A stretch of 64,000 bases of DNA from Candidatus Micropelagos thuwalensis. Its GTDB lineage: Bacteria; Pseudomonadota; Alphaproteobacteria; RS24. The translations under genes were made by a program, and so were the position numbers. Each line of letters starts with the position of its first letter. The stretch's first letter is position 1. Shown here piece by piece: positions 1-64,000 of the stretch. A model generated the notes under the pieces. The model saw nothing but the letters and a program-made list of their open reading frames with translations, was not told the DNA's origin and did no database searches. The stretch is taken from positions 620,001 to 684,000 of the forward strand of contig NZ_AWXE01000001.1 of the NCBI RefSeq assembly GCF_000469155.1, written 5' to 3'.

Positions 1-136
1 CGACAGTTGCGGGAGCAATCGCCAAAAAATCGGTCGCAAAAATCATAAGGTAAAGATTGATGAGACCATACATATAGCCAAAGCCAATCGTTGGAAGCGT
101 AAAATATACCAACGAGCTTCCGAAACTTTTGCTCAT
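1..136 (-). CDS. MFS_2 (GPH-type) sugar/cation symporter, N-terminal fragment
   Basis: Reading leftward from an ATG at 136 gives an open frame to the window edge. It begins MSKSFGSSLVYFTLPTIGF and continues with a YLMIFATDFL segment followed by APATV. This matches the first two membrane helices of the MFS_2 / glycoside-pentoside-hexuronide:cation symporter family, where a YLM-FATDxL-x-IAPA pattern is typical. The rest of the gene lies outside the window, so the substrate cannot be named. The start is uncertain: the same frame is open upstream to a TTG at 151, preceded by AGGA. It is divergent from the next gene. Confidence 0.6.
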   Translation of the reverse strand, partial: MSKSFGSSLVYFTLPTIGFGYMYGLINLYLMIFATDFLAIAPATV

Positions 137-267
137 ACCAAATCCATGCAAAATCCTAGACTGGCCTCATCATTCAATTAATTACCTATATGTGCAAGGT
201 GAAAATGCTGATAGCTTAGGGCCACTTACCTGTCAGGTTAAAAATTAAAAATAATAAAAACCGAGAC

Positions 268-762
268 ATGCAAGCCAAAAGAATAATGCATGTGATATTT
301 TCTAGGAAATATCACAATCAAGAGCACATGGCTGCTGTCTTAATAAATCGACAAATCAATAATCATCCCGTTGCGGTATGTGTTAGAAGCGATTGTGACG
401 CATATCGCATTAGGTCGCTTCTCAATTACCTTGATCCTCGTGTGGAAATTTTCAGAATCCCAGTTAGTTTCAGCTTTGCCTATTTACTCTCCGCTCTGAT
501 GATATGGCACCCCACACTATTACATTGGCATAATCTAAGGACTCGCAAAACGCTCAGCTTGGTGTTTTGGCGATTACCCCAGATATCTACCCAGCATGCC
601 TCTCACAACCGCCCGAACAGGCGGATACATAGAAAAACGCTAAAGACACCCAAATCAGAGCCAATTTTTAATCCAACCACAGATAAAAGGAAAAAAGTTC
701 CAGAAGATGGACGATATGAGTGGTCGACAAGCCTAATTAGACGTATGTTGTTTTTCTTCTAA
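268..762 (+). CDS. Short hypothetical protein, possible truncated glycosyltransferase
   Basis: A 164-residue frame. The first 120 residues read like the N-terminal half of a GT-B glycosyltransferase: a start of the form KRIMHVIF, alternating beta/alpha segments, a short hydrophobic stretch near residues 67-80, and LLHWHN then PQISTQHAS, as in the acceptor-side domain where a His-rich turn precedes a T-x-H motif. After about residue 118 it becomes basic and Pro/Lys rich and loses resemblance to any fold I know. There is no room for a C-terminal nucleotide-sugar domain before the next gene (50 bases). It may be a decayed or truncated glycosyltransferase or an unrelated orphan. The family call is weak inference. 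Confidence 0.4.
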   Translation: MQAKRIMHVIFSRKYHNQEHMAAVLINRQINNHPVAVCVRSDCDAYRIRSLLNYLDPRVEIFRIPVSFSFAYLLSALMIWHPTLLHWHNLRTRKTLSLVFWRLPQISTQHASHNRPNRRIHRKTLKTPKSEPIFNPTTDKRKKVPEDGRYEWSTSLIRRMLFFF

Positions 763-810
763 GATATTTAACTAAAAAATTTTTTAATCTACCGAAGAGG
801 TTTTCGCCCC

Positions 811-1254
811 ATGTACAGAATCTTACCGCTTATTTTAGTCTTTTTTCTTTCCTTATCTGGAGCGACAATCGTCTCAAAGGCAAATGCGGATGCCAACTCA
901 TTTAGCATTGAAGATGCTGTTTTCCGTCCCGGTATCAGTGATCGCCCGGGTGTGGTGTTTTTCAAACTCTCTAACATCTCCGACAAGGATAAGACCTTAA
1001 TATCTGCCCAGAGCACGTCTGCTAAAAAAATAGAAATCCACACGCATGACATGAAAAATGGAGTTATGCGGATGCGCCGACTTGATGCCTTAACCATTGA
1101 TGCCAATACAAGCGTTCACCTAAAACCTCACGGGCTTCATTTAATGGTTTTTGGCTATACCGCCTCCGAAGACGAGATGAGCATTACGCTTCATTTTGAA
1201 ACCGAAGAACAAATCACTTTTACTCCCGAAATTGTCTCTTATGGCGCAAAATAA
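811..1254 (+). CDS. PCuAC-family periplasmic copper chaperone-like protein
   Basis: A 147-residue exported protein. Residues 1-27 form a signal peptide (basic start, hydrophobic LPLILVFFLSLSG core, ANA-type cleavage site). The mature part is a single PCuAC (DUF461) beta-sandwich. The family metal site H-x-M-x10-M-x21-H-x-M is recognisable as HTHDM then MRMRRL in the middle and HGLHLMVFG near residues 108-116. Family members hand Cu(I) to the CuA centre of cytochrome oxidase in the periplasm. Only 17 bases separate it from the zinc-importer ATPase downstream, so the three genes probably form one transcript. That neighbourhood could mean a role in metal delivery other than oxidase assembly. RBS-like GAAGAGG lies upstream of the ATG. 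Confidence 0.8.
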   Translation: MYRILPLILVFFLSLSGATIVSKANADANSFSIEDAVFRPGISDRPGVVFFKLSNISDKDKTLISAQSTSAKKIEIHTHDMKNGVMRMRRLDALTIDANTSVHLKPHGLHLMVFGYTASEDEMSITLHFETEEQITFTPEIVSYGAK

Positions 1255-1271
1255 ATAGGCCAACATTGCAA

Positions 1272-1994
1272 ATGCTAATTGAGGGTCAAAACATTACGGT
1301 TAAGAAAGAGACAGGACTTATTCTTGACAACGTATCTCTTCAGATTGACGAAAAAGACTTTCTGACAATTGTCGGCCCGAATGGTGCCGGAAAAACTATG
1401 TTGTTGAAGTGTCTTGTTGGTGTGCTTACACCCGGTTCAGGGCGCGTAACCCATAAACCAGGTCTCACCATCGGCTATATGCCACAAAACTTGCTCATAG
1501 ACCCTGTATTGCCTTTGTCAGTCAGACGTTTTTTATCCTTAAATTTGGCGATAGAGGCGGATTTTCTCACAGAAATTATTGACGAGACAAACATCCCACA
1601 TCTTCTGGACAGGCAAATGCATAACTTATCAAGTGGTGAAATCCAGCGGGTTATGCTGGCTCGCGCCCTTGCTAGAGATCCGGATTTATTGATATTGGAC
1701 GAGCCTGCCCAAAATCTGGATATTTCGGGTCAGCTCGAATTCTATAAATTACTCGAAAAAATTTATCACAACCGTCAGAAAGCGATACTTATGGTATCAC
1801 ACGATCTTCATCTGGTGATGGCATCCACAAAAAAAGTGGTTTGCCTTTATCACCATGTTTGCTGTTCGGGTGCACCACAAGCGATTACACGTGATCCGGA
1901 ATTCATTTCAATATTTGGGGATGATTTGTCGAAAATGATGGCTGTTTATCCGCATGAACATGATCATGACCATTTTAATGGAGACAGTCACTGA
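1272..1994 (+). CDS. znuC: Zinc/manganese ABC importer, ATP-binding protein (ZnuC-like)
   Basis: Energises uptake of Zn2+ (or Mn2+) through the membrane partner encoded next. With the ATG at 1272 the protein is 240 residues. An in-frame TTG at 1266 is the only earlier choice and adds two residues. Walker A GPNGAGKT is at about 35-42, the ABC signature LSSGE at 119-123, Walker B LLILDEP at 139-145, and the switch histidine lies in MVSHDLH at about 177. The C-terminal tail is His/Asp rich (PHEHDHDHF), a feature common in ZnuC and in line with zinc handling. The stop codon overlaps the permease start by one base (TGATG), indicating translational coupling. No solute-binding protein gene or Zur regulator is present here. 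Confidence 0.85.
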   Translation: MLIEGQNITVKKETGLILDNVSLQIDEKDFLTIVGPNGAGKTMLLKCLVGVLTPGSGRVTHKPGLTIGYMPQNLLIDPVLPLSVRRFLSLNLAIEADFLTEIIDETNIPHLLDRQMHNLSSGEIQRVMLARALARDPDLLILDEPAQNLDISGQLEFYKLLEKIYHNRQKAILMVSHDLHLVMASTKKVVCLYHHVCCSGAPQAITRDPEFISIFGDDLSKMMAVYPHEHDHDHFNGDSH

Positions 1995-2830
1995 TGACCC
2001 CACTTATAGCCCCGCTTGTTTTGGCCGTTATCGCTGGGCCTGTTGGGTGTTTAATTGTCTGGCGACGTATGGCTTATTTTGGGGATGCGATTGCTCATTC
2101 TGCGCTTTTAGGTGTTGCGGTTGGCCTATTTATAGGGTTTGCACCCAATATTGGCGTCGCGCTGATAAGTGCGTTTTTTGCAGTATTGCTGGTGTATCTC
2201 CAACAACGACGCAAACTGAGCATAGATACGCTATTAGGGATTTTAGCTCACGGCGCATTAGCTTTAGGATTGTTGCTGGTCTTTTGGTCTGCAGTAGAGA
2301 CCGGGCATGGTGTTCACAATGAGGCAGAAAACAAAATTGATCCGCATCAACTCTTAGAAACCTATTTGCTTGGCTCATTGGAAAATATTTCAATGCACCA
2401 AAATATAACTCTGATAATCGGTGCCATTGTGATCGGCGTTATTCTCAAGTTCATATGGGAGCCTTTAATTCTAATGACCTTAAATATGGATCTTGCAAGG
2501 GCCGAGGGAGTCCCGACGTTACGCCTTCAATATATTATGATGGGAATTATGACATCCTTGGTCGTTATGGGCATGCAAATCACAGGTGTTCTGTTTATTA
2601 CTTCTTTATTAATCATACCTGCCGCCGCTGCGCGACAAATCTCAACAACTCCTGAAAAAATGATTATATGGGCTATTATTTTCGCTTTTTCGGGTGTTTC
2701 CATCGGTTATTTAGCGTCAAAACTCGCCTACCTTCCTCCTGGACCGGTAATTATAAGCACATTAACCATAATATTTATAATATCTTTGTTAATTTCGATT
2801 TTTCTGAGAAGAAAAAGGCCAATAATTTAA
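1994..2830 (+). CDS. znuB: Zinc/manganese ABC importer, permease (ZnuB-like)
   Basis: A 278-residue ABC-3 family permease forming the transmembrane channel for the preceding ATPase. Hydrophobic segments occur throughout. Family landmarks include the N-terminal region with RRMAYFGDAIAHSALLG, the usual ATPase-coupling area, and a C-terminal run of helices ending in a basic cytoplasmic tail (FLRRKRP). Acidic and His residues in ETGHGVHNEAENK (about residues 103-115) form an external loop. The start overlaps the znuC stop. It converges with bioA, whose stop is only 21 bases away. A 15-base palindrome (2840-2854) covers that junction, but its one-base loop makes it a poor terminator. Confidence 0.85.
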   Translation: MTPLIAPLVLAVIAGPVGCLIVWRRMAYFGDAIAHSALLGVAVGLFIGFAPNIGVALISAFFAVLLVYLQQRRKLSIDTLLGILAHGALALGLLLVFWSAVETGHGVHNEAENKIDPHQLLETYLLGSLENISMHQNITLIIGAIVIGVILKFIWEPLILMTLNMDLARAEGVPTLRLQYIMMGIMTSLVVMGMQITGVLFITSLLIIPAAAARQISTTPEKMIIWAIIFAFSGVSIGYLASKLAYLPPGPVIISTLTIIFIISLLISIFLRRKRPII

Positions 2831-2851
2831 AAAAAATTGTAAAGTAATACT

Positions 2852-4144
2852 TTATAATTCTTTGGACAGCTTTACCATTGCTGAGGTTATTTGAGTCAGG
2901 TCTTTCTGACCAATTATATAAGGAGGAATGGTGTAAATAATATTGCCAAATGGTCGTATCCAGACACCTTCTTCCACAAAACGCTTTTTTAGTAGATTTA
3001 CATCCCCTAATCCGGTGGTCTCAATAACACCGATAGAACCACAAACTCTGACATCTTTTACCGCAGGAAGTTCACGCGCAGACTCAAGTTCTTTGATAAG
3101 CTGTGTTTCAATAGCTTTTACCTGATCAAGACGGGGTTCCTGTTCGAATAAATCAAGCGATGCTAGAGCCGCTGCACAGCCAATGGGATTCCCCATAAAG
3201 GTAGGCCCGTGCATCAACGCTTTTGCAGGATCGTCATCCAGAAACGCTTCAAAAATCCTGCGCGAAGCGATGGTGGCTGCCAATGGCACTGTGCCACCTG
3301 TAAGAGTTTTTGAGAACGTAATAATATCGGGCGTAACATCGGCACGTTGACATGCTACCATCTCACCTAGCCGTCCAAGACCGGTCATAATCTCATCGGC
3401 AATCAGCAAAATATCGTGTTTTTGGCATAAATCGGCAACTTTTTTCAGCACATCCTCGCTATGGAAAATCATACCCCCAGCGCCCTGAACAAGAGGTTCA
3501 ATTAATAATCCCGCTAACGCGTCGGCATGGGTAGCCATCTGGTTGTCCAGCCGTTCGTAAAGTTCATCATTTATGGGTAATTCGGCAAGAATTTGCGGTG
3601 TTAGCACTCCCGAAAAATGACTATGCATCCCCTCTTCCGGGTCACATACAGCCATTGTAGCAAAAGTATCGCCATGATACCCACCTCTGAAATGCATGAA
3701 TTTATGGCGTCCTTTAATGCCATTATTTAACCAGAATTGAATTGCCATTTTCATAGCAACCTCAATAGCTACGGAACCAGAGTCGGTAAAAAAGACATGA
3801 TTAAGCTCGCCTGGGCAAATATCGGCAAGACGTCTGGCGAGAAGGGCAGCAGGCTCGTGTTGGTAGCCGCCAAGCATAATATGCGGGAGTTTTTGCAATT
3901 GGTTGACAACCGCCTGCTCGATATGCGGATGTCGATAACCGTGACAGACGGACCACCATGAGGACACACCATCTATTAATGTTCGACCATCGGCCAGCTT
4001 TATGCGCACCCCCTCTGCTTCACTAACCGGAAGACCGATAGGCGTTGTTCGCATTTGCGTGTAGGGCGGCCATAAATTATCAGTCGCCTTTCGCTGCCAA
4101 TCTGGCATATCAGGAAAAAGAGGATTAACGGGGGAAACAGGCAT
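2852..4144 (-). CDS. bioA: Adenosylmethionine-8-amino-7-oxononanoate transaminase
   Basis: Class-III PLP aminotransferase of biotin synthesis. It converts KAPA to DAPA using S-adenosylmethionine as amino donor, in the cytoplasm. 430 residues, full length. BioA hallmarks are the WPPYTQM start region (about 25-31), SSWW at 61-64, GGYHGDT at 154-160, the PLP-contacting Asp in ADEI near 250, and the Schiff-base lysine in TFSKTLTGG (about 279). It is transcribed divergently from bioF, sharing a 139-base promoter interval (4145-4283). I looked there for the alphaproteobacterial BioR palindrome and for a BirA operator and found no convincing copy. Confidence 0.95.
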   Translation of the reverse strand: MPVSPVNPLFPDMPDWQRKATDNLWPPYTQMRTTPIGLPVSEAEGVRIKLADGRTLIDGVSSWWSVCHGYRHPHIEQAVVNQLQKLPHIMLGGYQHEPAALLARRLADICPGELNHVFFTDSGSVAIEVAMKMAIQFWLNNGIKGRHKFMHFRGGYHGDTFATMAVCDPEEGMHSHFSGVLTPQILAELPINDELYERLDNQMATHADALAGLLIEPLVQGAGGMIFHSEDVLKKVADLCQKHDILLIADEIMTGLGRLGEMVACQRADVTPDIITFSKTLTGGTVPLAATIASRRIFEAFLDDDPAKALMHGPTFMGNPIGCAAALASLDLFEQEPRLDQVKAIETQLIKELESARELPAVKDVRVCGSIGVIETTGLGDVNLLKKRFVEEGVWIRPFGNIIYTIPPYIIGQKDLTQITSAMVKLSKEL

Positions 4145-4283
4145 ATATATCTCTCAAACTAATATCTTATAAAGAAAAACTCATTTCTTGCTTTATTGTT
4201 CAATTACAGGGCGCTAATAATCATGAGGTCGGCTGAGAAAATGTTACTTCACGATAAGACCTAACAGGCGGATAATAGAATAT

Positions 4284-5459
4284 ATGAAAACCAATCAAAA
4301 TTCTCTTGATATTTTCTGCGCTGAAAAAATCAACAAACTTGAAGAAGGTGCGAGCTTTCGAAAGCTTAAGACCACGCATCGCGTTGCGGAAGCGCAGAGC
4401 CACCAAGCTGGAAAATCTCTTATCTCCTTTTCCTGCAATGATTATCTGGGGCTATCGCACGATCCAACCCTTCTAGAAAAAGCAAATGAAGCCGCCAGAC
4501 TTTATGGTACTGGCGCCGCCGCCTCCAGGCTTATTACCGGCAATTACCCGTTGCTGGAAGAGTTAGAAGAGAAACTGGCGAAACTAAAAAATACGCAAGC
4601 CTGTCTGGTTTTCGGCTCTGGCTTTCTGGCTAATATTGGTCTCATACCTGCACTCGCCGGTTCGGACGATCTTATTCTCGTGGATGAACTGGCTCATGCT
4701 TGCCTCAATTCAGGCGCGCGGCTGTCAGGTGCAAAAGTCATTCGTTTTAAGCACAATGATTGTGCCGATTTGGAAAACCACCTCACGGCGCAACGAAAGT
4801 CATCCAGCAAATGCCTTATTTTAACAGATACCGTTTTTTCAATGGACGGTGATTTGGCACCACTTCCAGCTCTTCGAGACATCGCCAACCGCTATGAAAG
4901 CTGGTTGGTTACCGATGATGCACATGGCATTGGTGTTATTGGTGCAGGTCGTGGAGGCGGATTTGCTTTTGATCCGCCCGTTGTGGCTGATGTGCAAATG
5001 GGGACTTTATCAAAGGCACTGGGCAGCTATGGCGGCTATGTATGTGGCAGTCAGAAGTTAATTGACTTGCTGGTGAATAGGGCACGGAGTTTTGTTTATT
5101 CGACAGGCCTCCCTCCCATGAGTACAGCCGCAGCTCTTGCGGCATTGGAGATTATTGAGCAAGACCCGACGCTGGTCGATAAACCTCTGGCCTATGCAAA
5201 GCATTTTTGTGACAGGGTTGGTATTCCTACCCCTCAGAGTCCTATAGTCCCGGTCATATTCGGTGATAATGACACTGTCATGGCTGTATCGGAAAAACTT
5301 GCAAATGAAGGTTTTCTTGTCAGTGCTATCCGACCACCAACCGTCCCCGATAATACGGCACGATTGCGTATTGCTTTTAATGCTTCTCATAAAACCGCAG
5401 ATATTGACCGCCTCGCTGATTTAATATGCGCGGCAAAAAAAGAATATGGAATTGTTTAA
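4284..5459 (+). CDS. bioF: 8-amino-7-oxononanoate synthase
   Basis: PLP-dependent alpha-oxoamine synthase that condenses pimeloyl-ACP (or -CoA) with L-alanine to KAPA, the step before BioA. 391 residues. Visible signatures are CNDYLGLS (51-58), the TGAAASRLITG loop (about 76-86), FGSGFLANIG (110-119), the PLP-binding DDAHG (211-215) and the catalytic lysine in GTLSKALGSYGG (K244). Its TAA stop overlaps the bioD ATG by one base, so bioF and bioD are translationally coupled. No bioB, bioC or bioH/bioZ gene is in the window, so the rest of the pathway must be encoded elsewhere. Confidence 0.95.
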   Translation: MKTNQNSLDIFCAEKINKLEEGASFRKLKTTHRVAEAQSHQAGKSLISFSCNDYLGLSHDPTLLEKANEAARLYGTGAAASRLITGNYPLLEELEEKLAKLKNTQACLVFGSGFLANIGLIPALAGSDDLILVDELAHACLNSGARLSGAKVIRFKHNDCADLENHLTAQRKSSSKCLILTDTVFSMDGDLAPLPALRDIANRYESWLVTDDAHGIGVIGAGRGGGFAFDPPVVADVQMGTLSKALGSYGGYVCGSQKLIDLLVNRARSFVYSTGLPPMSTAAALAALEIIEQDPTLVDKPLAYAKHFCDRVGIPTPQSPIVPVIFGDNDTVMAVSEKLANEGFLVSAIRPPTVPDNTARLRIAFNASHKTADIDRLADLICAAKKEYGIV

Positions 5460-6115
5460 TGGCGCTTACTTTCATAGCTGCTACCGGCACTGATATCGGC
5501 AAAACATATATCACCTGTTTGCTGATTAAGACTGCCAACAAGATGGGGAAAACCGTTCGCGGCGTGAAACCAGTCATTAGCGGCTTTGACGAAAATAAAA
5601 TTAATGAGTCCGATACAGGCCATATTCTTGATGCCATGGGCCAATCACCGACAATGGAAAATGTGCGAGAAATCTCTCCATGGCGTTTTTCAGCTGCCCT
5701 CTCGCCCGATATGGCGGCTAGACGTGAAGACGCAACTATCCCACTTCTTCCGCTGGTAGATTTTTGTAACAACCTAGACTCTGACACACCTACACTTGTG
5801 GAAGGCGTTGGCGGTGTGATGGTACCTTTGAATGAAACAGATACAACATTGGACTGGCAGGCAGCTTTAAATGCGAAATGCTTCCTCGTGACAGGAAGTT
5901 ATCTCGGCACTTTATCCCACACAATGACAGCTCTTGAAGCCCTCAAAGAACGAGGCATCACCCCATCAGCAATCATCATAAACAGTTCAGAGGCTGCACC
6001 TGTCCCCGAGCAGGAAACTGCCGAAACGCTGGGTCGGTTTGTGACGGATATCCCGATTCATATCGTCGCCAGAAATGCCGACACCCTACCGGAAGAACTG
6101 GTCTTAACATTGTAA
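5459..6115 (+). CDS. bioD: Dethiobiotin synthetase
   Basis: ATP-dependent ring closure of DAPA with CO2 to dethiobiotin. I chose the ATG at 5459, giving MALTFIAATGTDIGKT, because it places the P-loop GTDIGKT at residues 10-16 as in BioD and couples it to the bioF stop (TAATG). An upstream in-frame start at 5426 would only add residues overlapping bioF. 218 residues, normal length. Other BioD marks are KPVISG near 35-40, GVGGVMVPL (about 116-124) and a TGSYLGTLSHT segment around 143-153. A 48-base gap follows before the patatin-like gene on the same strand. Confidence 0.93.
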   Translation: MALTFIAATGTDIGKTYITCLLIKTANKMGKTVRGVKPVISGFDENKINESDTGHILDAMGQSPTMENVREISPWRFSAALSPDMAARREDATIPLLPLVDFCNNLDSDTPTLVEGVGGVMVPLNETDTTLDWQAALNAKCFLVTGSYLGTLSHTMTALEALKERGITPSAIIINSSEAAPVPEQETAETLGRFVTDIPIHIVARNADTLPEELVLTL

Positions 6116-6163
6116 TGAATTCTGGCTAACCTATTTCATATTGCGAATGAATAAAGGCGAAAA

Positions 6164-7249
6164 ATGACGACGTTAAAAGTTCTGGCAGGCCCAAGGGCTT
6201 TTTCACATATCAGAGCCCACGGCCTAAATCCGTCAGATGTGCAAAGTGTTATTTGTGCGTCGGGCGCCGCCAAGACCCTAACCACAATCGGGCTGGACAA
6301 GATGATACTGGGACAATGGCTAAAAAATATAGACCATTCAGTTGATTTACTCGGAACCTCTGCAGGCGCGTTTAAACTGGCTGCCGCATGCAGAACCGAT
6401 ACGCTTGGTTGGCTGGATCAATTTGCCAATATTTATTCCACGCAGACTTATGCCGATAAGGTTGATGAACCCGATGTGAGAGATATTATAAGTTGGGCGC
6501 CACAGGAACTCATTGACGCGGTCATGGCTGATGGTGGAGATGAGGAGATACTCTCCCATCCAAATTTCAGACTTCATATCGGTACTGTAAGATCCTTCAA
6601 TTTACTAGCCAGCGAGAATGTAAAACGCCAGAAACAGGCGATTGCAAAAGCTGCACTTTTATCCCTCATAGACAATCAAAGTCTCAGAGGCATAGCAGAA
6701 CGCGTTGTGTTTTCTGACCCAAGAAGCTCAAAAGCACTCAGACCTATAGACAACTATCCAACCCACAATGTGACGTTAGACAAAAAGAATTTAGGACCGG
6801 CTTTAAATGCATCCGGAGCTATTCCGGTTATGATGCATGGCATAGAAATTGGAACCGAGGATGGTATTCATCTCTATCGAGATGGCGGTATGCTGGATTA
6901 CCACCCCATTCCTTCCCAGCTATGGCCTTCCAATGAAGGCATAGTCCTTTACCCGCATTTTTACGATTATCTTAAATGGCGCTGGTTTGATAAATTTTAT
7001 CCATGGCGAAAAGTTTCTGCGAGCAAGCTGGATAATGTGGTGATTTTTGCCCCTTCAGATGATTATGTGAAATCCTTACCCTACGGGCGAATTCCCTCCA
7101 GAAATGATTTCAAGAGATTTATTAAAAACGAGCCAAAGCGCTTGGAGGTTTGGCAAACAGCTATCCAGCGCAGTGAGGAACTCGGCGAGGCATTTCTGGA
7201 ACTTGTGCAGTCCGAACGTATCGCTGATGAGATGGTCTTGCTGAAATAG
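6164..7249 (+). CDS. Patatin-like phospholipase domain protein
   Basis: A 361-residue protein with a patatin fold. The nucleophile elbow is GTSAG (64-68, Ser66). The preceding CASGAAK (31-37) stands where patatins carry the glycine-rich oxyanion turn. ASGAIPVM (about 216-223) matches the conserved A-S-x-A-I-P segment, and the catalytic Asp lies in YRDGGMLDYHP (Asp240). Patatins are Ser-Asp dyad acyl hydrolases acting on phospholipids or other acyl esters; the substrate here is unknown. No signal peptide is seen, so it is probably cytoplasmic or membrane-associated. It follows bioD by 48 bases and precedes a dehydrogenase by 4-22 bases, so it is likely co-transcribed with bioFD. The C-terminal 110 residues are rich in aromatic and basic residues and unassigned. 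Confidence 0.75.
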   Translation: MTTLKVLAGPRAFSHIRAHGLNPSDVQSVICASGAAKTLTTIGLDKMILGQWLKNIDHSVDLLGTSAGAFKLAAACRTDTLGWLDQFANIYSTQTYADKVDEPDVRDIISWAPQELIDAVMADGGDEEILSHPNFRLHIGTVRSFNLLASENVKRQKQAIAKAALLSLIDNQSLRGIAERVVFSDPRSSKALRPIDNYPTHNVTLDKKNLGPALNASGAIPVMMHGIEIGTEDGIHLYRDGGMLDYHPIPSQLWPSNEGIVLYPHFYDYLKWRWFDKFYPWRKVSASKLDNVVIFAPSDDYVKSLPYGRIPSRNDFKRFIKNEPKRLEVWQTAIQRSEELGEAFLELVQSERIADEMVLLK

Positions 7250-7271
7250 CTAAGTGAACCTATACAAACAC

Positions 7272-8210
7272 ATGGTTAGAATTTTATCCTATTTAAACAA
7301 TCAAGAATTAATCGACGGCATTCACGCCGCAGTGCCAGAAGCCAAGGTTATTTTTATCGACCCGTCACAACCTCTGACAGAAAACCTCGAGGCAGATTGC
7401 CTGCTCTGTGTTGCCTCATTTCTGGATGGGCTGGAAGAAGTTATCGCGGCGACAAAAGGGCTGAAATGGATTCATATTTTTGGAACCGGTATTGACGGCT
7501 TTCCGCTGGAAGCAACAGGGGACGCCATTTTAACCTCCTCTCGCGGTGCCAGCGCCGTTCAGGTTGCCGAATGGGCGTTCACTTGCATCTTGGCAGCCAG
7601 AAAAAACCTGCCAGAAAACTGGATTAGCGCACCTTCACCTCTCTGGTCCATTGCCGATAATATCGGGGCGGTACAGGGACAAACACTTTCTATTTTTGGA
7701 TTTGGTTCAATTGGAAGAGAACTTGCCAAACGCGCTTTGGCATTTGATATGCAGGTTCTGGCTACGACACGGCACTCATCTGTTGCAATGGATGGGGTGG
7801 AAACCGCAGATAGTCTCGAAGCGCTTTTCGCAAAAGCCGACCATTTAGTCCTCGCAGCACCTGCAACTACCGAAACCGATAATATTGTTAACGCAAAAAC
7901 TCTTAGCTATCTCAAACCGGAGGCACATCTGGTCAATATTGCCAGAGGATCACTGGTTGATGAAAACGATCTAAAGCAGGCTCTAGATGATGGAAAACTC
8001 GCCCGTGCATCACTTGATGCTGTAAAGACCGAGCCTTTACCCACCGATCACTGGATTTATGGGCATGAAAAAGTGTTTCTCAGTCCACATTTGGCCTGGT
8101 GCGACATGCAGGTTATTGACGCTATTTCCACTTCTTTTCTGGATAATTTGGCACTTTTTGCTAAACAGGAACCCTTGAACAATGTCGTAGATAAAGAGGC
8201 GGGATACTAA
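7272..8210 (+). CDS. D-isomer-specific 2-hydroxyacid dehydrogenase family protein
   Basis: NAD(P)-dependent oxidoreductase acting on 2-hydroxy/2-oxo acids; the individual substrate cannot be told. With the ATG at 7272 it has 312 residues. A GTG at 7254 would add six and lie 4 bases after the previous stop. The Rossmann motif GFGSIG is at 143-148. The catalytic set is complete: Arg in NIARGSLVD (about 225), Glu in VKTEPLP (254) and His in SPHLAW (273). Catalytic-domain and NAD-domain order is as in the phosphoglycerate/glyoxylate reductase superfamily, shorter than SerA with no ACT domain. Its stop overlaps the next start by one base (TAATG). Confidence 0.85.
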   Translation: MVRILSYLNNQELIDGIHAAVPEAKVIFIDPSQPLTENLEADCLLCVASFLDGLEEVIAATKGLKWIHIFGTGIDGFPLEATGDAILTSSRGASAVQVAEWAFTCILAARKNLPENWISAPSPLWSIADNIGAVQGQTLSIFGFGSIGRELAKRALAFDMQVLATTRHSSVAMDGVETADSLEALFAKADHLVLAAPATTETDNIVNAKTLSYLKPEAHLVNIARGSLVDENDLKQALDDGKLARASLDAVKTEPLPTDHWIYGHEKVFLSPHLAWCDMQVIDAISTSFLDNLALFAKQEPLNNVVDKEAGY

Positions 8211-8713
8211 TGGTTAAATTATTGCTTTGGCGGCACGCCAAATCAGATTGGGATACCCCTGAACTTGACGACCATGAACGCCCGCTTAACAAGCGAGGTC
8301 GCCGTGACCGCGAGATCATGGCCCGCTATATCGAGAATAATTTCGCGCCGACTTTAGTGATTTGCTCAACTGCCCGCCGGACACGCGAAACGGTTGTCAC
8401 ATTATGTAATCACGACATTATCACTTATTCCAGCGACCTCTATCAAGCGATGCATACGGATCTTCTGAATATCGCCAAACGTAATGGCGGTGACCATGAT
8501 TGTATTTTGCTGGTCGCTCATAATCCGGGCATGGAAATGTTTGCCGGACGCATGGCGCAAACATCGCCTGAAATTGCCGAGAGATTTGCCACGAAATACC
8601 CTACCTGCTCGGTCGCGTGTATCAGCTGGGATTGCGATTGGGCTGATATCTCTTTTGATAATGGTGGTGTTAATGATTATGAAAATCCATCTCGTCTTAT
8701 CAGGCACGAATAG
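8210..8713 (+). CDS. SixA-like histidine phosphatase
   Basis: A 167-residue histidine phosphatase (phosphoglycerate-mutase superfamily). The phospho-acceptor motif is LWRHAKSDW, with the RH pair at residues 8-9. The basic loop RPLNKRGRRD follows, ICSTARRTRET carries the second Arg, and the distal His lies in LVAHNPGME (about 104). In E. coli SixA removes phosphate from a phospho-His domain; most alphaproteobacterial relatives are uncharacterised, so the substrate is unassigned. It is translationally coupled to the upstream dehydrogenase by a one-base overlap. The SOS-controlled umuDC promoter follows. Confidence 0.85.
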   Translation: MVKLLLWRHAKSDWDTPELDDHERPLNKRGRRDREIMARYIENNFAPTLVICSTARRTRETVVTLCNHDIITYSSDLYQAMHTDLLNIAKRNGGDHDCILLVAHNPGMEMFAGRMAQTSPEIAERFATKYPTCSVACISWDCDWADISFDNGGVNDYENPSRLIRHE

Positions 8714-8743
8714 CCCAAATATCATTCCAATTCTTGACAAATC

Positions 8744-8772
8744 TTGACAGGCTAATCTGCATAACATAATGT
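8744..8772 (+). promoter_or_regulatory. Candidate sigma-70 promoter for umuDC
   Basis: TTGACA at 8744-8749 is followed after 17 bases by TAATGT at 8767-8772. A second TTGACA lies at 8734-8739. The predicted start region falls directly on the LexA box downstream. This is sequence inference, without mapped transcripts. Confidence 0.5.
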
Positions 8773-8776
8773 CTAT

Positions 8777-8791
8777 GTTCATGTTATGTTC
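8777..8791 (+). promoter_or_regulatory. LexA (SOS) box, alphaproteobacterial type
   Basis: The sequence GTTCATGTTATGTTC is an exact GTTC-N7-GTTC direct repeat, the established LexA recognition motif in alphaproteobacteria (unlike the CTGT-N8-ACAG palindrome of gammaproteobacteria). It lies just downstream of the candidate -10 element and 15 bases before the umuD ATG, where bound LexA would block transcription of umuDC until DNA damage. Confidence 0.85.
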
Positions 8792-8805
8792 TTTTTGGTT
8801 GCGTT

Positions 8806-9228
8806 ATGTTATTGCGTTCAGACATCACATTAGAGGTGCGGCGCCCGATTTTTGCGTCCCGTATTTCTGCTGGATTTCCAAGCCCGGCTGATGATTTCAT
8901 CGAAGGTAGTCTGGATCTCAACAAGCACCTTGTTGCGCATCCGGCGGCGACATTTTTTTTAAGGGTTGTTGGAGAGTCGATGTTAGGCGCGGGTATTCAT
9001 CCGGGCGACTTGCTGGTTGTTGATCGTAGTCTGACACCAACCGCCAATGATATTGTTATTGCCGTTCTGCATGGTGAGTTAACCGTTAAGCGGCTCCTGC
9101 GAGATCCAGACGATAAGCATCTATGGATTCTGCATGCCGAGAACCCTTCTTATTCAGATGCGAAAATGCCACCCGATAGTGAGATATGGGGCGTGGTCAG
9201 CCATTGTATTCGAGGCTTCCGCGCATGA
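8806..9228 (+). CDS. umuD: UmuD-type error-prone polymerase subunit (S24 self-cleaving)
   Basis: A 140-residue LexA/UmuD superfamily serine-lysine protease. RecA-DNA filaments trigger autocleavage, and the product UmuD' joins UmuC as DNA polymerase V. The cleavage pair is Ala22-Gly23 in RISAGFPSP, the nucleophile is Ser58 in VGESMLGAG, and the general base is Lys95 in GELTVKRLL. These are essentially the E. coli spacings (24/60/97). There is no N-terminal helix-turn-helix, so it is UmuD and not LexA. Its stop overlaps the umuC ATG (ATGA), and a LexA box lies just upstream. Confidence 0.93.
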
Positions 9229-10517
9229 CGCAGTCGCATATCGCTATCGTTGATTGCAATAATTTCTATGTCTCCTGTGAACGGGTGTTTAACCCACAAC
9301 TTTGCGACACGCCTGTTGTCGTGTTGTCCAATAATGATGGCTGCATCATTGCGCGTTCGAATGAGGCCAAGGCACTCGGTATTCCAATGGGCGCGCCCTA
9401 TTTTAAGTGGCGGCACGTGATTGAGGATGCTGGCATCGCCGTCATGTCGAGCAATTACGCTCTTTATGGCGATATGAGTAGCCGCGTGATGCAAGTGCTC
9501 GCCACTGCCGCACCCGCCATCGAAATATACAGCATTGATGAGTGTTTTCTCGATTTCAGTAATCTGCCGGACACAATGAACCCAGTTGATTTGGCGTACC
9601 GGCTACGCCAACAAGTCGCGCAATGGACGGGTATTCCCGTATCCATCGGCATGGCAAGTAGCAAGACGTTAGCAAAAATTGCTAATCGCCTTGCCAAGAA
9701 GAACCCCAGCAAGCACGGCGTTACAAATCTGACTGATCCGACAGAAATTACCACCGCCCTTGCCGCCACAGATGTTGGAGATGTCTGGGGCATCGGGCGA
9801 CGCTGGGCGCGCATGCTGAAAGCCCGCAACATTATGACCGCCGCAGACTTTCGTGCCTGTTCTGATAGCTGGGTCAGACAAAAAATGGGAGTGGTCGGTT
9901 TACGTACTTTGCACGAACTCAGAGGCATACCCTGTGTGTCGCTGGAACTCGAAAGCCCCGACAAAAAAAGTATTTGTGTATCACGGAGTTTCTCAACACC
10001 TGTCACAGAGCGTGCGGCCCTCACAGACCGTTTGAGTGATTTTGCGTCACGCGCCGCCGCCAAAACACGCAAAGCTGGGTTGGTAGCAGGCTATATAACC
10101 GTCTTCGTCCGCACCAACAGGTTTCAAAAAGACCGCCCCCAATATAGCAATGCCATCACCCTCACCTTCCCTGAAATGACTGCCCATACGGCTGATATTC
10201 TCGCCGCCATGCGTCAAGGATTAGCGCATATTTTCCGGCCCGGTTATGAGTATAAAAAAGCGGGCGTTCTCCTGAGCAATCTGGTACGACAAGATATGGC
10301 CCCGCAAAGTCTCTGGAGCCATGCTGGTTCACCTGACGCACTTATCGCACAGAAAAAAAGAAATCAGCTTATGCAAGCTTTTGATGGGATTAATAGTCGC
10401 TTCGGTCACGGCAGTATTGCTTATGGCACGGCGAAGCGACAAAATAACTGGTTCATGCGACAAGAAAAAGTATCACCGCGATACACCACACGCTGGGAAG
10501 ATTTACCCACAGTCTGA
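9225..10517 (+). CDS. umuC: Y-family DNA polymerase V catalytic subunit
   Basis: Translesion DNA polymerase acting with UmuD'2 and RecA. I chose the ATG at 9225 ([22 protein letters not shown]), which overlaps the umuD stop by four bases. Upstream in-frame codons would only extend into umuD. 430 residues. Catalytic acidic residues are Asp10 in the first beta strand and Asp105-Glu106 in [33 protein letters not shown] (about 132-154) is the palm-to-thumb segment, with a helix-hairpin-helix around [13 protein letters not shown]. The C-terminal UmuC-specific domain ends in [13 protein letters not shown] and the basic tail. There is no sign of truncation. Confidence 0.95.
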
Positions 10518-10596
10518 CCCAAAAAGAAGCTTGCGCCATCAATAAAAATAATAGATTTAGAGCACGTTGATGAAGAGTAACAAAAAGAGGTAAGGC

Positions 10597-11151
10597 ATGG
10601 CAAAGCTACAAAGCAAGCATGCAGAGCATAACGGCATAAGGAATGAAATAGGTGTAAAGAAATTACACACCACAATAAATAACGGTAAGTCTGGAAATAA
10701 AAAACTTACCAATGCAGGCACTATTCCAATCAGACGAAGAGGTAATGAGTTCGAGCTATGCGTCGTGACATCGCGTCGTTGCAAAAGCAGATTTGTTTTC
10801 CCAAAAGGTAAAGTTATTCAAAACGAAAAACTAAAACAAACTGCTCTCAGGGAAACAACCGAAGAGGCTGGCGTTTCAGGTGAACTTATTGATTACCCTA
10901 TTATCCACAGAGTCAAAGGAAATGGGGCTAATAGTGTTGGCAAAACAGTTTGTTTTTACCCAATCCTGGTAGATACCGAAATGAAACGATGGCCGGAGCG
11001 CTTCATGCGTCAACGCAAATGGGTTTCATTGACCAAGCTTAAAAAGAAACAAAAATACCGCCATCTGCGTGAGTTATTAAGCGCACTCGAAAAAGCCAAA
11101 CCAAAGCAAAAGAAGAAAATATTTAAAAGACTTAGACAAAATATCGCCTAA
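10597..11151 (+). CDS. Nudix hydrolase
   Basis: A 184-residue Nudix protein. The box G-x5-E-x7-RE-xx-EE-x-G is complete at residues 71-93 (Gly71, Glu77, Arg85-Glu86, Glu89-Glu90, Gly92), so metal-dependent pyrophosphohydrolase activity is expected. The TSRRCKSRFVFPKG segment before the box resembles diphosphoinositol-polyphosphate/Ap-nA subtype enzymes, but the substrate is not determinable. The first 40 residues and the last 25 are unusually basic (KKKQKYRHLR, KPKQKKKIFKR), suggesting a nucleic-acid or polyphosphate partner. RBS AGAGGTAAGGC precedes the ATG. It converges with rpoN, leaving only 9 bases between stops. Confidence 0.88.
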   Translation: MAKLQSKHAEHNGIRNEIGVKKLHTTINNGKSGNKKLTNAGTIPIRRRGNEFELCVVTSRRCKSRFVFPKGKVIQNEKLKQTALRETTEEAGVSGELIDYPIIHRVKGNGANSVGKTVCFYPILVDTEMKRWPERFMRQRKWVSLTKLKKKQKYRHLRELLSALEKAKPKQKKKIFKRLRQNIA

Positions 11152-11160
11152 GTTTTTGTA

Positions 11161-12720
11161 TTAACTCAAAAGCCGTGCCGCACGTTTCCGATCCGCCGAA
11201 CTTGGAATACCGATGGCCTCGCGATATTTAGCAACTGTACGGCGAGCAATATTAATGCCGTCTTCTTGTAGCGCAAGCGCTAGCGCTTCATCTGAAAAAA
11301 TTTTTGGTCGCCCGTCTTTCTGGTTCTTTGTTTCACCTGCCACTAGATTTTTAATACGTTCTTTAACGGCTCTTGCTGAATGAGATTGATCACCTTCTTT
11401 TGCTGAAATCCCAACCGAGAAAAAATACTTTAGCTCGAAAATGCCTCGCGGGGTTTCCATCAACTTATTTGCGGTAACCCGGCTAACCGTACTTTCATGA
11501 AGATCAAGCTCAACAGCGATATCGCGCAACGTCATGGGCTTAAGATAATCTAGCCCCTTTTTAAGAAATTCAGGTTGTTGCTTCACAATTTCCCGCGCAA
11601 CACGCAACAATGTTATTGCCCGCTGGTTCATTGATTTTACTAGCCAGTTGCCGGAATTATAGCAGGCATTCAAATATTCCCTGTCTTTGGAAGGCATTTT
11701 TTTTGCTGCAAGTTCTTCCCAATAACGGTCAAGCACCAGTATCTTAGGAAGCGTGTTGTCATTTAATTCAATACGCCAATTACCATATTCTTCATCAGCC
11801 ACATCATTTTCAAAAACAAGAATATCCGGTTGGCGGTCTTGTGTAGCTTGAAACTTAAAAGATGAGGTGATTTTAGGGTTGAGTTGACGAATAGTTTCTA
11901 CGCGATCCAACAAAATACGTGGACGGATTTTGCATTTCTTAGCCAGCAAATTAACTTCACCGCGCCCAAGAAGATCAAGATTATCAAGAATAACTTCGAA
12001 ATCTGGATGCCAAAGTCCCTCATGATGTAATTGCATGGATAACCTGTCTGCCAGAGAGCTTGCCGCAACCCCTACGGGCATAAGAGACCGGAGTTCATTT
12101 TGTGCTGCTTGAACTCTATCGAGTGAGATCTCAAGGCGCGTTTCCAACTCTTCAGCCTTCTCAAGAAGATAGGCTTCATCATCAAGCCACCCCAATAGAG
12201 TTAGACAATCTTCTTTCAACGGGCTTTCAAGCATTTTGTCAAAAATTTGCTGCTGCACAAAATCCGCAAACGAAAGCACTGAACTAACACTTTGTTCAAT
12301 TACAAGCCCGGGATTAATGTTGTCATCGCCATAAGAAGATGCCTCGCCCTGATCAACATGGCGATTTTGTAAATCCTGACGCGCATCAGAGTCCCAAAGA
12401 TTTTCATAAAAGCTATCTGTGATATGCGTTTCAGGCAGATTGCCGCTTTTAAACGAATTATCAAGAAAATCACCTGCCACACTATCTGTAGAATCTGCAG
12501 CATTTCCGGTATCATTATTATCTGAGTTAGAAGCATCTAGGGCCGTATCAAAACCCTGGGCATCCTGAATTTCAAGAAACGGATTTTCATTCACTTGTTC
12601 AGCAAGAAATTCATTGAGTTCAAGATTATTCAACTGCAGAATGTGTATCGCCTGCCGCATTTGCGGTGTCAGGACGAGAGATTGCATCTGCTTGGACTGT
12701 AATTTCAGCTTGATACTCAT
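11161..12720 (-). CDS. rpoN: RNA polymerase sigma-54 factor
   Basis: Alternative sigma factor recognising -24/-12 promoters and needing AAA+ activators. 519 residues. Region I is Gln/Leu rich and starts MSIKLKLQSKQMQSLVLTPQ. An acidic region II follows (about 50-150). The core-binding domain is in the middle, the helix-turn-helix lies near HESTVSRVTANK, and the RpoN box ARRTVAKYRE is at about 492-501. A good RBS (GGAGG) lies upstream of the ATG. In most alphaproteobacteria rpoN sits between lptB and hpf/ptsN; those neighbours are absent, and here it is followed by a convergent Nudix gene and preceded by folA. Confidence 0.95.
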   Translation of the reverse strand: MSIKLKLQSKQMQSLVLTPQMRQAIHILQLNNLELNEFLAEQVNENPFLEIQDAQGFDTALDASNSDNNDTGNAADSTDSVAGDFLDNSFKSGNLPETHITDSFYENLWDSDARQDLQNRHVDQGEASSYGDDNINPGLVIEQSVSSVLSFADFVQQQIFDKMLESPLKEDCLTLLGWLDDEAYLLEKAEELETRLEISLDRVQAAQNELRSLMPVGVAASSLADRLSMQLHHEGLWHPDFEVILDNLDLLGRGEVNLLAKKCKIRPRILLDRVETIRQLNPKITSSFKFQATQDRQPDILVFENDVADEEYGNWRIELNDNTLPKILVLDRYWEELAAKKMPSKDREYLNACYNSGNWLVKSMNQRAITLLRVAREIVKQQPEFLKKGLDYLKPMTLRDIAVELDLHESTVSRVTANKLMETPRGIFELKYFFSVGISAKEGDQSHSARAVKERIKNLVAGETKNQKDGRPKIFSDEALALALQEDGINIARRTVAKYREAIGIPSSADRKRAARLLS

Positions 12721-12847
12721 AAAGCCTCCAAGGAATTCACTTTTTGGCCTGGTTCTTGCTTTGTCAACAAAAACCCAAAAAACAGCATATCTTAAGCCTA
12801 GAAAAGCCCATCATGTGATAAATTTGTCATAAAAAGGAACTTGCTAA

Positions 12848-13339
12848 TCAGGTGCGACGCAATGTTACAAAACTAACATCAGCTGTGTCATTTTCACCAG
12901 CTTGCACATCTTCTCTAGACGCCTCATGCCACGCATCAGGATTTGAAAGGCGAAAATAAGTATCCCCTTCCGGCGCGGCATGTACTTTCGTAAGGTGCAA
13001 AATATCAGCTTGAGCCTCAAAAGCTTTGTAAATCTCTCCACCCCCAATAATCATAACCCTTTTTGAGCCTGTCTCTTTCGAAGCTTCCAGAGCCGCTTCG
13101 GGGGAGTTAACGACAAGCGCGCCTTCTGGCAGGTCAAGCTTTGAACGGGTAATAATAATATTCAGTCGGCCCGGTAACACGCCCGGTAGCGACTCCCATG
13201 TATGCCGCCCCATTATAATTGGCAATCCCATTGTGATTTTCTTAAAACGCTTAAGGTCTGTTGAAAGACGCCAGGGCATTTTACCGCCATGCCCAATAAC
13301 GCCGTTTTCTGCAACAGCAACAATCATCTCAATCTGCAT
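12848..13339 (-). CDS. folA: Dihydrofolate reductase
   Basis: Reduces dihydrofolate to tetrahydrofolate with NADPH, recycling the cofactor oxidised by ThyA. 163 residues, typical of chromosomal type I DHFR. The start MQIEMIVAVAENGVIGHGGKMPWRLSTDLKRFK includes the conserved PW and the active-site acidic residue (Asp in STDLKRFK). GLPIIMGRHTWESLPGVLPGR is the NADPH/loop region, and IIGGGEIYKAF is the second cofactor motif. It starts 3 bases after the thyA stop, forming a thyA-folA operon. It is followed by a 127-base gap before rpoN. Confidence 0.95.
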   Translation of the reverse strand: MQIEMIVAVAENGVIGHGGKMPWRLSTDLKRFKKITMGLPIIMGRHTWESLPGVLPGRLNIIITRSKLDLPEGALVVNSPEAALEASKETGSKRVMIIGGGEIYKAFEAQADILHLTKVHAAPEGDTYFRLSNPDAWHEASREDVQAGENDTADVSFVTLRRT

Positions 13340-13342
13340 GAT

Positions 13343-14137
13343 TTAAACCGCAATTGGCGCACGAATGTGGGGCTGCGCTTCATAGTCTTCAAGAGAAAAA
13401 TCTTCAAATACAAAGTCAAAAATATCTTTCTTCTCCGGATTGATTTTCATAGTTGGCAAAGCCCCAGGCAAACGCGAAATTTGTGTTTGCGCCTGTTCCA
13501 GATGATTTAGGTAAAGATGCGCATCTCCCAATGTATGCACAAAATCTCCTGGCTCAAGTTCAAGCACTTGCGCCAGCATCATGGTCAGAAGAGCATAAGA
13601 GGCAATATTAAAAGGCACCCCAAGGAATATATCCGCAGAGCGTTGATAGAGCTGACAAGATAGCTTTCCGTCTGCGATATAAAACTGAAACAGACAATGA
13701 CAGGGAGGTAAGGCCATATCATCAACATCTGCGGGATTCCAGGCAGTTATTATATGGCGGCGGGAGTCAGGGTTATTTTTTAATTGCTCAACAAGGTTTT
13801 TGATTTGATCAATTTGACGTCCATCAGGGGTTTGCCAACTGCGCCACTGATAGCCATAAACAGGACCGAGATCACCATTTTCATCTGCCCAGTCGTCCCA
13901 TATCGAAACACCATTTTCCTTGAGGTAGGAAATATTCGTATCCCCCGATAAAAACCATAAAAGTTCATGAATTATGGACCTCAAATGAAGCTTTTTGGTT
14001 GTTAGAATTGGGAACCCCTTTGATAAATCAAAGCGCATTTGATAGCCGAAAATACTTTTAGTGCCAGTACCCGTTCGATCATCTCGGGTGACACCTTCTG
14101 ACATAACTTTTTCAAGAAGCGTTAAATATTGAAGCAT
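13343..14137 (-). CDS. thyA: Thymidylate synthase
   Basis: Folate-dependent methylation of dUMP to dTMP. With the ATG at 14137 the protein has 264 residues, the E. coli length. The only alternative is a GTG one codon earlier. Catalytic Cys146 lies in [11 protein letters not shown], the phosphate-binding Arg is in DDRTGTGT (Arg21), and other signatures are [11 protein letters not shown] and [19 protein letters not shown]. It is transcribed away from the tmRNA locus, so the 14138-14220 interval probably holds divergent promoters for thyA and ssrA. Confidence 0.96.
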
Positions 14138-14225
14138 CACACATAATTAAGGGATTCAGTTCCTTGCCTCAATCAGTTTATCAATTCCCCCTACTCATTT
14201 GCTGTGAAAAAGAGTATATGTAAGG

Positions 14226-14573
14226 GGTCGGTTTACCGACTATGGCGATAAACGGGCTTCGTAATAAACCCATCGGACCCGGGGGCAGTACCCGGCGCCT
14301 CCACCATTTATTCTCACAAGTTATTGGGGGGGCGAAACAGGATCGACGAGGGCGTAAAAGTTGTTTCCGTCGCTCGGTATTGTACCACCGTTATCGGGCT
14401 ATTTTTTAGTTGCAAATGACAACTATGCGGAAGTTGCTGTCGCTGCGTAAGTAGCGCCAACACTTCAATTCAAGCCCTTATCCGTCGCAGGGTAAGGCGG
14501 GGTCCGGCGGGCACCTGGCAACAGAAGCCCACCACTTCACTCGCTGGACTTTCATCCTATCGCATCGGGTAAC
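14226..14573 (+). ncRNA. ssrA: Circularly permuted two-piece tmRNA (ssrA)
   Basis: The acceptor piece lies first, ending in GGCGCCTCCACCA with the 3' ACCA at 14303-14306. The coding piece starts at about 14328. GGGGGCG (14328-14334) pairs with the CGCCTCC before ACCA, forming the 7-bp acceptor stem, followed by the conserved GAAACAGGATCGACG. The ends at the break also pair: TTACCGA and GCGATA (14233-14250) with TATCGC and TCGGGTAA (14558-14572). This permuted order is the known alphaproteobacterial (alpha_tmRNA) arrangement; roughly 20 bases between the pieces are removed during maturation. The RNA rescues stalled ribosomes with SmpB, which is not in this window. Exact mature ends are estimates. 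Confidence 0.93.
14412..14450 (+). other. tmRNA tag-peptide reading frame
   Basis: Within the coding piece, GCA at 14412 begins the codons for ANDNYAEVAVAA, ended by TAA at 14448-14450. With the alanine carried by tmRNA the appended tag would be A-ANDNYAEVAVAA. ANDN at the start and the AVAA end agree with other alphaproteobacterial tags: the N-terminal part is read by SspB and the last two Ala by ClpX. The resume codon is inferred from the family pattern. Confidence 0.85.
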
Positions 14574-14583
14574 TTTGAAGAAC

Positions 14584-15087
14584 ATGAACGAAATCGATTA
14601 CGAAAAATTAACCCACAAAGCTATGCTGAACCTTATCAGCGATATCTTATCCTCTGTTTCCGAAGAGGGGCTGCCCGGTGAGCATCACTTTTATATTTCC
14701 TTTAAGACCCAAGCTCCTAAAGTCTCAATATCCGACAGCTTGATGGCACAATATCCTGATGAAATGACGATTGTGCTGCAAAACCAGTTTGAAAACCTTA
14801 TCGTAACACCTGAAGGATTTTCCGTGCGTTTGAGCTTTAATCATACGCCACATGATCTCTATATTCCTTTTGACGCACTCACAAAGTTCTATGACCCTTC
14901 CGTGTCATTTGGCCTAGTACTGGAAGATATGACTGTGAGCGCGGCCTCTGCCCTTGCATCGGATAATCATAGGGAGAATGATCTTGAAGATATTGAAAAA
15001 CAAGAAGATTTGAAAAATCAAGAACCAGAAATCAACACCACTGGCGAGGTGGTGAGTCTTGAAAACTTTCGAGATAAAAATGACTGA
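14584..15087 (+). CDS. sspB: SspB, ClpXP adaptor for ssrA-tagged proteins (alpha type)
   Basis: Delivers tmRNA-tagged peptides to the ClpXP protease. The ATG at 14584 gives 167 residues and the usual start of the alpha family (IDYEKLTHKAMLNLI). A TTG at 14575 would fall on the tmRNA boundary. The substrate-binding domain is well conserved: GLPGEHHFYISF, QYPDEMTIVLQNQF, IPFDALTKFYDPSVSFGL. A polar acidic linker (about 122-153) leads to a C-terminal VVSLENFRDK motif, corresponding to the ClpX-tethering tail. The gene begins about 11 bases after the tmRNA 3' end, placing the tag RNA and its adaptor side by side. Confidence 0.92.
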   Translation: MNEIDYEKLTHKAMLNLISDILSSVSEEGLPGEHHFYISFKTQAPKVSISDSLMAQYPDEMTIVLQNQFENLIVTPEGFSVRLSFNHTPHDLYIPFDALTKFYDPSVSFGLVLEDMTVSAASALASDNHRENDLEDIEKQEDLKNQEPEINTTGEVVSLENFRDKND

Positions 15088-15178
15088 CCAACTTGGCGAC
15101 AAAACCAATAAATGCTAAATCTTCCCACACATTTTCTACATACATTATGTAATGTTTTTCGATTTAAAGAGGACAGCA

Positions 15179-16570
15179 ATGACCCAATCCCGCACTGAAA
15201 CCGACAGCTTTGGCCCTTTGGAAGTGCCCGAAGATAAATATTGGGGCGCACAAACTCAACGCTCGCTCGGGAATTTCAAGATTGGCGGAGAAACTATGCC
15301 AGAACCTATGATACGTGCCTTGGGGATTGTCAAAATGGCGGCGGCAAAAGCCAATATGTCCCTTGATAATCTTGAAAGTGATATTGGACAGGCAATTGTG
15401 TCGGCAGCCACTGAAGTTGCTGATGGTAAATTAAATAATCACTTCCCACTGGTGGTCTGGCAGACAGGCTCTGGCACACAATCGAATATGAATGCCAATG
15501 AAGTCATCTCTAATCGTGCGATAGAAATTCTAGGTGGTGAAATGGGTTCCAAATCTCCCGTGCACCCCAATGATCATTGCAATAGAAGCCAATCCTCAAA
15601 TGACACCTTTCCAACTGCCATGCACATTGCTGCGGCTGAAGAGGGAAGCAATCGCCTTTTGCCTGCGTTGAAACACCTTTATACCGCCCTGACTGCCAAG
15701 TCTGAGGCGTGGGCAGATATTGTTAAAATTGGACGCACTCATTTACAGGACGCCACCCCCCTGACGCTTGGGCAAGAGTTTTCGGGCTACGCCACACAGC
15801 TTAAATATTCTATTGAACGCGTCGAAACATCCATGCCGCGCCTTTTGGCATTGGCACAAGGTGGAACAGCAGTCGGGACGGGGCTGAACGCTAAACCCGG
15901 ATTTGCAGAAAAGTTTGCTGCAGAAGTCGCTGATTTTACAGGACTTGATTTTGTGACTGCGGAAAACAAATTTGAGGCTCTTGCTGCCCATGATGCATTT
16001 GTTGAAATGTCCGGCATGCTCAACACGATTGCCGCCTCGCTGAATAAGATTGCCAATGATATTCGTTTGCTCGGCTCAGGCCCCCGTTCAGGACTTGGTG
16101 AATTGAGCTTACCTGAAAATGAACCTGGTTCATCCATCATGCCAGGCAAAGTCAACCCAACACAATGCGAAGCTCTTACAATGGTTTGTGCGCAGGTCAT
16201 GGGCAATCATACGGCAATTACGGTTTCGGGGGCACAAGGGCATATGGAACTTAATGTGTTCAAACCCGTCATGGCCTATAATTTATTACAATCCATGCGC
16301 TTGATAGGTGATGCCGCAGTGAGCTTCACGGATAATTGTGTGGTGGGTATCGAAGCTAACGAAATCAATATTGAACAGTTGATGCAACGCTCACTTATGC
16401 TGGTGACGGCTCTAGCGCCAAAAATTGGCTATGACAATGCAACAACCGTCGCAAAGACGGCCCATAAGAACGGCACAACACTTCGCGAAGAAGCCGTTGG
16501 TCTTGGTTTTGTGACGGAAGCTGAATTTGAAGAGATTGTCCGTCCAGAAGATATGATTGCGCCAAAATAG
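15179..16570 (+). CDS. fumC: Class II fumarate hydratase
   Basis: TCA-cycle hydration of fumarate to L-malate by the iron-independent tetrameric enzyme. The ATG at 15179 has a clear RBS (AGAGGA, 7 bases upstream). A codon at 15152 would add nine non-family residues. 463 residues. The superfamily signature [11 protein letters not shown] is at 317-327 with the catalytic Ser. The catalytic His is in [10 protein letters not shown] (about 188), and [14 protein letters not shown] (97-109) forms the first substrate loop. It is followed 25 bases later by a small RHH protein, a pairing common in alphaproteobacteria. Confidence 0.96.
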
Positions 16571-16595
16571 TCTATTTTGAGGGTAAAGGCCTATC

Positions 16596-16820
16596 ATGGA
16601 TAAACCCCGAAAACGTTCCATAACCATCGCAGGTCATGCAACAAGCATCTCGCTTGAAGCGCCTTTCTGGGACGCTATAAGGGATATTGCCGCACAACAA
16701 GATATATCACCACAAGATTTAATCGCTGAGATAGACAACTCAAAACGCATGGCCTCACTCTCCTCGGCTATTCGTGTGTATATTTTGTCATGGTATCAAG
16801 ATAAAGCGAACGAAACCTAA
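16596..16820 (+). CDS. Ribbon-helix-helix domain protein
   Basis: A 74-residue protein with an RHH_4-type fold. The first strand is KRSITIAGHATSISLE, followed by two helices (APFWDAIRDIAAQQ and the segment to SLSSAIRVYILSWYQ). The strand composition and the NLSSAIR-like C-terminal helix are typical of small alphaproteobacterial proteins found behind fumC. RHH folds usually dimerise and bind DNA, but no target is known; regulation of fumC or of the helicase downstream is speculative. The length is normal for the family and the ATG is preceded by GAGGGTAAAGG. Confidence 0.8.
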   Translation: MDKPRKRSITIAGHATSISLEAPFWDAIRDIAAQQDISPQDLIAEIDNSKRMASLSSAIRVYILSWYQDKANET

Positions 16821-16879
16821 AAGCTGGGTGAAAAGCCTTATGTTCGTGTTATATTCTTTAAAGAATCACGGAAAAAATT

Positions 16880-19291
16880 ATGGTTTCAGACCCTTTTGAT
16901 TTAGGCACGGATGATGTGAATAAAAACACAACATCGCATGCCCCAGAACCTCCGCCCCCCAATCATGCAGACACCATGTCAAGTGGGGGAGAAACTATGA
17001 GCCTATCGCAACGCGCAGCGGCGCGCATGCCTTTAGATGCCGGAAATGGTGAACTGGCAAAAGGCATGGAGGATATGAACCCTGAACAACGTGAAGCCGT
17101 TCTCGCACCGGATGGGCCTTTGCTTGTACTGGCAGGGGCAGGTACAGGGAAAACACGCGTCCTTACAACCCGTATTGCACATAAAATTTATACCAAACAG
17201 GCATGGCCAAGCCAGTTTCTCGCCGTAACCTTTACCAATAAAGCCGCGCGGGAAATGAAAGATAGAATTAGCAGTCTTGTCGGCGAACAAGTTGAGGGCA
17301 TGCCGTGGCTCGGAACCTTCCACTCTATTTCAGCAAAAATCCTTCGTCGTCATGCCGAGTTGGTCGGGCTCAGACCTGATTTCACAATTCTCGATACAGA
17401 TGACCAGATAAGATTACTAAGACAACTCATCAAGGCTGAAAATATTGACGATAAACGCTGGCCTGCCCGACAATTGGCATTTCTTGTTGACCGATGGAAG
17501 AACCGAGGATGGCAACCGCATCAAGTTCCCGCCGGAGAAGCAGGAAGTTTTGCCGATGGCGCAGCAGGTAAGCTTTATGAAAGCTATCAAAACCGGCTAA
17601 AAATTCTCAATGCTGTTGATTTTGGTGATTTGTTACTCGAATGTCTGCGCTTATTTCAGGAAAATAATGAGATCTTGCAGGAATATCAGGATCGCTTCCG
17701 TCATATGCTTGTCGATGAATATCAGGATACCAATGCCGTGCAATATTTGTGGCTCCGGCTCTTGGCGCAAAAGCATCATAATATATGTTGTGTCGGGGAT
17801 GACGATCAGTCCATCTATGGGTGGCGGGGCGCTGAAGTCGATAACATTTTAAGATTTGAAAAAGACTTTCCCGGTGCCAGCATTATTCGACTGGAACGTA
17901 ATTATCGCTCAACACCGCATATTCTGGGCGCGGCCTCCGGTCTCATTGAAGCGAATATAAATAGACTCGGTAAAACCCTGTGGACACAGGAAATCGCTGG
18001 AGACAAAGTCAGACTACGAGGCAGTTGGGACGGCGAGGAAGAGGCGCGGGTCACTGCAGATGATATCGAAGCACTTCAAAGAAAAGGACATAATCTAAAT
18101 GAAATTGCCATTCTTGTGCGCGCCTCATTCCAAATGCGAGAATTTGAAGACCGTTTCATGCAACTGGGATTACCCTACCGCGTTATTGGTGGCCCACGCT
18201 TCTATGAGCGCGCTGAAATCAGAGACGCCAATGCCTATTTAAGACTCATCGCCCAACCGGATGATGATTTGGCTTTTGAAAGAATATGCAACAAACCGCG
18301 ACGCGGACTTGGCGATGTTGCTCTACAAAATATTCACAGCACAGCACGCCGTAATTCAATTTCTCTCATGCGTGCTGCCAGAATTTTAATCGACTCGGAC
18401 GAATTAAAGCCCGCAGCACGACGCGCTCTTTCGGGGTTTGTCACCTCTATAGATCGTTGGCGTAATCAAAAAGACAACTTACCGCATAATGAGTTGGCGC
18501 AAGTCGTACTCGATGAAAGCGGTTACACGCAAATGTGGATGGATGATAAATCTCCCGAAGCACCAGGCAAACTAGAAAATCTGAAAGAACTCATCAGATT
18601 CATGGATGATTTTGGATCGCTCAATGCTTATCTGGAGCACATCTCGCTTATCATGGATGCTGAAACAAATGACAGTGAGGAAAAAGTGTCATTAATGACG
18701 CTTCACGCAGCTAAAGGTCTGGAATTTATGACTGTTTTTTTACCTGGCTGGGAGGAAGGATTATTCCCACATCAAAGAAGTCTAGATGAAACGGGTGATC
18801 GTGGCCTCGAAGAGGAAAGACGCTTAGCCTATGTTGGCATCACACGGGCGAAAGAAAATATTACGATTTCTTTTGCCGGTAACAGGCGCATTCACGGGCA
18901 ATGGCAAGCCGCAATACCATCAAGATTTATTGATGAACTTCCCGAAGAGCATGTTGAGCCGTTAGATGCTGAAATTGGATATAATCAAAATCAAGGCTTT
19001 CAAGACAGTTCCCAGAGCCAATTCGTCAAACATTCAACCAGCGACACCTATTCCAGCCCGGGCTGGCAACGGATGCAACGTAACCGAGCCGCGCGTGAGC
19101 AAAATAAGACCATCAATGTCAAAGTCCAAAATACATCATCAACGCATAACACCTTTAAAATTGGAGAACGCGTGTTTCATCAGAAATTCGGCTATGGCAA
19201 AATTGGGTCTATGGATGGTAATAAGCTAACGGTGCATTTCGAGAAAGCCGGCACAAAAAAGGTCATCGACAGCTTCCTCGAGCAAGTCTGA
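16880..19291 (+). CDS. uvrD: UvrD/PcrA-type superfamily 1 DNA helicase
   Basis: 3'-5' helicase for nucleotide-excision and mismatch repair and for clearing RecA or replication blocks. 803 residues. An extra N-terminal 60-70 residues, Pro/polar rich, precede the core MNPEQREAVLAPDGPLLVLAGAGTGKTRV. Motifs are Walker A AGAGTGKT (about 92-99), FTNKAAREMK, the Walker B region LVDEYQDTNAVQYLWL, GDDDQSIYGWRGA (motif III), LERNYRS, and SLMTLHAAKGLEF (motif V) with VGITRAKENI (motif VI). The C-terminal 50 residues (GERVFHQKFGYGKI..FEKAGTKKVI) form the Tudor-like RNAP-binding domain of PcrA/UvrD. No LexA box is seen upstream. Confidence 0.93.
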   Translation: MVSDPFDLGTDDVNKNTTSHAPEPPPPNHADTMSSGGETMSLSQRAAARMPLDAGNGELAKGMEDMNPEQREAVLAPDGPLLVLAGAGTGKTRVLTTRIAHKIYTKQAWPSQFLAVTFTNKAAREMKDRISSLVGEQVEGMPWLGTFHSISAKILRRHAELVGLRPDFTILDTDDQIRLLRQLIKAENIDDKRWPARQLAFLVDRWKNRGWQPHQVPAGEAGSFADGAAGKLYESYQNRLKILNAVDFGDLLLECLRLFQENNEILQEYQDRFRHMLVDEYQDTNAVQYLWLRLLAQKHHNICCVGDDDQSIYGWRGAEVDNILRFEKDFPGASIIRLERNYRSTPHILGAASGLIEANINRLGKTLWTQEIAGDKVRLRGSWDGEEEARVTADDIEALQRKGHNLNEIAILVRASFQMREFEDRFMQLGLPYRVIGGPRFYERAEIRDANAYLRLIAQPDDDLAFERICNKPRRGLGDVALQNIHSTARRNSISLMRAARILIDSDELKPAARRALSGFVTSIDRWRNQKDNLPHNELAQVVLDESGYTQMWMDDKSPEAPGKLENLKELIRFMDDFGSLNAYLEHISLIMDAETNDSEEKVSLMTLHAAKGLEFMTVFLPGWEEGLFPHQRSLDETGDRGLEEERRLAYVGITRAKENITISFAGNRRIHGQWQAAIPSRFIDELPEEHVEPLDAEIGYNQNQGFQDSSQSQFVKHSTSDTYSSPGWQRMQRNRAAREQNKTINVKVQNTSSTHNTFKIGERVFHQKFGYGKIGSMDGNKLTVHFEKAGTKKVIDSFLEQV

Positions 19292-19307
19292 TAGCAATAT
19301 TTAAGAC

Positions 19308-20156
19308 ATGCAAATTTGGAAAGTGATTCTGACCACCAATAATGCAGACGCTGCAGAGGAAAGTCTCTCTGAAGCCGGTGCGGGTGCTGTCTTTGTGACT
19401 GCTTCAGGTAATCGGACACATATTGAGGCCTATTTTCATACGCAACCAGACTTAAACAGGCTGGAAGAAACCCTTCCGCCTCATCAAAACCTTACAACCG
19501 AAATTCTACCTCCATTGGATTGGGTCAGTCATAGTCAAACTGGCCTGCCTGTTATCAAGCAACCACCATTTTTTATTTTTGAGAAGCTAAACCAACCAAA
19601 ACACCCGAATGGCCTGATAAACATTGAGTTGCAAGCTGGTCGGGCATTCGGTTCAGGTCATCATCAAACGACCCGTGGTTGTTTGATGATGCTGGATAAA
19701 TTATTAAAGCGCACACAACCAAAACATATACTCGATCTTGGGTGCGGTAGTGGCATTCTTGCCATTGCATTGGCAAAAGCGACACACAAGAAGATAAAAG
19801 CCAGTGACATTGACCCTGAAGCCGTCGCCATGACGCAAAAAAACAGCTGTCTCAATCATGTCCACCATCTTGTTCAGGTACATGAAAGTGACGGTTTTAA
19901 TCGGTTAGAAAGGGGGCAAAAAACCTTTGATCTAATTGTCGCGAATATTCTGTCGAATACACTCAAAAGGCTTGCCCACGACTTAACTAATAGATTATCT
20001 CCACCGCTATACCCGAATAGAGGCGGCAGTTTGATACTGTCAGGCATATTAAATACACAACAACAACAAATTACCGCCACTATGAGACAATTTGGCTTGT
20101 GCCTTCAGGAAAAAATTATATTAGATGAATGGACGACCTTATGCTTTCGGAGATAA
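19308..20156 (+). CDS. prmA: Ribosomal protein L11 methyltransferase
   Basis: SAM-dependent methyltransferase that trimethylates L11 on lysines and its N terminus. 282 residues. The N-terminal substrate-recognition domain (about 1-90, WKVILTTNNADAAEE..) is followed by the Rossmann methyltransferase domain: GRAFGSGHHQTTRGCL, motif I LDLGCGSGILAIAL, the acidic motif SDIDPEAV, and motif IV IVANILSNTL (the PrmA N-I-L variant). Location between uvrD and pepP with short gaps (16 and 9 bases) suggests a common transcript. Confidence 0.92.
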   Translation: MQIWKVILTTNNADAAEESLSEAGAGAVFVTASGNRTHIEAYFHTQPDLNRLEETLPPHQNLTTEILPPLDWVSHSQTGLPVIKQPPFFIFEKLNQPKHPNGLINIELQAGRAFGSGHHQTTRGCLMMLDKLLKRTQPKHILDLGCGSGILAIALAKATHKKIKASDIDPEAVAMTQKNSCLNHVHHLVQVHESDGFNRLERGQKTFDLIVANILSNTLKRLAHDLTNRLSPPLYPNRGGSLILSGILNTQQQQITATMRQFGLCLQEKIILDEWTTLCFRR

Positions 20157-20165
20157 GCTCAATTC

Positions 20166-21968
20166 ATGCTTCAAAAATTTGATAACAATGCACAACCAGA
20201 TCAAGCCGCCTCAAAACTGGCGCTTCTGCGTCTTGAAATGGACAATGCAGATATCGATGGCTTTATTGTGCCGCGAGAAGATGAGTTTATGGGAGAATAT
20301 GTCCCGGCCTGCGGTGAAAGGTTGAAATGGCTCACCGGCTTTGGTGGGTCAGCAGGCATTGCCATTATACTCAAAAGTAAAGCTGCTTTGTTTCTGGACG
20401 GACGCTATACTTTGGAAGCTGAAAACTATATCGACACAGAAAGTTTGACGATTGTTCCTATCATGCAGGTGTCTATTCATTCCTGGCTCTCTGAAAATCT
20501 AGTTTCAGGCGATAAAATTGCATATGACCCAAAGCTCCACAGCATCGCTCAAATTAAAAAGCTTTCAGCCGCATTGGATAAGCAAGACATCACACTGACA
20601 CCGCTTGACGATAATCTAATTGACTCTCTATGGACTGACCGTCCTGATCCACCAAATGGCGATATTCACCTTCATAACGACGCCTATGCCGGACAGAGTA
20701 GCTCTGATAAGCGCGATAATATTGCGGCACAATTAACCACTGAACAAGCTGATGCTTTACTTATCACACAGCCTGAAAATAGTGCGTGGCTTTTAAACAT
20801 TCGCGGAAACGATGTACCACGCACCCCCTTTGCACTTAGCTTTGCGGTTTTAAAAAAAGATGCATCCGTAGCATGGTTTATCAATCCTGATAGGTTATCG
20901 AGCGACCTTCAGGCACACCTTGGAAGCGATGTCGAAATTATTCCCCCCCAGGATATGAAGACATATCTTGAGAAGCTGACAGGCAATGTGGTAGTTGATC
21001 CGTCGCATACGCCGCAATATTTCAAGAATATTTTGCAAGACAAAGCAGTGGAAGGCAAAGACCCTTGTAATCTTAAAAAAGCCTGTAAGAACCCCATAGA
21101 AATTGAAGGCGCAAAAGCCGCGCATATCCGCGACGGCGCCGCGCTATGCAAATTTTTACACTGGCTCGATATAACTGCGCCTGCAGGAAGTGTTTCAGAA
21201 ATAGATGCTGTCAGTTATTTGGAACAATGCCGACAAGAGACAGGCGAATTGAAAGACTTAAGCTTTGACACGATTTCAGGTAGCGGGCCAAATGGGGCGA
21301 TTGTTCACTACCGCGTCAATAATGAAAGTAACCGTACGTTACAGGCGGGGGATTTATATCTTGTCGATAGTGGCGGACAATATCTGGACGGCACAACAGA
21401 TGTCACGCGAACAGTGCTTATTGATGGCGCACCTCCACCCGACATGGCGATTGAGGCATTTACCCGCGTTTTAAAAGGCCACATCGCGTTAGCGACAGCA
21501 CGGTTTCCAGAAAATACAGACGGCGTAGCGCTTGATGCATTAGCAAGAGCACCTCTTTGGGCTGGAGGATTGGATTTTGATCATGGCACAGGTCATGGTG
21601 TTGGAAGTTATCTATCAGTCCATGAAGGGCCACAGCGCATTTCTAAAGGGGGTACTCAGGCACTTATGCCAGGGATGATTGTTTCCAATGAACCGGGGTT
21701 TTATCAAAAAGGTGAATTTGGAGTCCGGATTGAAAACTTACAATTTGTGACCTCTCCCGAAAAAATTAATGACGGACAGCGTCAAATGATGGGCTTTGAA
21801 GTGCTGACACTCGCACCAATTGACAAAAGACTGATAAACGTAGATTTGCTCGTCACCCAAGAACGAGAATGGCTAAATAACTATCATAAGCAAGTTTTTG
21901 ATACGCTCTCCTCGCTATTAGAAGCCGACACAAAGGCATGGCTTCAGCACAGTTGTGCACCACTTTAG
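20166..21968 (+). CDS. pepP: Xaa-Pro aminopeptidase (M24B, long form)
   Basis: Removes N-terminal residues preceding proline. 600 residues is the long alphaproteobacterial/eukaryotic-cytosolic type with two creatinase-N-like domains before the catalytic pita-bread domain. Metal ligands are visible as DSGGQYLDGTTDVTRT (two Asp, about 404-417), GTGHGVGSYLSVHEGP (His, around 474-489), SNEPGFYQ (Glu) and GVRIENL (Glu). The start region MLQKF..ASKLALLRLEM and GGSAGIAII are typical. It begins 9 bases after prmA. Confidence 0.92.
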   Translation: MLQKFDNNAQPDQAASKLALLRLEMDNADIDGFIVPREDEFMGEYVPACGERLKWLTGFGGSAGIAIILKSKAALFLDGRYTLEAENYIDTESLTIVPIMQVSIHSWLSENLVSGDKIAYDPKLHSIAQIKKLSAALDKQDITLTPLDDNLIDSLWTDRPDPPNGDIHLHNDAYAGQSSSDKRDNIAAQLTTEQADALLITQPENSAWLLNIRGNDVPRTPFALSFAVLKKDASVAWFINPDRLSSDLQAHLGSDVEIIPPQDMKTYLEKLTGNVVVDPSHTPQYFKNILQDKAVEGKDPCNLKKACKNPIEIEGAKAAHIRDGAALCKFLHWLDITAPAGSVSEIDAVSYLEQCRQETGELKDLSFDTISGSGPNGAIVHYRVNNESNRTLQAGDLYLVDSGGQYLDGTTDVTRTVLIDGAPPPDMAIEAFTRVLKGHIALATARFPENTDGVALDALARAPLWAGGLDFDHGTGHGVGSYLSVHEGPQRISKGGTQALMPGMIVSNEPGFYQKGEFGVRIENLQFVTSPEKINDGQRQMMGFEVLTLAPIDKRLINVDLLVTQEREWLNNYHKQVFDTLSSLLEADTKAWLQHSCAPL

Positions 21969-22203
21969 TCGCCAGATAATCAATTTAGAGTTTAGAAAAA
22001 AATTATCACTATCCTCAGTTGGTAGTATTTGCCCGTATTAACCTGTTATGCATGAAATGTAATAAGGGGGGAATAAACGCGCAAAAAGAAATGCCAAAAA
22101 GAAATGCTATGAATAAAAAAATAATCAAAAGAAAAGTGCTGAGAACTAAAGCTCGCCCCCTTCTGAATTTAAATACGATATTGAAACATCTGTTAAATTT
22201 CTC

Positions 22204-26370
<4,167 letters not shown>

Positions 26371-26388
26371 CAACTCTGCGCGCCTACG

Positions 26389-27204
26389 CTAGAAAATTGA
26401 TTGCCAGAATTTTCTAAACCAAGAGGTTTCTTCTACTTCGGGGCTAAAATCCCGGTCTACAAGCATGCGGTAACTGTCTTTATACCACTCGCTATCAGGA
26501 TAATTATAGCCAAGCACGGCAGCTGTAGAGCGTGCTTCAGACTCTATACCCAGTGTCAGATATATCTCGGTCAAACGATGTAAGGCCTCTTCTACGTGGG
26601 AAGTGGTCTGGTATTTCAATAGGACATTTCTAAATCGCTTAGAGGCGGCAATATAAAACTGGTTCTTCATATAGAAACGCCCTACCTCCATCTCCTTACC
26701 TGCGAGATGGTCATAGGTTAAATCCAGTTTCAAAGTCGCATCACGCGCATAATCAGTTTCAGGATATCGCCTTATGACATCTCTAAGCGCTTGAACCGCA
26801 AGTTCAGTATTTTTCTGATCTCTCGAAACGTCTGAAATTTGTTCATAATAGCTTTGGGCTATCAGATAATAGGCATAGGGAGCGTTTTTATTACCCGGAT
26901 GAAGTGCCAAGAAGCGACGTGCTGTTAACACGGCGTCAGAATATTTATTCTGCTGGTAATAGGAATAGGCTGACATCAGCATTGCCCTGCGTGCCCATAT
27001 GGAATATGGGTGCTGACGCTCTACTTCGTCAAACTCCAGTGCCGCCCGACGGAAGTTTCTCTCTTTGAGAGAGTCGAATGCTTGATTGTAAATCTCTTCA
27101 ACAGACCGCTCAACATATTCCGGTTCATCATTGGTAGATGAACAAGCAACCAGTGTGAACATAATAAGAAGCAAAAAGAGACGTGAAAGCATTTTTGAAG
27201 TCAT
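26389..27204 (-). CDS. bamD: Outer-membrane assembly lipoprotein BamD
   Basis: Essential lipoprotein of the BAM complex that inserts beta-barrel proteins. I start at the ATG at 27204 (MTSKMLSRLFLLLIMF); a TTG three codons upstream is less likely. The signal peptide ends in a lipobox LVACSS with the acylated Cys near residue 21. TPR-like repeats follow: YNQAFDSLKERNFRRAALEFDEVERQHPYS, YYQQNKYSDAVLTARRFLALHP, and later copies. 271 residues, normal. It lies between lpxC and recN, as in many alphaproteobacteria. Confidence 0.93.
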   Translation of the reverse strand: MTSKMLSRLFLLLIMFTLVACSSTNDEPEYVERSVEEIYNQAFDSLKERNFRRAALEFDEVERQHPYSIWARRAMLMSAYSYYQQNKYSDAVLTARRFLALHPGNKNAPYAYYLIAQSYYEQISDVSRDQKNTELAVQALRDVIRRYPETDYARDATLKLDLTYDHLAGKEMEVGRFYMKNQFYIAASKRFRNVLLKYQTTSHVEEALHRLTEIYLTLGIESEARSTAAVLGYNYPDSEWYKDSYRMLVDRDFSPEVEETSWFRKFWQSIF

Positions 27205-27373
27205 ATTTATCAATTATCGCATTTTTGAATCGCAAGCCTGACTTTGACGTCATTTCATAGGGAAAGCAAGCCTTTGAGAGCTTTATAGAAAAATAATTCT
27301 CATAATAAGAAATAGGTATAAATTATTGAAGGTCTAAGCTCGAAAAAATTAAAAAATGAATAATTACAGACGA

Positions 27374-28354
27374 TTATTCAGCGGCAACAACCTTTACTGC
27401 ATCACAATCTTCAGGGGTAATAATTTCAAAAGCATCATCATTACTAAAAAGAGCTGAGAGAAGCTTATAATGTAAGGCGTGACCTGACTTATGGGCATTA
27501 TAGCGACCAAGAATACGAACACCGGCAAGATATAAATCGCCAACAGCATCAAGAATTTTATGACGGATAAACTCATCAGAAAATCTAAGACCCTCATCAT
27601 TAAGAACGCGGTCACCATCAATCACAACAGCATTGTCCAGAGAGCCGCCAAGAGCTAGACCTGCGGCGTGCATGGCTTGAACATCCTGGAGCATACCGAA
27701 AGTACGCGCGTTACAAATTTGGTCGCGGAAATTATCTCCAGAAAGAACAAACTCACCCCTTTGAGTGCCGATAACAGGATTGTCGAAATCAATTTGAGCT
27801 TCATAGACACTTTCATCATCAGGCATGAGCTCACAGAACTTATCACCATCTTCGACACGCACAGGCTTTGTAATGCGAAGCATACGTCTTAACTCAGGTA
27901 AATCCTGAAGACCGACACTTTCGATAAGCCTAACAAATTCGCAAGAACTACCATCAAGAACAGGAACTTCGGCACCATCTATTTCAATAATGGCATTATC
28001 AACGCCTAAACCTGCAAGAGCAGCCATTAAATGCTCGATTGTACCAACAGAATGACCGAATTGATTACCGATAGTTGTGCAGAAAGTGACCTGACAGACC
28101 TGACCAAAAAGTGCTGGAATTACAGCTTCTTCGGGGTTTTCAACATCAGTTCTAACAAAAATAATACCGGTATTCGCAGGTGCAGGACGCATGTTGATTT
28201 TGACATCAGCGCCAGAATGTAGACCAGTTCCTTCGCAGGAAACAGAGGTAAGAAGAGTTGTCTGATAGCGTCCCTCGGCTGCCGCAAGACGCGCAAACGG
28301 TACAGCATCAAACTGTTCATGTATCTGTGCGACTGATACGGGTGGAGGTGCCAT
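27374..28354 (-). CDS. lpxC: UDP-3-O-acyl-N-acetylglucosamine deacetylase
   Basis: Zinc deacetylase catalysing the committed step of lipid A synthesis. 326 residues. The first 30 residues are an extra N-terminal segment before the family start (YQTTLLTSVSCEGTGLHSG). Zinc ligands are the His in GTIEHLMAAL and the His and Asp in RHKILDAVGD, and the general His lies in HKSGHALHYKLL. EVPVLDGSSCEF is also conserved. A 221-base untranslated interval separates it from ftsZ, and a hairpin lies about 23 bases before its ATG. It therefore may be transcribed apart from the dcw block. Confidence 0.95.
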   Translation of the reverse strand: MAPPPVSVAQIHEQFDAVPFARLAAAEGRYQTTLLTSVSCEGTGLHSGADVKINMRPAPANTGIIFVRTDVENPEEAVIPALFGQVCQVTFCTTIGNQFGHSVGTIEHLMAALAGLGVDNAIIEIDGAEVPVLDGSSCEFVRLIESVGLQDLPELRRMLRITKPVRVEDGDKFCELMPDDESVYEAQIDFDNPVIGTQRGEFVLSGDNFRDQICNARTFGMLQDVQAMHAAGLALGGSLDNAVVIDGDRVLNDEGLRFSDEFIRHKILDAVGDLYLAGVRILGRYNAHKSGHALHYKLLSALFSNDDAFEIITPEDCDAVKVVAAE

Positions 28355-28376
28355 TTATAAGTAACCCTTTAAAATT

Positions 28377-28391
28377 TCCGGCGTAACCGGA
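28377..28391 (-). promoter_or_regulatory. Small hairpin in the lpxC leader
   Basis: TCCGG (28377-28381) and CCGGA (28387-28391) form a 5-bp stem with a 5-base loop, about 23 bases upstream of the lpxC ATG on the minus strand. On the plus strand the same repeat is followed by a T7 run (28396 onward), so it might act as a terminator for opposite-strand transcripts. Function is inferred from structure only. Confidence 0.35.
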
Positions 28392-28522
28392 TAAGTTTTT
28401 TTATTCTGATGTATCAAACTGACGGTTTGTGCATACATCACGTAGTATTAGGTACTAAAGGACTATCGTCATTACAAATAACATATTGTTTCGATTTGTT
28501 ACTTAGTTTCAGAAAGTTACCA

Positions 28523-28566
28523 CCCTATGAGGATTTGGATGGATCCTCAAAGCAAACCTCATAGGG
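28523..28566 (-). terminator. Inverted repeat after ftsZ, candidate terminator/attenuator
   Basis: CCCTATGAGG (28523-28532) is a perfect 10-bp inverted repeat of CCTCATAGGG (28557-28566), starting 9 bases after the ftsZ stop on the transcribed strand. The loop contains a nested GAGGAT/ATCCTC repeat that could form an alternative hairpin. No strong U-tract follows, so it may be an mRNA 3'-end stabiliser or a factor-dependent terminator. It separates the dcw transcript from lpxC. Confidence 0.55.
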
Positions 28567-28575
28567 CGGTTAGAA

Positions 28576-30273
28576 TTAATCCTGCCGACGGAGAAAGGCA
28601 GGGATATCCAGTTGTGCATCTTCGTAACCGGATATCATGTTAGGTTGCATACTCGTTTGAACCATTGGCGGCTCAGGAGCATAAGTGGGTTCAGCTGTTA
28701 CCTGAAACCCGCTTTGGTCTGTTTCGCGTGGGGTTGGAATTGCTTCCTCAGGCGGCACAACCGGATCATCAACTTCAATTTCCACAGGATTATCAAGAGG
28801 TTCCTGCATACGCTCATTGGGCCCCTCATGGGTCACAACGGAGTCGAACAGATTGTTGATATCCGTGGCATCAGTCGGCTCACTCACATCTGCATTATTC
28901 ACTATACCGGCATCAGCAGGTTCCGCTTCTTGAACAGATGCTGTGGTCTGCTGAGACTCACTTGGCACAGGTTCTTCATTAGGGTTTAGTAGAACGGATG
29001 TTTCCTCATCATTCTTGCGCCCCCCTAAAACACGCTCAAGGAAACCTCTGGAGCGTTTACGATGTCTTGTAACTCTTGGTTCTTCAGGCTTCGGAACCAG
29101 GAAAGTAGGTACGGATGCAGTCTCCTGCTCTTCCTCGGCCATTTGCTCGACCATAGATTCTGACGCTTCATCAATTTCTAGAATTTCGACATCATTGTCT
29201 TCAACCAAAACATCATCTTCAGTAATGGCAGTTTCCTGTGGAGTTGGTGCAACCGTTGCTTCTGGGCGTTCCATAGGCACAACACGCGGACCGCGTTGCA
29301 CAGTTTCATCAGCATCAATCCCTGTCGCAACAACAGATACGCGGATAACCCCGGCAAGGGCATCATCATAAATTGCGCCGATAATAATATTTGCATCTGT
29401 GGCAACCTCGCGCTTGATGCGGTTAGCGGCTTCATCAACTTCATATAGCGTCATATCTTGTCCGCCTGTAATATTGATAAGCACCCCACTCGCGCCCTGC
29501 ATAGAGTCGTCTTCCAGAAGTGGATTAGCAATTGCAGCTTCAGCAGCTTCAAGAGCCCGATTAGGGCCATCTGCCTCACCCGTTCCCATCATAGCTTTAC
29601 CCATTTCATTCATGACCATGCGGACATCAGCAAAATCAAGATTAATTAAACCCGGTTTGGTCATCAAATCCGTTACACTCGCAACGCCTGAATGAAGCAC
29701 TTCATCAGCAATAGCAAAGGCTTCAACAAAACCCGTTTGCTCATTGGCAACCCGGAAAAGATTCTGGTTTGGAATGATAATCAGTGTATCCACTTCTTTT
29801 GAAAGTGCGTTAATACCTGTATCTGCAGACCGCATTCGGCGCGGCCCTTCAAATTCAAATGGCTTGGTAACAACACCAATGGTTAAGATACCCTGCTCAC
29901 GACATGCACGGGCAATAACAGCCGCAGCGCCTGTTCCGGTACCACCGCCCATGCCTGCAGTCACAAACGCCATATGCGCACCTTGTATCTGGTCGACAAT
30001 CTCTGCCATCGCTTCTTCAGCAGCAGCACGCCCCACTTCCGGGTCAGATCCTGCGCCAAGACCTTCAGTAAGTTGCGCGCCAATTTGAATGCGACGGTCT
30101 GCTTTACTGTTTGCGAGAGCCTGAGCGTCGGTATTAGCAACAACAAAATCAACACCCTCAAGACCTGCTGTAATCATATTATTTACAGCGTTACCACCTG
30201 CTCCACCGACACCAATGACGGTAATGCGAGGTTTAAGTTCCCTTTTTGGAGGAACAGTCAGTTGGATACTCAT
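28576..30273 (-). CDS. ftsZ: Cell division protein FtsZ
   Basis: Tubulin-like GTPase forming the Z-ring. The ATG at 30273 ([33 protein letters not shown]) has a strong RBS (AAAGGAG). A more upstream in-frame codon would read through it. 565 residues: a GTPase core of about 320 residues with the signature [11 protein letters not shown] and T7-loop [11 protein letters not shown], followed by a long acidic/Pro-rich linker of roughly 230 residues, and the conserved C-terminal FtsA-binding peptide [10 protein letters not shown] at the extreme end. The extended linker is typical of alphaproteobacterial FtsZ. It is followed by an inverted repeat. Confidence 0.97.
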
Positions 30274-30455
30274 GATTTTCTCCTTTCTTTCGAACACCCG
30301 TTAGGGGCCGAAATAGCGCAATCAGGCCCTTCAGTAATATACACTGTGAGATCCATGACCTGAAGCATTTGTGTTCGGCTAAAATCTACCGAACGGGACA
30401 AACCGAGACCGGTTTGCGTGAATGGAAAGACAATATTCATCCGCATTCTTTCCAT
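30270..30455 (-). CDS. Candidate 61-residue small protein between ftsA and ftsZ
   Basis: The ATG at 30455 lies one base after the ftsA stop, and the TGA at 30272-30270 overlaps the ftsZ ATG as ATGA. AAAAGGAA lies about 10 bases before the ATG. The product starts [20 protein letters not shown], has a middle [15 protein letters not shown] and ends SKERRKS. There is no signal peptide or known domain. The one-base gap and four-base overlap match the packing of nearly all other dcw junctions, which is the main reason to list it. Against it, two inverted repeats and a promoter-like sequence lie in the same interval, so the frame may be an untranslated leader that is open by chance. Confidence 0.35.
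30336..30364 (-). promoter_or_regulatory. Possible ftsZ-proximal promoter
   Basis: On the minus strand TTCAGG (30364-30359) is followed after 17 bases by TATATT (30341-30336), giving a weak -35 and a good -10 about 60 bases before the ftsZ ATG. An extra promoter near ftsZ is common in dcw clusters. I see no clear CtrA site (TTAA-N7-TTAA) here. Low-confidence pattern match. Confidence 0.3.
30373..30416 (-). repeat. Two adjacent inverted repeats in the ftsA-ftsZ interval
   Basis: GTTCGG (30373-30378) pairs with CCGAAC (30389-30394) around a 10-base loop. Immediately beside it CAAACCG (30399-30405) pairs perfectly with CGGTTTG (30410-30416) around a 4-base loop. Together they would form two consecutive stem-loops in the transcript 100-140 bases ahead of ftsZ. 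They could be an mRNA processing or regulatory structure, or protein operators. No function is assigned. Confidence 0.45.
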
Positions 30456-30456
30456 A

Positions 30457-31758
30457 TTAAAAATTCCTTTTTAGCCATTTTCCGGCCTTTCCAAAAAAAG
30501 ACGGTAAGTTTGGTGTGGCTGGAAGCATGTCGTTTGACCGCCGCTTTTTATAAGCAATAAGACCGGCACAACTTGAGAAAGCAGGTCCGGCAGATGCTTC
30601 GGGAAGCCCAGAGAGCCTGATAGGACGGCCCATGCGAACTTGTCGTTCAATCATATGTTGTGCAAGTTCCCGCGCCCCTGTGAGCATCGCGCCGCCCCCT
30701 GTTAGAACAGCTCTGGGGCAATGAGTTTTGTTAATCCCGCTTCGGTTGAGATTAGCAAGTAGCAATTCAAATGTTTCCTCAATACGAGGACGGATGATAC
30801 GACTAATATCGGAACGTTGAATTTTATGCAGCCCTTCCTCACCACTTTCACCAATCAGAGGCACATCAAATTGTTCGTCATTTTCTATCGTTTCACTCAA
30901 AGCCGAGCCATAAAGCGTTTTGATTCGTTCGGCTGTCGCCAATGAGACACCGAGTCCCTGCGCGATATCAGCAGTAATATGGTTACCACCAACAGCAATA
31001 GAACCTGTAAACACAGGCGCTCCGCTGTGGAATACTGTAAAGCCTGTCGTACCGCCGCCCATATCAATTGACAAAGAACCAAGTTCCATTTCATCTTCAA
31101 CCAAACAGGCAAGAGCACTCGCATAAGGCGTAGCAACAAGCGTATCAACCTTGAGATGACATTTCTCAATACACGCCAGCAAGTTTCTGACCGGCCTGAC
31201 AGGTGACGTAATTGCATGGGCATTAACAATTAGTTTTTCGCCAAAAAGCCCTCGCGGATCGTCAACATTAAAACTGTCATCAACTGTGTAGCTAACTGGA
31301 ATGGCATGAAGCACTTCAACCTGGGGGGATTGACATTTATCGCGGGCAAAAAGCAAGGCCTGCCCCATATGCTCATCATTCACTGCAAAACCATTCAGAT
31401 TGAGACTGATTTTATAAGATGAACTTGCCAATTTGGGTGACGTAACACCGACCACAACTTTTTTGACAATCATATTCGCCATGCGCTCTGCTGCATCTAT
31501 CGCTTTACGAATACTTTTTTCGGCGGCGACCATATCTACAACAACACCACCACGCAGACCCTTAGACACCTGATGCCCTACACCAATAATCCGCATGCCA
31601 GATTTACCGCTATCATCATCAATAATTTTCTGAGCGATAAAACAACTCACTTTACTCGTGCCAATATCCAAAGCAGCGATTACACCACTCCGGTAATCCG
31701 TGTCCCTGTAGACACTGGCATCTTTTTGAGCTGTAAATGGCGAAACAGGAATATTCAT
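30457..31758 (-). CDS. ftsA: Cell division protein FtsA
   Basis: Actin-like ATPase that tethers FtsZ filaments to the membrane and recruits later divisome proteins. 433 residues. Phosphate-1 motif IAALDIGTSKVSCFIA (about 28-43), a 1C domain in the middle, phosphate-2/connect motifs SLSIDMGGGTTGFTVF, adenosine motif VLTGGGAML, and an amphipathic basic C-terminal helix ending FFGKAGKWLKRNF that serves as membrane-targeting sequence. The start overlaps the ftsQ stop by four bases. Confidence 0.96.
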   Translation of the reverse strand: MNIPVSPFTAQKDASVYRDTDYRSGVIAALDIGTSKVSCFIAQKIIDDDSGKSGMRIIGVGHQVSKGLRGGVVVDMVAAEKSIRKAIDAAERMANMIVKKVVVGVTSPKLASSSYKISLNLNGFAVNDEHMGQALLFARDKCQSPQVEVLHAIPVSYTVDDSFNVDDPRGLFGEKLIVNAHAITSPVRPVRNLLACIEKCHLKVDTLVATPYASALACLVEDEMELGSLSIDMGGGTTGFTVFHSGAPVFTGSIAVGGNHITADIAQGLGVSLATAERIKTLYGSALSETIENDEQFDVPLIGESGEEGLHKIQRSDISRIIRPRIEETFELLLANLNRSGINKTHCPRAVLTGGGAMLTGARELAQHMIERQVRMGRPIRLSGLPEASAGPAFSSCAGLIAYKKRRSNDMLPATPNLPSFFGKAGKWLKRNF

Positions 31759-32654
31759 GTATTATCCCTTTTTCTGTACAACGATGTGATGGGCAGTGGG
31801 CGCGCGCGCAAAACAACACGATCCGGCAAACGTAAATCTATTACGCGCCCCTTCATGGCGAGAACCTTTTTATCACGTTCCATATCCATTAAGAGGTTAA
31901 GCGCATTTTGTACATTTTCTGCTGGTAGATGGATAGCTCCACCATGATCCAGATAAATCGTCCAACGGCGGTCACTAATACGTTCTGCGCCAATCATGCG
32001 ATTTCTGACAACCGGGTAATCTGACAATAAATCAAAAAGTTGCGCGGCGGTGGTTGCGGACTTTTTACCTCTAATATAGGGAAGCGTTTCATATTTATCG
32101 AGACTACGCGTTTTGATGATAGCCCCTGTACGGTCAATCAAAGCTGTGCCTTTTTTATGCTTCCACAATGCAAAGGCTTTACGTTCTTCGATTTGGATAT
32201 GCAGAAGATCGGGTAAAACGCGTGTCACAGTGGCCGATTTCACCCATGGTAAATTTTCGATACGCACCCGCGTCGCATCCAAATCAATTTTAAAAATGCT
32301 TTCACCAATTCGTGCTTGCACAACACGACGAAGCTCGGCGCGTTTGGTGTTATAGCGTCCTTCGACCGTCACATCCCTGAGACCAAAACCGCTTTTTTCT
32401 AATGACTTATGGGTCATAGCGGAAACATTCTCAGCGAATTTAGTTCCAAATCTTTGAACTGATCCGTTCAATATTAAACCGGTGACGATAAAAGCAACAA
32501 TCAATGCACCAGCAATAACCGGAAGGATTGGTGCATTTTTCAAATAGCTTACTGAACCTTTTAACGGCGACAATATCGGCGCAATAACCTTATTATGAGA
32601 CCACATTTTCATATCACTTATGAGGTTTGACAGTTTTTGTTTTATCTTTGACAT
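31755..32654 (-). CDS. ftsQ: Cell division protein FtsQ
   Basis: Bitopic inner-membrane divisome protein linking FtsA-side and FtsBL/FtsW-side components. 299 residues: a cytoplasmic basic N terminus (1-42), one membrane helix (about 43-62, PILPVIAGALIVAFIVTGLI), a POTRA domain (VTVEGRYNTKRAELRRVVQ.. IENLPWVKSATVTRVLPD..LHIQIEERKAFALW) and the beta domain to about 280. It overlaps ddl by 13 bases and ftsA by 4. Confidence 0.93.
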   Translation of the reverse strand: MSKIKQKLSNLISDMKMWSHNKVIAPILSPLKGSVSYLKNAPILPVIAGALIVAFIVTGLILNGSVQRFGTKFAENVSAMTHKSLEKSGFGLRDVTVEGRYNTKRAELRRVVQARIGESIFKIDLDATRVRIENLPWVKSATVTRVLPDLLHIQIEERKAFALWKHKKGTALIDRTGAIIKTRSLDKYETLPYIRGKKSATTAAQLFDLLSDYPVVRNRMIGAERISDRRWTIYLDHGGAIHLPAENVQNALNLLMDMERDKKVLAMKGRVIDLRLPDRVVLRARPLPITSLYRKRDNT

Positions 32655-33547
32655 GATGCATCCTCTACCATCCAGCTAACCAGTTCCTCGTAGCTCACCC
32701 CTTCACAAGCGACCATTTCTGGCACCAGAGATAACGTGGTCATGCCCGGCTGAGTGTTCAGCTCCAAGATTATCAATCCATAGCCTCCGTCTGTTTCATC
32801 AAGACGGAAATCAGTGCGGGTCACACCTTTACAACCAAGCGCATCATGCGCTGTCAGAGTTTGAGCCTGTACAGCCGCGCGAATATCCGCAGAAATATCG
32901 GCTGGCACAATATGAGTTGATCCCCCCTCCGTATATTTGGCATCAAAGTCATAAAACTCATTACTGGCTCTAATTTCCATAACCTCGGAGGGCTTGCCCT
33001 GCCAAATTGCACAAGATAATTCTCTGCCCGGCACAAAGGCTTCAACCATTAATGGCCATTCAGAATTTCTTAAGATTTCAGGAATGTCCTGTGTTGAATC
33101 CTTCACCAATTCAATACCAACACTTGACCCTTGGTTAATCGGCTTAACAACATAGGGGGGTGTCATCGGGTGATTAGAAATATCTCCTGCAAAAACTTTC
33201 ATGTCTGGAGCAACTGACAATCCCGCTTCAGTGAAAATCTTTTTGGCCTGGATTTTATCCATCGCCAAAGCCGAGGCCATCACGCCTGAATGTGTGTAAG
33301 GGATTTCCAGCAATTCAAAGAGACCCTGAACAACCCCATCTTCACCGCCAACACCATGTAAAGCATTGAATATAACATCTGGCTTTACAGCCTGTAATTG
33401 CTCAGCGAGATTACGCCCCGCATCAATTTTACTGACCTGATAATTCGATGCTTCAAGAGCTTTGGCGCACCCTTCACCTGAAATAAGGCTGATATCGCGT
33501 TCCGGCGACCATCCACCCATAATAACGGCGACATGCTTCTTCGTCAT
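32642..33547 (-). CDS. ddl: D-alanine--D-alanine ligase
   Basis: Makes the D-Ala-D-Ala dipeptide for peptidoglycan precursor, ATP-dependent, cytoplasmic. The ATG at 33547 ([24 protein letters not shown]) overlaps the murB stop as TAATG; an upstream start at 33583 would run into murB. 301 residues. The GG-SPERDISLxSG N-terminal substrate motif, LHGVGGEDG (about 63-71), the ATP-grasp lysine segment PPYVVKPINQGSSVG, and LELNTQPGMTTLSLVP at the metal/active centre are all present. Confidence 0.96.
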   Translation of the reverse strand: MTKKHVAVIMGGWSPERDISLISGEGCAKALEASNYQVSKIDAGRNLAEQLQAVKPDVIFNALHGVGGEDGVVQGLFELLEIPYTHSGVMASALAMDKIQAKKIFTEAGLSVAPDMKVFAGDISNHPMTPPYVVKPINQGSSVGIELVKDSTQDIPEILRNSEWPLMVEAFVPGRELSCAIWQGKPSEVMEIRASNEFYDFDAKYTEGGSTHIVPADISADIRAAVQAQTLTAHDALGCKGVTRTDFRLDETDGGYGLIILELNTQPGMTTLSLVPEMVACEGVSYEELVSWMVEDASCQR

Positions 33548-34485
33548 TACATCGCCTCCCTGCCAATGCGTTTGATTTCCCATTGCAGAGTGACACCTGA
33601 ATGATCTTTAACTCTTTGGCGCACAACTTCACCAAGTGTTTCCAAATCAGCCGCAGAGGCATTACCGTGATTAATTAAAAAATTGCAGTGCAGTTCTGAA
33701 ATCTGTGCATCACCTTGGGTCAAACCGCGACATCCAGCTGCATCAATCAACTTCCACGCCTTGAGACCTTCAGGATCAGCCCCACCCGGATTTTTAAAGG
33801 TGCTCCCGCCTGTACGAGTTTTAATCGGCTGGGTGTCTTCACGAGAGGCGCTTATCTCTTCCATTTGAGCAAGTATCTTCTGCTTATCACCCGGCACTGT
33901 CTGAAAACGGGCGGCGGTGAAAATCAAATCCTGAGGCAGAGCACAATGTCTGTAATCGAAACCCATTTCATGCGCTTGGATTTCATGGCGCTTACCATTT
34001 CTATCATAGGCATAAGCATGTGAAAGAACCGTCGCCGTGTCATTTCCATACGCACCGGCATTCATACGCAGTGCACCACCGACAGTTCCCGGAATCCCAC
34101 GAAAAAATTCCAGACCGGATAATTCAGCATTAGCAACCTGCTTGGACAGCATCAAGTCTGGAACAGCAGCTCCTGCATCCACCTGACCATCTGAGCCAAT
34201 AATAATATCGCCAAAAGGTCTGCCGAGCTTAATCACCACACCCGGTACACCGCCATCGCGCACAAGTGTATTCGAGCATGCACCCAGCACTGTCACAGGA
34301 ATTTCTTCGGGGCAGTTTGCCAGAAATATTTGTAAGTCAGCTTCATCGGCAGGAGAAAACAAAATGTCAGCACACCCCCCAACCCGGAACCAACTTACAT
34401 CCGCCAGGTCAGCTTGCTCCCTGTAACCACCACGGACTTGTGGAAGGCGCGCCAACATATCGGTATTTTTTAAGGCAAGATTCAT
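33547..34485 (-). CDS. murB: UDP-N-acetylenolpyruvoylglucosamine reductase
   Basis: FAD/NADPH enzyme reducing the enolpyruvyl group to lactyl, giving UDP-MurNAc. 312 residues, type II MurB. FAD-binding features are [20 protein letters not shown], the [21 protein letters not shown] loop, and [24 protein letters not shown]. The catalytic Ser lies in [11 protein letters not shown], and Glu in the C-terminal part ([16 protein letters not shown]). It overlaps murC by four and ddl by one base. Confidence 0.96.
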
Positions 34486-35930
34486 TTGCTCGCCTCTTTT
34501 AATTCAGCCAGTTGAGCAGGTAGATCATTTGCCCATTGGGTAATACTGCCAGCACCCATGCAAATCACCACATCACCGTCACTGGTCATATCAGCAATAA
34601 AGCTTGATAGATTTTCAGGGCTATCTAAAAGCCTCACATCGCGATGGCCTTTAGCAATCATATTAGTGACCATAGCTTCGGAATTAACACCCTCAATCGG
34701 TGCTTCTCCAGCCGGAAAGACCGGCGCAACAATGACGCTATCAGCATCATTAAACGCTGTGCAGAAATCCTCAAACAAATCACGCAAACGGGTGTAACGA
34801 TGCGGCTGAACAACAGCTGTGACTCTCCCGCCCTTCCCCGTCGCCGCAGCGCGGGCACTTTCAAGTACAGCGTTAATTTCGACTGGATGATGGGCGTAGT
34901 CATCATACACTTCAACGCCTTGCCATTCTCCCGTAAGGGTGAAGCGTCTCTTAACGCCTCCAAACTCGCTGAGTGCCTGCTTGATTGCCTCATCTGTGAC
35001 CCCAAGTTGCAATCCAGCAGCAATGGCAGCCAGTGCGTTTTGAAGGTTATGCTGTCCCAGCATCGGAAGAGAGAAACCTTGAATTTCCCGAACTTGATTA
35101 AGACGTCGTTCAGATATCACAACATCAAATAACGTCTTCTGACCCTCTACCGAGATATTATCAGCGCGAATATCTGCCTGAGGTGACAGGCCATAAGTTG
35201 TAATACGCCGATCAGAAATGCGTCCCATTAGGTTCTGAACTTCCTGACTGTCAATACACATCAAAGCAGCCCCGTAAAAAGGAATATTTTCTACATAACG
35301 CGCAAATGCATCTCTCAGGCCGTCAAAACTCCCATAATAATCCAGATGCTCAGGGTCGATATTTGTCACAATTCCAATCGTCGATGGCAGACGGACAAAT
35401 GTACCGTCGCTTTCATCCGCTTCGACAACAATCCAATCACCTGAACCAAGACGCGCATTCGTGCCATAGGCATTTATGACGCCACCATTAATAACAGTCG
35501 GGTCGAGCGACGCCCCATCAAGAACAGCAGCAACCATAGATGTGGTCGTTGTCTTACCATGCGTACCGGCAACAGTTAGGCAATATTTCAACCTCATGAG
35601 TTCTGCCAGCATTTCCGAACGCCTGATGACAGGAATACTTATTTTTCGTGCGGCAAGAACTTCAGGGTTTTCATCCGTTTTGATGGCAGAGGAAATTACC
35701 AGTAAGGCGACATCCGCCATATTGGATGCATCATGGCCTTTGAAAATGTTAATGCCCATATTTTGGAGCCGCTGGACATTGGCATTCTCACTGACATCCG
35801 ACCCCTGAACGTGATACCCAAGATTATGCATAATTTCTGCAATACCGGACATTCCAATACCGCCAATACCCACAAAATGGACACAACCAATGGCGTTAGG
35901 GTGAGATGGCATTTCATAAAGCTGCGTCAT
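34482..35930 (-). CDS. murC: UDP-N-acetylmuramate--L-alanine ligase
   Basis: First Mur ligase, adding L-Ala to UDP-MurNAc. 482 residues: N-terminal Rossmann-like UDP-binding domain with [19 protein letters not shown]-binding P-loop [12 protein letters not shown] (about 117-128), the central [14 protein letters not shown] and [11 protein letters not shown], and the C-terminal domain with [11 protein letters not shown] and QPHRYTR. It overlaps murG by four bases. Confidence 0.97.
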
Positions 35931-37057
35931 GCGGCATCTCCAGATATTTTTATACCATTCGTGTAACCTGCATAAGTCTCAACGAAAGCAACAAGGTTTT
36001 CAGTCGCCTGAGGTATAGCGCGCGTTTTGGCAGCCCGCGCCGCAGTTTCAAGCTTGAGAGGATTCTCCATAAACTCGCCAATCATCTCAGCGAGCTTTAT
36101 CGGGGTGAGGTTTTTTTGATCAACAACCCAAGCCGCTTCATGGTTGCTAAGTTGCAATGCATTTGTCTTTTGGTCTTGATCAATTGATTGCGGCAATGGC
36201 ACGAGTAATGACGGGCTTCCAATAACCGCCATCTCACTAATGGTTGTCGCACCAGACCGAGAAATGACGAGATGCGACTTCATTATCCGGCGCGGCATAT
36301 CATCAAAGAAATCTCGCAACTCTGCATCAATACCCAAAGCACCATAAGCTTGCAGGGTCGAGGCAAGTTCGTCTTTGCGGCATTGCTGAACAAGTCGCAT
36401 GCGATTTAATTTTTCGCGTGGAAGCAGAGATAACGCGTCAGGAAGAAGCGTTGAAAATACACTCGCCCCCTGACTGCCACCGAAGACAAGCAAATTAAAA
36501 GCCCCATTCTCATTCGGCCTTGAATAAGCAGAGTCCTTATATCTCAAAACTTCCGGTCTTACAGGGTTACCCGTCACCACCATTGAGCCGCGACTACTTG
36601 ACGGGACATGCCGTGTTCCTGCATAGGAGGCAGCGATACGTGCACCTAAAAGACTAAGCATTCTATTTGCACGTCCGAGAACCGCATTTTGCTCATGAAT
36701 GGCAATTTTGCAAAATAAAAGTCGTGCCGCCAATAATGGCGGGAAACTAGGATAGCCACCAAAACCAATGACTGCCACTGGCCGGTTTGAAATCATAATT
36801 ATCATGGCCTGAAGCACACCCAAAAGAATCTTGAGAGGTGCCAAAAGTTTTTTTACTTTGCCGCCACTATATATCGATCCAGAGGTAAGAAGTTGCAGGT
36901 CAACACCTTCGGTTTGGCTAGCATATTGCATGGCACGAGCGTCGGTCAGAATAATAGTTTTGAAATTCTTCTTCTGTAATGCACGCGCCAGCGAAATGGC
37001 AGGAAATAAATGTCCGCCCGTACCACCAGCAGCCAAATATATTGTTGGCTTTGTCAT
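35927..37057 (-). CDS. murG: Lipid II synthase (UDP-GlcNAc transferase) MurG
   Basis: Membrane-associated GT28 glycosyltransferase transferring GlcNAc to lipid I. 376 residues. The N-terminal glycine loop is [16 protein letters not shown] (9-24), the second [14 protein letters not shown], the third GGSQGASVF. Donor-site residues lie in [24 protein letters not shown] (about 265-289). It overlaps ftsW and murC by four bases each. Confidence 0.97.
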
Positions 37058-38241
37058 ACGGCACCGCCCTTCAGATTGAATGTTTTATGTAGAGGTATTT
37101 CATCTGCAAAACCGTCGCCAAGAATACGCTTCTTGCCAGATGAATGACGCGTGAGCGCCAGAACCATGCCCATGGTCAAAGCCAGTGCAAGCAGAGAAGA
37201 TCCGCCATATGAAATGAATGGCAATGTCATACCTTTTGGCGGCATGAGATTAAGATTAACGGCCATGTTAATAATTGTTTGCATGCCAAACAAAATAACC
37301 AGCCCTGTGCCTGCAAGCTGCACCCAATGGTCACGGCTATCACGCAGACTCATGAGGCACCGCAAAATTATCGCTGCAAAAATACAGATTATTAATAAGC
37401 CGACCACCAAACCAAATTCCTCGGCGGCAACGGCGAAAACATAATCCGTATGACCGTCCGGTAAGACATGTTTGATTTTACCATCACCTGGCCCAGTACC
37501 GAAAAGACCGCCATTTCTAAATGCTTCAAGCGCCTTATCTGTTTGATATGTGCCTCCCAGGGATGGGTCGAGAAATCTGTCTACCCGGAATTTAAAGTGT
37601 GGGAATGATTGATACAGAAATAACAACAGACCCAGACCTGTCATAGACATGGCGGATAAAAACAAATAAGAACCACCAGCAAGAAAAAACATTGCTGTCC
37701 AGACAATGGTAAGCAAAATCATCTGACCGATATCCGGCTGGAGGGAAAGTAAGAAGCACGTCACAATCAGCAAAACAAATCCAATTAAACGCCCGGAAAC
37801 ATCAAGCCTTGTATTCTGCATGGCAAAACACCAAGCAACAGCTACAACAAAGCATGGTTTTAAAAATTCGGAAGGTTGAAGCGAAAAGCCCATAATACGC
37901 AACCATCGCGTTGAACCTTTAATTTCCGAACCTATTGTCAGCGTCAGCAATACGCCACCAAGCGCAAGCACACCAAGCCCCATAGCAAGCCGACGAATTT
38001 GCACGGGCTCTAACAGGGAAACAATTATCATCCCTACAAAAGCCATGGCGAGAAAAATAATCTGACGATAGGCAAAATGATAAGTGTCAATCTCAAGCCT
38101 ATGCGCGATGACGGGACTGGCAGCAAATGTCATCACAAAGCCAACTATCATTAAGGAGACAATGCCGAGCAATAACCAACGGTCAATCGTCCACCACCAA
38201 TTGGCTAGAAAATGTCTATCTGTGCGCCCAAAGCCAATCAT
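37054..38241 (-). CDS. ftsW: Septal peptidoglycan polymerase FtsW
   Basis: SEDS-family glycosyltransferase polymerising lipid II at the septum with FtsI. 395 residues with about ten hydrophobic helices. Family motifs are GSEIKGSTRWLRIMGFSLQPSEFLKP (about 106-131), the catalytic Asp region near DRFLDPS, GLFGTGPGDGKIKHVLPDGHTDYVFAVAAEEFG and PFISYGGSSLLA near the end. It overlaps murD and murG. Confidence 0.96.
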   Translation of the reverse strand: MIGFGRTDRHFLANWWWTIDRWLLLGIVSLMIVGFVMTFAASPVIAHRLEIDTYHFAYRQIIFLAMAFVGMIIVSLLEPVQIRRLAMGLGVLALGGVLLTLTIGSEIKGSTRWLRIMGFSLQPSEFLKPCFVVAVAWCFAMQNTRLDVSGRLIGFVLLIVTCFLLSLQPDIGQMILLTIVWTAMFFLAGGSYLFLSAMSMTGLGLLLFLYQSFPHFKFRVDRFLDPSLGGTYQTDKALEAFRNGGLFGTGPGDGKIKHVLPDGHTDYVFAVAAEEFGLVVGLLIICIFAAIILRCLMSLRDSRDHWVQLAGTGLVILFGMQTIINMAVNLNLMPPKGMTLPFISYGGSSLLALALTMGMVLALTRHSSGKKRILGDGFADEIPLHKTFNLKGGAV

Positions 38242-39629
38242 GCGACGGCCCCCAAAAGTGAGATTTGGTCATTCACCAATTCACAAAAAGCTGCGCCGCG
38301 TTTTTCAAAATTCTCAAACTGATCAAAGGACGCACAGGCCGGTGAAAATAAGACGACCCCGCCTCCTGCCTCAAGCGCATCGGACACTGCCTGGGGCACA
38401 GCTTTGTCCAAAGTTTCAGATATTACATGTGGTGTATCTGAAAGTGTTTGAGAAAAAACTTCTGAAGCCGTGCCTATTAAATAAGCGCAGGCGATACGTT
38501 CAAAATAGGGACGCAACCGATCAATACCGCCATCTTTAGGAAGACCACCGGCAATCCAGTAAATTTTCTCGTAAGTTGCCAATGCATGTGCAGAGGCCTC
38601 TGCATTCGTGGCCTTACTGTCATTAACAAAACGAACGTGGCCGTTGTCGCCAGCAATTTCCCCAACAGGTTGCATGCGATGCGCGAGCCCCTGAAAGCTT
38701 GCAAAGGCTTTTATAACATCTTCTCTATCGGCTCCTGCAGAGAGCGCGGCAACAAAAGCCGCGGCAGCATTCTGACCATTATGCGCGCCTTGAAGCGTTG
38801 CAATAGCCGACAGATCAACAATGGGCCCATCCTGATCATAAAGCCACCCTTCTAGGTAAAACACCTTCGCTGTTTTTTCTGCCTTACCAGAAATTCTAAC
38901 ACTCACAATGGCGTCATATGTTTCTGCAATTTCAGCAAGAGCGGCTTCATCCGAGCCATCCACACCAATAATCGCAGTGCTGCCAGGCTGGAGGTTTTCA
39001 AACATTTGCCATTTGGCTTGAATATATCCTTGCATTGACCCGTGACGATCAAGGTGGTCAGGACTTAAATTCAGCAACACAGCAATATCCGGGCTAAATC
39101 GAGGCGACAAATCAATCTGATAAGAAGACAGTTCCAACACATAAATGGTGTTTTCTTCCGCCGGACTCAGAGCAAGAACTGACTGACCAATATTACCGCC
39201 AAGCTGAACATTAAACCCACTCTCATCCAACAAATGAGCCGTTAAAGCTGCAGTGGTTGATTTTCCATTAGTACCGGTAATTGCAATCACCTGCGACGGC
39301 GCGGGAAAGGACGCGCGTGCTTCCTCGAAAAGATCAATATCTCCGATGACAGGAATTGAAGCTTCCTGCGCGACAGTCACAACCTTATGAGGCTCGGGAT
39401 GTGTGAGCGGAATGCCCGGACTCAAAACCAGCGCCTCCACACCATCCGGCATTGGAATGAGTTCTTGAATATCAGCACCCAAATCAGCGGCTACTTTACG
39501 TTTGCTTTCGTCATCATCCCATGCAGTGACTTTGACACCCCCCGCCCTTAAAGCGCGCACGGCTTCAACCCCGGTGATACCAAGGCCAAATACGGCAACG
39601 TGATTGTGGAAGGTGTTTATTTTTATCAT
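38238..39629 (-). CDS. murD: UDP-N-acetylmuramoylalanine--D-glutamate ligase
   Basis: Adds D-Glu to UDP-MurNAc-L-Ala. 463 residues. N-terminal domain AVFGLGITGVEAVRAL, the P-loop AITGTNGKSTTAALTAHLL (about 114-132), VLELSSYQID, LNLSPDHLDRHGS, and C-terminal VNDSKATNAEAS and SPACASFDQFENFEKRG, the last being a strongly conserved MurD element. It is separated from mraY by one base and overlaps ftsW by four. Confidence 0.97.
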   Translation of the reverse strand: MIKINTFHNHVAVFGLGITGVEAVRALRAGGVKVTAWDDDESKRKVAADLGADIQELIPMPDGVEALVLSPGIPLTHPEPHKVVTVAQEASIPVIGDIDLFEEARASFPAPSQVIAITGTNGKSTTAALTAHLLDESGFNVQLGGNIGQSVLALSPAEENTIYVLELSSYQIDLSPRFSPDIAVLLNLSPDHLDRHGSMQGYIQAKWQMFENLQPGSTAIIGVDGSDEAALAEIAETYDAIVSVRISGKAEKTAKVFYLEGWLYDQDGPIVDLSAIATLQGAHNGQNAAAAFVAALSAGADREDVIKAFASFQGLAHRMQPVGEIAGDNGHVRFVNDSKATNAEASAHALATYEKIYWIAGGLPKDGGIDRLRPYFERIACAYLIGTASEVFSQTLSDTPHVISETLDKAVPQAVSDALEAGGGVVLFSPACASFDQFENFEKRGAAFCELVNDQISLLGAVA

Positions 39630-39630
39630 C

Positions 39631-40722
39631 TTACCTCAGTTTCAATGTTGAAAGCCCGATCAAGGCAAGTATCACGGCGATAATCCAAAACCTGATAACA
39701 ATGGTTGGTTCAGCCCAGCCACGTTGTTCAAAATGATGATGGAGTGGTGCCATTGCAAAAACACGCTTGCCAGTCATTTTAAATGAGGCGACCTGCACAA
39801 TGACGGATAAAGCCTCAAGAACAAACAGCCCGCCTATAATTGCGAGGACGATTTCATGCTTTGTGGCAACGGCTATGGAGCCGAGCGCCCCACCAATGGC
39901 AAGCGACCCCGTATCACCCATAAACACCATGGCGGGCGGCGCGTTGAACCATAAAAATCCGAGACCGGCACCTATCAGTGCGGCTATGAAAATAGCTAAC
40001 TCTCCAGTGCCTGGGACATAATGAATTTGCAGATAATCTGCGAAAATCGCATTGCCGACCAGATAGGCAATTAAACCGAAGCTCGCCGCAGCTATCATGC
40101 TTGGGACAATCGCCAAGCCGTCCAACCCATCCGTCAAATTGACTGCATTAGACGAACCGACAATCACAAAAACCCCACCAAAAGCAAAAAACCAGATGCC
40201 AAAATCAATCAAAAAATCTTTGAAAAACGGCACAGCAAAACTTGTCGACAAAGACGCCGGCATGCTGCTGGAGAGACACAACACAATCGCCAAAGCGACA
40301 ATGCTTTCTATCAAAAGCTTCACCCGACCAGAGACACCTGCGCTGTGTCCACCTTTAATTTTGCTGTAATCATCGGCAAAACCAATGAGACCAAAACTGA
40401 GTGTCCCGAGTAACACAATCCAAACATAGGGGTTGGAAAGATTGCCCCATAACAAGGTCGACAAGCTAACAGCAACGAGAATAAGCAAACCGCCCATCGT
40501 AGGCGTACCGACTTTAGTAATAAGATGCGATTGCGGGCCATCCTCGCGGATAGGTTGCCCTTTGCCCTGACGCATCTTTAACCGATCAATCATCCATGGG
40601 CCGATTAAAAAACTGATAATCATTGCGGTCATGACAGCACCACCGGCTCGGAAGGTGATATAGTTGAACACATTACTACCCGGAACAGCATCTCCAAAAT
40701 ACTGCATAAGATGATACAACAT
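39631..40722 (-). CDS. mraY: Phospho-N-acetylmuramoyl-pentapeptide transferase
   Basis: Integral membrane transferase moving phospho-MurNAc-pentapeptide to undecaprenyl phosphate to form lipid I. 363 residues, ten helices. Signatures are [27 protein letters not shown] (about 55-81), [10 protein letters not shown] (Mg-binding Asp pair, about 114-123), [25 protein letters not shown], and [15 protein letters not shown] near the end. It overlaps the murF stop by one base. Confidence 0.97.
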
Positions 40723-42209
40723 CAGCTCATCCCTCCTTCATTTTGAACTATCGGCGCGCCGAAGCCTTCCTCAACGTCCAAATCAACTAGGCATTTAACG
40801 AGCTCGGATAGACGCATACTATTCGAACCTTTTACCATGACAGCGTCTCCGGCATGCACTTCCCTCGTTAGGAAACTTTTTAAACCATCAACACTTGTTG
40901 CGTGCGCGCCGCGGCGACCACCGGGAAGCGCGTCCTGCAGAAGCTTCATCTGAGCGCCAACTGTAAAAACAATATCCACATCAGTGTTTACAATATGCTC
41001 TACGAGGCTTTTATGGAGCGCATCGCCTTGCCCCCCCAGCTCTTTCATATCGCCCAGAACAGCTATGCGTCTGCCTTGACCAAGGCGTGGAAATTGTCCG
41101 AGTGTTTTTAAAGCCGCAACCATAGACTCGGGGTTGGCATTATAACTTTCATCAATCACAATCAGTTCACCATCTGATAGGGAGATGTTATGCCGACGGC
41201 CACGCCCATCCATTGCCTTCATTTCTCCGAGTGATAAAACCGCACTGGTCAAATCCTCTTCGAGGACTTGTACAGTGGCAAGAATAGACATGGCATTCAC
41301 AATTTGATGATGACCCGGCGCACCTATACGGAAGGTCACAGATTGGCCAAGAATTTCAGCACTCACACAACTGCAATGGTCATGAAGTTTGAAGGAAATC
41401 ACCCGCGCATCGCATGTATCGCTTTCGCCAAAGGATACAACTCTGCGTGCACCCACATCTTTTGCAGATTGTGTTAACAAAGCTGCCCATTCACTATCCG
41501 CTGGCACAAGAGCAGTTTTTAGCCCGCCCAGCCCCTCAAAAATTTCAGCCTTTGCTCGGGCAATACCTTCGAGTGAATCGAAATGTTCAATATGAGCATT
41601 TGCGATTTTGGTAATCACAGCAATGTCAGGACGAACTTGACGGGTCAGAGGTGAAATCTCGCCCGCATGGTTCATACCAATTTCAAACACCCCGAATTCA
41701 GTATCTGCCGGCATGCGTGCAAGGCTTAACGGCACGCCCCAGAGATTATTGTATGAAGCCTGAGAAATATGTGTTTTGCCAATCTGGCTAAAGACCAGCC
41801 CCAAACATTCTTTAACAGTCGTTTTGCCAACACTGCCCGTTACCGCTATCACCTTTCCGGACATGCGGTTGCGCGCAGCCTGACCGAGCCTCTCCAACGC
41901 GTCTTGAGTATCCGTAACGCGCAAAAGGTGCGTCTCATCTACACCGTTAATGTCATTAAGCTTGGCATCGGCGGCAACAATCGCAACAGCAGCGCCGTTT
42001 TCAAATGCGTTGGAAACATAATCATGCCCATCCAGACGGTCACCGCGAATGGCAACAAATATGTCGCCATGAGATAATGTCCGAGTATCAATAGATACAC
42101 CTTGAGCTTGCCATTCAGCTTGTGATGGCACACCAAGGGCTTCTGAAACTTCCTTAGATGTCCAGAGAGGACGAGCTTCTTGAGACATATCACGTCCGGT
42201 TTCAGTCAT
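40722..42209 (-). CDS. murF: UDP-N-acetylmuramoyl-tripeptide--D-alanyl-D-alanine ligase
   Basis: Final cytoplasmic Mur ligase, adding D-Ala-D-Ala from Ddl. The ATG at 42209 overlaps the murE stop by 8 bases and follows GGAAGGG; codons at 42224 and 42188 are alternatives. 495 residues. [18 protein letters not shown] is the UDP-binding region, [12 protein letters not shown] the P-loop, [16 protein letters not shown] and [11 protein letters not shown] are conserved, and the C-terminal domain carries [15 protein letters not shown]. Confidence 0.96.
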
Positions 42210-43686
42210 CTTCACCCTTCCCAACAGTCAACTCTTTAACCAAATCACGCAGCGTCTCGTGATCACTGAATGGAAAAATTTTGTCACCAACAATCTGACC
42301 CGTCTCGTGGCCTTTGCCCGCCACCAAAATGATATCTCCCGCATCGGCATCCCTAAGAGCAGCTTTAATCGCCTCTCGGCGATCAGCAACCTCAGTTGCC
42401 GCCGGACAAGCTTGCATAATTTCTTGCCTGATAAGTGCCGCATCTTCATTACGTGGATTATCATCTGTGATGATTATGTCGTCCGAATGGTGCGCAGCAA
42501 CCCGCCCCATTTCAGCCCGTTTGCCTGCGTCACGGTCTCCACCACAGCCAAAAACACAAATCAATCTGCCTTTGCAATGCGGACGTAGAGCCATCAAAGC
42601 AGTCATTAAAGCATCGGGTGTGTGCGCGTAATCGACATAACACGCAACACCTTTTGGGGATGACACCACTTGCTCCATACGACCTACAGGCGCAGCAAGC
42701 GCTTCAAGGCCTACACGTAAATGCTTAAATGGTAGTCCACCCGCGAGGCACATCGCTACCGCAAGAGCAATATTCTCCGCTTGAAATACACCGGCAATAG
42801 GTGTTGTCACCGCAAGAGTTTCACCCTGATAGGTTAGAGTAAAATCGAGTCCGTCAGTACGAGGCGTCACATCAGTCAAAGTGAGATCAGCATTTACTGT
42901 ATCCACCGTAAATATACGGCGCCCAGCTTTAGACGTAGCCTGTTCAACAAAATTGGATTTCGCGCCCATGCGATTAATAACCGCGACACCGTCTTGCACG
43001 AGAACCTCAGAAAAAAGACGTGCCTTTGCATCAAGATAGGTATGCTCATTTTCATGATAATCTAAATGATCGCGCGACAAATTTGTGAAACCCGCAACAT
43101 TTACCTTCACACCATCAACCCTGAATTGGGCCAACGCATGGCTGGAAACTTCCATTGCCAGGCTTTCAACACCGAGTGCATATAAGTCGCGTAAAATAGC
43201 ATGCAACATAACAGGTTCAGGCGTTGTATGCTCAAGCGGGAATTGATAATCACCAGCCTTAACACCGAGCGTCCCCATTGAAGCAGATGACTGACCAGCA
43301 TGAGTCAAAATTTGATCAATAAAAGTCGTCACTGAGGTTTTACCATTCGTGCCAGTTACAGCAAAAATCTGCGGTGGCGCAAATTTGAAAAATCGTTGCG
43401 CCAATAAAGCAAGCTGACGACGCGGATTGGCATCTCTTAGAACAGTCTCAACACCATCAGGGAAGTCAACCTCGGGAGCTGCCAGAATTAATCTCGCACC
43501 ATTCTTGACAGCATCCCCAATAAATTTTGCACCATCCACAACCGAACCAGGAAGCGCAGCAAACATATAACCGGGAAGAACATTCCGGCTGTCTGCTGTC
43601 ATACCAAGGATTTCAACATTCTTGTCCAAGCTTTTATCCAGAACATCATCCTTAAAATCTTGACCAAGCAATTCATTAAGGCGCAT
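42202..43686 (-). CDS. murE: UDP-MurNAc-L-Ala-D-Glu--meso-diaminopimelate ligase
   Basis: Adds the third peptide residue. The ATG at 43686 overlaps the ftsI stop (TGATG) behind a strong AGGAGGTG RBS; a GTG one codon earlier is unlikely. 494 residues. P-loop AVTGTNGKTSVTTF (about 112-125), HTTPEP, SSHALAQFRVDG, NLSRDHLDYHEN. The DDNPRNED sequence (about 403-410) contains the DNPR motif that marks meso-diaminopimelate specificity, so the wall is of the usual Gram-negative A1gamma type. Confidence 0.97.
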   Translation of the reverse strand: MRLNELLGQDFKDDVLDKSLDKNVEILGMTADSRNVLPGYMFAALPGSVVDGAKFIGDAVKNGARLILAAPEVDFPDGVETVLRDANPRRQLALLAQRFFKFAPPQIFAVTGTNGKTSVTTFIDQILTHAGQSSASMGTLGVKAGDYQFPLEHTTPEPVMLHAILRDLYALGVESLAMEVSSHALAQFRVDGVKVNVAGFTNLSRDHLDYHENEHTYLDAKARLFSEVLVQDGVAVINRMGAKSNFVEQATSKAGRRIFTVDTVNADLTLTDVTPRTDGLDFTLTYQGETLAVTTPIAGVFQAENIALAVAMCLAGGLPFKHLRVGLEALAAPVGRMEQVVSSPKGVACYVDYAHTPDALMTALMALRPHCKGRLICVFGCGGDRDAGKRAEMGRVAAHHSDDIIITDDNPRNEDAALIRQEIMQACPAATEVADRREAIKAALRDADAGDIILVAGKGHETGQIVGDKIFPFSDHETLRDLVKELTVGKGEDD

Positions 43687-45410
43687 CACAACACCTCCTT
43701 TGCTTTGTGAACGATGAAACCCTTATCTCCAGGCATATTTTCTGGCTGTGGCATCACACCGAGCAACGGGGCTATACGTTCAACAATATCTGTTGATAGC
43801 GGGACAACATTCCAGCCAGCACCAGTGCCATAAACACCATCAACCTGTTGCGGCTCTTGAAGAATTACAATGAAAGCATAGCGCGGAGCATGCGCCGGAA
43901 ATGCACCAAGGAAGCTCGTCATCAGACGATTGTTATCATAACCACCCTGCCCTGCCATGCGCGCCGTACCAGTCTTACCCAAAATCTTAAACTTTGATTT
44001 TTTGGCATTTTTGGCCGTACCATGCGTGACAACAGCCCGCATAATCTGGCGCATATGTTTGCTTGTTTCTTCAGATATAACACGCACACCAAGAGGCAAA
44101 TCATCATTGATTAAGCGTGGACGATACATCACCCCGCCATTCACCATCGCAGCACCTGCCACCAATGCCTGAAGCGGAGAAATGCTTATGCCATAGCCGT
44201 AAGAACTTGTCGCACGCTCCACCTCACCCCATTGGCGAGGTAATTGCGGTTTTGTCAATTCAGGAATTTCCAATTCTGGTTTGTCAATCAAGCCGAGGCG
44301 CTCAAGAAACCCCCAATGTACTTCAGGCGCAACAGAGAGCGCTAATTGCGCCGACCCTATATTTGATGAATGAACAACAATCTCGCCAACCGTCAATGGG
44401 CGCTTCTCGCCATGCGGGTCTGTGATTTCATGTCTTCCAATCGAAATTGGTAGAGATGTCTGGAATGTGTCTTCAGGCGAAGCCGCACCGGTCTCCAGCA
44501 CCATAGATGCCGTGAACACTTTGAAAACCGAACCAAGTTCGTAACTACCCAAAGTCGCCATATTAAATAAACGCTGATGACCGGCATTCCAAGGAGTCAG
44601 ATTAGGATTGAAATCCGGCAATGACACCATGGACAAAATATTGCCATTCATAACATCCATAACAATGGCACTTCCACCGGTAGCAGAAAATTTCTCAATG
44701 CTTTTCGCCAGTTCAGTTCGGACACTGTGCTGTACCCGAATATCCAGCGTGACAGGCAAAAACCCGTCATACCCCGAAGGCTCAACATTACGGTCCAGAA
44801 AAAATTCCAGTCCCGCAAGTCCTTGCATATCGCTGCCGACAAAACCGAGCATATGGGAAGCCAAAGGCCCATGCGGGTAAAAACGTCTATTCGCCTTTTG
44901 CATTTTTAATGCCGGATCACCCAGCGTTAGAACCGCCTTATATTGTTGCGGCGTGAGACCCTTCATCAGCTCGACATAGCTACGATTAGACGTCAAAAAC
45001 CGTTTTGCTTTTTCGCGATTGAAACCGGGAAGCATCTCAGATAATGCGGAAACCGTTTCATCAATATTGGAGATTTTACGTGCATCAGCACCGAGATTAT
45101 AAGCGCTGATTTGCGTCGCCAGCAGGACACCATTGCGATCAACAATGTATGGACGCTCTTGAGCCATCTGCGGCGGAACACCTTTTTTGGCCAACATTGG
45201 CCCATCACCCCCGACGGTTAAATTGGCCAGGCGCACACCAAGCAACATAAAGATGAGTGCAAAAACCCATACCGCCAACCAAATGCGCCGACGCGTAATA
45301 TCAACCGCGTGTCCTTCTAAATCGCCGAGACGAATACCAAGCTGAGCATTTGTTGTCTCAACCAAATCGCCGCCCGGACGTATCAGAGATGGCATGACCT
45401 CACCTCGCAT
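43686..45410 (-). CDS. ftsI: Septal transpeptidase FtsI (PBP3)
   Basis: Class B penicillin-binding protein cross-linking septal peptidoglycan. I prefer the ATG at 45410 after GAGGGGGG; ATG 45395 (after AGGTGAGG) and GTG 45428 are alternatives. 574 residues: membrane anchor near residues 40-60 (IWLAVWVFALIFMLLGVRL), pedestal with RPYIVDRNGVLLA, catalytic SxxK in ELGSVFKVFT, SxN in VHSSNIGSAQ and KTG in LGKTGTARMAGQGG. It overlaps ftsL by 11 bases and murE by one. Confidence 0.95.
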   Translation of the reverse strand: MRGEVMPSLIRPGGDLVETTNAQLGIRLGDLEGHAVDITRRRIWLAVWVFALIFMLLGVRLANLTVGGDGPMLAKKGVPPQMAQERPYIVDRNGVLLATQISAYNLGADARKISNIDETVSALSEMLPGFNREKAKRFLTSNRSYVELMKGLTPQQYKAVLTLGDPALKMQKANRRFYPHGPLASHMLGFVGSDMQGLAGLEFFLDRNVEPSGYDGFLPVTLDIRVQHSVRTELAKSIEKFSATGGSAIVMDVMNGNILSMVSLPDFNPNLTPWNAGHQRLFNMATLGSYELGSVFKVFTASMVLETGAASPEDTFQTSLPISIGRHEITDPHGEKRPLTVGEIVVHSSNIGSAQLALSVAPEVHWGFLERLGLIDKPELEIPELTKPQLPRQWGEVERATSSYGYGISISPLQALVAGAAMVNGGVMYRPRLINDDLPLGVRVISEETSKHMRQIMRAVVTHGTAKNAKKSKFKILGKTGTARMAGQGGYDNNRLMTSFLGAFPAHAPRYAFIVILQEPQQVDGVYGTGAGWNVVPLSTDIVERIAPLLGVMPQPENMPGDKGFIVHKAKEVL

Positions 45411-45777
45411 CAAGCCCCCCTCTTTCACCCGACATCATCCAGCCCTTTTGCCAATTGCCTTGATTATCAGACTTAATATTTGCCTTCACGATTTTATCTT
45501 CTTCAGAAGTAATAAAGCTTTCTGGTGTCCGTATCTGAGTGGCCGCGAGAGGCTCAAGACGCAAATGTATTTCCGATAATCTTTCAAGCCGGGCAGGATT
45601 ATTCAGGCTCACCCATTCGGCCTCCAAAATGCGGCGTGTGATTTTCTCTTTCTCAATCGCGCGCTCGGCATTTCTGATAGCTTTATATTCAGCATCTGCG
45701 CCATAACGGATGTGATAGACCGCCGCAAAAAGCAGGATAACAGCTATGAACATAAAGATATTTACAAGACGTATCAT
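45400..45777 (-). CDS. ftsL: Cell division protein FtsL
   Basis: Small bitopic divisome protein. 125 residues: an N-terminal membrane helix (about 3-22, RLVNIFMFIAVILLFAAVYH), then a charged heptad-like coiled coil (AIRNAERAIEKEKITRRILEAEWVSLNNPARLERLSEIH), and a C-terminal tail rich in polar residues. The WVSLNNPARLE element is the conserved FtsL signature. FtsL partners FtsB and FtsQ to activate FtsWI. It overlaps rsmH by four bases. Confidence 0.92.
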   Translation of the reverse strand: MIRLVNIFMFIAVILLFAAVYHIRYGADAEYKAIRNAERAIEKEKITRRILEAEWVSLNNPARLERLSEIHLRLEPLAATQIRTPESFITSEEDKIVKANIKSDNQGNWQKGWMMSGERGGLDAR

Positions 45778-46823
45778 GCGCGCACCCCACTAGAGTCATC
45801 CGCCGGAGCTTTGAACAGCACATCATCCAATGCAAAAGCCGGAGCACCCGTTCGCCTTGCAGCACGCAAGCGAGCAGACCGAGAACGCGGATTATGCGAA
45901 ATTTCATCTTCAGTCGCCTTGGTTCCTTTTCGCGTTAGTTCGGTAAAACTAGGCGCAGGGAGGTGCATCTCAGGCATATGCCTGGAAGGACGCCCGGCTC
46001 GTCCGGTCCGATGTGCGAGGAATTTTTTTGCAATTCTATCTTCCAGCGAATGGAAAGTGACCACAGCCAGCCGCCCCCCATCGCCGAGTATATTTTCAGC
46101 CGCCGCCAAACCACGCACCAACTCACCAAGCTCGTCATTCACGTAAATTCTCAAGGCTTGAAATGTTCGTGTGGCAGGATGAATTTTTTGTAAGCCAGCT
46201 GGCTGACCTATTGTCTGTGACACAATATCTGCCAGTTCCAATGTACGGGAAATTTCCATATCACGACGCACACGCCCGATAGCGCGCGCAATCGCTCTTG
46301 CTTTTCGCTCCTCGCCATAAAGGGCAATGATACGGGCGAGTAATTTTTCATCTATTGTATTAACAATATCGGCAGCGCTAGGCCCCACTTGCCCCATGCG
46401 CATGTCCAATGGGCCATCATTATTAAATGAAAACCCACGCTCTGATTGGTCAAGCTGCATTGAAGAGACACCCAAATCCAGCGTTACGCCATCCACTTTC
46501 TGAAACCCGTGCGCTTGGGCGAGTTCCTGCATATCGCCATAACAACCATGACTTAATTTCAGGCGATCACCAAATTGTGCCTGTAGATTTCTACCCGCCT
46601 CTATTGCATCCGGGTCGCGGTCAATGGCAATGACAGCGCAATCAGCAGCCTCAAGCAAAGCGCGTGTATATCCACCAGCACCAAATGTACCATCAATAAA
46701 AATTTCTCCATCTTGCGGAGACAGGGCTTCGATAACCTCGTTGAGAAGAACGGGAATGTGAGGACGCGTTTCCGGGTAACTTCTGTCATCAGTGGTTTTG
46801 TCAGAACATACCCGGGCCATCAT
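45774..46823 (-). CDS. rsmH: 16S rRNA m4C1402 methyltransferase
   Basis: SAM-dependent N4-methyltransferase (MraW) acting on C1402 in the ribosomal decoding centre. 349 residues, starting at ATG 46823 within GGAGGCGGATGATG; a second ATG at 46820 is possible. Motifs are HIPVLLNEVIEAL, FIDGTFGAGGYTRALLE (SAM motif I), AIDRDPDAI, TLDLGVSSMQLDQSERGFSF and DGPLDMRMG. It overlaps the mraZ stop by four and ftsL by four bases. Confidence 0.96.
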   Translation of the reverse strand: MMARVCSDKTTDDRSYPETRPHIPVLLNEVIEALSPQDGEIFIDGTFGAGGYTRALLEAADCAVIAIDRDPDAIEAGRNLQAQFGDRLKLSHGCYGDMQELAQAHGFQKVDGVTLDLGVSSMQLDQSERGFSFNNDGPLDMRMGQVGPSAADIVNTIDEKLLARIIALYGEERKARAIARAIGRVRRDMEISRTLELADIVSQTIGQPAGLQKIHPATRTFQALRIYVNDELGELVRGLAAAENILGDGGRLAVVTFHSLEDRIAKKFLAHRTGRAGRPSRHMPEMHLPAPSFTELTRKGTKATEDEISHNPRSRSARLRAARRTGAPAFALDDVLFKAPADDSSGVRA

Positions 46824-47290
46824 CCGCCTCCGGCTTTATCAGGCAGAGGTCCAGCAGCAAGGGACCTCAACATCCCTCGATGTTGTTTGGCAAGCTCACG
46901 CGCTTTAGACCTGTGATCAGCAAAAACTTCTGGCTCCCAAATTTGAAACTTGGCGCCTAAGCCTACAAATGTGAGGCTTTTATCAATACCTGCATGGTCA
47001 AGAAGAGCCGTTGGTAAAGTTACGCGCCCGTCACCATCGAAATTTAACTGGTGACTGTCGGCAAAAAGGGCTGTCGCCAGAGCATCTCTCTCCTCGGAAT
47101 AGGGGTCAAGTTGCCCGACCATCTGATTGACATTATCCATCAAAAGCTGACCACCCCCCTCTATCGCGCGCTCGGTAAAAGAAGGATAGAGGTAAACACC
47201 GTTAAAACCCTGAGCCACGGCAGCCGCACGGAAGACGGAAGGTACGGAAACCCGCCCCTTTGCATCAATTTTACCCGTCACTGTTGACAT
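46820..47290 (-). CDS. mraZ: Transcriptional regulator MraZ
   Basis: First gene of the dcw cluster, an AbrB-fold DNA-binding protein that in E. coli represses its own promoter. The ATG at 47290 gives MSTVTGKIDAKGRVSVP; a TTG at 47302 would add four residues. 156 residues: two SpoVT/AbrB-like halves, the first with KIDAKGRVSVPSVFR and the second with FDGDGRVTLPTALLDHAG. Repeats forming a likely MraZ operator lie 100-170 bases upstream. rsmH follows with a four-base overlap. Confidence 0.95.
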   Translation of the reverse strand: MSTVTGKIDAKGRVSVPSVFRAAAVAQGFNGVYLYPSFTERAIEGGGQLLMDNVNQMVGQLDPYSEERDALATALFADSHQLNFDGDGRVTLPTALLDHAGIDKSLTFVGLGAKFQIWEPEVFADHRSKARELAKQHRGMLRSLAAGPLPDKAGGG

Positions 47291-47392
47291 AAAAGCTGTC
47301 AAACTCGATGCCTCCTCAATTTCTCCCTTATTTAATGACCTTCATGTGCGCCTGAATGACTTTATTGGACACAATTCAGGCATGGTCCTTAA

Positions 47393-47460
47393 TGGGATAT
47401 ATAGGGATACCATGGGATTTTATGGGATGTCAATTCGTTTTATTGGGATTTTATAGGGAC
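47393..47460 (-). promoter_or_regulatory. MraZ operator array and embedded promoter
   Basis: Read on the plus strand, TGGGAT or AGGGA(T/C) recurs at 47393, 47403, 47413, 47423, 47444 and 47455. The first four are spaced exactly 10 bases and the last two follow after 21 and 11 bases, so all lie on one DNA face. MraZ is known to bind short TGGG repeats with 10-base period. A TTGACA (minus strand, 47433-47428) lies among them, so the dcw promoter is probably embedded and bound MraZ would block it. Confidence 0.8.
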
Positions 47461-47538
47461 TTAACACTCTCTTGAGTAAATGATACAGCCACCCAAAAAA
47501 TTAAAATCTGGGCAAAATGTATCTAATTATGAAAGAAG

Positions 47539-47891
47539 GATAGACAGTCTATAAGCCGGGTTCTGTCCTTATGTGAAAACACATAATGTGCAGTCATTCA
47601 TCTGGGATGACCGTTACCGGACACCTCTTGCAACCTACCCAAGCGACAACCTAGGAACTGGTTATGCGCCGCTTCTATTTGGTTTTGCTCCCGATGGGGT
47701 TTACCCTGCCATGCCCGTTACCGGACATGCGGTGCGCTCTTACCGCACCATTTCACCCTTACCCTGACGGGCGGTTTGTTTTCTGTGGCACTTTCCCTCA
47801 GGTCACCCTGGCCGGGAATTATCCGGCATCGTGTTCCCATGGAGCCCGGACTTTCCTCCCCTTCACAGAGGCGACTGCCCGACCGTCTATC
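47539..47891 (-). ncRNA. rnpB: RNase P RNA (bacterial type A)
   Basis: Catalytic RNA that matures tRNA 5' ends and, in alphaproteobacteria, may act on tmRNA precursors. On the minus strand the 5' end GATAGACGGTC (47891-47881) pairs with GACTGTCTATC (47549-47539) as helix P1. The conserved GGGGAGGAAAGTCCGGGCTCC follows soon after, GCAGGGTAAACCCC is present in the middle, and the 3' end reads GGACAGAACCCGGCTTATAG. Length about 353 bases. It lies between the amidase gene and the mraZ operator. Mature ends are estimated from pairing. Confidence 0.95.
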
Positions 47892-47898
47892 CGATTTC

Positions 47899-47927
47899 TG
47901 TCTATTGCTTCCGGCTGATAAGGTCAA
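47899..47927 (-). promoter_or_regulatory. Candidate rnpB promoter inside the amidase gene end
   Basis: On the minus strand TTGACC (47927-47922) is followed after exactly 17 bases by TAGACA (47904-47899), whose first three bases are the amidase stop codon. The predicted start lies about 7 bases on, near 47891, where helix P1 of RNase P RNA begins. The -10 match is weak. Confidence 0.4.
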
Positions 47928-48678
47928 GCAATCTTGCACAACATTCAGCATCAGCAATGCCGTCAACTCGCTCAGAACGAAAATGAAGTTGAAAGGCGCG
48001 CATCACTGTTTGCGTCACTGCACCGTAAACGCCATCCGGTGTTATCTGGTATCCGAGAGCCTTGAGAGCCTGCTGGAGCTTGAGGACCGCTTGTCTTTGC
48101 TCCAGCGCATCACCGGATATTTGAATTGGCTCAAGTTCAAATAATTGAGGACGAGACAAAGTTGCCAAATCCTCCGCACCACAATCTGACCAGAGGCCGA
48201 CACCTTCAGCGGCAAGCCCCTGCCAATCAAATAAAGAGCCGGGGTCGGTTTTGCGTGTGGGTGCAACATCACTATGTGCCAAAACGCGGTGGGCAGATAT
48301 TGGATGGCGGCTTATTATATCTTGCGATAACTTAATTAGCGATTGCCACTGATTTGATGGAAATTCCGGCTCCTCGCCATTTTCATCAGGGCCGGGATGC
48401 GCGACTTCAATCCCGATAGAATATCCATTCACATCCGTTTCACCATCCCAAAAAGCAACCCCGGCATGCCAGGCCCGTTTTCCCTCATCAACAAGGCGAT
48501 AAACCTGCCCCTCTTCATCAATGACATAATGGGCGGACACTTTACTGTCCGGGTCACATAACCTGTCCAGAGCTAATCGCGTATCGACCATGCACGTTGT
48601 ATGCATAATCAACATACTCACCTCATCTCCATCGGGGCGGGCATTGTAATTTGGTGACAAACATTCAATCATTTGCAT
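47902..48678 (-). CDS. N-acetylmuramoyl-L-alanine amidase (AmiD/AmpD family)
   Basis: Zinc amidase cleaving the MurNAc-L-Ala bond of peptidoglycan fragments. 258 residues: an Amidase_2 domain (about 1-170) with zinc ligands in MLIMHTTCM (His) and RVLAHSDVAPTRKTDPG (His and Asp), SAHYVIDEEGQVYRLV and AWHAGVAFW. A C-terminal peptidoglycan-binding domain (about 190-255) has LQQALKALGYQITPDGVYGAVTQTVMRAFQLHFR. The two-domain form resembles E. coli AmiD, but no lipobox or signal peptide is visible, so a cytoplasmic recycling role like AmpD is possible. The gene ends 10 bases before rnpB. Confidence 0.88.
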   Translation of the reverse strand: MQMIECLSPNYNARPDGDEVSMLIMHTTCMVDTRLALDRLCDPDSKVSAHYVIDEEGQVYRLVDEGKRAWHAGVAFWDGETDVNGYSIGIEVAHPGPDENGEEPEFPSNQWQSLIKLSQDIISRHPISAHRVLAHSDVAPTRKTDPGSLFDWQGLAAEGVGLWSDCGAEDLATLSRPQLFELEPIQISGDALEQRQAVLKLQQALKALGYQITPDGVYGAVTQTVMRAFQLHFRSERVDGIADAECCARLLDLISRKQ

Positions 48679-48749
48679 ATTAAGTTACCATTCGTGGTAT
48701 GCAGACACTGTAACCCACTATAGCTCTTTATTTTACATGGTTTAAGTGC

Positions 48750-49460
48750 ATGACCCACAAATCCTCTGCAACACTTTTATTCGATCTAGACGGCACACTA
48801 GCTGACACGGCTCCAGATTTATGTGCAGCGATGAATTATGTTTTAAGCACAAAAGGACTTGAGCCGGTTCCTACCGAAATTGTTAGAGGCATGATTGGGG
48901 GTGGCGCACGCATGATCCTTAAACGGGGTCTGGCGTATAGAAACGTCAGTCTCTCAGAGGCAGAGCTAGATAAGGATGTTGACGACTTCGTTGCCTGGTA
49001 TATGGATAATATCGACACACACACAGAAATATTTCCACATGTTGAAGATATTCTGCAGACCGCACAAAAAGCCGATATCGGTCTGGCAGTTGTAACCAAC
49101 AAAAGATTTGATTTGTCGGAAAAACTTTTGACCCGACTTGGACTATTGAAATATTTTTGCACATTGGTTGCCGGTGACACATTGCCTACCAGAAAACCTG
49201 ACCCCGGCATGATTTATGAAGCTATGAAAAGACTGGATGGCGACCCCTCTCAAACCATTATGGTAGGAGATAGCGCAGCCGACACACAGGCAGCCCAAAA
49301 TGCGGGTATCCCGTGTATTTGTGTTACCTTTGGATATTCCCTAGAACCTGTTCAATCGTTAGGGGCGGAAGCCATCATTGATGATTATGAAACTTTCTAT
49401 GACATTGTGACAGCCTTACGCCCAATAATGGGGCACCGACTATCAAAAATCTCTCATTGA
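48750..49460 (+). CDS. gph: Phosphoglycolate phosphatase (HAD superfamily)
   Basis: Hydrolyses 2-phosphoglycolate formed from DNA repair or photorespiration. 236 residues. HAD motif I LLFDLDGTLADTAPDL (about 9-24, nucleophile Asp), cap domain, motif II VVTNKRFDL, motif III lysine in PTRKPDPGMIYEAM, motif IV MVGDSAADTQAAQNAG. GMIGGGARMILKRGL is characteristic of the Gph subgroup. It is divergent from the amidase, and its stop lies 7 bases from the convergent ligase gene. Confidence 0.88.
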   Translation: MTHKSSATLLFDLDGTLADTAPDLCAAMNYVLSTKGLEPVPTEIVRGMIGGGARMILKRGLAYRNVSLSEAELDKDVDDFVAWYMDNIDTHTEIFPHVEDILQTAQKADIGLAVVTNKRFDLSEKLLTRLGLLKYFCTLVAGDTLPTRKPDPGMIYEAMKRLDGDPSQTIMVGDSAADTQAAQNAGIPCICVTFGYSLEPVQSLGAEAIIDDYETFYDIVTALRPIMGHRLSKISH

Positions 49461-49467
49461 AAGCAAA

Positions 49468-51177
49468 TTAGACAGCTTGCGCAGTATCCAAGGCATCCCT
49501 TAATTCGCGCTTAAGAAATTTACCACTGGCATTTCGTGGCAAAGGATTATCAAGGAACCAAATATATTTTGGTGATTTGTAAGCAGCCATATTCGCTTTG
49601 CAATGGGCACGCAGTTCATCCGCTGTCATTGTCACACCAGGCGTCAGATAAATAGCAACGCCGACCTCTTCGCCAAGCCTATCATCCGGAACGCCAAAAA
49701 CTGAACACTCAGCAATTCCATCAAATTTATAAATAGCGGACTCGACTTCGGCGCAATATACATTCTCTCCACCTCTAATAAGCATGTCTTTGGCACGGTC
49801 CATAATATAGACAAAGCCATTTTCATCTTTGCGAGCAATATCACCCGTATAAAGCCACCCGTCTTTAATGGTCTCAGCAGTAGCTTCGGGGTTATTGAGA
49901 TAGCCCTTAAAAATAGCTGCACTTTTAAAACAGATTTCACCTAATTCGCCATCAGCAACTTCATTATCGTTTTCATCAACAATTTTGGACTCATAAACAG
50001 CTATAGTCGGCCCAACACTCTCAGGATTAGCGACATAATAATCTTTATTAATGGAACACATCATGCCGCTGCCTTCGGTCATGCCATAGCCCGTACCCGG
50101 CTTCCCGTTAACAAGTTTCTCATCGATTTTTAAAACCAAATCCGGCGGCACCTGCGCTCCGCCGCCACCCATCATGGTAATAGAAGAGGTGTCGAATTTG
50201 GCAAAATCAGGATGCGTTAGAATTTCACGTGACATGACCGGCACACCGGTAAGCCCGTTGACCTTTTCTCTTTGAACAATCTCAAGCGCCTCTTTTGCAT
50301 CCCATTTATACATATGTATCATCTTACCACCACCAATCGTAACAGGCTGCATAATGCAATTATTCGCCGTTACATGAAAAAGAGGTGTTGTGATAATCGT
50401 GATTGTTGGTGGTTGGGAACCGTCGTTTTCCATATCACCATTCAAACGTGCTGAAGAAATATTATAAACATAAGAACTAAGCACATAGCCCATGAGCTGG
50501 TTAATACAACTTCGGTGGGTCAGTTGTGCACCTTTCGGTCGTCCAGTCGTCCCCGATGTATAAAAAATGCACGCATCGCTATCGGTATCAAATTCCGGAG
50601 TTGGTTGATCGCCGCCAAAAGATTTCAGCGTTGAATAATCTATCACATCCTCACCGGGGTTTTCCAAGCGAACCCCAACAACACGCATATCAGGAAACCT
50701 CTCCCGAATATTCATAAAGCGGTCATGGCGCTGCTGATCGCATATCAAAATTTTAGGCTGGGAGTCTTCCAGCGCGAAAGCAAGCTCTTCTTCTATCCAC
50801 CAAGCATTGACACCAACAACGGCAACGCCAACATTAACAGCCCCCCAATAAGCGAGAGTCCATTCTGGAAAGTTTCTCATGGCTATGGCAACGCGATCAC
50901 CAGGTTGAACACCATTCGCCAGCAACCAATTACCTATCGATGCCACCTCTGCGTGAGCATCTTTATAGAGCCATCTTTCATCTCCATAGATGATGTAATC
51001 TTTCTCAGCATGCGCTTCGGTCATCCCCCATATATCTCTCAAAGTCGGCGGAGCAAGCGCGAAAGATCTAACTTCTACGCCGTTAACCTCAGTCGTCGTA
51101 ATAGCGAATAAACTCGCTTCCCCCGTCAACTCTGCTGTGACCTGATTAAGAATTTCATACATATTTTTGTCTGTCAT
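49468..51177 (-). CDS. Acyl-CoA synthetase (AMP-forming)
   Basis: ANL-superfamily acid:CoA ligase activating a carboxylic acid to its CoA thioester. 569 residues. P-loop-like CIFYTSGTTGRPKGAQLTH (about 208-226), GYGMTEGSGM (A5), YTGDIARKDENGFVYIMDRAKDMLIRGGENVYCAEVE (A7-A8), and catalytic Lys in NASGKFLKREL near the end. It belongs with the long/medium-chain or aromatic acid group; substrate cannot be told. It is divergent from the SDR gene, with further beta-oxidation-like genes beyond, so it likely primes the same substrate. Confidence 0.85.
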   Translation of the reverse strand: MTDKNMYEILNQVTAELTGEASLFAITTTEVNGVEVRSFALAPPTLRDIWGMTEAHAEKDYIIYGDERWLYKDAHAEVASIGNWLLANGVQPGDRVAIAMRNFPEWTLAYWGAVNVGVAVVGVNAWWIEEELAFALEDSQPKILICDQQRHDRFMNIRERFPDMRVVGVRLENPGEDVIDYSTLKSFGGDQPTPEFDTDSDACIFYTSGTTGRPKGAQLTHRSCINQLMGYVLSSYVYNISSARLNGDMENDGSQPPTITIITTPLFHVTANNCIMQPVTIGGGKMIHMYKWDAKEALEIVQREKVNGLTGVPVMSREILTHPDFAKFDTSSITMMGGGGAQVPPDLVLKIDEKLVNGKPGTGYGMTEGSGMMCSINKDYYVANPESVGPTIAVYESKIVDENDNEVADGELGEICFKSAAIFKGYLNNPEATAETIKDGWLYTGDIARKDENGFVYIMDRAKDMLIRGGENVYCAEVESAIYKFDGIAECSVFGVPDDRLGEEVGVAIYLTPGVTMTADELRAHCKANMAAYKSPKYIWFLDNPLPRNASGKFLKRELRDALDTAQAV

Positions 51178-51240
51178 TTGCCCTCACGTCCACAACTTAA
51201 ACAACTTCAAAAGGTTATAATTTATCGAAGGTTAGATTGG

Positions 51241-51258
51241 ATAGAAAAAAAATTCTAT
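51241..51258. promoter_or_regulatory. Inverted repeat in the divergent acyl-CoA promoter region
   Basis: ATAGAA (51241-51246) and TTCTAT (51253-51258) are a perfect 6-bp inverted repeat with an A-rich 6-base spacer, lying between the divergent acyl-CoA synthetase and SDR genes (gap 51178-51345). It is in the position of a dyad for a TetR-type repressor. No regulator gene is adjacent. AT-rich dyads arise easily by chance. Confidence 0.3.
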
Positions 51259-51274
51259 ATTTAAATTGATATGC

Positions 51275-51303
51275 TTGACCCATTACATGCAAATAGGTGA
51301 TAA
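51275..51303 (+). promoter_or_regulatory. Candidate promoter for the SDR gene
   Basis: TTGACC (51275-51280), a 17-base spacer, then TGATAA (51298-51303), about 40 bases ahead of the SDR ATG and its RBS (AGGGGAG). Good -35, weak -10. Inference only. Confidence 0.35.
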
Positions 51304-51345
51304 GTCTTTTGGAACATGCATTTGGGATAATTTTAGGGGAGAATT

Positions 51346-52248
51346 ATGAGTCTTGATTTCACTGGAAAAACTGTGATTGTCACCGGATCTGGAGGCGGCC
51401 TTGGCCGCAGTCACGCTTTAGAATTTGCGCGCAGAGGCGCAAACGTCGTTGTTAACGATCTTGGAGGCTCAGTAGACGGATCAGGCGGATCGTCCGAAGC
51501 AGCCGATGCAGTGGTGAAAACCATCATTGATAACGGTGGCAAGGCCATTTCCAACGGCGCATCAGTGACCGACGACAAAGGTGTCGCCAATATGGTTGAG
51601 CAGACACTTTCAGAATTCGGCAGAATTGACGTTCTCGTTAACAATGCCGGTGTGCTCCGCGATAAATCATTTTCCAACATGTCCATGTCCGATTTCGAAT
51701 TTGTCGTTGATGTTCACTTGATGGGAACAGTTAAAACAACCCATGCCGTGTTTCCAATCATGAAAGAACAAAATTACGGACGTATCGTCGTGACCACCTC
51801 ATCTTCCGGCCTATACGGTAATTTTGGTCAGTCAAATTATGGTGCCGGCAAAATGGGAGTCGTTGGCATGATGAACACGCTCGAACTTGAGGGTGCTAAA
51901 TATAATATTCATGTAAATGCACTGGCGCCAGTTGCCTGGACACGCATGACTGAAGATTTAATGCCGCCCGAAGCAGAGGCCCTCCTCACGCCTGAAAGCG
52001 TAACTCCTGCCGTAGTTTTCATGAGTTCCGACCAAGCACCAAGCGGACAAATTATTTGCGCAGGTGCGGGCGTTTTTGCAGCGGCACAAGTTGTGGAGAC
52101 ACCCGGGAAACTGCTTGGGTTGGATGCTGCAGCAGAAGATGTCGCGGCAAACTGGGAAGAAATATCTGATCTAACCGAGGCCAAACCATTGGGCATGGGT
52201 TTTGAGCAATCAGCGAAATTCTTCGCCCTTCATAATCTCAAGCGATAA
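51346..52248 (+). CDS. Short-chain dehydrogenase, MFE-2/17beta-HSD4-like
   Basis: NAD(P)-dependent SDR of 300 residues. Cofactor motif VTGSGGGLGRSHALE (about 12-26) with VNDLGGSVDGSG, NNAGVL in the middle, and the catalytic Ser, Tyr, Lys in TTSSSGLYGNFGQSNYGAGKMG (about 146-167). The extended N-terminal loop with DLGG..GSGGS is that of the (3R)-hydroxyacyl-CoA dehydrogenase domain of peroxisomal multifunctional enzyme 2. That suggests a D-3-hydroxyacyl-CoA oxidation step. RBS AGGGGAG. It lies among acyl-CoA catabolism genes, transcribed opposite to them. Confidence 0.85.
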   Translation: MSLDFTGKTVIVTGSGGGLGRSHALEFARRGANVVVNDLGGSVDGSGGSSEAADAVVKTIIDNGGKAISNGASVTDDKGVANMVEQTLSEFGRIDVLVNNAGVLRDKSFSNMSMSDFEFVVDVHLMGTVKTTHAVFPIMKEQNYGRIVVTTSSSGLYGNFGQSNYGAGKMGVVGMMNTLELEGAKYNIHVNALAPVAWTRMTEDLMPPEAEALLTPESVTPAVVFMSSDQAPSGQIICAGAGVFAAAQVVETPGKLLGLDAAAEDVAANWEEISDLTEAKPLGMGFEQSAKFFALHNLKR

Positions 52249-53049
52249 TTAGCTATCTGTAAATTGTGGCGGCCTTTTTTCAATAAATGCCGTCACAGCT
52301 TCCAGATGGTCATCCGTCGCATGAAGCTTCGCCTGCTCAACCGCCGCCATTTCAAGTGCAGCATCAAGCTCAGGCGTTTTTGCACTTCTTAGTAATCTTT
52401 TTGTTGCCCGTAAAGCAGCTGTCGGCTGGGAAATAATTTTTGCCGCCAACTTTTCGGCTGCTGCCATCAACTCTTCACCTGGATATACTTCAGATACGAG
52501 CCCCCAACTTAATGCTGTTTCTGCATCAATAATACGCGAGGTGTAAAGCATTTCAGCCGCGCGTGACGCACCTATATTTTGCGGCAATATCCATGAACCA
52601 CCATCACCTGGAATAAGACCAATTTTCAAAAAAGTTGACCCAAATCTTGCAGATTGTGCTGCAAGACGAATATCACAAAGGCCTGAAACGTCATGCCCCA
52701 AACCAACTGCAGGGCCATTCACTGCCGCAATAACTGGCACAGCACAATGCCAAATAGACCTGACAATTTCATGCACATTGTTGCGATAATTATCCGCGAT
52801 GTCGGCTTGCGACCCAGCGAACAGGTTTTCTCTGTCACGCATGTCTTTGACATTACCACCGGCAGAAAATGCGCGACCTGCACCAGTAAAAATCACGCAC
52901 TTAATGGAGCGGTCTTCATTAATAGCGTCAAACACTTTGCGGAAGGCATCACCATCCCCCGGTTCGCCCAAAATATTTAATTGGTCAGGACGGTTAATTG
53001 TGACGGTCATGACCGCCCCTTGCCGAGAGGTCAATAAAGCGTTGCTCAT
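52249..53049 (-). CDS. Enoyl-CoA hydratase/isomerase family protein (atypical active site)
   Basis: A 266-residue crotonase-fold protein. The oxyanion-forming AFSAGGNVKDM (about 61-71) and AVNGPAVGLGHDVSGLCD (about 112-129) are present. Aligned with rat hydratase, Glu144 (in GGGCELAM) is replaced by Asp and Glu164 (in QPEILLG) by Phe (STFLKIGLIPGDGG), so the classic two-glutamate hydration centre is absent. It may be another crotonase reaction such as isomerisation, thioester cleavage or C-C cleavage, or it may use the Asp in PGDGG. It lies 12 bases downstream of an acyl-CoA dehydrogenase on the same strand. Confidence 0.8.
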   Translation of the reverse strand: MSNALLTSRQGAVMTVTINRPDQLNILGEPGDGDAFRKVFDAINEDRSIKCVIFTGAGRAFSAGGNVKDMRDRENLFAGSQADIADNYRNNVHEIVRSIWHCAVPVIAAVNGPAVGLGHDVSGLCDIRLAAQSARFGSTFLKIGLIPGDGGSWILPQNIGASRAAEMLYTSRIIDAETALSWGLVSEVYPGEELMAAAEKLAAKIISQPTAALRATKRLLRSAKTPELDAALEMAAVEQAKLHATDDHLEAVTAFIEKRPPQFTDS

Positions 53050-53061
53050 ATTATCTTCTCA

Positions 53062-54198
53062 CTAGGCTGCTTCGGATGAAGCAAATCGTTTGAGATGATA
53101 ATCTATACTTCCCAACTGTGCGTCAATGGCTGTAAGGCGTTTAAAATAATGACCGACATTTAGCTCTTCGGACATGCCCATGCCCCCATGCAAATGCACA
53201 GCGCTTTGACCGATATATCTTCCGGCTTTACCAATCTGCACTTTCGCACCGGAAGCAGCGCGTGATCTCGTAGCAGCATCCCCCCCGACATGCATGTTGA
53301 CCATATATGTCAAAGAGACGGATTGTTCATATTCCATAAACATATCGACCATACGGTGTTGCAAAGCCTGGAAGCTTCCAATCGCTACGCCAAATTGGTT
53401 GCGGGTTTTACAATATTCAACAGTGGCCTGATGTGCTTGATGCATTCCACCAATTGCTTCACCACAAATAGCGGCAATACCATAATCCAATGCTTCTTCT
53501 AAAAGCGGAAGTCCGGCATCTAAGGGGCCCAAGAGCGCTTCTGCGCCAAGCCTCACATTTTCAAAACTAATATCAGCAGCGCGACCGCCATCAATTGTTT
53601 CATAATCTTCTGAGGCAACGCCATCAGCAGATTTATCAACGATAAAGAGACTGATCCCGTCTTGTTGCCACCCCTCACCTGAAGTTCTGGCAGACACAAT
53701 CAGATAATCAGCCCAAGGCCCACCATTAACTACAGATTTAAGACCGCTGAGAACAAAACCATCACCATCATGTTTAGCAGTGGTTTGAACATTTGCGGGG
53801 TTAAACCGGCTTTTAGGTTCTGAATAAGCTAGCGCCCAAATTTTCTCACCACCGATAAGCGGAGGCAGATGCGTGTCTTTTTGAGCTTCACTCCCATGAC
53901 GCTCAAGGAGACCCCCACAGAGAACCACTGTCGGAATAAAAGGTTCGGTAACAAGACCTTTACCAAACTCCTCTGTAATAATCATGGTATCAACCGCCCC
54001 ACCACCAAGACCACCCATTGCCTCACTAAAGGGGGCGGCAAGTAATCCAAGCTCAGCAAATTGAGACCAATTTTCACGACTCATACCTGTTTCGGATCGA
54101 ACAATTTTCATGCGGCTGTCGAAATCATAATTATCATGAACGAAACTCTGAACCATATTGCGGAGCAGTGTTTGTTCTTCAGTAAAATCAAAATCCAT
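53062..54198 (-). CDS. Acyl-CoA dehydrogenase, small-subunit type
   Basis: FAD-dependent alpha,beta-desaturase. 378 residues. N-terminal helical domain MDFDFTEEQTLLRNMVQSF, middle beta domain with LAYSEPKSRFNP and VVNGGPWADYLIVSART, and C-terminal helices RNQFGVAIGSFQALQHRMVDM and VHLHGGMGMSEELNVGHYFKR. This form resembles the smaller partner of heteromeric acyl-CoA dehydrogenases such as PimD. It is separated from the second dehydrogenase by 38 bases, so an alpha2beta2 pair is plausible. The substrate is unknown. Confidence 0.82.
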   Translation of the reverse strand: MDFDFTEEQTLLRNMVQSFVHDNYDFDSRMKIVRSETGMSRENWSQFAELGLLAAPFSEAMGGLGGGAVDTMIITEEFGKGLVTEPFIPTVVLCGGLLERHGSEAQKDTHLPPLIGGEKIWALAYSEPKSRFNPANVQTTAKHDGDGFVLSGLKSVVNGGPWADYLIVSARTSGEGWQQDGISLFIVDKSADGVASEDYETIDGGRAADISFENVRLGAEALLGPLDAGLPLLEEALDYGIAAICGEAIGGMHQAHQATVEYCKTRNQFGVAIGSFQALQHRMVDMFMEYEQSVSLTYMVNMHVGGDAATRSRAASGAKVQIGKAGRYIGQSAVHLHGGMGMSEELNVGHYFKRLTAIDAQLGSIDYHLKRFASSEAA

Positions 54199-54236
54199 AA
54201 TTGTCTGCCTTAAATTATATGCATCAGGTTCGCGGT

Positions 54237-55424
54237 TTATAAACCTAGAACAAATTTAGCAATGATATTGCGCTGAACTTCATTTGTACCGCCATAAATG
54301 GCAGTTTTCCGCATGTTGAAATAATTCTGAGAAGCACCGTGACTGTAATCAGGTCCAACGAGATTATAATTTGCGCCCGTATCAAGCATCGGAATTTTCG
54401 GCAGACTATAAGTGCCAACGGCTTCCATAATTAACTCAGTCACTTTCTGCTGAATTTCAGTCCCTTTAATTTTTAAAATTGAACTTTCCGCACCCGGACC
54501 ACGTCCAGCGCTTTCGGCAGCCAGTGTTCTCAATTCGGTATATTCCAGTGCAAGCAAATCAATTTCCAACTCACTAATTTTTTTCTTGAAATCAGAGTCG
54601 TCGATAAGCGGTTCACCATCCACCAATTCGGCACAAGAAATTTCCTTAAGGCGTTTCACAGCATTTTTGGATCTGGCAACACCGGCAATTCCTGTGCGTT
54701 CATTCCCAAGCAAAAATTTAGCTATACCCCAGCCATTGCCTTCTTCACCGACCAGATTTTCAGCCGGTACACGGACATCTGTCAAAAACACTTCATTGAC
54801 TTCATGACTACCGTCTATCGTAATAATTGGACGAACCTCAATACCCGGTGAGTTCATATCAATCAGCAAAAATGAAATTCCCTTTTGTGGCTTATCCTCT
54901 TGCGAGGTACGCACAAGGCAGAACATCCAGTCAGCATGCTGCGCCAGCGTTGTCCAGATTTTGTGACCATTAACGATATAGTCATCGCCATCACGCTCTG
55001 CTTTGGTCTTAAGAGAGGCAAGATCAGACCCAGACCCCGGCTCGGAATAACCCTGACACCACCAGTCCTCACCAGACAAAATACGTGGCAAGTAATGTGC
55101 CTTTTGAGAATCATTTGCATAATGCATCAAAACCGGACCCAGCATGGTGATTCCAAAAGGCAAAACAATCAAAGTATTTGCTTTGGCACATTCATCATCA
55201 AAAATATATCTTTGCGTTACAGACCAGCCCGGCCCGCCATATTCCTCAGGCCAATGGGGGGCAACCCAGCCTTTTTCGGCAAGAACACGATGCCATGATA
55301 AAAAATCCTCCTTGGTAAACTCTCCTCGACGGCTTTTCGTCAGATGTTGAGGATAATTGTCAGCAATAAACTGTCTGACTTCTTCTCTAAATGCATTTTC
55401 TTCAGGGCTGAAATCGAAATTCAT
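54237..55424 (-). CDS. Acyl-CoA dehydrogenase, large-subunit type
   Basis: Acyl-CoA dehydrogenase of 395 residues from the ATG at 55424 (MNFDFSPEENAFREEVRQFI) with GGGAG RBS. FAD/substrate loops are WCQGYSEPGSGSDLASLKTKA and VNGHKIWTTLAQHADWMFCLVRT. The C-terminal motif is IYGGTNEVQRNIIAKFVLGL. The usual MCAD catalytic Glu of YEGT is Gly here, so the base must lie elsewhere, as in PimC/FadE subtypes where a Glu on an earlier helix serves; NERTGIAG is a possible site. It pairs with the adjacent smaller dehydrogenase. Confidence 0.85.
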   Translation of the reverse strand: MNFDFSPEENAFREEVRQFIADNYPQHLTKSRRGEFTKEDFLSWHRVLAEKGWVAPHWPEEYGGPGWSVTQRYIFDDECAKANTLIVLPFGITMLGPVLMHYANDSQKAHYLPRILSGEDWWCQGYSEPGSGSDLASLKTKAERDGDDYIVNGHKIWTTLAQHADWMFCLVRTSQEDKPQKGISFLLIDMNSPGIEVRPIITIDGSHEVNEVFLTDVRVPAENLVGEEGNGWGIAKFLLGNERTGIAGVARSKNAVKRLKEISCAELVDGEPLIDDSDFKKKISELEIDLLALEYTELRTLAAESAGRGPGAESSILKIKGTEIQQKVTELIMEAVGTYSLPKIPMLDTGANYNLVGPDYSHGASQNYFNMRKTAIYGGTNEVQRNIIAKFVLGL

Positions 55425-55511
55425 TTTAATCTCCCGTAACAATTGATGTTGTTATAAAACTTCTTTTTAGAAAGAAAAGCAAAAAATGACGCCTGCGTCA
55501 CTTTTTACTAT

Positions 55512-56348
55512 TTACGCACTACCAAACCACGTAAGTCGTTCAGCGTAGGATGCTACCGCACCAAAAACAATAATGCTTGGCGGCTCCAAACCGGCATTTT
55601 TAGCCTCCGATGCAGCCATTCGCAAAGTGGTCGTGAGCACCTGTTGCTGAGGAGTCGTTGCTTGGGTGATAATCGCCACTGGTTCTTCGGGTGACCGTCC
55701 GGCTTGCATCAATTTTTCGGCAATAATATCGATTTTTTTCATCGCCATATAAACCACAATAACAGGTGTAGCCTTCGAAATTGATTCCCAATCGAGCAAT
55801 TCTGTTTTACCTGAACCGGCGAGATGTCCGGTAACAAAACTTACAGCGTGATTTACATCTCTGTGCGTCACAGGAATCCCGGCATATTCCGGCCCGGCGA
55901 TACCAGACGTCACACCGGGAATAAGACGAAATGATATCTTTTCCTCAACCAGTCTCTCGACTTCTTCCCCACCTCGACCAAAAACAAACGGGTCCCCCCC
56001 CTTGAGACGAAGAACTTTTTTTCCGTTTTTCGCATGATGAACGAGACTATCCGTAATATCGGCTTGCTTCATAGAGGGCTTTCCACCTCTTTTACCAGCA
56101 TAGAAAATTTCCGTATCTACCCCGGCTATAGATAATATGTCTTCACTTACCAACGCATCATGGATAATGACGTCTGCTTGTTGCATGGCATTGACTGCAT
56201 GCAATGTCAGCAGACCTGGATCACCCGGCCCAGCGCCCGCGAGCCATACCCAGCCGGGCAGAAAAATCGGCAGACCGCTAATTTGCACATCAGGCAAAGG
56301 CATGTCGCTTAATTTAAGCCGAATAATCTCTTGCTTCATTTTATCCAT
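55512..56348 (-). CDS. cobA: Uroporphyrinogen-III C-methyltransferase (SUMT)
   Basis: Methylates uroporphyrinogen III at C2 and C7 to precorrin-2 for siroheme or cobalamin. The ATG at 56348 (MDKMKQEIIRLKLSDM) gives 278 residues; a TTG at 56384 would add twelve. The SAM loop is VWLAGAGPGDPGLLTLHAVNAM, then DALVSEDILSIAG, KRGGKPSMKQADI, LRLKGGDPFVFGRGGEEVE and PGVTSGIAGPEYAGIPVTHR. It is the stand-alone form without the CysG N-terminal oxidase/chelatase domain. No other tetrapyrrole or sulfite-reductase gene is adjacent. Confidence 0.9.
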   Translation of the reverse strand: MDKMKQEIIRLKLSDMPLPDVQISGLPIFLPGWVWLAGAGPGDPGLLTLHAVNAMQQADVIIHDALVSEDILSIAGVDTEIFYAGKRGGKPSMKQADITDSLVHHAKNGKKVLRLKGGDPFVFGRGGEEVERLVEEKISFRLIPGVTSGIAGPEYAGIPVTHRDVNHAVSFVTGHLAGSGKTELLDWESISKATPVIVVYMAMKKIDIIAEKLMQAGRSPEEPVAIITQATTPQQQVLTTTLRMAASEAKNAGLEPPSIIVFGAVASYAERLTWFGSA

Positions 56349-56450
56349 ATAAGCTTTATATGAGCCAATCAGACATAAATTCAACTCTCGATTACTTCTG
56401 TTCTTTAAGCCTACAATGCGCTAAAAAATTAATGTCAGAAGAGGATTTCG

Positions 56451-57974
56451 ATGTCACAAAAACAACTCAATTCCCTATTCCCAATTCCAGTCTCAGATTT
56501 AGTGCCAAACACACCAGCATTTGAGAACACTCCACAAATCACACCAACCGGCTTTAGAGAATATGATGCCCGCTGGCTTTTTCCCACTGAAATCAATTTA
56601 TCGGGCATTCAAGCCCTAGGCTTTGGCCTTGGCAATGTGCTGCACGAGCTATCTGACAATCCATCTCTTGTTGTCGGACATGATTACCGTTCCTACTCAC
56701 AATCTATCAAGCTAGCTCTGATTACCGGCCTAATGGCGGCGGGCGCAAAGGTTTATGATATTGGTCTGGCACTTTCACCAACGGCATATTTTGCACAATA
56801 TGAATTGGATGTTCCCGGCGTAGCTATGGTCACGGCAAGTCATAATGAAAATGGCTGGACAGGTGTTAAAATGGGCGCCAACCGCCCTTTAACATTCGGC
56901 CCGGATGAAATGACGATGTTACGCGATATAGTCCTCAATGGTACAGGTGTTTCGCGTGAAGGTGGCGGCTATGAATTTGTGCCGGATATGGCAGAACGCT
57001 ATATAGCTGATTTGACCAAAAGACCGGCTTTCAAAAGAAAAATTAAAGCCGTGCTGGCATGCGGTAATGGCACTGCCGGAGTATTTGCGCCCAAAACTCT
57101 GTCGGCGCTTGATATTGAAACGGTTGATTTACATTGCGATCCGGATTTTACATTCCCGAACCACAATCCAAACCCCGAAGATATGGAAATGCTTCATTCT
57201 TTGAGTGCGAAAGTAAAAGAAACGGGCGCAGATATTGGCTTTGCCTTTGATGGTGACGGTGATCGTTGCGGTGTCGTGGACAATTTAGGGCGTGAAATTT
57301 TTGCCGACAAAATGGGGGTGCTTGTTGCCAGAGATCTCGCCGCTAAACATCCAAATGCAAAATTTGTTGCTGATGTAAAATCAACAGGTCTCTTCATGAC
57401 AGATCCAGTGCTGAACGAACTTGGCGCTGAAACAGTTTACTGGAAAACAGGGCATAGTTACATGAAACGTCATACGGTGGAGACAGGCGCGATGGCTGGT
57501 TTTGAAAAAAGCGGTCACTTCTTTTTTAACGCACCTATTGGGCGGGGCTATGATGACGGGTTGGTGACAGCGATTACAGTTTGCGAGATGTTAGAACAAA
57601 ATCCCGGCAAAAGCATGGCCGACTTAAATGACAGCCTGCCACAAAGCTGGGGCTCTCCCACCATGTCACCCTATTGTGCCGATACGGAAAAATACGAAGT
57701 CGTGGATCGCGCCATTGCTCATTTCCAAAAATGTGCCGATGACGGCAAAAAGGTTGCCAGACAATCTATTCGCGATTTAGTAACAGTCAATGGCATCAGG
57801 ATAACAGTCGAGGATGGGACATGGGGACTTGTTCGCGCTTCCTCCAACAAGCCCGGCCTTGTGGTTGTCGTCGAAAGCCCGGTTTCAGAAGACCGCATGC
57901 GGGATATGTTTGCAGAAATTGATAATTTGCTTTCATCCTGGTCTGAGGTTGGTGAGTATGACCAGAAGCTTTAA
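56451..57974 (+). CDS. Phosphomannomutase/phosphoglucomutase
   Basis: Alpha-D-phosphohexomutase interconverting sugar 1- and 6-phosphates, supplying nucleotide sugars for LPS and exopolysaccharide. 507 residues. An extended N terminus precedes FREYDARWLFP; active-site phosphoserine loop MVTASHNENGWTGVKMG (about 124-140), metal-binding FAFDGDGDRCGVVD (about 263-276), sugar-binding GFEKSGHFFFN (EKSGH), and C-terminal phosphate loop with VRASSNKPGLVV. Preference for mannose or glucose cannot be told. It converges with the TauE gene, with 2 bases between stops. Confidence 0.9.
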   Translation: MSQKQLNSLFPIPVSDLVPNTPAFENTPQITPTGFREYDARWLFPTEINLSGIQALGFGLGNVLHELSDNPSLVVGHDYRSYSQSIKLALITGLMAAGAKVYDIGLALSPTAYFAQYELDVPGVAMVTASHNENGWTGVKMGANRPLTFGPDEMTMLRDIVLNGTGVSREGGGYEFVPDMAERYIADLTKRPAFKRKIKAVLACGNGTAGVFAPKTLSALDIETVDLHCDPDFTFPNHNPNPEDMEMLHSLSAKVKETGADIGFAFDGDGDRCGVVDNLGREIFADKMGVLVARDLAAKHPNAKFVADVKSTGLFMTDPVLNELGAETVYWKTGHSYMKRHTVETGAMAGFEKSGHFFFNAPIGRGYDDGLVTAITVCEMLEQNPGKSMADLNDSLPQSWGSPTMSPYCADTEKYEVVDRAIAHFQKCADDGKKVARQSIRDLVTVNGIRITVEDGTWGLVRASSNKPGLVVVVESPVSEDRMRDMFAEIDNLLSSWSEVGEYDQKL

Positions 57975-57976
57975 GC

Positions 57977-58792
57977 TTAAAATACTGACCACAAAATTCG
58001 TGCCGATGCCAGAAACAGAAAAAAGATAAAAATCTTTTCAAGTTTTTTCCGGTCAATCCTATGCGCCATTCGCGCGCCCATTGGCGCTGTTAGCGTTGTG
58101 ACCGGAATGAGCAGCAAAACGGCAAGCCAATTCACATAACCCAGAAAATACGGGGCGAGGCCCTCTTTACCCCAGCCGGAAACGACAAAGCCGAGACTGC
58201 CGGGTAACGCAATAAAAATTCCAAGCACGGCTGCAGTACCCACCGCTTTGTGTATCGGGCGACCAAACAAACGCATGACGGTGACAGAAAATGCACCACC
58301 ACCAATCCCCATCAGCGCAGAGAAGAATCCAATCATTGACGCAACACCGCGTTGCAACCAGATAATAGGCATTTTTCCATCCAGCGTTTCATCAACATCG
58401 TTAAACATCATATTCAAGGCGATAAGGGATGTCAGAATTGCAAAGATTATTTTTAAAACTTCAGCGTTGAAATAGCCCGCTAACAGCGCGCCGGATACGA
58501 CACCTATCACAGAAAATGGCGCCCATTGGCGCACAATTGTCATATCAACGGCGTCGTTCTTATAATGAACACGCCCCGACTGGATGGATGTAAGTACGAT
58601 GATCGTCAATGAGGTCGCGACGGCAGCATGCATTTGATGTGCTTCATGAAGGCCAAGAAAAATAAAGGTTTGAAAGAGTACCGGCACTAGAATAGCCCCA
58701 CCGCCAATACCCAAAAGACCTGCCATATACCCAGCTACAGAACCTGCAAGAATAAAAAGGGCAATGAGGACTGGCATTTCCAATTCAGACAT
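57977..58792 (-). CDS. TauE/SafE-family membrane exporter
   Basis: A 271-residue inner-membrane protein with eight or so hydrophobic segments. Two repeats show the family pattern: GYMAGLLGIGGGAILVPVL near the N terminus and GFFSALMGIGGGAFSVTVM in the middle. A C-terminal segment carries LTAPMGARMAHRIDRKKLEK. Members export sulfite, sulfoacetate or related organic anions; the substrate is not determinable. It may relate to sulfur metabolism, but no sulfur genes adjoin it. Confidence 0.85.
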   Translation of the reverse strand: MSELEMPVLIALFILAGSVAGYMAGLLGIGGGAILVPVLFQTFIFLGLHEAHQMHAAVATSLTIIVLTSIQSGRVHYKNDAVDMTIVRQWAPFSVIGVVSGALLAGYFNAEVLKIIFAILTSLIALNMMFNDVDETLDGKMPIIWLQRGVASMIGFFSALMGIGGGAFSVTVMRLFGRPIHKAVGTAAVLGIFIALPGSLGFVVSGWGKEGLAPYFLGYVNWLAVLLLIPVTTLTAPMGARMAHRIDRKKLEKIFIFFLFLASARILWSVF

Positions 58793-58822
58793 ATCTATAA
58801 CCTTTTATCTGCAACTTTCATT

Positions 58823-59839
58823 TCAGTCAGCCAGCTGATTTATATCATTATCGGTGTCATGAATTCGCTGAACTGCCTGGCGCATATATTGAAGCGCCTC
58901 AGATAAAACAGACGCATCGGCTTCATTTTTAGGTGCATTCTCACTCAAGTAACGGCGCCATAATCTTCCGCCGGGTTGAGATTGGAACAACCCCATAAGA
59001 TGTCGAGTCAGAGCATGGAGAGGAACCCCATCTTCAACCAGTTTTTCAGCATAGGGTATCAATGCTTCTACCACGGCTTCACGGCTTGGCGGGGGCGCTT
59101 CATCGTTGAAAATCGTGCAATCTACGTCGGCCAGAATATAAGGTGTTTTATAAGCAGCGCGTCCAAGCATGACACCGTCAACATGGTGCAAATGCGTCTG
59201 TGCCTCAGACAATGTATCAATTCCACCATTCAAAATAATCGTCAAATCCTGTCGTGACTTTTTCAACTCATAAACAAGATCATAATTAAGTGGCGGAATA
59301 TCGCGATTTTGTTTGGGGCTTAAACCATCAAGCCAAGCTTTTCTTGCATGCACGATGAACACTTCGCACCCTGCTTGCGCGGATAATTCCACTAGCTGAA
59401 AAAGCGCTTCCTCTGGATCTTGATCGTCAACACCTATTCGGGATTTAATGGTAACTGGGATTTTAACATTGGCGCGCATAGCTGCCACACAGTCAGCAAC
59501 AAGCTCCGGCTCTTGCATCAAGCAAGCCCCAAAACGGCCAGCTTGCACCCTATCGGACGGGCAACCGACATTGAGATTTATTTCATCATAGCCAAAATCT
59601 TCACCAATCTTTGCCGCCTCTGCCAGCGCCGTGGCGTCGCTACCACCTAACTGGAGAGCGACAGGGTGTTCAGCAGAGTTGAAGGACAAAAGATGTGCGC
59701 GGTCTCCGTGGCGCACTGCATCTGCCGTGACCATTTCAGAATAAAGCCGAGACTTTCTGGATAATAGCCGCAAAAAATAGCGGTCATGTCTATCTGTCCA
59801 GTCCATCATTGGCGCTATACAAAATCGATGCGTTGTCAT
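58823..59839 (-). CDS. dusA: tRNA-dihydrouridine(20/20a) synthase
   Basis: FMN/NADPH enzyme reducing U20/U20a in tRNA D-loops. With the ATG at 59839 (MTTHRFCIAPMMDWTDRHDRYFLRLLS) it has 338 residues. DusA-specific features are the APMMDWTDRH start, VALQLGGSDATAL, NLNVGCPSDRVQAGRFGACLM with the catalytic Cys, TIKSRIGVDDQD, FIVHARKAWLDGLSPKQNR and ILNGGIDT. It ends with a short helical domain with HLMGLFQSQPGGRLWRRYLSEN. It lies 42 bases downstream of glnE on the same strand. Confidence 0.93.
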   Translation of the reverse strand: MTTHRFCIAPMMDWTDRHDRYFLRLLSRKSRLYSEMVTADAVRHGDRAHLLSFNSAEHPVALQLGGSDATALAEAAKIGEDFGYDEINLNVGCPSDRVQAGRFGACLMQEPELVADCVAAMRANVKIPVTIKSRIGVDDQDPEEALFQLVELSAQAGCEVFIVHARKAWLDGLSPKQNRDIPPLNYDLVYELKKSRQDLTIILNGGIDTLSEAQTHLHHVDGVMLGRAAYKTPYILADVDCTIFNDEAPPPSREAVVEALIPYAEKLVEDGVPLHALTRHLMGLFQSQPGGRLWRRYLSENAPKNEADASVLSEALQYMRQAVQRIHDTDNDINQLAD

Positions 59840-59881
59840 GAGATAGATATGCCGCAAATAGATGGGGATGTCTTGAAAAAA

Positions 59882-62827
59882 TTAGTCAGATAACTGACCC
59901 AACATGCGTACAAAAATCTCGCGCACAGATTTTTGATGCTCACTCAGCGTTTGTTCCAAATGCCCCATATTCGGCAAGGCCGTGCTTTGACATAACAACA
60001 AATTTAACGACTGAGAAAATGGCGGCTCTGCGGGTGTGTCGAGGCACAAGCGGAAAATCTGTAAGAGGCTAGAATAAAACGACAAGGCCTCAACGAGCCG
60101 AGCCTCATCGTCAGTAGATATGATACGTGCCGTACCAAGCAATTCTAAATTAGATTTGGTGGAGGTATCTATGCGATTAAAGAGTGCCGCGCCATGTAGA
60201 AGGCATAAACCCTGTGCGATAAATTCAACGTCCACCAGCCCCCCTGGCGCATGTTTGATATCCCATTTGGTATCGCCTTTTTTGACATGATGCGCCTCAA
60301 GCCGTTTTTTCATATCCACAATATTCTGCCGTGCCTCGTCTTGGTCACGCGGCATCTGAAAAATCCTTTTCAGCAAAGCATTAATTTTGTTTGTCAGACC
60401 TTCTCCACCTGCCAGCACGCGCCCTCGGGTCAATGCCATATGTTCCCATAACCATGCGTTTGAAAATTGATAATCCTCAAAACTTTGGATTTTCGTAACG
60501 AGTGGGCCCGCATTCCCCGATGGGCGCAATCGCATATCTATTTCAAAGAGATGACCTTCGAATGTTGGCGCTGTCATAGCAGAAATGAAACGCCGCGCTG
60601 TGCGGCTAAACAAAATTTCCATAGAAGAGGTCGCCGTATAGGTAACTTTTTGCGCATAATCCTCTGCCGTGCACACAATAATAAGGTCAAGATCTGAGGA
60701 AACAGTCATTTCTCGACTACCGAGCTTACCTAGCCCCAAAACTGCCATTTCAGCGCCATATGGAAGCGTGGCCTCACCCAGCATATCTTTCAACACAAAA
60801 TCATAAAGAACGCGTGTGCCCGCATCAGCAATTTTAGTAATGTCCTCACCGGCAGAAAGACCGGTCAACTTACCCGACAAAATTTGGGTGCCAATCCGGA
60901 AGATTTTTTCCCTGTGCCAACGTCTTACGGCATCCAGCATATCTTCAAAATGTGTGATACCGGACGTGTGGGTTTTGAGTTCCAACAAAATCTCATCAGC
61001 ATCCGACAGAGGTTGATTGAAATTTGGATCCAGCAGGCTGTCCAATGTGACTGGGCGGCGGCTTAATTGCGCAGATAGGCGCGGTGCGGTGCCAACAATA
61101 TCTGTGATTAGATTAAGCAGGTCGGGATTAGATTGAAAGAGTGAGAAAATTTGTATGCCGGATGGCAAGCCAGTTAGAAAATCGTTAAAACGTGCAAAAG
61201 CAAAATCCGGGTCAGGTGTTTGCGACAAGCTTTTAAGGAGGTGGGGCTTTAATCTTGTCAGCAACTCTCTGGCACGCGGTGTACGAACAGCCGCAAACCT
61301 GCCGCTATGCCAACCTCTGATTTCATCAGACATTTGCGCTGCTCTTTCAAACCCCATCTGGGAGAGAGTCTCCAATGTTTCCGGATCATTTTCACAACCC
61401 GCAAAAACGAGATTGCCCATCTCATTTGCCAACACCTCACCTTGCTCAAATAACTCAGCATAATGTGTCTGAACGGTTTCCAGCACGTCTGTCAGTCTGC
61501 TTTTAAAATCATCAAGCGTTTCATAGCCGCAAAAATCTGAAAAGGCCTGCAATTTCTCTTCAGTTTTAGGGAGCGTGTGCGTTTGTTCATCCTGCTGCAT
61601 TTGCAACCGGTGTTCTATACCGCGCAGAAAATGATAAGCTCCTGTCAATTCCTCTACAGTTTCGTTTTTAATCCACCCGCGTTCTGCAAGCTGGTTTAGC
61701 ATTGGGCATGTTTGTGCCCCACGCAGATTTTTATCCCGTCCGCCGGCAATAAGTTGCTGTGTCTGCACAAAAAACTCAATCTCTCTGATGCCGCCCCGTC
61801 CGAGCTTAATGTTATGACCTGCTATGGCAATTTGACCATGCCCTCGAACCGCATGAATTTGTCGCTTCATTGCATGCACATCTTCTATGGCAGCAAAATC
61901 CAGGTTCTTACGCCAGATAAAAGGAGATAAAATAGACAACAATTTATTGCCCGTCCTCGTATCACCAGCAATCTGGCGCGCTTTGATGAAAGCGGCACGC
62001 TCCCAGTTTTGACCGAAAGATTCGTAATAAATTTCGGCCGCAGGAAGGGATACCGCTACGGGTGTGGAACCAGGATCAGGGCGCAACCGCAAATCCACAC
62101 GAAACACAAAACCTGCATCCGTAGTAGATTGCAAAATGGTGGATAAATCTTTCGTCAGCTCAATCCAAAACTCAGCTATCTTGTGTTCGCCTAGTGAGGC
62201 AATCCCATCGGGTTCGTAAAAAACGACAATATCGATATCGGATGAATAATTCAGTTCGCGCGCACCATATTTGCCCATCCCAAGAATAACGCATTGGCAC
62301 TGGTCTGCAGTAAGAGGTGTATCCAGACCATATTGGGCAGACTTGTTTTTGAGCAACCAATCCAAACTGACTCTAACGGATGCGTCAGCAAAATCCGTTA
62401 GAGCTCCCGTTACTTTTTCCAACGACCAGATTCCCGCAATATCTGCCATAGCGGTCACCAAGGAAATGCTCTGACGGTACAAGCGCAAGTCCCGCATTAA
62501 TATGTCTCGGTCGCAGGACAGGTCCAGCCCATAAAGACGGGTTAAAATTTTTTCACAAAAAACATCCGGCCCTTCTACTGCCAGTTCTCCAAGAAGATCC
62601 GGACGGGTACGAATAATGCGCGTTAAAAATGAGGAACCAGCAAAAATCCGAAGAAACAAATCTTCATGGTCACTCACAAATGTAATGATGGCTGATTGTG
62701 CTTCGGTAGATAATTCAGCTATCCAAAGTGATTGACAGTCCGCAAGATGACTGTGCGCGACACGACGAGTTTCGCTGTCTCCAAAGTTCACATAATTTTT
62801 CTTTCGATCTGAAAAACCTTTATTCAT
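59882..62827 (-). CDS. glnE: Glutamine synthetase adenylyltransferase/adenylyl-removing enzyme
   Basis: Bifunctional regulator that adenylylates and deadenylylates glutamine synthetase in response to PII and glutamine. 981 residues with two nucleotidyltransferase halves. The N-terminal (AR) half has LGMGKYGARELNYSSDIDIVVFYE, and the C-terminal (AT) half LGLGKLGSREMTVSSDLDLIIVC with the duplicated G-K-x-G-x-x-E-x-x-x-x-S-D-(I/L)-D pattern. Each is followed by RVDLRLRPDP / EIDMRLRPSG. The start overlaps the upstream sensor kinase stop by four bases (ATGA). Confidence 0.96.
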   Translation of the reverse strand: MNKGFSDRKKNYVNFGDSETRRVAHSHLADCQSLWIAELSTEAQSAIITFVSDHEDLFLRIFAGSSFLTRIIRTRPDLLGELAVEGPDVFCEKILTRLYGLDLSCDRDILMRDLRLYRQSISLVTAMADIAGIWSLEKVTGALTDFADASVRVSLDWLLKNKSAQYGLDTPLTADQCQCVILGMGKYGARELNYSSDIDIVVFYEPDGIASLGEHKIAEFWIELTKDLSTILQSTTDAGFVFRVDLRLRPDPGSTPVAVSLPAAEIYYESFGQNWERAAFIKARQIAGDTRTGNKLLSILSPFIWRKNLDFAAIEDVHAMKRQIHAVRGHGQIAIAGHNIKLGRGGIREIEFFVQTQQLIAGGRDKNLRGAQTCPMLNQLAERGWIKNETVEELTGAYHFLRGIEHRLQMQQDEQTHTLPKTEEKLQAFSDFCGYETLDDFKSRLTDVLETVQTHYAELFEQGEVLANEMGNLVFAGCENDPETLETLSQMGFERAAQMSDEIRGWHSGRFAAVRTPRARELLTRLKPHLLKSLSQTPDPDFAFARFNDFLTGLPSGIQIFSLFQSNPDLLNLITDIVGTAPRLSAQLSRRPVTLDSLLDPNFNQPLSDADEILLELKTHTSGITHFEDMLDAVRRWHREKIFRIGTQILSGKLTGLSAGEDITKIADAGTRVLYDFVLKDMLGEATLPYGAEMAVLGLGKLGSREMTVSSDLDLIIVCTAEDYAQKVTYTATSSMEILFSRTARRFISAMTAPTFEGHLFEIDMRLRPSGNAGPLVTKIQSFEDYQFSNAWLWEHMALTRGRVLAGGEGLTNKINALLKRIFQMPRDQDEARQNIVDMKKRLEAHHVKKGDTKWDIKHAPGGLVDVEFIAQGLCLLHGAALFNRIDTSTKSNLELLGTARIISTDDEARLVEALSFYSSLLQIFRLCLDTPAEPPFSQSLNLLLCQSTALPNMGHLEQTLSEHQKSVREIFVRMLGQLSD

Positions 62828-64000
62828 GTGTCTAATGTTAACACAATTTCAGCTCTCAGCCCTTGAGGAAGATTTTGTTGAAGACAAAGCTCACCGCCAT
62901 GACGTTGTGCAATTGCGGATACCAATGAAAGACCAAGCCCACTCCCAGGCCTGTTTCGACTAGCATCCAACCGGACAAAGCGTTCAGTCACACGTGACAT
63001 ATCTGTCGGAGGAATGCCTGGGCCGTTATCAGACACATAAATAGTTAATGTGTCTTTCGATGTTGTAATACCAACCGAAATAACCGGATCATTCGAACGA
63101 CCATATTTTAGAGAATTATCAATCAAATTAATAATCGCTTGCGACATGAGAGGCCGCGCGGCTTTGATAAATAACGGATCTTCAGGCAAATCTAAGTCAA
63201 AATGGACGCCAATCTCCTCACCTGCAGGCTCCATAAATTCTACTGCTTGCTTAATAAGATCCACCACATCCAACATTTCTTTCTGAATGTCTCGAGCCCC
63301 GGATTCAAGTTGCGCCACGGATAACAACGCATTAAAAACTGCTAGAAGTTCATCAGCCTCCGCGATCGTTTCCTGCATAATTTTTTTATAATCTTCTGGG
63401 CTCGCAGGTTTCATTAGGGTAACTTCCAGCTTATTTCGAACCCTATTTATGGGGCTACGCAAATCATGAGCAATGTTATCTGTCACATCGCGCATGCCAT
63501 TCATCAAGCTTTCAATCCTGCTTAACATCATATTGAGATTCACGCCCAACTGGTCAATTTCGTCCCCACTCCCCCTAACCGGAATACGACGAGATAAATC
63601 CCCCGCCATAATGTCTGAACTTGTGCGGTTAATGCTGTCTATTCGTCGGGTAAAATTACGGCTGGTAAGTACACCTCCAATCAAACCGAATAAAACTGTC
63701 ATGGCTAAGCCGTAAATCATCGCGTTTAATATAACCGCACTGAATTTGTTAAACTCCTCTACGTCTCGCCCGACGAGTAGATAAAACCCTTGTGGCAAAG
63801 TGAAGGTCTTTGCCCGCGCTGCATGCTTTTCTTCAAAATTATTGGTAATACGAACAAACTCAAATTCCTGCCAATCTTCTCCAGCATCTTTCATATCAGG
63901 AATTTTATTAAGATTGCCTGCCATGGGTCGGCCTTCAGGGTCGATTAAAAGATATATCGACAGACGCGGGTCTCGGCTCAGCACTGCAACGCGTCGCGCC
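62824..64000 (-). CDS. Sensor histidine kinase, C-terminal part (5' end outside window)
   Basis: The frame stays open to the right edge (ARRVAVLSRDPRL..), so the true N terminus lies beyond 64000. Visible: the end of a periplasmic sensing domain, one membrane helix (AMIYGLAMTVLFGLIGGVL), a HAMP linker, the phospho-acceptor H-box DNIAHDLRSPINRVRNKLEV, N-box AIINLIDNSLKYGRS, G1 VSDNGPGIPP, and G2 GSGLGLSLVSAIAQRHGG. An intact kinase core. The response regulator is presumably upstream, outside the window. Translationally coupled to glnE. Confidence 0.9.
   Translation of the reverse strand, partial: ARRVAVLSRDPRLSIYLLIDPEGRPMAGNLNKIPDMKDAGEDWQEFEFVRITNNFEEKHAARAKTFTLPQGFYLLVGRDVEEFNKFSAVILNAMIYGLAMTVLFGLIGGVLTSRNFTRRIDSINRTSSDIMAGDLSRRIPVRGSGDEIDQLGVNLNMMLSRIESLMNGMRDVTDNIAHDLRSPINRVRNKLEVTLMKPASPEDYKKIMQETIAEADELLAVFNALLSVAQLESGARDIQKEMLDVVDLIKQAVEFMEPAGEEIGVHFDLDLPEDPLFIKAARPLMSQAIINLIDNSLKYGRSNDPVISVGITTSKDTLTIYVSDNGPGIPPTDMSRVTERFVRLDASRNRPGSGLGLSLVSAIAQRHGGELCLQQNLPQGLRAEIVLTLDT

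Follow-up and report, generated by a model that had tools for sequence, protein, structure and literature searches.

The gene for the tag-encoding tmRNA (ssrA) and the gene for a putative reader of that tag (sspB) lie side by side in the 64,000-nucleotide stretch of Candidatus Micropelagos thuwalensis DNA analyzed here, referred to below as the window. The locus raises the question of whether the two genes share a transcript or are neighbors whose expression is separate.

Gene content of the ssrA-sspB locus

An initial sequence-only reading had described the two genes as adjacent and co-oriented, and this description holds. ARAGORN identified a single tmRNA in the window, of the permuted form, at positions 14214 to 14541 of the plus strand with the tag A-ANDNYAEVAVAA, and a true SspB gene begins on the same strand with the ATG at 14584 (Table 1). 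The Rfam model alpha_tmRNA (RF01849) matched positions 14188 to 14536 with 288.2 bits (gathering threshold, 50; E value, 5.6e-83) along its full length, from model position 1 to 355 of 355. The tag frame begins with a GCA resume codon and finishes in AA. With its permuted gene, acceptor piece first, and a tag of the form A-ANDN..., the RNA itself is no different from the known alphaproteobacterial two-piece tmRNA, as in Caulobacter, while the genus of the window has lost the U-tract after the 3' hairpin. The Caulobacter two-piece tmRNA was reportedly described by Keiler et al. in 2000. As in the known two-piece tmRNAs, the precursor of the window tmRNA would be cut into two pieces. Precursors of this type are thought to be processed by RNase P, and an RNase P RNA of bacterial class A was identified in the same 64 kb (47536 to 47890, minus strand; 320.8 bits).

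Table 1. Features of the ssrA-sspB locus, numbered from the first nucleotide of the window
Feature	Position	Strand	Evidence	Remarks
dfrA	12848-13339			Upstream of ssrA and divergent from it
thyA	13343-14140			Upstream of ssrA and divergent from it
Probable ssrA promoter	14192-14220	+		TATATG at 14215-14220 is a -10-like box; -35 not clear
tmRNA acceptor piece	14214-14306	+	ARAGORN start, Rfam alignment, sequence	Encoded CCA at 14304-14306 as its end
Intervening sequence separating the tmRNA pieces	14307-14325	+	Rfam alignment	Edges approximate
tmRNA coding piece	14326-14541	+	ARAGORN, Rfam	5' edge approximate
Tag reading frame	14412-14450	+	ARAGORN, sequence	ANDNYAEVAVAA then TAA
3' hairpin of the coding piece	14506-14533	+	Fold, sequence	GGCGGGC-ACCTGGCAACAGAA-GCCCACC
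Weak tail after the 3' hairpin	14534-14541	+	Sequence	ACTTCACT
ssrA-sspB gap	14534-14583	+	By eye	Weak promoter-like pair TGGACT (14545-14550), 17 nt, GGTAAC (14568-14573)
sspB	14584-15087	+	Pfam PF04386, alignment	SspB-alpha type, 167 aa, C-terminal VVSLENFRDK motif

The product of sspB, a putative tag-binding adaptor for ClpXP, matched the SspB family in Pfam (PF04386) with 139.4 bits against a cutoff of 27 and is the sole SspB match in the genome. It shares both the domain and the C-terminal motif of SspB-alpha; VVSLENFRDK aligns with VVSLDAFRKK, a motif conserved among alphaproteobacterial SspB proteins that we take to be the ClpX-binding tail. Solved relatives are 2NYS, 2QAS, and 2QAZ, presumably from Agrobacterium and Caulobacter, and the SspB structure paper is said to be that of Chien et al., 2007. 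Downstream of sspB lies fumC.

The spacing had been given as about 11 bases, with the 3' boundary of the tmRNA nearly touching the sspB ATG, which is incorrect for this genome. Counted to the ATG, the distance is 42 nt if the tmRNA ends where ARAGORN places it (14541), 47 nt with the Rfam boundary (14536), and 50 nt when measured from the close of the final hairpin stem (14533). A terminator or a separate transcription start between 14560 and 14584 had been named as evidence that would contradict co-transcription, and a consensus scan of positions 13900 to 15300 detected no sigma-70-like or terminator-like site in the gap. The one plus-strand terminator-like site in the scanned region is inside sspB, at 14624; as the scan was limited to loops of up to 8 bases, it is blind to the tmRNA's own 3' hairpin, which was treated separately. 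Folded alone, positions 14505 to 14545 gave -15.3 kcal/mol (z = -2.6), and in the window this hairpin is not followed by a U-run. The scan and this tail both speak against a simple intrinsic terminator separating the two genes here.

Conservation of the linkage in Alphaproteobacteria

To identify whether the adjacency is restricted to this genome, which would have spoken against a functional link, 289 genomes of the class were searched, with SspB present in 266 and an alphaproteobacterial tmRNA in 275. For 106 genomes the places of both genes are among the matches listed, and in 81 of these sspB follows ssrA on the same strand at a distance below 400 nt. The main survey then took the best-scoring 150 of the 275 tmRNAs (30 loci and 120 regions), a choice that favors well-conserved tmRNAs, and SspB was sought by profile. 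The arrangement used as the criterion for an operon (same strand, short gap, distant genomes), with the sspB start no more than 400 nt downstream of ssrA, was found in 114 of these 150 genomes; when each family is represented by a single genome, the count is 47 of 60. The adjacency is thus class-wide, and ssrA-sspB is a real, conserved gene pair made of known parts from known families; it is not a new kind of system.

Of the remaining 36 genomes among the best 150 of 275, five have SspB at 611 to 1,131 nt, and in the other 31 the profile detected no SspB within the retrieved DNA (including G201, which has no downstream DNA); four of the 36 lack any SspB hit. Opposite-strand SspB was found in none of the 150 fetched tmRNA regions. 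Among 22 lower-scoring SspB-bearing genomes, one of which (G030) is also among the 150, SspB lies closely behind the tmRNA in 11, and a twelfth (G077) was added by reading the sequence. Across the linked genomes, the distance from the last stem to the sspB start has a median of 78 nt and a minimum of 11 nt and is 30 nt or less in eight of the 114; the sequences of the reduced genomes G113 and G077 gave approximately 15 nt. Pelagibacterium, Telmatospirillum, and Pseudolabrys are among the genera with a short gap. In many Rhodobacteraceae, 0.5 to 3.1 kb of other DNA separates ssrA and sspB. Four loci of this family (L067, L068, L084, and L112) carry chromate-transporter-like and SnoaL-like genes, identified by eye and mostly on the same strand, between the two.

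The genes flanking the pair are much less conserved. In a check covering at least 500 nt upstream and under approximately 1.5 kb downstream of the tmRNA, thyA was close upstream of the linked pair in only 25 of 114 genomes and fumC was downstream in 18 of the 113 with room for it, so the ssrA-sspB pair has outlasted its surroundings.

The main study of alphaproteobacterial SspB is reportedly that of Lessner et al., 2007. No statement of an ssrA-sspB linkage was found in the literature searched, part of which was available as excerpts, and that study may already mention it. Two reviews (PMC3985003 and PMC8138137) cite Lessner et al. for SspB being found, or perhaps acting, in alphaproteobacteria, and the word sspB is absent from the accessible portion of a tmRNA-database paper (PMC11915505).

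Transcription of the pair

We consider it probable, from sequence comparison, that the two genes are transcribed in the same direction as a single unit dating from an early alphaproteobacterial ancestor, with sspB read through from ssrA. The class-wide linkage, the constant direction, the less conserved flanks, the lack of promoter enrichment in the gap, and the very short gaps of some genomes all argue for such a unit, while the enrichment of T past the hairpin and a box before the ATG in the genus of the window (both described below) count against it.

Promoter signals were scored with a sigma-70-like consensus against dinucleotide shuffles, so that other sigma factors are missed and relatedness is ignored in the P values that follow. 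Before ssrA the score reached 8.18, compared with 7.36 for the shuffled sequences (P = 8.9e-15; n = 114 linked genomes), and in alignable loci of the same family a TATAT-like box and an upstream CTGTG block are kept (anchor present in 15 of 26, read by eye). No enrichment was detected before sspB in the gap (6.85 against 6.74; P = 0.096; n = 107), in the gap extended backward over the final 60 nt of tmRNA sequence (P = 0.45; n = 114), or in the interior of the coding piece (P = 0.98; n = 114). Restricting the test to 47 family representatives gave P values of 4e-07 before ssrA and 0.16 before sspB. Where the genes are separated, a set that is mostly Rhodobacteraceae, promoter enrichment was present before sspB (P = 2.3e-05; n = 66, after exclusion of five loci whose upstream DNA was too short); it was not significant in the non-adjacent genomes of the class sample alone (P = 0.28; n = 10).

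These scores bear directly on the alternative that sspB is transcribed from a separate promoter, located in the gap or within the tmRNA gene, and that the adjacency merely saves space. In the genus of the window this promoter could be TGGACT-17-GATAAC, giving a nearly leaderless message. Most members of the genus keep a weak promoter-like box, CGCATCGG(A/G)TAA(C/G), right before the sspB ATG (read by eye, among close species), and the window has no Shine-Dalgarno match before sspB, which is consistent with a leaderless message; however, the window version of the box, GGTAAC, is poor and yielded no hit in the scan. The terminator-like U-tracts that follow the hairpin in sister genera also fit a separate promoter, but neither the gap nor the coding piece is enriched for promoters across the class, and in some genomes the stretch from the stem to the start codon, at approximately 15 nt or at 30 nt or less, is too short to hold an ordinary promoter. 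On balance, we regard an independent sspB promoter as unlikely. Still less probable is that the adjacency survives neutrally from an ancestral gene order, with no expression in common, as might be suggested by the loss of linkage in 36 of the best 150 of 275 genomes, 32 of which keep SspB, and by the other genes lying between ssrA and sspB in many Rhodobacteraceae, since the flanking genes have been shuffled far more often than the pair and its direction is invariant in the fetched regions.

The surveyed tmRNAs close with a G+C hairpin whose loop is nearly invariant and includes CAACAGAA; this motif, which anchored the hairpin count, is present in 150 of 150 (the best 150 of 275), with G201 cut at the contig end. 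The share of T in the first 10 nt past the hairpin was 0.37 against a background of 0.22 in linked genomes and 0.46 against 0.26 in unlinked genomes, and, in the same best 150 of 275, 26 of the 114 linked genomes and 13 of the 36 unlinked ones carry a run of at least four T residues within the 15-nt tail. The mean number of T residues in those 10 nt was 3.73 in adjacent and 4.60 in non-adjacent genomes (P = 0.005, ignoring relatedness), a hint that the U-tract is weaker where the genes adjoin. The tail is often ACTTTTTT in sister genera of the family and ACTTCACT or similar in the genus of the window. Given the class-wide T enrichment and the ACTTTTTT tails, the hairpin may be a real terminator in those sister genera; overall, it resembles a terminator whose strength varies and is often low.

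Under the single-unit reading, the promoter right before ssrA would drive transcription and RNA polymerase would encounter the hairpin, where most transcripts would probably end or be trimmed to give the mature two-piece tmRNA. A fraction would continue into sspB and provide the adaptor message, which cleavage would release, and easier read-through is expected in this genome from the loss of the U-tract. The supply of the tag and that of its adaptor would then both be governed by one promoter. Co-transcription had already been raised as a possibility in the sequence-only reading; its basis is now broader (class-wide co-directional linkage, less conserved flanks, no promoter enrichment in the gap, and gaps of 11 to 30 nt in some genomes), and from this we infer the shared transcript itself, which appears to be the best-supported explanation of the linkage.

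Stable RNAs and messages are known to share transcripts elsewhere. In Bacillus subtilis, the smpB-ssrA operon joins tmRNA to the trans-translation protein SmpB with ssrA last, whereas in the unit proposed here ssrA comes first and the partner is a degradation adaptor. The tRNA-tufB operon of Escherichia coli yields a stable RNA and a message from one transcript; in the present case the RNA and the protein serve one pathway, and the message would have to be released. The sspB gene of E. coli lies in the sspA-sspB operon, unlike that of the window, which is directly behind ssrA. In Orientia, Northern blots showed a tmRNA in two pieces and a precursor of 372 nt, according to the accessible part of PMC7335160; a precursor of this length does not extend far in that organism and counts against a shared ssrA-sspB unit.

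If the shared unit is real, tag and tag-adaptor supply would be wired to one promoter in most Alphaproteobacteria. An ssrA deletion that takes out the promoter may then silence sspB as well, and such deletions would be read differently.

Tag sequence and presence of the adaptor

The proposal that tag and SspB have co-evolved was examined by comparing genomes with and without the adaptor. A tag beginning with ANDN was found in 154 of 166 SspB-bearing genomes and in three of 18 with a tmRNA but no SspB hit (Fisher P = 2.9e-12, ignoring relatedness), while nearly all tags retain the terminal AA (165 of 166 and 18 of 18, respectively). Among the 166 genomes with a resolved tag, 146 came from the class survey and 20 served as lower-scoring controls, a further control (G113) having been dropped because its tag was not resolved. 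For the first 23 genomes that scored negative, the absence of SspB was checked again using an alphaproteobacterial profile. Four of the 18 (G115, G157, G170, and G435) have relatives in the same genus or family that carry SspB, such that their lack of a hit may reflect assembly gaps, and they remain counted as lacking it. On an rpoB tree of 29 genomes, which takes in G068 with its tmRNA of standard form, seven changes of SspB state are needed, at least four of which are forced by well-supported branches.

Going by the E. coli structures, we take the ANDN half to be the part of the tag bound by SspB. As ANDN is kept with SspB and mostly lost without it, this half appears to be held in place by the adaptor. 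Several exceptions exist. Eight of the 20 SspB-bearing controls have non-ANDN tags, several of them long and basic, and were counted against this idea; one of three members of an SspB-lacking family has ANDN; and G115 and the related G017 and G011 carry long, odd tags irrespective of SspB. Compensation of charge between tag and SspB was also considered and rejected, as a crude test revealed no correlation (Spearman coefficient, -0.10; P = 0.25; n = 129). The co-evolution proposal thus gains partial support, though of another kind, from the retention of ANDN and none from charge.

The class thereby offers a natural test of tag conservation, in which the adaptor-binding half persists with the adaptor and appears to decay after its loss, while the AA end, which the protease recognizes, is retained. 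A more far-reaching possibility, which we hold tentatively, is an operon present across most of the class with the tmRNA gene in the promoter-proximal position, in which the final hairpin would serve as a leaky attenuator, with the balance between tag maker and tag reader set by its U-tract, and the adaptor would keep ANDN under selection, the motif decaying when the adaptor is lost.

Three genomes placed in the class (G047, G068, and G231; loci L298 to L300) gave weak alphaproteobacterial tmRNA matches only and no SspB hit, and ARAGORN identified a standard, non-permuted tmRNA in two of them. Decayed tags were observed in two SspB-lacking families with small genomes, reading ANES or ANDK in one (f83; L291 to L293, L339, and L340) and AKSD, AKRD, or ANDD in the other (f39; L287 to L289, L335, and L336). 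In five reduced genomes (G177, G087, G253, G077, and G095; loci L358, L360, L361, L357, and L344), the tags are long, basic, and rich in R and K with internal N-x-N motifs, and a divergent sspB still lies directly behind the tmRNA gene.
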